From NCBI GenBank assembly GCA_947631405.1, contig CANRLC010000025.1, positions 1-33,258 on the forward strand: a stretch of 33,258 bases of DNA, in the 5' to 3' direction. The DNA comes from an uncultured Clostridia bacterium. GTDB lineage: Bacteria; Bacillota; Clostridia; Christensenellales; Aristaeellaceae. Below are positions 1 to 33,258 of this stretch, in pieces. The translations under genes and the position numbers were made by a program. Every line of letters begins with the position of its first letter. Within the stretch, counting starts at the first letter, position 1. The notes under the pieces are model-generated. The model worked only from the letters and a program-made list of their open reading frames with translations, did not search any database and was not told the origin of the DNA.

Positions 1-63
1 CTTAATGATAACAGATCCGACTGCATCCTTCTATTCTTTTTTTCTCTCGGTGTCCAAGATGTA

Positions 64-77
64 TTGTAGTCCTACAA
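64..77. promoter_or_regulatory. Perfect inverted repeat upstream of the rpsU promoter
   Basis: TTGTAG and CTACAA are separated by two bases, 29 bp upstream of the rpsU -35 box. This could be an operator or the remnant of an upstream terminator; there is no T-tract directly after it. The rest of positions 1-106 shows no gene. Confidence 0.3.
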
Positions 78-106
78 AGACTTTTGCAGGAAAATGCAAA
101 ATTCGG

Positions 107-135
107 TTGACGAAACGGGTTTGTTGCGCTATAAT
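107..135 (+). promoter_or_regulatory. Sigma-A promoter of rpsU
   Basis: TTGACG at 107-112 and TATAAT at 130-135 are separated by 17 bp. The promoter lies about 70 bp upstream of the rpsU start. Confidence 0.8.
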
Positions 136-203
136 GAATCGGTACGGTACTCCATTGTGACCCAATGGACCGCAGATGCTTGAGCCGAGGGGAGGGATAC
201 TTG

Positions 204-377
204 ATGTCTGAGATCCGTATTCGTGAGAATGAATCCCTTGAAAGCGCTCTGAGGAGATTCAAGAGGCAGTGCGCGCGTTCTGGCGTTTTGGCGGAAGTTC
301 GTAAGAGAGAGCATTACGAGAAGCCCAGTGTGAAGCGCAAGAAAAAGGCCGAGGCGGCCCGCAAGCGCAAATACTGA
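204..377 (+). CDS. rpsU: 30S ribosomal protein S21
   Basis: Small basic protein of the 30S subunit that sits near the anti-Shine-Dalgarno end of 16S rRNA. The 57-residue product begins [20 protein letters not shown] and ends in a Lys/Arg/Ala-rich tail, which is the usual size and pattern for S21 of Firmicutes. The ATG at 204 is chosen over an in-frame upstream ATG at 165 because it follows a GGGGAGGG ribosome binding site and matches the family N-terminus. It is a single-gene transcription unit with its own promoter and a rho-independent terminator just after the stop. Confidence 0.97.
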
Positions 378-388
378 TTTGCTAGACG

Positions 389-415
389 GCCCCATCGCAA
401 GGTGGGGCTTTTTTT
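389..415 (+). terminator. Rho-independent terminator after rpsU
   Basis: GCCCCA (389-394) pairs with TGGGGC (403-408) across an 8-nt loop and is followed by seven T residues. Confidence 0.9.
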
Positions 416-443
416 ATCGCCGCCAGATCACGGAGGGACGACG

Positions 444-1448
444 ATGGACTACGCCTTTTTGCTTTATCCGCACCCGAACGTGCGCTACCGCCAGTCGCTC
501 GCCACGCTGGCAGAGCAGGAGCTGTCCATGACGCTCGCGGCGCTGGGGCGCGGCGCGCAGGTAAAAACCGAGGAGCGCGGCGGCGCGACGTTTTTGGCCT
601 TCTCCTGCGACAGGCTGACGGCGCGCGACTGGCGCATGCTCAGCCAGCTCGCCAGCGTCTATGTGATGTTCAGGCGGGAGGGCGACGCGCTTTACCCGAT
701 CGAGCCGAGCCACCCCGCCTACGTCGGCGAGGACATGCCCGCGCTGCTCAAATACAAGGGTAAGACCAACGAGATGTTCACCGACACGATGCTCACGCTC
801 GCCCTGTGCGCCAGCGATTTCATGCCCATCCACGACGCGCAGCTCGTCGTCCTCGACCCGATGGCCGGGCGCGCGACGACGCTGCTGCTCGCGCTACGGC
901 GCGGCTACCACGGCGTGGGCATCGAGGCCGCGCGCGGCGAGGTCAAGGAGGCGTGCGACTTCGTGACGCGCTACCTCGAGTATCACCGCATCAAGCACAA
1001 GAAACAGGAGAGCGCGCTCACCGTGCGCGGCAAGCTGGGCGGGCGCGAGACGCGCTTTGTGCTCTCCGACAGCGCGGAGCACTTCCGCGACGGCGACACG
1101 CGCACGCTGCGCCTCATCTGCGCCGACACCCGCGACGCCGCCGCGCTGCTGCGGCCCGCGAGCGTCCATCTCATCGTCACCGACGCGCCCTACGGCGTGC
1201 AGCGCGGCGGCGCGAGCAGGGAGGACAGCATCCTCGGCACCCTCGAGCAGGCGCTGCCCGGCTGGCGGGAGACGCTGATGCCCGGCGGCGCGCTCGCGCT
1301 GAGCTTCAACACGCACGTCACCAAACGCGGCGATCTGGAAGCCGCCTGTGCGCGCGCGGGGCTGACGGTAGTAAATACGCCGAGCCTGCGCCACTGGGTC
1401 GAGCAGGCGATCGACCGGGACGTGCTGCTCGCCCGCAGGCCGGGGTAA
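444..1448 (+). CDS. Trm11/UPF0020-like RNA methyltransferase (putative)
   Basis: Predicted SAM-dependent methyltransferase of 334 residues, probably acting on tRNA or rRNA guanine, like the Trm11/THUMP-associated enzymes. Visible motifs are a SAM-binding motif I, DPMAGRATT, from residue 138, and a catalytic motif IV, TDAPYG, at about residues 246-251, where the family usually has (N/D)PPYG. The N-terminal ~110 residues may correspond to the substrate-binding part but show no clear THUMP signature. The ATG at 444 follows CGGAGGGA; a longer frame from 402 would start inside the rpsU terminator. The exact substrate cannot be read from the sequence. No promoter was found, so it may depend on readthrough from rpsU. 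Confidence 0.75.
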   Translation: MDYAFLLYPHPNVRYRQSLATLAEQELSMTLAALGRGAQVKTEERGGATFLAFSCDRLTARDWRMLSQLASVYVMFRREGDALYPIEPSHPAYVGEDMPALLKYKGKTNEMFTDTMLTLALCASDFMPIHDAQLVVLDPMAGRATTLLLALRRGYHGVGIEAARGEVKEACDFVTRYLEYHRIKHKKQESALTVRGKLGGRETRFVLSDSAEHFRDGDTRTLRLICADTRDAAALLRPASVHLIVTDAPYGVQRGGASREDSILGTLEQALPGWRETLMPGGALALSFNTHVTKRGDLEAACARAGLTVVNTPSLRHWVEQAIDRDVLLARRPG

Positions 1449-1583
1449 AGGGCGGACAAATAAGCGCCAGCCGAAAACGGCGGGTCGCTGCAAGGCAAAA
1501 TAAACGGACGGCGTGGCGCGGGCCATGCCGCCTGTTGTTTTGGGAAAAAGCCGCCTGCAGAGCGAGCGCCCCGAAACGAACGC

Positions 1584-2360
1584 TTAAACGGGCTTTCGCG
1601 CCAACTCCAGATCCATCGCGTAGGTTACGGTCATCACGCCGCCGTGCGATTGAATCGCGGAATGGATGCCGTCAAACAGCCTGTTTCTGGCCGAGGCCTC
1701 CAGCTTCATGTGGTCGGGGTATGTCCGAAGCAGCGCCATGTATTCGTCCGCCGTGAAGTCCTTTGTCGCGTGATACAGCGCATGTTTGATATCGACAAAA
1801 CCGTATGCCAGCGCCTTTTCGGCCAGCCTTTGCGCGTCCGCCGGGCTAAACGCCGCGGGCTTGCCCTGCGCGGGCCTGTAGCGGCGATAGAGACTCTGGA
1901 TTTCATCCGCCAAGGCTTTTCGTCCCCGATCCGGCCCGGCATGGTAGGCGAAGCGGGCGAACGCGCCGCCGGGCTTCAGCAGACCGAAGACCCGCCTGAA
2001 CCCATATTCCTCCGGGAGCCAGTGAAACGCCGTCGCCGCATAGATGAGGTCGAACGAATCGTCGGGGCAGGCAAAATCCTGCAAGGTTTGGCGGAGCAGG
2101 GTGAAGTTTTCATACGCCCGATACCGCTCCCGCGCCAGATCGGCCAGCGCCCCGCCCGGCTCGATGCCGACAAAGCGGCATTTCGTATCCAGAAAGGGCC
2201 GCGACGCCTTTCCCGTTCCCAGCCCGATCTCGAGCACGTCGCTGCCGGAATGGATCGGCTGATAGCGCAATATCTCCTCGTAGATCGCATTGACATAGGC
2301 GGGGCGGCTTTGATCGTAATCCAATGCCGCGCGGTCAAACGTCCTTTCAAATGCCGTCAT
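1584..2360 (-). CDS. Class I SAM-dependent methyltransferase
   Basis: Product of 258 residues of the Methyltransf_11/25 type. Motif I is DVLEIGLGTG at residues 41-50; an acidic post-motif residue (GIEPGG) and the stretch DLIYAATAFHWL follow, as in small-molecule or trans-aconitate-like methyltransferases. The start is the ATG at 2360-2358 preceded by GAGGAGAAAAGA; a longer frame reaching 2432 has no ribosome binding site. It is transcribed against its upstream neighbour, and the two stop codons face each other across about 135 bp of featureless sequence. The substrate is unknown. Confidence 0.85.
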   Translation of the reverse strand: MTAFERTFDRAALDYDQSRPAYVNAIYEEILRYQPIHSGSDVLEIGLGTGKASRPFLDTKCRFVGIEPGGALADLARERYRAYENFTLLRQTLQDFACPDDSFDLIYAATAFHWLPEEYGFRRVFGLLKPGGAFARFAYHAGPDRGRKALADEIQSLYRRYRPAQGKPAAFSPADAQRLAEKALAYGFVDIKHALYHATKDFTADEYMALLRTYPDHMKLEASARNRLFDGIHSAIQSHGGVMTVTYAMDLELARKPV

Positions 2361-2408
2361 TCTTTTCTCCTCAACGGTTGGCAAGGCTCGGGCCGCCGCG
2401 TCAGACCC

Positions 2409-2449
2409 AAAACGCCCCGGCGATCTTTCCATCCGCCGGAGCGCTTTTT
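2409..2449 (-). terminator. Bidirectional terminator-like hairpin
   Basis: CCGGCG (2417-2422) pairs with CGCCGG (2434-2439) and is extended by CGC/GCG after one mismatch. It is flanked by AAAA on the left and TTTTT on the right, so it could work in either direction. On the minus strand it would end the small membrane gene before the methyltransferase. A second, shorter hairpin (2451-2466) with a T-run on the plus strand lies next to it. Confidence 0.45.
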
Positions 2450-2482
2450 AGCCGCCAGAGCGCGGCGCTTTTTTATCGAGCG

Positions 2483-2713
2483 TCATTCCTCGTGGGTGAA
2501 GTATTCGCGCCAGAGGACGATCAGCCCCAGCACGAGCAGCAGCGCGCCCAGCAGGAAGAACGGCGCGGAGCCGCCCGCAAAGAGCGTGGTCAGAAAGCGG
2601 CCCGGGGGCGTCGTCCACGCGTTGGCAAGGTGGGCGTCGGCGTATTTCCCCGCCTCGATCAGCCACAGCGAGCCGAGGAACGACAAAAATCCGCCGATCA
2701 GCGCGTTTTTCAT
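2483..2713 (-). CDS. Small two-helix membrane protein
   Basis: I do not recognise a family. The 76-residue product has two hydrophobic stretches, about residues 4-20 (ALIGGFLSFLGSLWLIEAG) and 46-68 (an LFAGGSAPFFLLGALLLVLG-type helix), joined by a polar loop and ending in a charged tail. This is a likely integral membrane protein with both ends on the same side. The ATG at 2713 follows GGGAGG, and a promoter lies about 90 bp upstream on the minus strand. It is transcribed divergently from rho. Confidence 0.7.
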   Translation of the reverse strand: MKNALIGGFLSFLGSLWLIEAGKYADAHLANAWTTPPGRFLTTLFAGGSAPFFLLGALLLVLGLIVLWREYFTHEE

Positions 2714-2802
2714 GATCTGCCTCCCAACTGCGGCCGCGGCCGCGCATTTTGCCCGAAACGGAGGGGAAGCGCCGGGAAGCGCGCCGCTTACAGACAAATC
2801 TC

Positions 2803-2831
2803 ATTATACCATAATCAATCGCATAGCGCAA
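2803..2831 (-). promoter_or_regulatory. Minus-strand sigma-A promoter for the small membrane gene
   Basis: Read on the minus strand, TTGCGC (2831-2826) and TATAAT (2808-2803) are separated by 17 bp. No equally clear plus-strand promoter for rho was seen in 2714-2975. Confidence 0.6.
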
Positions 2832-2975
2832 GCGTTTTGCCCGCTTTCGCCCCGTTTTGGGCGCGCACCGCGCGGATAAAACCGCGCAAAACGGCATATC
2901 CTTGTAGCGGAACACCTGCATGGCGCGTCGCGCCGTGCCGTTACATGTTTGCCCTTTGGGAGGAGCTGAAACCAA

Positions 2976-4523
2976 GTGGAATCCGCAAGAGGATTGAGCC
3001 GCATGACCGTCGTGCAGCTTCGCGCGCTGGCGCGCGAAAACCGGGTGCGCCTGCCGGGCGGCGTCAACAAAGCGCAGATCATCGACCTGCTCGCAAGCCG
3101 CCTGCCCGAGGCGGACAGGCCCGCTGCGCGCGATGCGCAGGACGCGCCCCGAACGCAGGATCAAAGGACGGAGGCCGCGGCGGAGCTGGCCGTCGCCTTC
3201 GCGCCGCAGGCGCGCGCCGCGCAGGTTTGCGCGCGAGAGGAGGCCGCCGCCGCCGAGGAGGACGCGGAATTGGGGCTGTACAAGCCCAAGCCGCTCGGCT
3301 ATTACAACGAGGAATACGGCACGAGCAACCCCGTCGTGCCCAAGATGCTGCGCTCGGGGCTGCTGGGCAGCGGCGAGGGCGTGTTGGAGGCGCAGCCGGG
3401 CGGCTACGGCTTTCTGCGCGCGCAGAACTGCTCGCCGGGGCCGGAGGACATCTACGTCTCCATCGCGCAGATTCGCCGCTTCGGCCTGCGCAGCGGCGAT
3501 CTGATCGTGGGCAGGACGCGGCCCAAGCGCGTCGGCGACCGCTACAGCGCGCTGATGTACATCGAGTCCGTCAACGGCGAGGATCCGGAGCGCGCCAGGG
3601 CGCGCCGACCGTTCGACACGCTGACGCCAGTCCACCCCAACCGCCGCCTGACGCTGGAGGATGCGCAGGGCGGCAGCGATCCCTCCATGCGGCTGCTCGA
3701 CTTCATCGCGCCCATCGGGCTGGGGCAGCGCGCGCTGATCGTCGCGCCGCCTAAGGCGGGCAAGACCGTGCTGCTGCAAAAGATCGCGCAGGCCATCGAG
3801 CGCAGCCACCCCGGCATCGAGATGATCGTGCTGCTCATCGACGAGCGGCCCGAGGAGGTCACCGACCTGCGCCGCAGCGTCAAGGCCGAGGTCGTTTATT
3901 CGACGTTCGACGCGCCGCAGGAAAACCACGTCCGCGTCGCCGACATGGTCTACGAGCGCGCGCAGCGCCTCGTTGAGCAGGGCAAGGACGTCGTGGTGCT
4001 GATGGACAGCCTCACGCGGCTGGCCCGCGCCTGCAACGCGCTCATGCCCGGCGGCCGCGCGATGAGCGGTGGCCTCGCGCCCGGCGCGCTCTCGCGGCCC
4101 AAGCGCTTCTTCGGCGCGGCGCGCAACGTGGAGGAGGGCGGCAGCCTGACGATCATCGCGACCGTGCTGGTGGAGACGGGCAGCCGGATGGACGAGATCA
4201 TCTTTGAGGAATTCAAGGGCACGGGCAACGCCGAGATCCGCCTCGACCGCGCGCTGAGCGAGGCGCGCGTCTTCCCGGCGATCGACCTCGCGCGCTCCGG
4301 CACCCGCCACGAGGAGCTGCTGCTCACGCGCGAGGAATGCGAGGGCGTCGCCGCCGTGCGCCGCATCCTCTCGCAGGGGCGCACCCGCGAGGCGACCGAG
4401 CAGCTGATCTCCATGCTGCTCAAAACGAAACGAAACGGCGAATTTTTCAAAAGATTGCAGGAATGGCTTGCAATTTGGGAGAAAGAAGGGTATACTATAC
4501 GAAGTCGCCGCTTAGGCGTATGA
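2976..4523 (+). CDS. rho: Transcription termination factor Rho
   Basis: Hexameric ATP-dependent RNA translocase that ends transcription. The 515-residue product has an N-terminal Rho_N helical domain (residues ~10-45), an Ala/Glu-rich linker (~46-95), a cold-shock-like RNA-binding domain (~125-200), and the ATPase core. In the core, Walker A APPKAGKT is at 257-264; LIDERPEEVTDLRR, the Walker B region VVLMDSLTRLARA, the Q-loop region PGALSRPKRFFGAARN and the C-terminal ARVFPAIDLARSGTRHEELL are all intact. A GTG start at 2976 follows GGAGGAGC; an ATG at 3003 with a weaker AGAGG site is the alternative. The order rho-rpmE is common in Firmicutes. Confidence 0.97.
   Translation: MESARGLSRMTVVQLRALARENRVRLPGGVNKAQIIDLLASRLPEADRPAARDAQDAPRTQDQRTEAAAELAVAFAPQARAAQVCAREEAAAAEEDAELGLYKPKPLGYYNEEYGTSNPVVPKMLRSGLLGSGEGVLEAQPGGYGFLRAQNCSPGPEDIYVSIAQIRRFGLRSGDLIVGRTRPKRVGDRYSALMYIESVNGEDPERARARRPFDTLTPVHPNRRLTLEDAQGGSDPSMRLLDFIAPIGLGQRALIVAPPKAGKTVLLQKIAQAIERSHPGIEMIVLLIDERPEEVTDLRRSVKAEVVYSTFDAPQENHVRVADMVYERAQRLVEQGKDVVVLMDSLTRLARACNALMPGGRAMSGGLAPGALSRPKRFFGAARNVEEGGSLTIIATVLVETGSRMDEIIFEEFKGTGNAEIRLDRALSEARVFPAIDLARSGTRHEELLLTREECEGVAAVRRILSQGRTREATEQLISMLLKTKRNGEFFKRLQEWLAIWEKEGYTIRSRRLGV
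4468..4496 (+). promoter_or_regulatory. Candidate promoter for rpmE inside the end of rho
   Basis: TTGCAA (4468-4473) and TATACT (4491-4496) are separated by 17 bp, within an A+T-rich stretch of the otherwise G+C-rich rho 3' end. This would give rpmE expression independent of rho. Confidence 0.5.
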
Positions 4524-4583
4524 GAAAGCGCGCCGTCACGCCGCTTTTCATGCGATAGTATCGCGGCAGGAGAGGTGAACATC

Positions 4584-4781
4584 ATGAAGGAAGGCATCCA
4601 CCCGAATTACCAGAAGGCGACCGTCACCTGCGTGTGCGGCAATACCTTCGTGACCGGCTCCACCAAGAAGGAGCTGCGCGTCGAGATCTGTTCCAAGTGC
4701 CACCCGTTCTTCACCGGCAAGCAGAAGCTGGTCGATACCGGCGGCCGTGTCGATCGCTTCAAGAAGCGCTACGGCATGTGA
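4584..4781 (+). CDS. rpmE: 50S ribosomal protein L31 (zinc-binding type)
   Basis: Ribosomal protein at the inter-subunit bridge near the central protuberance. The 65-residue product keeps the four Cys ligands of the zinc-containing (C+) form: CVC near residues 16-18 and CSKC near 36-39, followed by HPFFTGKQK. The ATG at 4584 is 6 nt after GGAGAGGTG; an upstream in-frame GTG at 4575 overlaps the ribosome binding site and is rejected. A strong terminator follows. Confidence 0.97.
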
Positions 4782-4803
4782 TCGCCCGCACGAAGCGAAC
4801 ACG

Positions 4804-4832
4804 AAAGGAGACGCGACGCCGTCTCCTTTTTG
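4804..4832 (+). terminator. Rho-independent terminator after rpmE
   Basis: AAAGGAGAC pairs with GTCTCCTTT around an 8-nt loop, and the T-tract continues to 4831. Confidence 0.9.
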
Positions 4833-4886
4833 TTTGGCGCGCGGCGCTCGAAAAGAAAAATATACGCGGTAAAACGTAAAATATAA

Positions 4887-4915
4887 TTGACAATCCTCCG
4901 GCGCGGCCGTATAAT
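4887..4915 (+). promoter_or_regulatory. Full-consensus sigma-A promoter of the XRE-yqhQ-prmC-prfA run
   Basis: TTGACA (4887-4892) and TATAAT (4910-4915) are separated by 17 bp. Both boxes and the spacing match consensus exactly. It lies about 55 bp upstream of the regulator start. Confidence 0.88.
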
Positions 4916-4970
4916 GGGGCTGCGCGGGCGATCCGCCCCGCGCAAGACGTCCAAAGGGAGGCGCGTCCGC

Positions 4971-5177
4971 GTGAAAAACCTCAGGATGAAGGCCGCGCGC
5001 GTGGGCCGGGATTGGTCGCAGGCCGAATTGGCCGAGCGCGTCGGCGTGACGCGCCAGACCATCGGCATGATCGAGGCGGGGCGCTTTAACCCGTCGCTGG
5101 CGCTGTGCGTGGCGATCTGCCGCGCGCTGGGCACCACGCTCAACGACCTGTTCTGGGAGGAGGACGAGCGCGCATGA
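4971..5177 (+). CDS. XRE-family helix-turn-helix regulator
   Basis: DNA-binding protein of 68 residues consisting of a single Cro/CI-type HTH. It has the pattern WSQAELAERVGVTRQTIGMIE followed by NPSLALCVAICRALGTTLNDLFW, typical of the very short Firmicutes regulators often paired with a small membrane protein. The GTG at 4971 follows AGGGAGG with a 9-nt spacer; longer in-frame starts lie within the promoter. Its stop overlaps the next gene's start (ATGA), so the two are translationally coupled. It may bind the strong promoter just upstream, which is inference. Confidence 0.88.
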   Translation: MKNLRMKAARVGRDWSQAELAERVGVTRQTIGMIEAGRFNPSLALCVAICRALGTTLNDLFWEEDERA

Positions 5178-5647
5178 GCCGGAGGAAGCAGAGCGTTCTG
5201 GACGAGCGCGAGACGCAGGAGCTTTACCAGATCGAGCACCGCGGCCTGTGGCTGATGTACGCGCTGCTGTGGGCGGTCTGCGTCGCCGAGATGCTGCTGG
5301 GCATGGGCGCGCGCGCGCTTGCGGGGGAGCTGATCGTGCTGGGCGTATCCACCGCGGCGATGATCGCGGGCTATGTGCGCCGGGGCATCTGGGACGCGTA
5401 TTCCCGCCCGAGCGCGCGGGGCAACGCCGCGTATTCGGCGCTGTGCGCCGTGGCGATGGGCGCGCTTTTCTACGTCCGTTGGCGGAGCCTGACCGTCGCG
5501 GCGCTGACGGGGCTGGCGATCTTCGCGCTGAGCCTCTCGCTGCTCACGGCGCTGATGCTCGTGATGCGGCGCGTGCAGAAAAAGCGCGAGATGGAGCTGG
5601 ACGACGAAGAGGACGCGATAGACCGCAAAGGAGCTGACGCGAAATGA
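5174..5647 (+). CDS. Small membrane protein, DUF6773-like
   Basis: Product of 157 residues with about four hydrophobic segments (residues ~28-45, 49-68, 90-105 and 112-133), flanked by charged cytoplasmic-looking ends (MSRRKQSVLDERE at the N-terminus, an acidic KKREMELDDEEDAID tail). The N-terminal DER motif and layout resemble DUF6773 proteins that sit beside XRE regulators; this match is from memory. It overlaps its neighbours by 4 bp on both sides (ATGA and ATGA). The function is unknown; membrane sensing by the coupled regulator is one possibility. Confidence 0.75.
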   Translation: MSRRKQSVLDERETQELYQIEHRGLWLMYALLWAVCVAEMLLGMGARALAGELIVLGVSTAAMIAGYVRRGIWDAYSRPSARGNAAYSALCAVAMGALFYVRWRSLTVAALTGLAIFALSLSLLTALMLVMRRVQKKREMELDDEEDAIDRKGADAK

Positions 5648-6798
5648 AGAACGATACCGGGAAAAAGGCGAAGCACGTCTATCAGGACATCGGCGGGCAG
5701 GCCGTCATGGAGGGCGTGATGATGCAAAGCCCGAAGGACGAATCCCTCGCCATCGCCGTGCGCAGGCCGAACGGGAAGATCGTCGTGACCTGCCGCAAAA
5801 ACACGCCGCTCTCCAAGCGGCATCCGTGGATGGGGCTGCCGTTTATCCGCGGGTGCGTCAACCTCGTGGTGATGCTCAAAATGGGCATGCAGACGCTCGA
5901 CCAGAGCACGCAGATGCTCGGCGTCATGGAGGAGGAGCCGACCCGCTTTGAAAAGTGGCTCGCCGAAAAGCTGGGCGCGAACATCGACAAGGTGGTCATG
6001 GCGGTGGCGATGGTGCTGGCCGTGGCGCTGAGCCTGTTCCTGTTCGTGGCGCTGCCCAGCGCCGTCGCGACGCTCGCGGGCGCGTTTACCGACAGCCGCC
6101 TGCTCATCAACCTCGCGGCGGGCGTCGCGCGCATCGCGATCCTGATCGGCTACATGGCCGCCGTCTCGCTCATCCCCGACATCCGCCGGGTGTTCATGTA
6201 TCACGGCGCGGAGCACAAGACCGTCTACTGCAACGAGGCGGGGCTGCCGCTGACGCCCGAAAACGCGCGCCGCTTCTCGCGCCTGCATCCGCGCTGCGGC
6301 ACGGCGTTCCTGTTTCTGGTGATGTTCATCTCGATTCTGATCGGCTCCGTCGCCGACCAGCTGCTCTACCTGCTCTTCGGCGTGGAGAAGCTTGGCTTCC
6401 TGCTGCGCTTTGGCCGGAGCCTGCTGCTGCTGCCCGTCGTCACGGGCGTCTCCTACGAGGTGCTCAAGGGGCTGGCGCACGCGGGCGATTCGCTGATCGT
6501 GCGCGCGCTGCGCTGGCCCGGGCTGATGCTCCAGCACCTGACCACCCGCGAGCCGGACGACGAGATGCTGGAGGTGGCCATCGCCTCGATGAAGGCCGCC
6601 AAGGCCGGGCCGGAGCGCTACGCCGCGCAGCTGGACGACGGCGTGTTCCTCTACGTCCCGGGCGGGGAGGAAAAGGCCGCCGCCGCAGAAGGCAAAGAAG
6701 CGCCCGGCGAGGCGGCCAAGACGGAGGACGCCGCAACCACCGAGGCTGAGGCGGCCAAGACGGAAGACGCCGCGCCCGCCGCGGGGGAGGACGCGTGA
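5644..6798 (+). CDS. yqhQ: DUF1385 membrane protein YqhQ
   Basis: Conserved Firmicutes membrane protein of 384 residues. The N-terminal IGGQAVMEGVMMQSP and the central YHGAEHKTVYCNE...HPRCGTAFLF motifs are hallmarks of DUF1385. Several hydrophobic helices lie at ~120-150, 155-180, 220-245 and 250-270. The last ~50 residues are an Ala/Glu/Lys-rich tail with a repeated (E)AAKTEDAA unit, which looks like a low-complexity addition and was probably expanded by slippage. It overlaps the upstream gene by ATGA and the downstream prmC by GTGA. Its role is not established; genomic linkage to prmC-prfA is a recurring pattern. Confidence 0.93.
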   Translation: MKNDTGKKAKHVYQDIGGQAVMEGVMMQSPKDESLAIAVRRPNGKIVVTCRKNTPLSKRHPWMGLPFIRGCVNLVVMLKMGMQTLDQSTQMLGVMEEEPTRFEKWLAEKLGANIDKVVMAVAMVLAVALSLFLFVALPSAVATLAGAFTDSRLLINLAAGVARIAILIGYMAAVSLIPDIRRVFMYHGAEHKTVYCNEAGLPLTPENARRFSRLHPRCGTAFLFLVMFISILIGSVADQLLYLLFGVEKLGFLLRFGRSLLLLPVVTGVSYEVLKGLAHAGDSLIVRALRWPGLMLQHLTTREPDDEMLEVAIASMKAAKAGPERYAAQLDDGVFLYVPGGEEKAAAAEGKEAPGEAAKTEDAATTEAEAAKTEDAAPAAGEDA

Positions 6799-7637
6799 CC
6801 GTCCGCGAGGCGCTGCGGGAGACGGCGGAGCGGCTGCGCCGCGCCGGCGTGCCGGAGCCGGAGGTGGACGCGAGGCTGATGCTCGCGCATCTGCTGGGCG
6901 AAAGCCCGTTGGCGATGGCGCTGAACGGCGAGCGGCCGCTGGCGGAGGGGACGCGCGCCGCGTATGCGCGGATGACCGCGCGGCGCGAGGCGCGCGAGCC
7001 GCTGCAATACGTCACGGGCGAGGCCGGGTTCATGGGCCTCGAGCTGCGCGTGACGCCGGACGTGCTCTGCCCCCGGCCCGATACCGAGCTGCTGTGCGAG
7101 GAGGCATTGCGCGCGCTGCCGCAGGGCGGCGGGCGGGCGCTGGACATCGGCACCGGCTCCGGGGCGATCGCCCTCGCGCTGGCGAAGCGGTCGGGCGCGC
7201 GGGTGACCGCCGTGGACGTGAGCGAGGCGGCGCTGGCCGTCGCGCGGGAGAACGCGCGGCGCGTGGGCGCCGGCGTGCGCTTTTTGCAGGGCGACCTGTT
7301 TTCCCCGGTCGCGGGGGAGCGGTTCGACGTGATCGTCTCCAACCCGCCGTACATTGCGGACGGGGAATGGAACGCGCTGATGCCCGAGGTGCGCCGCGAG
7401 CCGAAATTGGCGCTGCTGGGCGGCGAGGACGGGCTGGACTTTTACCGGCGCATCTGCGCGGAGGCGGCGCGGCATTTAAGCCCCGGCGGCGCGCTGCTGC
7501 TGGAGATCGGCTACGACCAGAAGGACGCGGTCGAGGCCCTGCTCGCGCGGCACATCGGCGCGCCGTTCGCGCGCAGGGATTACGGGGGGAACTGGCGCGT
7601 CGCCGGTGCGAGACTGGGGGAGGAAGCGCATGCTTGA
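6795..7637 (+). CDS. prmC: Release factor N5-glutamine methyltransferase PrmC
   Basis: Methylates the Gln of the GGQ motif in peptide-chain release factors; the substrate gene prfA lies immediately downstream. The 280-residue product has an N-terminal helical substrate-binding domain with [12 protein letters not shown] and [12 protein letters not shown] motif [12 protein letters not shown] from residue 117, and the catalytic NPPY at 183-186 ([11 protein letters not shown]). The GTG at 6795 overlaps the yqhQ stop by 4 bp. The gene overlaps prfA by 8 bp, indicating coupled translation. Confidence 0.95.
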
Positions 7638-8706
7638 TCGACTGGACTGGGTGCTGCCCCGCTTCGAGGAGCTGGGCGAGATGCTCTCCCAGCCGGAGGT
7701 CGCGCAGGATCAGGCGCGCTATCGCGCGCTGATGCGCGAGCACAGCCAGCTGGAGCCGCTGGCGCAGGCGGTGACGCGCTACGCGGGCCTGCTGCGCGAG
7801 CGGGACGAGGCGCGGGAGATGCTGGAGGCGGGCGACCTAACCGACATGGCGCAGGACGAACTGGAGCGCCTGACGCCGCTCATCGAGCGGGCGGAGCGGG
7901 AGATGCAGCTTTTGCTGCTCCCGCGCGACCCGGACGACGAGCGCAACGTGGTGATGGAGATCCGCAGCGGCGCGGGCGGCGAGGAGGCGGCGCTCTTCGG
8001 CGCGATGCTGATGCGCATGTACACGCGCTACGCGGAGCGCCACGGCTGGCGGGTGGAGATGATGGACGCCAACATGACCGAGCTGGGCGGCGTCAAGGAG
8101 GCGGTGTTCGCCATCGCGGGCGAGGGCGCGTTCAGCCGCCTGCGCTACGAGAGCGGCGTACACCGCGTGCAGCGCGTGCCCGTGACCGAGAGCAACGGCA
8201 AGCGGCAGACGTCCACCGCGACCGTCGCCGTGCTGCCGGAGGCGCAGGAGGTCGACGTGCGCATCGACCCGGGCGATCTGCGCGTGGACGTCTACCGCGC
8301 GTCGGGCCACGGCGGGCAATACATCAACAAGACCGACAGCGCCGTGCGCATCACGCACCTGCCGACGGGGCTGGTCGTCACCTGTCAGGACGAAAAGAGC
8401 CAGCTCAAAAACCGCGAGAAGGCGATGCGCGTGCTGCGCGCCCGGCTCTACGAGCGCATGGAGCGCGAGCAGGACGCCGCCTATGCGGAAAACCGGCGCA
8501 CGCAGGTGGGCACGGGCGACCGCAGCGAGCGCATTCGCACCTATAATTTCAACGAGGGGCGCGTGACCGACCACCGCCTTGGGCGGACGATCTACACCAT
8601 CGACGCCTTCGTGGACGGGGACATGGACGCGCTGCTGGACGCGCTGGTGTCGGCCGATCAAGAGGAAAGGCTGCGCGCGCTCGGCCTGCGCGGGGACGGG
8701 AAATAA
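7630..8706 (+). CDS. prfA: Peptide chain release factor 1
   Basis: Recognises UAA and UAG and triggers peptide release. The 358-residue product has the RF1 codon-recognition tripeptide PxT (PVT, residues 184-186, in [13 protein letters not shown]) and the catalytic GGQ at 228-230 in the context [19 protein letters not shown]. The PxT motif separates it from RF2, which has SPF. The ATG at 7630 follows GGGGGAGGAAG; an upstream in-frame GTG at 7606 lacks a ribosome binding site. The GGQ glutamine is the expected PrmC target. Confidence 0.97.
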
Positions 8707-8724
8707 CGCGCGCGAGGGAAGCAC

Positions 8725-9750
8725 ATGAGGACGAGAGTAGAGCCGGTGACCCCGGCGTCGCTGCGGGAGGCCGGGGCGCTCATCCGCGCAGGGGAACTGG
8801 TCGGCATGCCGACCGAGACGGTCTACGGGCTGGGCGCGAACGCGCTCGACGCGCGGGCCGTGCTGCGCGTCTTTGAGGCGAAGGGCCGCCCGGCGGACAA
8901 CCCGCTGATCGTACACGTCGCGGACAGGGACGCCATCCTGCCGCTGGTGCGAGAGATCCCGCTGGCGGCGGAGCGGCTCATGGACGCCTTCTGGCCGGGG
9001 CCGATGACGCTGGTGCTGCCCAAGGCGGATTGCATCCCCGACGCCGTGAGCGCCGGGCTTTCGACCGTGGGCATCCGCCTGCCGGGCAGCGAGGCCGCGC
9101 GCGCGCTCATCCGCGCGGCGGGACGGCCCATCGCCGCGCCGAGCGGCAACCGCAGCGGACGGCCCAGCCCGACGACCGCGGTACACATGCTGGAGGACAT
9201 GGACGGGCGCATCCCGCTCATCCTCGACGCGGGGCCGTGTGCGGTCGGCGTGGAGTCGAGCGTGATCGACGCGACGGGGCCGGTTCCCGTCATCCTGCGG
9301 CCGGGCGGCGTGACGCCGGAGATGGTCGCGCGCGTCGCGGGCGACGTGCGGGTCGATCCGCATGTGATGCGCCCGCTTAGCGAGGGCGAGACGGCGCGCT
9401 CGCCGGGCATGAAATACCGCCACTACGCGCCGAAGGCGAAGACCGTCGTCTACCGGGGCTTGGGTGCGCCGGAGGCGATCCGCCGCCGCTACGACGAGGC
9501 GGAGACGGCCGGCGAGCGCCCGGTGATTCTGGGGCTGAACGATCGCGGTTACGGCGCGAGGGCCTTTATCAGCCTTGGCGGCGCGGACAGGCCGCAGGAC
9601 GCGGCGGCCCGGCTGTTTTCCGCGCTGCGCGAGGCGGACGCGCGCGGCGCGACGCTGGCGCTGTGCGAGGCCGTGGACGAAAAAGGCATCGGGCTGGCCG
9701 TGATGAACCGCATGGGGCGCGCGGCGGGCTTTGACATCGTGGACGTATGA
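8725..9750 (+). CDS. tsaC: L-threonylcarbamoyladenylate synthase (Sua5 type)
   Basis: Makes threonylcarbamoyl-AMP from Thr, bicarbonate and ATP for the t6A37 modification of ANN-decoding tRNAs. The 341-residue product has the YrdC domain (residues ~10-200; PTETVYGLGANAL, KGRPADNPLIVHV, STVGIRLP, APSGNRSGRPSPT). It also has the C-terminal Sua5 domain joined by a linker containing SPGMKYRHYAPK, so it is the long Sua5/YwlC form rather than the short TsaC. The start at 8725 follows GAGGGA. The next gene starts within its stop (ATGA). Confidence 0.95.
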   Translation: MRTRVEPVTPASLREAGALIRAGELVGMPTETVYGLGANALDARAVLRVFEAKGRPADNPLIVHVADRDAILPLVREIPLAAERLMDAFWPGPMTLVLPKADCIPDAVSAGLSTVGIRLPGSEAARALIRAAGRPIAAPSGNRSGRPSPTTAVHMLEDMDGRIPLILDAGPCAVGVESSVIDATGPVPVILRPGGVTPEMVARVAGDVRVDPHVMRPLSEGETARSPGMKYRHYAPKAKTVVYRGLGAPEAIRRRYDEAETAGERPVILGLNDRGYGARAFISLGGADRPQDAAARLFSALREADARGATLALCEAVDEKGIGLAVMNRMGRAAGFDIVDV

Positions 9751-10235
9751 TCTGCCGCTGCTTTGAGCCGATCGCCGCGCCGGACGCGCGCGTGCTGATC
9801 GTCGGCTCCATGCCCAGCGTCCGATCCCTCGCCGCGGGGGAGTATTACGCGCACCCGAGAAACGCCTTCTGGCCGATGCTCTTTGAGCTTTTGGGCGAGG
9901 AGCCGAGCGGGGATTACGCGCGCAAGCGGGAACTCATCTTGTCCCATCATCTGGCGCTGTGGGACGCGGCGGCGCTGTGCGAGCGCGAGGGGAGCCTCGA
10001 CAGCGACATGAAGGACGCCGTGCTCAACGACTTTGCGCCGCTGTACGCGCGCTGCCCGGGGATCAAGGCGGCGCTATGCAACGGAGGCACGGCGTACAAT
10101 CTGTTTTCAAAGAGCGGCGCGGCGGGCGTTTCCCGCGCGCTGCGCCTGCCGAGCACCAGCCCGGCGTACACGCTGCCCTACGCGCGCAAGCGCGAAGCGT
10201 GGGGCGAGGCGCTGCGCGAGGCGGGCATCCTTTGA
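9747..10235 (+). CDS. DNA-deoxyinosine glycosylase (UDG superfamily, family 6-like)
   Basis: Predicted base-excision repair enzyme that removes hypoxanthine arising from adenine deamination. The 162-residue product has the N-terminal active-site region LIVGSMPSVRSL, then YYAHPRNAFWPML, and near the C-terminus LPSTSPAY, in the order seen in hypoxanthine-DNA glycosylases of the UDG superfamily. The length fits (about 160-170). Its start overlaps the tsaC stop by 4 bp. A uracil/mismatch (Mug-like) activity cannot be excluded. Confidence 0.85.
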   Translation: MICRCFEPIAAPDARVLIVGSMPSVRSLAAGEYYAHPRNAFWPMLFELLGEEPSGDYARKRELILSHHLALWDAAALCEREGSLDSDMKDAVLNDFAPLYARCPGIKAALCNGGTAYNLFSKSGAAGVSRALRLPSTSPAYTLPYARKREAWGEALREAGIL

Positions 10236-10263
10236 CGCGAAACGAACGGGGGAGGAAAAGAGC

Positions 10264-11589
10264 ATGAACATGGTGGACGTCATCCTCAAAAAGAAGGAGG
10301 GCGGGGCGCTTTCGACCGAGGAGATCCGCGCCTTTGCGCGCGGCGCGGCCGACGGCAGCGTGCCCGATTACCAGCTCGCGGCGCTGCTGATGGCGATCTG
10401 CTTTCGCGGCATGGACGCGCGCGAGACGACCGACCTGACGATGGAGATGATGCGCTCGGGCAGCGTGGTCGATCTCTCCTCCATCGACGGCGTGTGCGTG
10501 GACAAGCACTCCACCGGCGGCGTCGGCGACACGACGACGCTCGTGCTCGTGCCGCTGGCCGCCGCGTGCGGCGCGAAGGTTGCCAAAATCTCCGGGCGCG
10601 GGCTGGGCCACACCGGCGGCACGCTCGACAAGCTGGAGAGCATCCCCGGCTGCTCCGTCGAGGAGAGCGAGGAGGCGTTCATCCGGCAGGTGAAGGAGAT
10701 CGGCTGCGCCGTGATCGGCCAGAGCCGCGACCTGTGCCCGGCGGACAAGGCGCTCTACGCGCTGCGCGACGTCACCGGGACGGTCGGCTGCGTGCCGCTG
10801 ATCGCGTCGAGCATCGTCTCCAAAAAGCTCGCCAGCGGCGCGGGCGCGATCGTGCTGGACGTGAAGACCGGAAGCGGCGCGCTCATGCGCACGCTGGAGG
10901 AATCCATCGCTCTGGCGCGCGCGATGGTGGACATCGGCGCGCAGGCGGGGCGGCCCATCCTCGCGCTGGTCACGGGCATGGATCAGCCGCTGGGCACGCA
11001 CGTCGGAAACGCGCTGGAGGTCAAGGAGGCCATCGACATCCTCGCCGGGCGCGCGGGCGGCGACCTGCTGACCGTGTCGCTGGAGCTGGGCGGGCGGATG
11101 CTCGTCGCGGCGGGCCTCGCGCGGGACGTGGCGGACGGCAAGGCGCGCATGACGGCGGCGCTCGAGAGCGGCGCGGGGCTGCGCAAGCTCGCCGAGATGA
11201 TCGCCGCGCAGGGCGGGGACGCGCGCGTGTGCGAGGACGTCTCGCGCCTGCCGCAGGCCAAACACCTGATCGACGTGCCTGCGCCCCAAAGCGGCTACGT
11301 CTCCGCGATGGACACGACGGCCATCGGCTACATCGCGCAGGACATGGGCGCGGGGCGCAAGCGCAAGACCGACGTCATCGACCCGGCGGTCGGGCTGGTG
11401 ATGCGCGCGCGGCTGGGCGAGCGCGTGGAGGCCGGGCAGCCGCTGTGTACCCTGCATCTGAACGACGCCTCTCAGGCGGAGGCGCTCGCTGCGCGCATGC
11501 GCTCCGCCGTCACGATCGCAAAGGAGCGAGCGGCGCTGCCGCCGCTCGTCTACGCAGCCGTGTCGCCCGAGGGCGTCGAGCGCGCGTGA
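10264..11589 (+). CDS. pdp: Pyrimidine-nucleoside phosphorylase
   Basis: Phosphorolysis of uridine and thymidine/deoxyuridine to the free base and (deoxy)ribose-1-phosphate in pyrimidine salvage. The 441-residue product has the family pattern throughout: MNMVDVILKKKEGGALSTEEI, the phosphate-binding KHSTGGVGDTTTL from residue 81, SGRGLGHTGGTLDKLE, DVKTGSGA and the C-terminal domain with VGLVMRARLGERVEAGQPL. The ATG at 10264 follows GGGGGAGGAAAAG. It is separated from the glycosylase by only 28 bp and probably belongs to the same transcript. Thymidine phosphorylase (deoA) is the closest alternative name. Confidence 0.94.
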   Translation: MNMVDVILKKKEGGALSTEEIRAFARGAADGSVPDYQLAALLMAICFRGMDARETTDLTMEMMRSGSVVDLSSIDGVCVDKHSTGGVGDTTTLVLVPLAAACGAKVAKISGRGLGHTGGTLDKLESIPGCSVEESEEAFIRQVKEIGCAVIGQSRDLCPADKALYALRDVTGTVGCVPLIASSIVSKKLASGAGAIVLDVKTGSGALMRTLEESIALARAMVDIGAQAGRPILALVTGMDQPLGTHVGNALEVKEAIDILAGRAGGDLLTVSLELGGRMLVAAGLARDVADGKARMTAALESGAGLRKLAEMIAAQGGDARVCEDVSRLPQAKHLIDVPAPQSGYVSAMDTTAIGYIAQDMGAGRKRKTDVIDPAVGLVMRARLGERVEAGQPLCTLHLNDASQAEALAARMRSAVTIAKERAALPPLVYAAVSPEGVERA

Positions 11590-11608
11590 TCTGATCTTGA
11601 TCTGATCT
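11587..11608 (+). repeat. Tandem 11-mer at the end of pdp
   Basis: TGATCTGATCT occurs twice in direct succession; the first copy contains the pdp stop codon. No terminator is seen, so it may simply be a slippage product. Confidence 0.6.
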
Positions 11609-11636
11609 CTTGAAAGGAACCCCATTTTCGGAACGT

Positions 11637-13403
11637 ATGAAGAAACAGAAAAACACGGGCCGCAGAACGAAGCTGCTGCTGCGCCACCTGCGGCCCGCCG
11701 CTTCGGCGTTCGCGCTGGGCATCGGCGCGTCGCTCGTCTCGACGCTGCTGCGCACGCTCTTCACGCAGGTCATCCGCTTTACCGTGGATACCGCGCTGCT
11801 GGGCGACGGCGCGGGCGTATCCGCGCCCCGGCTGCTGCTGGAGGCGTGTACGTTTGCGGCGCTGGTCGCGCTGCTGGAATTCATCGCCGGGTTCGTGCAG
11901 GACAGCAACCTGCCCAAGGCGTCCGAGCGGTTCGTCAAGTCGCTGCGGGACGCGCTCTACAGGCATATCCAGCGCCTGCCGTACAGCTGGCACGTCGAGC
12001 ATTCCACGGGCGACGTCATCCAGCGCTGCACGGCGGACGTCGAGGTTGTGCGCGCGTTTGTGGTGGAGCAGCTCTTGACGCTGGTGAGCACGGTGTTCTT
12101 TATCGCCGTCTACGCGAGCGTCATGTTTTCGATGAACGGACGGCTGGCCGTGGTGGCGTTTGCGTTCATGCCGGTGATCGTGGCGACCTCCGCGATCTTC
12201 TTTTCACGCATCTCCAAGCACTTTCAGGAGGCCGACGAGGCCGAGGGCGCGCTTTCCGCCGACATTCAGGAGAACCTGACGGGCGTGCGCGTCGTGCGCG
12301 CGTTCGGGCGCGAGCGCGCGGAGCTGGAGAAGTTCCGAGTCAAGAACCAGCGCTTCACCGACCTGTGGATCCGCGTCGGGCACATGATGACGGCCTTCTG
12401 GTCGATAAACGACGTGTTCAGCGCGGCGCAGCTGCTCTGCGTCATCCTGCTGGGCGTGCGCATGTGCGTGGGCGGCGCGCTCTCGCCGGGCACATATCTC
12501 GCGTTTGTCAGCTACACCTCGCAGCTCACATGGCCCGTGCGTCAGCTGGGCCGCGTGCTCTCGGAGATGAGCAAGGCCGGCGTGTCCATCGACCGCCTGC
12601 TCTACATCCTCGAGGCGGAGCCGGAGCAGGAGCCGGAGCGCCCGAAGGCCGCCGATCTCAGCGGCGAGATTCGCTTTGAGCACGTCAGCTTTTCCTATGG
12701 AAGGACGCCCGTGCTGCGCGACGTCAGCTTTTCCGTGCCCGGCGGCGGAACGCTGGGCATCCTCGGCGAGACGGGCAGCGGCAAGAGCACGGCGGCGCTG
12801 CTGCTGGCGCGCCTCTACGACCCGGACGAGGGCCGCGTGACCATCGGCGGCGTGGACGTGCGCGAGATGGACCCGCGCGCGCTGCGCCGCGGCGTGGGCG
12901 TCGTATTGCAGGAGCCGTTCCTGTTCTCGCGGACGCTGCGCGAGAACATCGCCATCGCGCGCGAGGACGCGACGCCGGAGGAGATCGACGCCGCCGTGCG
13001 GGACGCCTGCCTGCAGGACGCCGTATCGGAATTCAAGGACGGGCTGGAGACCGTCGTCGGCGAGCGCGGCGTGACGCTCTCCGGCGGGCAGAAACAGCGC
13101 GCCGCCATCGCCAGAACGCTGCTCACGCGCGCGCCGATCATGGTCTTTGACGACGCGCTCTCCGCCGTAGACGCGAAGACGGACGCGGCCATCCGCGCGC
13201 GGCTTCGCGAGGCGGCGGGCAGCGCGACGCTCGTGCTCATCGCGCACCGCGTGGCGACGCTGGCGGACGCGGACGAGATCATCGTGCTGGAGGACGGGCG
13301 CGTCGTCGAGCGCGGCACGCATGCGGAGCTGATGGCCAAGGGCGGCGTCTACGCGCGCGTGGCCGCGATGCAGTCCGCCGAGGGAGAGGAGGGCGCGCAA
13401 TGA
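11637..13403 (+). CDS. ABC exporter half-transporter, subunit with degenerate ATPase site
   Basis: 588 residues: six membrane segments (type IV/MsbA-like exporter fold, ~20-320) followed by a nucleotide-binding domain. Walker A is GETGSGKST (377-385), the Q-loop VVLQEPF, the signature LSGGQ (481-485), and Walker B reads MVFDDALSAVD, with Asp506 where the catalytic Glu normally sits. That substitution and the canonical signature match one half of heterodimeric exporters such as TM287/288 or BmrCD. The ATG at 11637 is 17 nt past AAAGGAA, a long spacing; a TTG at 11610 is the only upstream alternative. It is coupled to the partner gene by ATGA overlap. The substrate is unknown (multidrug or lipid/peptide export possible). 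Confidence 0.92.
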   Translation: MKKQKNTGRRTKLLLRHLRPAASAFALGIGASLVSTLLRTLFTQVIRFTVDTALLGDGAGVSAPRLLLEACTFAALVALLEFIAGFVQDSNLPKASERFVKSLRDALYRHIQRLPYSWHVEHSTGDVIQRCTADVEVVRAFVVEQLLTLVSTVFFIAVYASVMFSMNGRLAVVAFAFMPVIVATSAIFFSRISKHFQEADEAEGALSADIQENLTGVRVVRAFGRERAELEKFRVKNQRFTDLWIRVGHMMTAFWSINDVFSAAQLLCVILLGVRMCVGGALSPGTYLAFVSYTSQLTWPVRQLGRVLSEMSKAGVSIDRLLYILEAEPEQEPERPKAADLSGEIRFEHVSFSYGRTPVLRDVSFSVPGGGTLGILGETGSGKSTAALLLARLYDPDEGRVTIGGVDVREMDPRALRRGVGVVLQEPFLFSRTLRENIAIAREDATPEEIDAAVRDACLQDAVSEFKDGLETVVGERGVTLSGGQKQRAAIARTLLTRAPIMVFDDALSAVDAKTDAAIRARLREAAGSATLVLIAHRVATLADADEIIVLEDGRVVERGTHAELMAKGGVYARVAAMQSAEGEEGAQ

Positions 13404-15229
13404 GTGAACAAAAAAGGCGCGCGGACTTCTCGCTCGCCCCGTGGAAGCGGCTGCTGCCGTTTTACCGCCGTTACCGGGGCCTGATCGCGATCGTGCTGGT
13501 GAGCAACGTGCTGATCGCCGCGGGGGATTTCCTGCTGCCGCTTCTGCAGGCGGAGGCGGTCGACGCCTTCATCATGACGGGGACGCTCGCGGGCCTCGGC
13601 GCCTATGTGGCGCGGTATCTCGCCGTCGTGGCGATGGAGCTTGCGGCGCTGGTCGTCAACTTCCTGGGCGCGATGCGGCTGGAGATGTGCGCCGGGCGGG
13701 ACATGAAGGAGGGCTGCTTTGTCAACCTGCAAAGGCTCTCCCTCGATTACTACAATGTGACCAGCGCGGGACATACGCTCTCGCGCGTGATGAGCGACAC
13801 CAACCGCATCGCGAGCAACTGCGCGTGGGCCATCCCGGACGGCGCGTGGAGCCTCGCGTATATCCTCGGCGTGTACGCCGTGATGTTCCGCCTCTCGCCG
13901 TCGCTGGCGCTGACGCTGGCGGCGCTCGCCCCGCTGGTCGCGGCGCTGACGTTCTACTTCCAGCGGCGGCTCATCGCGCTCAACCGCGACGTGCGCGCGC
14001 AGCATTCCAAGATCACCTCCGGCTACAACGAGGGGATCATGGGCGCGAAGACGAGCAAGACGATGGCGCTGGAGGAGAGGCTTTCCAGCGAGTTCTCCGA
14101 GACGACGGCGCGGGCCGCGCGCGCGGGCATCCTGCACGGGCGGATGCGCGCGATCTATGTGCCGCTGGTCGTCTTCTGCGGCGCGCTGGGCGCGAGCGCG
14201 ACGCTCCTGCGCGGCGGGCGCATGGTGCTGCTGGGCGCGCTGAGCCTCGGCACGCTCAGCGCCTTCATGACCTACGCGCTGAGCCTCTTTCAGAACTTCC
14301 GCCAGCTCGCGAGCGACATCTCGCTGATCATCTCCATGCAGGCGAATGTGGAGCGCGTGGCGGAGCTGCTGACCGAGACGCCGACCGTGCGCGATACGCC
14401 CGAGATCGAGGCGAAGTACGGCGACAGCCTGAACCCCAAGCGGGAAAACTGGGAGCCGATGCACGGCGACGTGGAGTTTGACGACGTGTCGTTCCACTAC
14501 GTCGAGGGCGGCGAGGAGGTGCTCTCGCACTTCAACCTGAAGGTGCCGCAGGGCGACACCGTCGCCATCGTCGGCGAGACGGGCGCGGGCAAGAGCACGC
14601 TGGTCAACCTCGTCTGCCGCTTCTTTGAGCCGACGGCGGGCCGCGTGCTGATCGACGGGCGCGACGTGCGCGAGCGCAGCCAGCTCTGGCTGCACAGCCA
14701 CATCGGCTATGTGCTGCAGGAGCCGCACCTGTTTTCCGGCTCCATCCGAGAGAACATCCGCTACGGCCGCCCGGACGCCACGGACGAGGAGGTCGAGGAG
14801 GCGGCGCGCGCCGTATCCGCCGACCGCGTGGCGGCCAAGCTGCCCGACGGCTACGACGCCGACGTGGGCGAATGCGGCGACAAGCTCTCCACCGGGGAAA
14901 AGCAGCTGATCTCGTTCGCGCGCGCCGTGCTGGCGAAGCCGCGCATCTTCGTGCTCGACGAGGCGACCAGCTCCGTGGACACGGAGACCGAGCAGGCCAT
15001 CCAGCGGGCGACGCGCACGCTGATGCAGGGCACGACCTCCTTTGTGATCGCGCACAGGCTTTCGACCATCCGGCAGGCGGACGTCATCCTCGTGATCGAC
15101 CACGGAAAGATCGTCGAGCGCGGCACGCACGAGGAGCTGCTCGCCCTCGGCGGCGCGTACTACGAGCTGTACACCACGCAGCTGAGCCGGCAGGAAAGGC
15201 CGGGCCAAGCGCGTGAAAGAAGGCCTTGA
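13400..15229 (+). CDS. ABC exporter half-transporter, catalytic subunit
   Basis: 609 residues, partner of the preceding gene. A transmembrane domain (~25-330) is followed by an ABC domain with Walker A GETGAGKST from residue 392, Walker B FVLDEATSSVD with catalytic Glu521, and the switch motif AHRLS. Its signature is altered to LSTGE (496-500) instead of LSGGQ. In the heterodimer, its Walker motifs plus the partner's LSGGQ would form the active site. The partner's Asp506 plus this LSTGE would form the degenerate one. The thrS promoter's -35 box overlaps the stop codon. Confidence 0.93.
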   Translation: MSEQKRRADFSLAPWKRLLPFYRRYRGLIAIVLVSNVLIAAGDFLLPLLQAEAVDAFIMTGTLAGLGAYVARYLAVVAMELAALVVNFLGAMRLEMCAGRDMKEGCFVNLQRLSLDYYNVTSAGHTLSRVMSDTNRIASNCAWAIPDGAWSLAYILGVYAVMFRLSPSLALTLAALAPLVAALTFYFQRRLIALNRDVRAQHSKITSGYNEGIMGAKTSKTMALEERLSSEFSETTARAARAGILHGRMRAIYVPLVVFCGALGASATLLRGGRMVLLGALSLGTLSAFMTYALSLFQNFRQLASDISLIISMQANVERVAELLTETPTVRDTPEIEAKYGDSLNPKRENWEPMHGDVEFDDVSFHYVEGGEEVLSHFNLKVPQGDTVAIVGETGAGKSTLVNLVCRFFEPTAGRVLIDGRDVRERSQLWLHSHIGYVLQEPHLFSGSIRENIRYGRPDATDEEVEEAARAVSADRVAAKLPDGYDADVGECGDKLSTGEKQLISFARAVLAKPRIFVLDEATSSVDTETEQAIQRATRTLMQGTTSFVIAHRLSTIRQADVILVIDHGKIVERGTHEELLALGGAYYELYTTQLSRQERPGQARERRP

Positions 15230-15254
15230 CTTTTTCGGCGTTTCGCCGTATACT
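15226..15254 (+). promoter_or_regulatory. Sigma-A promoter of thrS
   Basis: TTGACT (15226-15231) and TATACT (15249-15254) are separated by 17 bp. The -35 box contains the stop codon of the ABC gene, so the thrS unit begins with no gap. Confidence 0.82.
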
Positions 15255-15257
15255 GTG

Positions 15258-15470
15258 CTTGCCTGAAGCGACGAAGAAGAGTACCCTCGCCGATGCCCTT
15301 CCAAGAGAGGCGCGCCTTGGCTGCGAGCGCGCTGTGGGGCGGCGGGGCGAAGACCGCCTTCCGATCGGGCCGCGCGGCGCGCGATAGAGCGCCAAAGAGC
15401 ATCAATCAGGGTGGAACCACGGGCTGAAGACTGCGCTCGTCCCTCGAATCACACGAGGGACGAGTTTTTT
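15258..15470 (+). promoter_or_regulatory. T-box riboswitch controlling thrS
   Basis: The conserved T-box sequence AGGGTGGAACCACGGG is at 15408-15423. It precedes a terminator with an 11-bp perfect stem, CTCGTCCCTCG (15436-15446) with CGAGGGACGAG (15454-15464), followed by six T residues. Upstream lie Stem I-like elements (GAAGAAGAGTA near 15274-15284 and AGAGAGG near 15304). A plausible Thr specifier, ACC at 15353-15355, sits after GGCGAAG as in other T-boxes; this placement is inferred. Uncharged tRNA-Thr would stabilise the antiterminator and allow thrS transcription. Confidence 0.93.
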
Positions 15471-15496
15471 GGCTCCGTCCGGGATCGTCAGCAGTG

Positions 15497-15515
15497 AACA
15501 GACCGAAGGTCTGTT
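15497..15515 (+). repeat. CAGACC/GGTCTG hairpin in the thrS leader
   Basis: AACAGACC and GGTCTGTT form a perfect 8-bp stem with a GAA loop between the T-box terminator and the thrS start. Very similar hairpins occur twice in the adhesin leader (19383-19402 and 19541-19555). Confidence 0.7.
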
Positions 15516-15568
15516 TGTGCTCCGCGCGGCGCAAGGGCGCGGGCGGAGCGGCGAAAGGGAGGAAGAGC

Positions 15569-17332
15569 ATGAAGATCATCTACAAGGACGGCACAGTCGC
15601 CGAGTGCCCGCAGGACGAGGAACTGCACGTTCTGCGCCACACGGCGGCGCACATCCTCGCGCAGGCGGTGAAGCGGCTTTACCCGCAGGCGCGCTTTGCC
15701 TACGGCCCGGCGACGGAGAAGGGCTTCTATTACGACGTCGATCTGGGCGAGACGAAGCTCTCGGACGAGGATTTTCCCAAGATCGAGGCCGAGATGGCCA
15801 AGATCGTCAAGGAGAATCTGCCGATCAAGCCGTTTGTGCTCTCGCGCGCGGACGCGATCAAGCTGATGCAGGAGCGCGGCGAGATCTACAAGGTGGAGCA
15901 CATCGGCGACCTGCCCGAGGACGCCGAGCTGAGCTTCTACCAGCAGGGCGAGTACATCGACATGTGCGTCGGCCCGCACCTCACCTACACCAAGGCGCTC
16001 AAGGCGTTCAAGCTCACGCAGCTCTCCGGAGCGTACTGGAAGAACGACAAGGACAACATCATGCTCACCCGCATCGGCGGCATCGCGTTCCGCAATGCGG
16101 ACGAATTGCAGGAATACCTCAAGCTGCTTGAGGAGGCCGAGCGGCGCGATCATCGCCGCATCGGCAAGGAGATGGGCCTGTTCATGCTCTGCGACGAGGG
16201 GCCGGGCTTCCCCTTCTTCCTGCCCAAGGGCATGGCCGTGCGCAACGCGCTGATCGACTACTGGCGCGACATCCACTTTGAGAACAACTACGTCGAGGTG
16301 TCCACGCCGCTGATCATGAACCGCCATCTCTGGGAGACGAGCGGCCACTGGGATCACTACAAGGACAACATGTACGCCACCAAGATCGACGGCGAGGACT
16401 ACTGCATCAAGCCCATGAACTGCCCCGGCGGCGTCATGGTCTACCGCAGCCAGCCCCACAGCTACCGCGAGCTGCCGATGCGCGTGGGCGAGCTGGGCCT
16501 CGTCCACCGGCACGAGCTGAAGGGCGCGCTGCACGGCCTGTTCCGCGTGCGCTGCTTCACGCAGGACGACGCGCACATCTTCATGCGGCCCGACCAGATC
16601 GAAAGCGAGATCATCGGCGTGGTGGGGCTGATCGATCAGGTGTACAAGAAGTTCGGCTTTGACTACTTCGTCGAGCTGTCCACACGCCCCGAGGACAGCA
16701 TGGGCAGCGATGAGGACTGGGAGGCCGCGACCAACGGCCTCAAGGGCGCGCTGGAAAAGCTCGGCCTGCCCTACATCGTCAACGAGGGCGACGGCGCGTT
16801 CTACGGCCCCAAGATCGACTTCCACCTGCGCGACTGCCTCGGGCGCACCTGGCAGTGCGGCACCATCCAGCTCGACTTCCAGATGCCGCTCAACTTCGGC
16901 CTCGAATACGTCGATGAGGACGGCTCGCGCAAGCGCCCGATCATGATTCACCGCGTGTGCTACGGCTCCATCGAGCGGTTTATCGGCATCCTCACCGAGC
17001 ACTTCGCCGGAAAATTCCCGACGTGGCTCGCGCCCGTGCAGGTGAAGGTGCTGCCCGTGTCCGACAAGAGCCTCGATTACGCGCGCGGCGTCTACGAGGC
17101 GCTGCGCAAGGCGAAGATCCGCTGCGAGCTGGACACCCGCAACGAGAAGATCGGCTACAAGATCCGCGAGGCGCGGCAGGTCGATCGCGTGCCGTACATG
17201 CTCATCCTCGGCGAAAAGGAGGTTGCCTCCGGCGACGTCTCCGCGCGCGTGCGCGAGACCGATCAGACCGAGACGATGAGCCTCAATGCGTTCATCGCGC
17301 GGGTGAAGAAGGAGATCGAGGAGCGCGCCTGA
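15569..17332 (+). CDS. thrS: Threonyl-tRNA synthetase lacking most of the TGS domain
   Basis: Charges tRNA-Thr. The 587-residue product has the second editing domain with HTAAH at residues 24-28 and CVGPHL, then the class II core with NCPGG (zinc ligand Cys285), the motif 2 region LVHRHELKGALHGLFRVR, TQDDAHIF and MIHRVCYGSIERFIGIL, and a C-terminal anticodon-binding domain. In E. coli the editing His pair is at 73/77 and the zinc Cys at 334, so this protein is about 49 residues shorter at the N-terminus; only some 20 residues (MKIIYKDGTVAECP) remain of a TGS domain. The ATG at 15569 follows AAAGGGAGG. An upstream in-frame start at 15494 would add no TGS-like sequence. Confidence 0.95.
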   Translation: MKIIYKDGTVAECPQDEELHVLRHTAAHILAQAVKRLYPQARFAYGPATEKGFYYDVDLGETKLSDEDFPKIEAEMAKIVKENLPIKPFVLSRADAIKLMQERGEIYKVEHIGDLPEDAELSFYQQGEYIDMCVGPHLTYTKALKAFKLTQLSGAYWKNDKDNIMLTRIGGIAFRNADELQEYLKLLEEAERRDHRRIGKEMGLFMLCDEGPGFPFFLPKGMAVRNALIDYWRDIHFENNYVEVSTPLIMNRHLWETSGHWDHYKDNMYATKIDGEDYCIKPMNCPGGVMVYRSQPHSYRELPMRVGELGLVHRHELKGALHGLFRVRCFTQDDAHIFMRPDQIESEIIGVVGLIDQVYKKFGFDYFVELSTRPEDSMGSDEDWEAATNGLKGALEKLGLPYIVNEGDGAFYGPKIDFHLRDCLGRTWQCGTIQLDFQMPLNFGLEYVDEDGSRKRPIMIHRVCYGSIERFIGILTEHFAGKFPTWLAPVQVKVLPVSDKSLDYARGVYEALRKAKIRCELDTRNEKIGYKIREARQVDRVPYMLILGEKEVASGDVSARVRETDQTETMSLNAFIARVKKEIEERA

Positions 17333-17364
17333 CGGAAAAATATGGCTCGGGATACAAAAAGCGC

Positions 17365-17393
17365 TTGACAAACGGGCCGCTTTATCGTACAAT
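17365..17393 (+). promoter_or_regulatory. Sigma-A promoter of infC-rpmI-rplT
   Basis: TTGACA (17365-17370) and TACAAT (17388-17393) are separated by 17 bp, 33 bp past the thrS stop. Confidence 0.85.
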
Positions 17394-17399
17394 ACCCTA

Positions 17400-17504
17400 G
17401 TACGAAGTAGAAGCCGCCCGCTTCTCGCCCGGCGACCCGCGTTGCCGTGGCACATGGCATGCTTTTTGCGCAGCAGGAGCGGGCAGGTTTGCCCGCTCCT
17501 TTTT
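17400..17504 (+). promoter_or_regulatory. infC leader attenuator (L20-leader type)
   Basis: The terminator stem AGGAGCGGGCA (17475-17485) with TGCCCGCTCCT (17490-17500) is a perfect 11-bp hairpin followed by T residues. Upstream, GCCCGCTTCT (17416-17425) can pair with AGGAGCGGGC of the terminator's left arm over 10 bp with one G-U. That gives a mutually exclusive antiterminator. In Firmicutes such leaders are bound by L20 to repress the operon; that L20 acts here is inferred from gene content. Confidence 0.85.
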
Positions 17505-17547
17505 GCACGCTGTGCAAGACAGAACTTGGAGGTGTATCGCTAAAAAC

Positions 17548-18084
17548 ATGGCTGATCTGATGATGAACGAGGAGATCCGTGACCGCGAGGTGCGCGTCAT
17601 CGACCAGAACGGCGCTCAGCTCGGCGTGCAGCCGATCCGCGCGGCGCTCGAGCTGGCCGAGCAGGCCGGGCTTGATCTGGTGAAGATCGTGCCGACCGCA
17701 AAGCCGCCCGTCTGCAAGCTGATGGACTATGACAAGTACCGCTACGAGCAGGCCAAGAGGGAACGCGAGATCCGCAGAAATCAAAAGGTCGTCTCCATCA
17801 AGGAGGTGCAGCTCTCCGCCACGATCGCCGAGAACGACGTGCAGACCAAGGCGAAGGCTGCGATCCGCTTCCTTCAAGGCGGAGACAAGGTCAAGGTCTC
17901 GATTCGCTTCCGCGGCAGGCAGATCACCCACCAGGAGATCGGCCTCGCCGTGATGCAGGACTTCGTAGAGCGCGTGAAGGACGTGGCCGTCGTGGAGCGC
18001 AAGCCCCTCGTCGAGGGCCGCCACATGATCATGATCCTCGCGCCCAAGGACCCCAACAAGGAAGCCAAACAGGCGAAAGAATAA
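17548..18084 (+). CDS. infC: Translation initiation factor IF-3
   Basis: Binds the 30S subunit and checks start-codon selection. The 178-residue product has the N-domain MNEEIRDREVRVIDQNGAQLGV and DLVKIVPTAKPPVCKLMDY, a Lys/Arg-rich linker, and the C-domain with IRFRGRQITHQEIGL and ending in PKDPNKEAKQ. The start is uncertain: the ATG at 17548 is used here, but the only good ribosome binding site, GGAGG at 17528-17532, is 15 nt away from it. An in-frame ATC at 17536 lies only 3 nt after that site, and infC genes are known for non-canonical starts. The first gene of a three-gene ribosomal operon. Confidence 0.95.
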   Translation: MADLMMNEEIRDREVRVIDQNGAQLGVQPIRAALELAEQAGLDLVKIVPTAKPPVCKLMDYDKYRYEQAKREREIRRNQKVVSIKEVQLSATIAENDVQTKAKAAIRFLQGGDKVKVSIRFRGRQITHQEIGLAVMQDFVERVKDVAVVERKPLVEGRHMIMILAPKDPNKEAKQAKE

Positions 18085-18108
18085 CCACCCGGAGAGGAGG
18101 ACATCCCC

Positions 18109-18306
18109 ATGCCCAAGCAAAAGACCCACCGCGGCGCCGCAAAGCGCCTCAGCCTCACCAGCGGCGGCCTCGTCAAGCGCGCCAAGGCGTTCAAGCGCCA
18201 CATCCTCAACAAGAAGAGCCGCAAGACGAAGCGCAATCTTCGCCGCACCGCGTATGTCTCCGAGAGCTACGCCGGAACGATGAAGAAGCTCATCCCGTAC
18301 AAGTAA
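18109..18306 (+). CDS. rpmI: 50S ribosomal protein L35
   Basis: Basic 65-residue ribosomal protein with the family pattern [13 protein letters not shown], then [15 protein letters not shown] and the C-terminal MKKLIPYK. The start follows GGAGAGGAGG. It lies between infC and rplT in the standard order. Confidence 0.97.
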
Positions 18307-18338
18307 GCCGCTGGAAGAGCAAGGAGGTTTGAAGCAAC

Positions 18339-18689
18339 ATGGCAAGAATCAAAGGGGCCGTCAACGCCCATAAGAAGCGCAGAAAGGTTCTCAAGCAGGC
18401 GAAGGGCTACTACGGCGCGAAGTCCAAGCAGTACCGTGCCGCGAAAGAGCAGGTCATGCGCTCGCTGCGCTATGCGTACATCGGTCGCAAGCTGCGCAAG
18501 CGCGACTTCCGCTCGCTGTGGATCACGCGCATCAACGCGGCCGCCCGCATGAACGGCCTGTCCTACTCGCGCTTCATGAGCGGCCTCAAGAAGGCCGGGA
18601 TCGACCTGAACCGCAAGGTGCTGGCCGATCTGGCGGTGAACGACGCCGCAGTATTCGCGAAGCTCGTGGAGATCGCCAAGAAGGCGTAA
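18339..18689 (+). CDS. rplT: 50S ribosomal protein L20
   Basis: 116-residue 23S rRNA-binding assembly protein: [37 protein letters not shown], then [14 protein letters not shown] and [16 protein letters not shown]. It is the likely autoregulator of the operon through the infC leader. The start follows AAGGAGGTT, and a terminator comes directly after the stop. Confidence 0.97.
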
Positions 18690-18700
18690 GAAAAAGCCAG

Positions 18701-18733
18701 AACCCGCCGGGGACAAGCTCTCCGGCGGGTTTT
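18701..18733 (+). terminator. Rho-independent terminator after rplT
   Basis: ACCCGCCGG (18702-18710) pairs with CCGGCGGGT (18722-18730), with weaker pairs inside, followed by TTT. Confidence 0.88.
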
Positions 18734-18837
18734 GTCTACTCTGTAAAACGTCCCAGTCTGCGACCAATGGGTACACGCCTTGACGGGGGTGTAGGGGCCT
18801 GTATGGTTTGAAGGGGCGCTACATAGGGTAGGGGGAT

Positions 18838-19128
18838 AGGGAAGCGCGCGAGAAGCGCCACAGGCCGACGGCCACGGGCGCAAAAGCTTGGGGATTAAAA
18901 AAGCGCTTTGGAGGTGGAGGCGGGCACAGGCCGCCGCAACAGCGTGGGAAATAAGAGAGCGCTTCGGAGGTGGGGGCGGGCACGGCCCGCCGCAGGCCGC
19001 GGCCACGGGCGCAACAGCTTGGGGAATAAGAGAGCGCTTCGGAAGTGGAAACGGCCACAGGCCGCCGCAACAGCGTGGGAAATAAGAGAGCGCTTCGGAG
19101 ATGGAGGCGGGCACAGCCCGCCGCCGAC
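18838..19128. repeat. Imperfect intergenic repeat array, 131-bp period
   Basis: The core AGCGCTT within (A)ATAAGAGAGCGCTTCGGA recurs at 18902, 18959, 19033 and 19089, with a decayed copy near 18854. Spacings alternate between about 57 and 74 bp, so copies 1/3 and 2/4 are each about 131 bp apart. Each unit holds a GGCGGGCAC...CCGCCGC stretch that can fold. Units end alternately in GCAACAGCGTGGG or CGCAACAGCTTGGG. No convincing coding potential: open frames shift between units. Confidence 0.85.
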
Positions 19129-19173
19129 TGTCAAAAGGAGCAGAAAATAATTGTTAAGATTTGCTTTTTGAAG

Positions 19174-19202
19174 TTGACAAGGGCGCACAGGCGTGGTAGA
19201 AT
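19174..19202 (+). promoter_or_regulatory. Sigma-A promoter of the adhesin operon
   Basis: TTGACA (19174-19179) and TAGAAT (19197-19202) are separated by 17 bp in a short A+T-rich stretch. It lies about 520 bp upstream of the adhesin start. Confidence 0.78.
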
Positions 19203-19208
19203 ATCCCA

Positions 19209-19721
19209 TAGAATTAAGGTGGGTGGATTCTCTGAAGAAGTAATTATATAAAAATATACAATTCTTCAGAGAGGCCCCAAAACAGACCGACCGAAAGGAG
19301 GGTGAAGCGACGGACGTGGACATGAGCTGTCAAAGTGCGAAGAAATCCTGCTGTCGCTTGACTTTCTTCGACAGGAGGCCGCGAACAGACCAAGGTCTGT
19401 TCGGAACGGGGCCGGGAAGATCTCCCGCGTGGGACGACGGCCCGTCCCCGGATCTATCCTCCGGGTTCCCGGCGGCGCGAACGACGCGCGGCATATGAGG
19501 TTCCCCGGGAAAGGCTGCCAGCGCCAAAGCTGAGCCAACGCAGACCATCGGTCTGGGCACGATTGATGGAACCCCTCATCCCGTCGCTGACGCGACAACG
19601 GCATCCCGAACGGCGGCGCGCCGTTCCATCCCAAGCCCGCGCGCGGCGCGGCATTCCAACAGCAACGCAATCGACCGATCATAAACCGACACAACATCAC
19701 GACACAAGGAGGAACCGAGCT
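19209..19721 (+). promoter_or_regulatory. Long structured 5' leader of the adhesin operon
   Basis: About 510 nt between promoter and ribosome binding site with no convincing gene but many strong hairpins. An 11-bp perfect stem (19229-19239 with 19262-19272) has an A+T-rich loop. CTGTC plus GAAGAAA (19327-19345) pairs with TTTCTTCGACAG (19363-19374) with one bulge. Others are GAACAGACC/GGTCTGTTC (19383-19402), GGGACG/CGTCCC (19431-19448), TTCCCGG/CCGGGAA (19466-19511), CAGACC/GGTCTG (19541-19555) and GAACGGC/GCCGTTC (19608-19626). I could not match it to a known riboswitch class. No T-run terminator is present, so translational control or RNA stability is more likely than attenuation. Confidence 0.6.
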
Positions 19722-22700
19722 ATGAAGAAATGGGTTTCCACGCTGTTATCCATTCTGCTTCTGCTCAACAACTTCGTCACCCCCATTTCCGCCATCGCGG
19801 AAACGACGGCTGACGAGCAGCAGACGCCCGTCGTCGAGACGCTCGACGGCGAGGAAGATGCGTCAATCCCCGAGGAGACCGGGTCGGATGCGCCCGACGA
19901 AGAGGATGACGCACCCGCCGTCGTGCTCATCGACGGCATCGACGTCATCGAAGAGCTGGACGGGAACGGCGATTCCGCCGACGAGACCGTCCAGACAGGC
20001 GAGGAGAGCGAAGACGAAGGCGACGCTTCCAATTATAGCGCGTTCGTTTCCGGCTACGCCTATACCGCCGCGAGCTGCGACGTGTATGACAACTTCGATC
20101 TCGCCGACGACGAGCTGGCCGCCCATGTGATGGGCACCCTCGAAGCCGGGCAGCTCGTTTACGCCATCGATCGCTACGGCGACGGCGTCTCCGACGACGA
20201 CTGGATGCGCATCGCGTTCGCCGTCGAGCAGGACGGCGTGATCGACTTCGCGCAGGTCTACGTTCCGGTCAGCAGCCTGAACGCCGTGCCCGCCGAGGAG
20301 ACCGACGCGCTGAAGGCCGAGCTGGCCGCCGCCGACAACGCCGCCAGCTTTGACGGCAAGCCGCTCACCCCCGCCGCTTTCTCGCTGAAGATCGCCGCCC
20401 CCGCGGCCGACGACCAGCAGGCGGACGAGGAGGAGGAGGAGGATACCTCCGGCGACGTTCCCGCGCCGCTGCCGCCCGTGGCGACGGTGTATGAATTCGC
20501 CTGCGGCCTCGAGGCCCACACCCATACCGAGGCCTGCTACAACGAGGCCGGAGAACCGACCTGCGGTCTGGTCGAGCATGTTCACGACGCGAACTGCCTC
20601 GCCGCCGCGCAGTTTGAGCAGCCCGAAGAGCAGCCCGACTATCACTGGGAAGAGGAAGAGCCGACCCAGTCCGAGGAGACGGCTGAGCCGATCACCGAGC
20701 TGCAGACCCAGTGCGGAAACAGCATCATCACGCTGACCGCCGACCCGGGCGTCATCCCCGACGGCGCGGAGCTGGTCGCGTACCCCGTGGACGATCCGCA
20801 TGTGATGATCAGCATCTTCCAAGCGGTTCCCGCGGGCATGGATCTTGAATCCTATGCCGCCTACGACATCAAGCTGCTGGTGGACGGCGAAGAGGTCGAG
20901 CCGAGCGATGACGTTCATGTGGAGATCACCAACGCGATCTCGACCGTGAGCCTGTTCAGCGCGAACGTGAACGAAAAGCAGACCGTGGTCTTCCACATCA
21001 GCGACGAGGGCGCGATCCCGATGACCGGGCTTCGCGACGTGACCTCGACCGTTCGCTTCGATGCGCCGCACTTCTCCATCTACGCGGTGGCGGTGTTCAC
21101 GCTCAAGACGGTGGATGGCACGCAGAATGGCGAACGCGTCAAGCTTCCTCCTATTGAGGAGTATTATCAGACGAAGACCAAGAACGGCCATATCAAGGTC
21201 ACCATTGATGGTCATGAGGAGGACATCGACCTCAATTCTCCGGCGTTTGACTTCCACATCTTTGCCGACGAGGCTTCGCTGAACCAGCACACCAATGGTA
21301 ACGTTGCCGCCAATGTGCTGCACGGCAACGGCATAAACTTTGGCAACAATCAATACAAGAATAGCGGCTTCGATCAAGAGGTTTACATTGGCGAACGCGC
21401 CGACGGACTTGGCAGTATTGCGGGTGGCGGTCGAGTCATCATTGGCAGCACTGTGTATTGGACGGAGGTCGATAACGGGAACCATGTGGCGATTGGCACC
21501 GCAGCGGTCGCTTATCAGGATGGTAAGCCCGGCTATTGGAAGGACGGCCAATGGGTTGAGATTACTGACTGGAGCACCTATAAACAGGCTTCTGATAGAA
21601 TGTACACGAACGACGTTTATCAGGAGCAGGCAGGTTATGGGCGATACCTCGACATCGAGGCAGAACTTGGCAAGCTGTCTGATACTTCCAAGAAGCTTGC
21701 AAACGCCACAGTGACTGATGGCGTAAAGGTTGAGCAAGACGGCACGGATACCTTCCGGCACAAAATCGACACAAAGGGCAAGGGCGACGTCGTCATCGTT
21801 GATATCGTCGCCAGCAAGTACACGACTACCGACATCTTCAATGTCTGGACTGAGCCGGGCCAGACGGTTGTCATCAACGTCGATGTGACGAACATGAAGG
21901 ATCTGTCCCAGTGGGAGTCGCATCTCAACGGTTTGGGCAACGCCGAAAACTCGATCTACTACGACTGCAACCTCATCTGGAACTTCTACACGAAGGACGC
22001 CGCGAACAATAAGGTACCGTGCGCCGACGAACTCAAAGTTGGCAGCGGCAACGGCTTCTTTGGCACCGTCCTTGCGCCGGATTCCGATCTGGTCAGCTAT
22101 GGCGCTATCAACGGTACCGTCATCGGCAAGAAGACCCATCAGAACGGCAACGAGTCTCACCAGATGTTCTTCCACACCGGCAACTCTGCGCGGTACACGG
22201 TCAACAAGCAGTTGATCGACGACCCCAGCGCCGGGAAGAAGACCTTCTACTTCGCGCTGTTCTACGATAAGGAAGGCACGAACCGCGTCAAGGATTCGCC
22301 TGTCGTGGCGGTGGATGTCATGCCGGGCGAGACGGCGGGTGCGTACTTCTACGATCTCGACGAGCAGTACTACGTCTTTGAGACGGACGCGTCCGGCAAC
22401 CGCATTACCGGCGGCAACTACGCTATCGGCGGCAACGGCGGTACGCTGGGCGGAAGCAAGACGGAGACCACGATCGTCAACAGCCACAAGGCCGCTTATG
22501 CGCCGCAGGTACACAAGACGGTCATCGGCGCGGTTGACCCGAACAAGGTGTTTGAGTTCGTGCTGACGGACGGCAAGGGCTACACAGACACCGCGGAGGT
22601 AAAGGGCGCCGGTACGGCGAGCTTCAAGACGATCGAATACGACACGGACGGCACATACACATATACGATCAAAGAGACCGCTGGAGACGACGACGGCATC

Positions 22701-25700
22701 ACCTACGATCGGGGCACATGGACTGTGACCGTTAAGGTCGCTAAGAATGACGGCAAGCTTAGCATCGCGAGCGTGAATTACGCGTACAGCGCGCCTGACA
22801 GTGAGCACACGGCGAGCGACTATGCTGAGTTCGTCAACAGGGGGCCGGAGAAGGACGAGGCGAGCTTCGAGCCGAAGGTCGAGAAGATCGTCGAGGCTGC
22901 GCCGGGCAGCGCCATTCCGGACGAATTCAGCGCGAAGTTTGACTTCACGTTGACGCTGACGGCGGCTAAGCCTGAGAGCGGCGTCGATATGAAGATCGGC
23001 GACACGAAAGAGACGTTTGTGACTTGGACAAAGGACGGCCCCAATGAGGCGGCGACCTTCGGCGAGGTCAAGTTCACGGAGGCCGGCGAGTACACCTTCG
23101 AGATCAAGGAGAAGAAAGGCGACGTTAAGAACGTCACCTACAACACCGATCCGCAGACGATCACGGTCAAGGTCGAATCCAAGGATGGCAAGCTGACCGC
23201 GACTGCGGACCCGGTCAGCGCGAAGGTGACGGTCACGAACACCTACGAGGAGCAGAAGGCTTACTTCACGCCGGGCGTGGAGAAGGTCGTTACCGGCCCT
23301 GTGCGTGACGACGAGAAGAATAAGACGTTCACGTTCGACCTGACCTGCGAACCGAAGACCGGTGTGACGCTTGGCAACACTCATGTCGTGGTGAACGAAT
23401 ACGACAAGGTATTCAACTTCGGCGAAGTGACGTTCACGCAGGAGGGCGAATACACCTTCACGATCACTGAGGTGAAGCCCAATCCTGTTCCCAAGGGCTG
23501 GACTTATGCCGAGCCGCAGACGATCACGGTCGTCGTGGCGCCGGGCAAGGACGGCAAGCTCGAGGCCAAGGTGAAGGACGACGGCGTCGCCTATGTGACG
23601 GCGGTGAACACCTACGAGCGTGCGGACGGCAGCCTCACGTTGAAGGTGAAGAAGAACGTGACCGGCCCCGTGAGCAAGGCTGACGAGGATAAGGAGTTCA
23701 CGTTCGAGCTGACGGCGGATGCCAGCAATCCTGCCGGCGCGACGCTGCCTGACAATACCACGGTTACGGTGACCGCGAAGGACGACGCGAAGGCTTTCGG
23801 CGACATTGAGTTCACCGAGCCGGGCGTGTATAAGTTCACGATCACTGAGGTGAAGCCCGAGCCTGTTCCCAATGGCTGGACATACGCCGAGCCGCAGACG
23901 GTGACGGTTGAAGTGACGGACGTTGGCGGCAAGCTCGCGACGAACTACACTGACGACACCTACACCGTGACGGCGGTGAACACCTACGGCCACGAAGACG
24001 GCGGCTTTGAGCTGGGCGTGAAGAAGAGCATCACCGGCCCCGTGAGCGCGGACGCGAAGGATAAGACGTTCAAGTTCACGTTGAGCGCTGTTGATGGCAA
24101 TCCTGCCGGCGCGACGCTGACCGGGCAGACCACCTTGGAGGTAACGGCGGACGGACAGCCTGCGTACTTCGGCGGCATCGAGTTCACGGAGGCGGGAACG
24201 TACAAGTTCACGCTCGCCGAGGATAAGACTGGCGAGACCGCTGGCTGGGATTACTTCGACGACAAGACCATCACGGTTGAAGTAAAGGACGTTGACGGAA
24301 AGCTCGTTGCCACAGCTGACGGTCAGGCTTCCCCGTATGTCGTGACGGCGGTGAACGACTACGAGCGTGCAGACGGCAGCCTCACGTTGAAGGTGAAGAA
24401 GAACGTGACCGGCCCCGTGAGCAAGGCTGACGAGGATAAGACGTTCACGTTTGAGCTGAAGGCGGACGCCAACAATCCTGCGGGCGCGACGCTGCCCGAC
24501 AATACCACCGTTACAGTGACCGCGAAGGACGACGCGAAGGCTTTCGGCGACATTGAGTTCACCGAGCCGGGCGTGTATACGTTCACGATCACCGAGGATA
24601 AGACCGGCGAGACCGATGGCTGGCATTACTTCGAGGGTGAGACCATCACGGTCGAAGTGACGGACGTTGGCGGCAAGCTCGCGACGAACTACACTGACGA
24701 CACCTACACCGTGACGGCGGTGAACACCTACACGACGACGGAAGCCAGCTTCACGCCGAGCGTGGAGAAGGTTGTCACCGGCACAGCCCCGACGAAGACG
24801 TTCACCTTCCAGTTGAAGGACGAGAACGGCAACGTGCTCGGCACGGCGACGGTGAACGGCGAAGGCACGGCGAGCTTTGAGCCGCTGACCTACGCGACGA
24901 CGGGTACGTTCAACTACACCGTGAGCGAGGTTGCGGGCGACGATGCCGGATTCACCTACGACACGACGGTCTACAATCTGGCCGTGACCGTTGAGGATGT
25001 GGGCGGCAAGCTTGAGGCGACGGGCGTCTACAACGCAGACCCGGCGATCAAGGCTGCGAAGTTCACGAACGAGTACACGACGAAGGAAGCGACGGCTGAC
25101 TTCCCGTTCGTGAAGACGATGCAGGGCCGCGACTTCCAGACGGGCGACAGCTTCACCTTCACCCTGAAGGCGCTCACGAATCCCGCGCCGCTGCCTGAGA
25201 AGACCAGCGTGACGCTGGAGCCGACGGAAGGCCATGAGATCGGCGGCACGTTCGGCACGGCCACCTACACCGCTGTGGGTGGGTACGACTACACGATCAC
25301 CGAGGAGAAGGGCACGGCTAAGGGCGTCACCTATGATGGAACGACTTGGCGCGTACATGTGGAAGTGACGGACAACGGCGAAGGCCAGCTCGTCGCGACC
25401 ACGACCTTCAACGACAAGGAATCCGAGGTGGGCGCGCAGTTCACCAACACCTACACCTACTCCGACGACCCGACCATCCAGCCGGGCGTGAGGAAGACGC
25501 TTGACATCGTCGGCGGCGACAAGGCGCCGGAGGATCTGACGTTCACCTTCACGCTGACGGACGAGAACGAAGACTCCACCGGCATGGTGATGCCGCAGCA
25601 GACGGAGATCACCGTCAAGGCGACCGAGCTTGTGGACAACAAGGACTGGACGGAGAAGTTCGGCGAGATCGCCTTCCACAAGGCTGGAACGTACACCTTC

Positions 25701-27818
25701 ACCATCAAGGAGACGGCGGACGAGAGCAACACCAACGTCACCTATGATAAGGGCACTTGGACGCTGACCGTGGAAGTTGTGGAGAACGACGTACACGCGC
25801 TGGAGATCAAGAGCCATGTGATGGCGAAGGACGGCACCACGCCCGAGACGCCGGACGCGCTGGATGCGGTCTTCGCGAACACCTACACGACGACGGAAGC
25901 CAGCTTCACGCCGAGCGTGGAGAAGGTTGTCACCGGCACGGCCCCAACGAAGACGTTCACCTTCCAGTTGAAGGACGAGAACGGCAACGTGCTCGGCACG
26001 GCGACGGTGAACGGCGAAGGCACGGCGAGCTTTGAGCCGCTGACCTACGCGACGACGGGTACGTTCAACTACACCGTGAGCGAGGTTGCGGGCGACGACG
26101 CCGGATTCACCTACGACACGACGGTCTACAATCTGGCCGTGAGCGTTGAGGATGTGGGCGGCAAGCTTGAGGCGACGGGCGTCTACAACGCAGACCCGGC
26201 GATCAAGACGGCGACCTTCACCAACACCTACGAGGCGGCTCCGACCGACTACACGCCGGAAGTCGAGAAGGTCATCAAGGGCGAGAACCCGCCGGAGGAT
26301 GAGGTCTTCATCTTCAACCTGATCGACAGCGACGGGACGATCATCGACACCGTGCGGCTGTACGGCGCCGGTAAGACCTCGTTCGATCCCATCCATTACG
26401 AGGCGGCCGGAACCTACAACTACTCGATCGTCGAGGTCGATAACAAGACCAACAACTGGACGTTCGACGACACCGTGTACGGCCTGACCGTTGTGGTCAC
26501 CGACGTGGATGCCAAGCTCACCGTGAGCGCCGTGTATATGCTGAACGGTGCGCCCGTGCCGGATAACGGCATCGCGACCTTCACCAACACCTACACGCAG
26601 AGCGACACGAGCCTGGCGATCGGCGGCATCAAGCGCATGGCCGGCCGCGACTTCCAGCAGGGCGACACCTTCACCTTCACGCTGAGTGCGCAGACGGAGA
26701 ACGCTCCGATGCCCGCCCAGACGAGCGTGACCGTGACGCCTGCAAGCGGCAACGAGGTGGCGTACAGCTTCGGCGAGATCACCTACGATGCGGTCGCGAG
26801 CTACACCTACCGGATCACCGAGACCGCGTCCAACGCGATCGAGAACGTCACCTACGACACGACCGTGTGGACGGTCACCGTGGACGTCGTCCGCAACACG
26901 GACAACACGCTCACGGCGAACGCGACCTACACCTCTAACGCGACCGACGGCCGCCGCGCCGGTGAGTTCGTGAACACCTACACGATCCCCGAGATCGAGT
27001 ACGTCACGCTCGGCGGCACCAAGACCTGGGTCGATGATGGCAACTCCGCCGGCGTGCGGCCCGCGGCCATCGAGGTTGTGCTCTACGCGAACGGCGTGCC
27101 TCAGGGCAACGTCCCGACGTGGAGCAACACCGACAGCGACGTGTGGAGCTACTCCTTCGCCAACCTGCCCGCGACCACGGCGGACGGCACGCGCATCGTG
27201 TACACCGTGACCGAGACGCCTGTGCCGCTGTACGAGAGCACGCAGGACGGCATGAACTTCATCAACCGCCTCATCCCGCGCGAAGAGGTCGAGTACACCA
27301 GCGTGTCCGGCACCAAGCATTGGGATGACAGCGACAACGCCCGCGATGTCCGCCCGGCGTCTGTGACCATCGAGCTGCTGCGCAACGGCGAGGTCATCGA
27401 CCAGAGGACGGTCTCCGAGGCGAATGGCTGGAACTACTCCTTCACGAACCTGCCCACCGGCGACGGTTACGGCACCGCCTACACCTACGAGATCCGCGAG
27501 CAGATGGTGAGCGGTTACTACACGGTGTACGAGGGCTTCGACGTGACCAACGTCGAGCTGCCGACGCCTGTGCTGCACAGCTTCACGCCGGGTCAGGGAC
27601 AGTTCGTCTCCCGCCAGCGTCCGAACTTCGAGACGTACACCGAGGAAGAGCTGGAAGACCTGATCGACCTGTTCGACTATGGCGTACCTCTGTTCGGCAT
27701 GCTGCTGGGCACCGGCGATGAGACGCCGCTCTATCCGTTCGTCTTCGGCGGTGTCGGCGTGATCGCGCTGGCTGCGGCGCTGCTGATCGGCCGGAAGAAG
27801 AAGGCGAAGGCGCAATAA
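19722..27818 (+). CDS. Giant sortase-anchored repeat adhesin
   Basis: 2698-residue predicted surface protein. Order: signal peptide (1-~27), acidic spacer, SH3-like segment (~104-187), Cys/His motif CGLEAHTHTEACY...HVHDANC (~260-297). A choice-of-anchor-A-like head follows (~508-823; FDFHIFADEASLN, TNGNVAANVLHGN, then GFFGTVLAPDSDL and INGTVIGKK). Next come a CnaB-like linker (~826-924) and about twelve Spy0128-like repeats of ~110-140 residues (~925-2423), each with a xxK(x)VxG strand, an acidic residue in Y(T/N)(I/V)xE and a terminal xNTY. Such Lys/Glu/Asn sets form intramolecular isopeptide bonds in known pilins. Two CnaB domains (GTKTWVDD, GTKHWDDS) end at ~2617. The sorting signal is LLGTG (2661-2665) plus a hydrophobic helix and RKKKAKAQ. 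The ATG at 19722 follows AAGGAGG. The ligand is unknown. Confidence 0.9.
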   Translation: MKKWVSTLLSILLLLNNFVTPISAIAETTADEQQTPVVETLDGEEDASIPEETGSDAPDEEDDAPAVVLIDGIDVIEELDGNGDSADETVQTGEESEDEGDASNYSAFVSGYAYTAASCDVYDNFDLADDELAAHVMGTLEAGQLVYAIDRYGDGVSDDDWMRIAFAVEQDGVIDFAQVYVPVSSLNAVPAEETDALKAELAAADNAASFDGKPLTPAAFSLKIAAPAADDQQADEEEEEDTSGDVPAPLPPVATVYEFACGLEAHTHTEACYNEAGEPTCGLVEHVHDANCLAAAQFEQPEEQPDYHWEEEEPTQSEETAEPITELQTQCGNSIITLTADPGVIPDGAELVAYPVDDPHVMISIFQAVPAGMDLESYAAYDIKLLVDGEEVEPSDDVHVEITNAISTVSLFSANVNEKQTVVFHISDEGAIPMTGLRDVTSTVRFDAPHFSIYAVAVFTLKTVDGTQNGERVKLPPIEEYYQTKTKNGHIKVTIDGHEEDIDLNSPAFDFHIFADEASLNQHTNGNVAANVLHGNGINFGNNQYKNSGFDQEVYIGERADGLGSIAGGGRVIIGSTVYWTEVDNGNHVAIGTAAVAYQDGKPGYWKDGQWVEITDWSTYKQASDRMYTNDVYQEQAGYGRYLDIEAELGKLSDTSKKLANATVTDGVKVEQDGTDTFRHKIDTKGKGDVVIVDIVASKYTTTDIFNVWTEPGQTVVINVDVTNMKDLSQWESHLNGLGNAENSIYYDCNLIWNFYTKDAANNKVPCADELKVGSGNGFFGTVLAPDSDLVSYGAINGTVIGKKTHQNGNESHQMFFHTGNSARYTVNKQLIDDPSAGKKTFYFALFYDKEGTNRVKDSPVVAVDVMPGETAGAYFYDLDEQYYVFETDASGNRITGGNYAIGGNGGTLGGSKTETTIVNSHKAAYAPQVHKTVIGAVDPNKVFEFVLTDGKGYTDTAEVKGAGTASFKTIEYDTDGTYTYTIKETAGDDDGITYDRGTWTVTVKVAKNDGKLSIASVNYAYSAPDSEHTASDYAEFVNRGPEKDEASFEPKVEKIVEAAPGSAIPDEFSAKFDFTLTLTAAKPESGVDMKIGDTKETFVTWTKDGPNEAATFGEVKFTEAGEYTFEIKEKKGDVKNVTYNTDPQTITVKVESKDGKLTATADPVSAKVTVTNTYEEQKAYFTPGVEKVVTGPVRDDEKNKTFTFDLTCEPKTGVTLGNTHVVVNEYDKVFNFGEVTFTQEGEYTFTITEVKPNPVPKGWTYAEPQTITVVVAPGKDGKLEAKVKDDGVAYVTAVNTYERADGSLTLKVKKNVTGPVSKADEDKEFTFELTADASNPAGATLPDNTTVTVTAKDDAKAFGDIEFTEPGVYKFTITEVKPEPVPNGWTYAEPQTVTVEVTDVGGKLATNYTDDTYTVTAVNTYGHEDGGFELGVKKSITGPVSADAKDKTFKFTLSAVDGNPAGATLTGQTTLEVTADGQPAYFGGIEFTEAGTYKFTLAEDKTGETAGWDYFDDKTITVEVKDVDGKLVATADGQASPYVVTAVNDYERADGSLTLKVKKNVTGPVSKADEDKTFTFELKADANNPAGATLPDNTTVTVTAKDDAKAFGDIEFTEPGVYTFTITEDKTGETDGWHYFEGETITVEVTDVGGKLATNYTDDTYTVTAVNTYTTTEASFTPSVEKVVTGTAPTKTFTFQLKDENGNVLGTATVNGEGTASFEPLTYATTGTFNYTVSEVAGDDAGFTYDTTVYNLAVTVEDVGGKLEATGVYNADPAIKAAKFTNEYTTKEATADFPFVKTMQGRDFQTGDSFTFTLKALTNPAPLPEKTSVTLEPTEGHEIGGTFGTATYTAVGGYDYTITEEKGTAKGVTYDGTTWRVHVEVTDNGEGQLVATTTFNDKESEVGAQFTNTYTYSDDPTIQPGVRKTLDIVGGDKAPEDLTFTFTLTDENEDSTGMVMPQQTEITVKATELVDNKDWTEKFGEIAFHKAGTYTFTIKETADESNTNVTYDKGTWTLTVEVVENDVHALEIKSHVMAKDGTTPETPDALDAVFANTYTTTEASFTPSVEKVVTGTAPTKTFTFQLKDENGNVLGTATVNGEGTASFEPLTYATTGTFNYTVSEVAGDDAGFTYDTTVYNLAVSVEDVGGKLEATGVYNADPAIKTATFTNTYEAAPTDYTPEVEKVIKGENPPEDEVFIFNLIDSDGTIIDTVRLYGAGKTSFDPIHYEAAGTYNYSIVEVDNKTNNWTFDDTVYGLTVVVTDVDAKLTVSAVYMLNGAPVPDNGIATFTNTYTQSDTSLAIGGIKRMAGRDFQQGDTFTFTLSAQTENAPMPAQTSVTVTPASGNEVAYSFGEITYDAVASYTYRITETASNAIENVTYDTTVWTVTVDVVRNTDNTLTANATYTSNATDGRRAGEFVNTYTIPEIEYVTLGGTKTWVDDGNSAGVRPAAIEVVLYANGVPQGNVPTWSNTDSDVWSYSFANLPATTADGTRIVYTVTETPVPLYESTQDGMNFINRLIPREEVEYTSVSGTKHWDDSDNARDVRPASVTIELLRNGEVIDQRTVSEANGWNYSFTNLPTGDGYGTAYTYEIREQMVSGYYTVYEGFDVTNVELPTPVLHSFTPGQGQFVSRQRPNFETYTEEELEDLIDLFDYGVPLFGMLLGTGDETPLYPFVFGGVGVIALAAALLIGRKKKAKAQ
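24723..25052 (+). repeat. Near-identical internal repeat, copy 1 (adhesin domain 7)
   Basis: This 330-bp stretch matches 25878-26207 at a constant offset of 1155 bp with only four differences by eye. It encodes the repeat beginning NTYTTTEASFTPSVEKVV. Confidence 0.9.
25878..26207 (+). repeat. Near-identical internal repeat, copy 2 (adhesin domain 10)
   Basis: Second copy of the 330-bp unit. The abrupt ends of identity and the in-frame spacing point to recent duplication or gene conversion. Domains 4 and 6 (from about 23613 and 24360) form a second, less perfect pair. Confidence 0.9.
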
Positions 27819-29197
27819 TGAACAAGGGACTCAAAGCCCTGCTGATCGTCGTCGCGCTGGCCTGCTTCGGGATCGCGCTCTCGTACCCGATACGGTACGA
27901 GATGCAGACCCGGAGCAACCAGCAGACGATGCAGCGGCTGTCAGACCTGCGTGAAGCGGGACTGCGCAGCGCGACGCAGGCATCGGCCCAGCCCGACGGG
28001 ACTGCGGCCCCTGCCTCGCAGGGCGGCCCTGTTACAAGCGACAAAACGTCTAAGGTAGAGACGGAGGCCGTTCCCGTTGAGGGGACGGCCCCGCCGATAC
28101 CTGCGGAAGATCGCGCGGAGGAGACCGCACGCGAGGGCGCAGAGGCCGCGCCGACGGACGAGACGTCGCCCGAGGCGGGCCGCACAGACGCGCCGGACGC
28201 GACGACGGCCCCCGTAGGAGGCAACGCCGAGACGGCTGTGATCGCCGCGCCGTTGGACGGCAAAGCGGCCTTGGACGGGAGCGTCACGCGCACGCCGGAG
28301 GCCCCGGCTTCCAACGGCGAGGACGCGCAGAAGGCGACGGCTTCTCAGGGCACGAACGCTTCGGAGGCTTCGGTGACCGATGGCGCAGGCGCGCAAAAGG
28401 CGACGGCTTCGCAAGGGGCGAACGCGCAGGCGGCATCGGCCTCTGAGAGCGCAGGTGCGCAGACGGCGGCAAGCGTCGCCCCCCCCGCGCCGACGCCGTC
28501 CCCGTCTCCGTCGCCCACCCCATCCCCGACGCCGGATCGAACCATCCGCACGGGGGCTTTGCCCTACACGCTCAAGGAAAAGGTCGAGCTGGACGAATCG
28601 CGCATCCTGCCGCAGTATCAGGAGCTGTACGCGCTCAACCACGATATGGTCGGCTGGATCACGGTGCAGAACAGCGACATCGACTATCCCGTCGTGCAGT
28701 GCGAGGACAGCGACTACTATCTCAAGCACGACTTCTTCGGCGAGGAGAACAAGAACGGCCAGATCATTCTGGATACGCTCTGCGATCCGTACACGCCGAG
28801 CTACAACCTCATCATCAGCGGACACAACATGAAGAACGAGAGCATGTTCTCTCGCCTCTACGAGTATTTCCGCTATAAGGAAGACTGGAAAAAGCACAAG
28901 TTCATCGAGTTTGACACGCTCATGGAGCAGCGGTATTATGTGGTGATCGCGGCCTTCTTCAGCGCCAATTACGACGAGGACGAGGAGGGCTTCCGCTACA
29001 ACACGGACATCCGCTACCGCGTGGACGCGGAACAGTGGCTCGACGAGGTGCGCACCTACCAGCTCTACGACACGGGCCTCGACGCCGGGTTCGGCGACGA
29101 GTTTCTGACGCTCACGACATGCAACAGTAACCGCAGGAAAAACGGACGTTTCGTGGTGATTTGCAGAAGAATCCGGGAAGGGGAGACGATCGAATGA
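27818..29197 (+). CDS. Class B sortase with long disordered spacer
   Basis: Membrane transpeptidase likely to anchor the adjacent adhesin to peptidoglycan. The 459-residue product has an N-terminal membrane anchor (~5-24) and a low-complexity Ala/Thr/Glu/Pro spacer (~45-220) with two (D/G)AQKATASQG(T/A)NA units. A Pro/Ser stretch PPAPTPSPSPSPTPSPTPD (~222-241) precedes the catalytic domain (~245-459). In that domain, His336 (SGHNMK), Cys435 (LTTCNS) and Arg444 (NGRFVV) form the sortase triad; DMVGWITV, IDYPVVQ and FFGEENKNGQIILD are class B features. Typical SrtB proteins are about 230-280 residues, so the spacer is unusual. The ATG shares its first base with the adhesin's TAA, so translation is coupled. 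It overlaps the next gene by 4 bp. Confidence 0.93.
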   Translation: MNKGLKALLIVVALACFGIALSYPIRYEMQTRSNQQTMQRLSDLREAGLRSATQASAQPDGTAAPASQGGPVTSDKTSKVETEAVPVEGTAPPIPAEDRAEETAREGAEAAPTDETSPEAGRTDAPDATTAPVGGNAETAVIAAPLDGKAALDGSVTRTPEAPASNGEDAQKATASQGTNASEASVTDGAGAQKATASQGANAQAASASESAGAQTAASVAPPAPTPSPSPSPTPSPTPDRTIRTGALPYTLKEKVELDESRILPQYQELYALNHDMVGWITVQNSDIDYPVVQCEDSDYYLKHDFFGEENKNGQIILDTLCDPYTPSYNLIISGHNMKNESMFSRLYEYFRYKEDWKKHKFIEFDTLMEQRYYVVIAAFFSANYDEDEEGFRYNTDIRYRVDAEQWLDEVRTYQLYDTGLDAGFGDEFLTLTTCNSNRRKNGRFVVICRRIREGETIE

Positions 29198-29988
29198 AAA
29201 AGCTGATCGCGCTGTTTGTTGCCCTGCTGCTCCTGTACGCCGTCCCCGCCAGTGCTGCGCAGTGGGCGGATGGCCGCAGCCCGCAGCAACCGTATCTCGG
29301 CGTGCCTGCCGTGGATTTCACGCAGACGCTCGGGTACATGATGTTTTATCCCAACGCGAAGATGGATGTCGGCACCGGCGTGCGCACGCTGTTCGTCTAT
29401 TTGCCGCGCGAGGACGTCTACGCCGGTTCCGGCGAGCTGACCCTGCGCACGCAGGAGGACAGGGACGCGTGGACGATCGCGTTCAACGACACGCAGTACG
29501 TCCACCAGCGCGAGATGGTCGAGGACGAGTTGGTCAGCATGCAGTGGGGCAGCGGCACCTGCTTTGAGATCACGCTGCCCGTGTCGGTGAAGATCGACCG
29601 CCATTACTACGTCGATCTGGCGCGCGACTGCATTATCTCAAACGACAACACGGTCAGCAACCCGGCGCGCGACGGCGAGGAGACGTGGTCGTTTGACACG
29701 AAGTCCGAATACGGCGTCAGCGAGATGTCCTACCGCCGCATGCTGGCCGACGGCAGCTACGAGGAGGGCATCGTGAACCCGCAGCCCGGCGACGAGATTC
29801 GCTTCGACCTCGTCCTCGGCGGCGAGGCCAAGACGGCGGCGCTCTTCCAGCTCAGCGGGGCCAACTTCACGACCGCCTCCTATACGGAGAGCGCCGAGGT
29901 AATCGGCTCCGTCACGGAGGACGACCCCGCTTGGGGCGTGCTGTTCCTGGATGCCTCGGGCAACCAGATCGCGCAGATCACGTTCTGA
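29194..29988 (+). CDS. Secreted protein of unknown function in sortase operon
   Basis: I do not recognise a family. The 264-residue product starts with a clear signal peptide (MKKLIALFVALLLLYAVPASAA, cleavage near residue 22). The rest is polar, apparently beta-rich, and has two Cys residues (in SGTCFEI and ARDCIIS), which could form a disulfide. There is no sorting motif, lipobox or second membrane helix, so it is probably released or held non-covalently. The ATG at 29194 follows GGGGAGA and overlaps the sortase stop by 4 bp, the last gene before a terminator. Its coupling suggests a job with the adhesin or sortase, such as assembly factor or ligand; this is inference. Confidence 0.8.
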   Translation: MKKLIALFVALLLLYAVPASAAQWADGRSPQQPYLGVPAVDFTQTLGYMMFYPNAKMDVGTGVRTLFVYLPREDVYAGSGELTLRTQEDRDAWTIAFNDTQYVHQREMVEDELVSMQWGSGTCFEITLPVSVKIDRHYYVDLARDCIISNDNTVSNPARDGEETWSFDTKSEYGVSEMSYRRMLADGSYEEGIVNPQPGDEIRFDLVLGGEAKTAALFQLSGANFTTASYTESAEVIGSVTEDDPAWGVLFLDASGNQIAQITF

Positions 29989-30000
29989 TGGACTTGCAAA

Positions 30001-30030
30001 GGGCCGGCGGCGCAAGCTGCCGGCCTTTTT
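30001..30030 (+). terminator. Rho-independent terminator of the adhesin operon
   Basis: GGCCGGC (30002-30008) pairs with GCCGGCC (30019-30025), with additional inner pairs, followed by five T residues. Confidence 0.92.
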
Positions 30031-30087
30031 GTGGAGAGCCGAAAGTGAGGCTTGATTGACAAAATCGGGGTTTGTGAGGAAGAAGCA

Positions 30088-30588
30088 ATGACAATAGAAT
30101 ATAGAAAAGCAGAGCTAAATGATATTGAAGAAATATGTAACATGGTTCATGATGCTGTAGATGTTATGGAGCGAGATCATATTTTCCAGTGGGATGATTT
30201 ATATCCCGCAAAAGGAGATTTTCGGAAAGATATTCAGAAAGGTCAACTTTTTGTTGGGCTAGTAAATGGGGAAATAGCGGTTATATACACCCTTAATCAA
30301 GAATGTGATAGAGAATATGAAAACGGTAAATGGAAATATATGGATGAGCCTTTTTATATCGTACATAGGCTTTGCGTGAATCCAACTTTTCAAAATGAAG
30401 GAATTGCTCATTCTACACTATTACATATTGAGAAGCAATTAAAGGAAATAGGCATTCATATCATTCGCTTAGATGTATTTTCAAATAACCCATTTGCATT
30501 AAGGCTATATCATTCTTTGGGTTATTTGAAAGTTGGTTATGCCGATTGGCGCAAAGGGAGATTCTTCTTGATGGAAAAGTGTTTTTAG
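30088..30588 (+). CDS. GNAT-family N-acetyltransferase
   Basis: Predicted acetyl-CoA-dependent acetyltransferase of 166 residues. Motif A is recognisable in VHRLCVNPTFQNEGIAHSTL, where QNEGIA matches the (Q/R)xxGx(G/A) pyrophosphate-binding loop; motif B is in LDVFSNNPFALRLYHSLGY. The start at 30088 follows GAGGA; a TTG at 30052 is unlikely. The gene is strikingly A+T-rich with AT-ending codons (AAA, GAA, ATA, TTT), unlike all neighbours, which suggests recent acquisition from a low-G+C Firmicute. No mobile-element remnants are visible. The acceptor substrate is unknown. Confidence 0.88.
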   Translation: MTIEYRKAELNDIEEICNMVHDAVDVMERDHIFQWDDLYPAKGDFRKDIQKGQLFVGLVNGEIAVIYTLNQECDREYENGKWKYMDEPFYIVHRLCVNPTFQNEGIAHSTLLHIEKQLKEIGIHIIRLDVFSNNPFALRLYHSLGYLKVGYADWRKGRFFLMEKCF

Positions 30589-30634
30589 CTATAAGTTCCC
30601 GTTTGTCGGTGTTGTGATTCACAAAGCGCGTTCC

Positions 30635-30676
30635 AGAAAAGCCTTTTCTTCCGCGAGAGGAGAACGGGCTTTTTCT
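30635..30676 (+). terminator. Terminator-like hairpin after the GNAT gene
   Basis: AGAAAAGCC (30635-30643) pairs with GGCTTTTTCT (30667-30676) with one extra T; the interior can add pairs. The remaining 30677-30845 holds no gene. It is partly A+T-rich and contains ATGAA/TTCAT at about 30751-30762. Confidence 0.6.
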
Positions 30677-30845
30677 ATGCAGAAAGCAGATGACTCTGAC
30701 GTCGACGCCGCGCAGTTCGCGGCAAAGCAGGCGAGAAAGGGCAATTCAAAAATGAAGTTTCATGCTTTGAACTTTTAATTTTTATTCGTGAACGGATTAA
30801 AACGCGATAAAAATGCAGGAATTGAATTTTAGACTTGTATTTTTG

Positions 30846-30874
30846 TTGACTTGCGCGTCCAATTGGACTATACT
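30846..30874 (+). promoter_or_regulatory. Sigma-A promoter of amt
   Basis: TTGACT (30846-30851) and TATACT (30869-30874) are separated by 17 bp, about 70 bp upstream of the amt start. Confidence 0.82.
30857..30868. promoter_or_regulatory. Palindromic operator candidate in the amt promoter
   Basis: GTCCAATTGGAC is a perfect 12-bp palindrome filling the spacer and abutting the -10 box. A protein bound there would block RNA polymerase. The regulator is unknown; nitrogen control is inferred from the target gene. Confidence 0.55.
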
Positions 30875-30943
30875 TCCACCAGCGCGGGAAATGGACGAGG
30901 CCGTCCGGCGCGCCGCGCAAATGCTTTGAAAGGGGACATTCGT

Positions 30944-32671
30944 ATGGAACTGATCACACTTGAAACCGCACTGAACACGGGCTGGATATTGCTCGGCGCG
31001 GCGCTGGTCTTCTTCATGCAGGCGGGCTTCGCGATGGTGGAGACGGGCTTCACCCGCGCGAAGAACGCGGGCAACATCATCATGAAAAACCTGATGGACT
31101 TCTGCCTCGGCACACCGATCTTCTGGCTGATCGGCTTCGGCATCATGTTCGGCGGCACGAGCAAGTTCATCGGCGGGCTGGATCTGTTCACCGACGCCGG
31201 AGGCGATTGGGCGACGCTGATCTTCCAGACCGTCTTCTGCGCGACCTCGGCGACGATCGTCTCCGGCGCGATGGCCGAGCGCACGAAGTTTTCCGCCTAC
31301 TGCATCTACTCGATGATCATCTCGGCGGTGATCTACCCGATCTCCGGCCACTGGATCTGGGGCGGCGGCTGGCTGGCGCAGCTCGGCTTCCACGATTTCG
31401 CCGGCTCTGCGGCCGTCCACATGGTCGGCGGCGTGGCGGCGTTCGTCGGCGCGGCGATCCTCGGCCCGCGCATCGGCAAATACGGCAAGGACGGCAAGGC
31501 GCGCGCCATCCCGGGGCACTCCCTGACGCTCGGCGCGCTGGGCGTGTTCATCCTGTGGTTCTGCTGGTTCGGGTTTAACGGCTGCTCCACCGTCGCCCTG
31601 ACGGGCGGCGCGGACGAGACGGCGGCCCGCGTCTTCGTGACCACGAACCTCGCGGCGGCGGTCGCGACGGTGACCGTCATGTGCGTCACATGGGTGCGCT
31701 ACAAGAAGCCCGACGTCTCCATGACCCTCAACGGCACGCTCGCGGGCCTCGTGGCGGTGACCGCCGGTTGCGACGTGGTGACGCCTGCGGGCGCGGCGAT
31801 CATCGGCATCGTCGCCGGGTTCGCGGTCGTCTTCGGCATCGAGTTCATCGACCAGAAGATCAAGGTGGACGATCCCGTCGGCGCGGTCGGCGTACACGGG
31901 TTGTGCGGCGCGCTGGGAACGCTGCTCACGGGCCTGCTTGCCTACTACACCGGAAACGACGTCACGCGGATGGGCCTGCTCTACGGCGGCGGGTTCCGCT
32001 TCCTCGGCGTGCAGGCGCTGGGCGTGGTCGCGGTTGTCGCGTGGGTCGCGGTGACGATGACGGTCGTCTTCACGCTGCTCAAGAAGACCATCGGCCTGCG
32101 CGTGAGCAAGGCCGAGGAGCTGATGGGCCTCGACAAGCCGGAGCACGGCCTGACGAGCGCCTACGCGGACTTCATGCCCGTCGTCAGCGTGCTCGGCACC
32201 GAGGCCGGGGAGGCGCAGGCGATCGCCGCGGTCGGCAGCGCTGCCGTCCCGCCCGAGGCGCCCGTCGAGCCGGCTAAGGCGGTTCCGGTCACGCGCGTGT
32301 CCGGCGAGGGCGCGCCGAGCATGCACAAGGTCGTCGTCATCACGCGCCAGTCGCGCTTCGAGGCGCTCAAGAACGCGATGAGCGCCATCGGCGTCACCGG
32401 TATGACGCTGACCAACGTCGCGGGCTGCGGCCAGCAGAAGGGCGCGGCGGAGTATTATCGCGGCGTTCCGGTCGATGTGATGCTCCTGCCCAAGATCAAG
32501 CTGGAGATCGTGGTCTCCGCCATCCCGGTGGAGAAGGTGGTCGATGCCGCGCGCAAGGCGCTGTACACGGGCCATATCGGCGACGGCAAGATCTTCGTGT
32601 ACGACGTGGCGGACGTGGTCAAGGTGCGCACCGGGGAACACGGCTTCGACGCGCTTCAGGACGAGGAGTGA
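30944..32671 (+). CDS. amt: Ammonium transporter fused to a PII signal domain
   Basis: 575 residues. Residues 1-~425 form an AmtB-type ammonium channel with about eleven helices: N-terminal QAGFAMVETGFTRAKNAGN, the family signature HDFAGSAAVHMVGG with pore His159, and VGVHGLCGALGT with pore His318. A flexible Ala/Pro linker leads to a C-terminal GlnB/GlnK-like domain (460-575) with GVTGMTLTNVAGCGQQKG, LLPKIKLEIVV and TGHIGDGKIFVYDVADVVKVRTGE. It aligns without gaps to E. coli GlnB over the first 58 positions; the uridylylated Tyr51 is replaced by Val510. Fusion implies built-in regulation of the channel by ATP/ADP or 2-oxoglutarate. The ATG at 30944 follows AAAGGGGA. Confidence 0.95.
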   Translation: MELITLETALNTGWILLGAALVFFMQAGFAMVETGFTRAKNAGNIIMKNLMDFCLGTPIFWLIGFGIMFGGTSKFIGGLDLFTDAGGDWATLIFQTVFCATSATIVSGAMAERTKFSAYCIYSMIISAVIYPISGHWIWGGGWLAQLGFHDFAGSAAVHMVGGVAAFVGAAILGPRIGKYGKDGKARAIPGHSLTLGALGVFILWFCWFGFNGCSTVALTGGADETAARVFVTTNLAAAVATVTVMCVTWVRYKKPDVSMTLNGTLAGLVAVTAGCDVVTPAGAAIIGIVAGFAVVFGIEFIDQKIKVDDPVGAVGVHGLCGALGTLLTGLLAYYTGNDVTRMGLLYGGGFRFLGVQALGVVAVVAWVAVTMTVVFTLLKKTIGLRVSKAEELMGLDKPEHGLTSAYADFMPVVSVLGTEAGEAQAIAAVGSAAVPPEAPVEPAKAVPVTRVSGEGAPSMHKVVVITRQSRFEALKNAMSAIGVTGMTLTNVAGCGQQKGAAEYYRGVPVDVMLLPKIKLEIVVSAIPVEKVVDAARKALYTGHIGDGKIFVYDVADVVKVRTGEHGFDALQDEE

Positions 32672-32695
32672 GCGCGAGGCTCATAGCATGAGGAA

Positions 32696-32725
32696 AGGCT
32701 CCGCCTTCTGTGGAGGGCGGAGCCT
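32696..32725 (+). terminator. Strong hairpin after amt without T-tract
   Basis: AGGCTCCGCC pairs perfectly with GGCGGAGCCT over 10 bp with a 10-nt loop, but CTCCTGCG follows rather than a T-run. It may protect the 3' end or act as a Rho-dependent or processing site. Confidence 0.5.
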
Positions 32726-32854
32726 CTCCTGCGCTTATGACGATTTTGTGACGATTCGGCATAGTTGGCCGTGCGCACGCTGCGCAGACTTTGCGCGAAT
32801 GAGATCAAAACGGCGCGGCAAGCAAGCCGATTGTGACGGCGCGGACGCGCGAGG

Positions 32855-32875
32855 AGCGCTTGGGGGCGCTTTTTT
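32855..32875 (+). terminator. Terminator downstream of amt
   Basis: AGCGC (32855-32859) pairs with GCGCT (32866-32870) and is followed by TTTTT. The region 32672-33127 contains no gene I can support. Confidence 0.6.
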
Positions 32876-33127
32876 GCGGGCGCATTGTGCGCAAAAGCGC
32901 CGGGATGCGTCGCTTTATGCGGCGGAAACGGCAAAATGAAAAAATTTTTTTGTTTTGGCAAGGCTGAGAAGAACATTCGACTTTTGGCCCACTGGATCAC
33001 GCCGAATGAGGAACAGGCGAAGGACAAGCCGCCGAATGGCGGATGAATTGCGGCTTAAGCGGAAGGAATGTTCGTGTTTTTGGTTACAAAATGTTCATGA
33101 ACTCGCAAAAAACCAGTAAAAAAACGG

Positions 33128-33156
33128 TTGACAAGCGCAAGTTCATGCGCTATACT
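33128..33156 (+). promoter_or_regulatory. Strong promoter at window end, probably rRNA operon
   Basis: TTGACA (33128-33133) and TATACT (33151-33156) are separated by 17 bp, with an inverted repeat GCGCA/TGCGC in the spacer and A-rich sequence upstream. A palindrome GTTCATGAAC (33093-33102) lies just before it. Confidence 0.8.
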
Positions 33157-33162
33157 GACAAT

Positions 33163-33258
33163 ACTCCGTGCGAGCGGAGATTGATCCTTGAAAACGATAC
33201 AGAGACAAGAAGAACGCGCGGGAGCGGCGATCACGGCCGCTTCCGAAAGAACAGTCAA
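33163..33258 (+). other. Probable leader of a ribosomal RNA operon (partial)
   Basis: After the promoter come a short hairpin (CTCCG/CGGAG) and GATCCTTGAAAAC...AGAGACAAG, which resembles the TTGAAAACTGAACA-type leader upstream of rRNA genes in Firmicutes. There is no ribosome binding site or start codon up to the window edge. The rRNA itself would lie beyond 33258. Confidence 0.45.

Follow-up and report, generated by a model that had tools for sequence, protein, structure and literature searches.

Among described systems, the closest to the locus studied here are the Spy0128 pilus of Streptococcus pyogenes, a pilus operon of Clostridium perfringens VR-10B and the sortases B that anchor IsdC in Staphylococcus aureus and Bacillus anthracis. 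According to the available excerpts of the reports on S. pyogenes, the class B sortase Spy0129 polymerises Spy0128 (PMC3019223), and the sortase B step of the pilus requires SipA (PMC3019223, PMC4049620, PMC11987632), which has a signal-peptidase fold (PMC4049620). The C. perfringens operon encodes CnaA, FimA, FimB, a signal peptidase and a class B sortase, and the excerpted report calls the inclusion of the latter unusual (PMC8088525). The excerpt of a further report states that SrtB of B. anthracis needs residues flanking its pentapeptide on both sides, and that SrtA far surpasses isolated sortase B catalytic domains in activity in vitro (PMC11987632).

We compared these systems with an adhesin-sortase-P3 locus on a stretch of 33,258 nucleotides from an uncultured Clostridia bacterium (contig CANRLC010000025.1), which as a whole is called the window; all features lie on the forward strand. 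As in S. pyogenes, FctA/Spy0128-type domains are combined with a class B sortase and an extra factor in the gene set, which in S. pyogenes is SipA, needed for pilus assembly (PMC3019223, PMC4049620, PMC11987632). However, going by the same excerpts, the S. pyogenes sortase polymerises a pilin and SipA resembles signal peptidases, whereas the window encodes one giant multidomain substrate, with a long pre-motif ahead of its LLGTG motif, and a secreted P3 with two predicted Ig-like domains (PMC3019223, PMC4049620). The C. perfringens operon likewise comes from a clostridium and encodes a surface fibre together with a class B sortase of its own, but its pilins are three distinct proteins, it includes a signal peptidase, and the excerpt names no P3-like protein (PMC8088525). 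The IsdC-anchoring sortases B include the closest solved catalytic domains (PDB matches), and the B. anthracis substrate also has DE after TG and requires flanking residues; in contrast, their motifs are NPQTN and NPKTG, their substrate serves haem transport, and a P3-like partner is not named in the excerpt (PMC11987632). Nor was a P3-like protein named in the titles and abstract starts of the literature matches listed on class B sortases with pili, Spy0129, accessory factors and operons, while searches for sortases in the context of Christensenellales, Aristaeella or rumen adhesins gave no matches. We tentatively read the three genes as a sortase B surface-display module of a gut bacterium.

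Gene organisation

The adhesin, the sortase and P3 are encoded by three complete open reading frames without internal stops. The adhesin and sortase genes overlap by 1 bp (TAATG, 27816-27820) and the sortase and P3 genes by 4 bp (ATGA, 29194-29197), in agreement with the operon proposed in a preliminary description of this DNA. Chance can be excluded for the three-gene set because it recurs across genomes. A promoter-like site (TTGACA-17-TAGAAT, 11/12 in a consensus scan) is located at 19174-19202, 519 nt 5' of the adhesin start codon. The single promoter assumed earlier is not established, however, because a second 11/12 promoter-like site lies within the sortase gene (28911-28939). Downstream of P3, a terminator-like hairpin is followed by a T run (30008-30022). 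These three sites are consensus matches only, and 10 terminator-like sites were observed versus 10.1 in shuffled sequences. The window had no Rfam match at gathering thresholds, and the operon contains no signal peptidase gene.

A class B-like sortase

The sortase (459 aa, 27818-29197) consists of an N-terminal hydrophobic segment identified by eye, a linker of about 200 residues rich in Ala, Thr, Pro and Ser, and a catalytic domain (28559-29194). The latter scored above the cut-off of Pfam PF04203 and has the His, Cys (in TLxTC) and Arg of the sortase family; in an alignment of 10 homologues, His336, Cys435 and Arg444 were invariant, and we take these to be the catalytic residues. The best NCBIfam model by far was TIGR03064 for class B (E 1e-36), although the 126.5 bits remained below the NCBI cut-off of 153.75, and a homologue (locus L031) reached 138.2 bits. 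The best PDB matches were SrtB of B. anthracis (E 2.5e-25), SrtB of S. aureus (4e-23) and 3psq (9.7e-15), which is presumably Spy0129. Hence, by sequence comparison the enzyme is class B-like but outside the curated TIGR03064 equivalog, and its earlier assignment to class B is supported by both the best model and the nearest solved structures. Less can be said for the earlier view that a sortase B is unusual for a CnaB/Spy0128-type stalk, usually the work of class C: the excerpts on Spy0129 (PMC3019223) and on the C. perfringens operon provide class B precedents, although the authors of the latter also use the word unusual (PMC8088525).

The adhesin and its extended sorting signal

The adhesin (2698 aa, 19722-27818) starts with a signal peptide, recognised by eye in the translation. 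It contains 12 FctA/Spy0128-type domains (Pfam E 1.4e-201; TIGR03786 also 12 times) at residues ~966-2421 (22617-26984), and two CnaB stretches, of which the better-scoring (PF05738) covers residues 2528-2610 (27303-27551). The CnaB/Spy0128-type domains of the preliminary description are thus present. In related loci, however, the FctA stalk turned out not to be the usual partner: FctA-type domains were found in just 6 of the 32 P3-linked adhesins, versus CnaB-type domains in 29, and we rejected the stalk as a hallmark of the system.

The C-terminal end of the protein reads DYGVPLFGMLLGTGDETP. It has the layout of an LPXTG-type wall anchor, with the motif LLGTG at residues 2661-2665 (27702-27716), after which come DETP, a hydrophobic helix and a basic tail; with LLGTG instead of LPXTG, it scored 13.9 bits on TIGR01167, under the cut-off of 15.9. 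An alignment of 18 adhesin C-termini revealed a conserved pre-motif, EEELEDLIDLFDYGVPLFG, at residues 2641-2659 (27642-27698), and its distribution is tied to P3. Its PLx[G/S] segment precedes the cleavage motif in 32/32 P3-linked adhesins, and it is present in all four unlinked adhesins examined within P3-carrying genomes (of ~38 that are not P3-linked; in the others the profile match covers most of the pre-motif) but in 0/5 sister systems without P3. This contrast may reflect one evolutionary event. The profile used to find adhesins was built from sequences carrying the pre-motif. We rejected the possibility that P3-linked adhesins without it had been overlooked for that reason, since a pattern for any sorting tail, which recovers 30/31 known ones, detected no other sorting-tail proteins in the 12 loci scored as adhesin-less. 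A structural model of the C-terminus (mean pLDDT 75, but 43-58 for the greater part of the stretch preceding the membrane helix) has a short helix and low-confidence segments near the pre-motif, which weakly supports the role of P3 proposed below.

P3, a secreted protein downstream of the sortase

Judged by eye, P3 (264 aa, 29194-29988) has a signal peptide (residues 1-21) but neither a lipobox nor a sorting motif. The earlier statement that this third protein belongs to no recognised family was borne out, as no match came near the Pfam or NCBIfam cut-offs (best E 0.15 and 0.11); neither did searches by sequence against PDB give anything credible (best E 0.15), and no relatives were found in viral contigs. 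An AlphaFold2 model (pLDDT 87) predicts two Ig-like domains: an Ig/FnIII-like beta-sandwich at residues ~45-171 (29326-29706) and a second beta-sandwich at residues ~172-264 (29707-29985). VIA-align matches point to the same domains. The fold matches listed, in PDB and among viral models, were of a generic Ig/FnIII kind and point to no particular function. In an alignment of 13 sequences, homologues were 33-45% identical to P3, the only member modelled, and shared the signal peptide, the two predicted beta-domains and invariant W24, P71, R72, D74, W118 and W165; the interdomain linker differed in length. Judged by sequence, P3 is a member of an apparently undescribed secreted protein family. 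It does not have the sequence of a SipA-type pilus factor, as it matched neither Peptidase_S26 nor signal peptidases in Pfam or NCBIfam, and the model is Ig-like. Ig-like folds are equally common among structural subunits.

Co-occurrence of P3, sortase and adhesin

We examined 300 genomes from the bacterial family, and 39 of them clearly encoded P3 (40 at E<=0.001). The clade of this sortase occurred in 37 of these 39, including G237 with contig-edge pieces, versus 0/261 genomes without P3. The sorting-signal profile (E<=1e-15) gave a similar contrast, 37/39 versus 1/261, with weaker matches (E 1.4e-15 to 7.4e-4) in 10 P3-less genomes. One exception, G038, has a contig that breaks off inside the N-terminus of an apparent sortase gene. 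In G075 the adhesin, sortase and P3 lie on three separate contigs; hence, their co-occurrence is more than mere linkage. The limit of the sortase clade was set by a tree (support 93/96, bootstrap not settled; the short G237 piece omitted), since scores did not split it off: a P3-less sister (G338:C9) reached 283 bits and a clade member (G252) 281, while the P3-less genome G173 scored 275. An order-level search of 396 genomes, family members included, yielded beyond the family only G094 (E 9.5e-19, on an uninformative 3-kb contig), and a class-level search of 291 genomes only two partial matches (E 4e-5, 1.3e-4) that we judged to be chance.

At the level of loci, a sortase gene adjoins P3 in 37/52, counting L027 at a contig edge, and an adhesin gene without sortase in nine more; eight are sortase-P3 loci without an adhesin detected alongside, and four have neither neighbour (one of them a 3-kb contig). 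Two weak P3 places (G196:C53 and G010:C50) and 28 further loci that largely repeat contigs already covered were excluded from the counts. These observations establish P3 as a genuine part of the sortase-adhesin system, as had been suggested. The opposite patterns, with P3 mainly away from sortases or adhesins paired with unrelated distant sortases, were looked for but did not emerge: a single sorting signal is common to the adhesins, and they occur alongside a single sortase clade. That P3 is a mere neighbour of the sortase was rejected, because in nine loci P3 follows an adhesin with no intervening sortase gene. In 14 of the 52 loci, from related gut Clostridia (L021, L031, L072 and others), two class C-type sortases lie upstream of the same adhesin-SrtB-P3 set, 13 of them with a signal peptidase-type gene; one of these loci, L031, was checked against NCBIfam. 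Such a cluster is absent from the window.

The sortase and P3 genes overlapped by 4 bp in 30 and by 1 bp in three of the 36 sortase-P3 loci measured (in three of the 36 the profile fell short of a start codon; L100, where P3 is split, was omitted). In 21 loci where each of the three parts had sufficient length, evolutionary distances of P3 also tracked those of SrtB (r 0.83, partial 0.60) better than those of the adhesin C-terminus, for which r was 0.73 and the partial value 0.23 and whose distances are noisy because it is short; the P3 tree omits L032, L099, L100 and L096. Both patterns would fit a P3 that regulates or stabilises the sortase itself, for example by activation or retention at secretion sites, and does not read the substrate. 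We consider this unlikely, given the adhesin-P3 pairs without an adjacent sortase gene (9/52), the tight link of P3 to the pre-motif, a substrate feature, and the P3-less sister sortases with a similar catalytic domain.

P3 might instead be a structural partner of the adhesin, namely a soluble two-domain subunit bound non-covalently to an exposed or basal part after anchoring, as tip, cap or base. This would agree with its predicted Ig-like domains, its lack of a sorting signal of its own, and the two adhesins and two P3 alongside one clade sortase in the window's own genome. The nine adhesin-P3 loci without sortase, and G196 with three adhesins that each have their own P3 and a distant clade sortase, fit an adhesin-bound subunit equally well. 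Yet adhesin ectodomains vary while P3 stays one family, its distances follow SrtB more closely, eight loci pair it with the sortase without a detected adhesin, and about half of the signal-bearing adhesins have no P3 neighbour. We regard a structural role as possible but rather doubtful.

A possible role of P3 in sorting

Our preferred reading, for which we claim somewhat less than even confidence, is that P3, once secreted, assists sortase B as an accessory factor that acts on an extended sorting signal. The adhesin would be exported, with its C-terminal helix retaining it in the membrane. The class B-like enzyme would cleave within LLGTG, between T and G as known sortases do, and would join the cleaved adhesin to the cell wall. 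P3, a soluble factor secreted with the sortase, would act at the cleavage or anchoring step, binding the pre-motif EEELEELxxLFDYGxPLWG or presenting it to the sortase, so as to allow processing of proteins that carry the extended signal; that P3 touches either substrate or sortase, and that it favours processing, is inferred. P3 may be needed for fastening the adhesin to the wall. In a narrower version, which we think somewhat improbable, P3 would be a specificity factor that reads the pre-motif together with LxTGDE and passes the substrate on to sortase B, with the choice of substrate shared by the enzyme and a distinct receptor. We know of no described sortase with such a separate substrate-receptor specificity factor.

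The sortase B clade, the undescribed secreted family and the extended sorting signal form a defined, testable triad in uncultured gut Clostridia. Should P3 turn out to select substrates as a cofactor, sortase B would have a helper whose fold is unrelated to that of SipA, and this would bear on the low in vitro activity of isolated sortase B catalytic domains.

One sortase, several adhesins

The covalent pilus known from Spy0129 and Spy0128 offers a further model, in which the sortase would link adhesin molecules into a polymer and P3 would serve as a SipA-like assembly factor or as a minor pilin. The FctA/Spy0128-type domains, the pilus precedents for class B sortases and the class C-type sortases and signal peptidase-type genes upstream of related loci would be consistent with it. 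Nevertheless, we consider it very unlikely: the window's own genome (94% complete) showed no class C sortase, the operon lacks a signal peptidase gene, a simple pattern found no YPK-type pilin motif in the adhesin (another lysine could serve), the 14 repeats make the adhesin long already without polymerisation, and the predicted Ig-like P3 differs from the signal-peptidase fold that the excerpted report gives for SipA (PMC4049620).

The preliminary description had called the operon self-contained and its sortase dedicated, which our results do not support. In the window's own genome, contig C20 encodes another adhesin with this signal (truncated at the contig start) and another P3, but the window's sortase is the sole member of the clade; the two sortase matches in that genome are that of the window and a distant, similar one on C44. 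A single sortase seems to act on several adhesins, which are often unlinked to it, and the sortase and P3 of our preferred reading would also act in trans on adhesins encoded elsewhere in the genome. In the P3-carrying genomes, signal-bearing adhesins were found at 70 places, of which 32 were P3-linked and about half lay away from any P3. Up to eight such adhesins accompanied one sortase of the clade in other genomes, and G196 combined three adhesin-P3 pairs with a solo sortase of the clade.

The operon and its surroundings

The operon comprises three genes, encoding an adhesin of 2698 aa (19722-27818), a sortase of 459 aa (27818-29197) and the secreted protein P3 of 264 aa (29194-29988). Neighbouring genes overlap by 1 bp and by 4 bp, as the preliminary description reported, and both overlaps were verified in the sequence. 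The window is the entire contig C25 of a genome of 2.28 Mb that is 94% complete. Genes read by eye as infC/rpmI/rplT-like lie upstream of the adhesin, and a GNAT acetyltransferase gene lies downstream of P3.

The adhesin contains 12 FctA/Spy0128-type and 2 CnaB domains; at its C-terminal end, EEELEDLIDLFDYGVPLFGMLLGTGDETP is followed by a hydrophobic helix and a basic tail. The class B-like sortase matches TIGR03064 at E = 1e-36, yet under the curated cut-off, and has SrtB of B. anthracis and of S. aureus as its best PDB matches. As judged by eye, P3 has a signal peptide and neither a lipobox nor a sorting motif.

The GNAT gene (30088-30588), located between the terminator-like site of the operon and an ammonium transporter gene, has 34% G+C within a contig of 64% G+C and is probably a recent arrival. 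The transporter gene (30944-32671) encodes a single 575-aa protein with a fused C-terminal P-II regulatory domain. The promoter-like site, in A+T-rich surroundings (35% G+C at 19130-19260), is separated from the adhesin start by 519 nt (19203-19721), a stretch without Rfam matches at gathering thresholds.

Co-occurrence of P3, sortase and sorting signal

P3 was found in 40 of the 300 genomes of the family (E ≤ 0.001; 39 clear), spread over 12 of the 50 genera. Beyond the family, one remote match was obtained among 396 genomes of the order (family members included), and no credible match in 291 genomes of the class. The named loci with P3, 28 in number, come from records of uncultured Clostridia; one record has Christensenellaceae in its title, two have Lachnospiraceae, and five titles name the gut of roe deer or sheep.

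A profile of the adhesin C-terminus gave 71 matches at E ≤ 1e-15, of which 70 lay in genomes with P3. Counted by genome, this signal was present in 37 of the 39 genomes with P3 versus 1 of the 261 others. Because the genomes are related, neither these counts nor those of the sortase below are independent. Weaker matches (E 1.4e-15 to 7.4e-4) occurred at 12 places, in 10 genomes without P3 and in G338. Sortases of a single clade were found in 36 genomes with P3 and, as edge pieces, in G237, and in none of the genomes without P3. All 36 clade sortases scored at least 280 bits, yet the second, P3-less system of G338 scored 283 and G173, without P3, 275. The clade was therefore delimited by the tree rather than by a score gap, with both systems outside (support 93/96; bootstrap not settled); a plain limit of 270 bits would give 1 of 261 P3-less genomes with the sortase.

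The exceptions among genomes with P3 were G089 and G205 (70-72% complete), which lack the adhesin signal, and G066 (83% complete) and G307 (in which P3 lies at the ends of contigs), which lack the sortase. Conversely, G038 has the signal and lacks P3, and its contig stops within the apparent N-terminus of a sortase gene. In G075, adhesin, sortase and P3 are on three separate contigs, surrounded by other genes. Across 21 loci, P3 distances correlated with those of the sortase (r = 0.83, partial 0.60) and of the adhesin end (r = 0.73, partial 0.23).

The pre-motif, PLx[GSD] at 1-4 residues ahead of TG, was present in all 32 P3-linked adhesins, a count that holds partly by construction because the profile was built from pre-motif-bearing sequences, and in all four unlinked adhesins read in genomes with P3. 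This circularity is limited by the sorting-tail pattern control and by the weak matches, through which tails without the pre-motif were also detected by the profile. The nearest sortases outside the clade belong to five systems (G160, G173, G236, G290 and the second of G338), whose adhesins carry [M/L]xTGD...P and a similar helix, without pre-motif or adjoining P3. This contrast may reflect a single evolutionary event.

The operon had been described as self-contained, a view contradicted by its own genome, which encodes two signal-bearing adhesins, two P3 and one clade sortase. A single clade sortase is accompanied by eight such adhesins in G229 and by six in G193, so that the sortase probably acts in trans on several proteins. 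Among the 32 P3-linked adhesins, the window's included, 29 have CnaB-type and six FctA-type domains. On contig C44 of the same genome (locus L006, 4972-12999), a second, distant sortase adjoins its own 2049-aa surface protein, which has no Pfam match, with part of a similar protein alongside. These proteins end in VPMTGDEAQP and VPMTGDDAQP, and no P3 match lies within this stretch.

Gene arrangements and the role of P3

We compared 52 P3 loci (51 in the family, and G094). The order adhesin-sortase-P3 was found in 23, sortase-P3 without adjoining adhesin in eight, and sortase-P3 at a contig edge in six (L027 included). Nine loci have adhesin and P3 without sortase, an arrangement with which a role of P3 as a structural subunit would also be compatible. 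P3 has neither gene beside it in four loci, one of which is a 3-kb contig, and two are uninformative contig edges. A pattern that recovers 30 of 31 known sorting-tail proteins detected none of any kind in the 12 adhesin-less loci. The overlap of sortase and P3 genes, measured in 36 loci, is 4 bp in 30 and 1 bp in three, and in the other three the profile stopped short of a start codon; the spacing between adhesin and sortase genes is variable. On the P3 tree (48 rows), the adhesin-P3 arrangement costs five changes, at least two of them forced by well-supported branches. Hence, the gene arrangement probably changed on more than one occasion, with P3 retained in the system. The stand-alone P3 genes L028 8995-9849 and L079 5163-6062, in genomes that encode the sortase elsewhere, lie by eye near rnf-like genes and after YidC/Jag-like genes.

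Sortases cleave between Thr and Gly and then join the product to the wall. Co-occurrence, gene overlap, co-divergence and the link with the pre-motif suggest that P3 acts at this sorting step. A precedent is the factor SipA, which a sortase B pilus requires (PMC3019223; PMC4049620; PMC11987632). PMC11987632 also reports that full activity of B. anthracis SrtB needs P5 Asp, P2' Asp and P3' Glu, and the window's signal is alike in having D at P2' and E at P3'. The pairing of a class B sortase and a Spy0128-type stalk, initially considered unusual, has precedents in Spy0129 (PMC3019223) and in the pilus of C. perfringens (PMC8088525). The new element is P3, whose family was absent from the libraries searched and is tightly linked with an extended sorting signal.

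Additional genes in related loci

In 14 of the 52 loci the set is preceded by two class C-type sortases, and 13 of these 14 also have a signal peptidase-type gene (both types confirmed by NCBIfam and Pfam in L031); L093 has one of each. In eight of the 52 loci, some or all of transglutaminase-like, PilC/GspF-like, small pilin-like and PilT-family ATPase genes, with names taken from L027, adjoin the set, on the opposite strand in L029. Neither of these two gene sets is present in the window. Some or all of the transglutaminase-like, PilC-like, DUF4860 and PilT-family genes adjoin P3 in L023, L024, L027, L029, L066, L089, L093 and L097, which may link sortase display with machinery resembling that of type IV pili. 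L138 has a transglutaminase-like gene ahead of a signal-bearing adhesin. P3 homologues in L031 (11358-12590), L095 and L076 have an expanded inter-domain linker, with about 150 more residues in L031.
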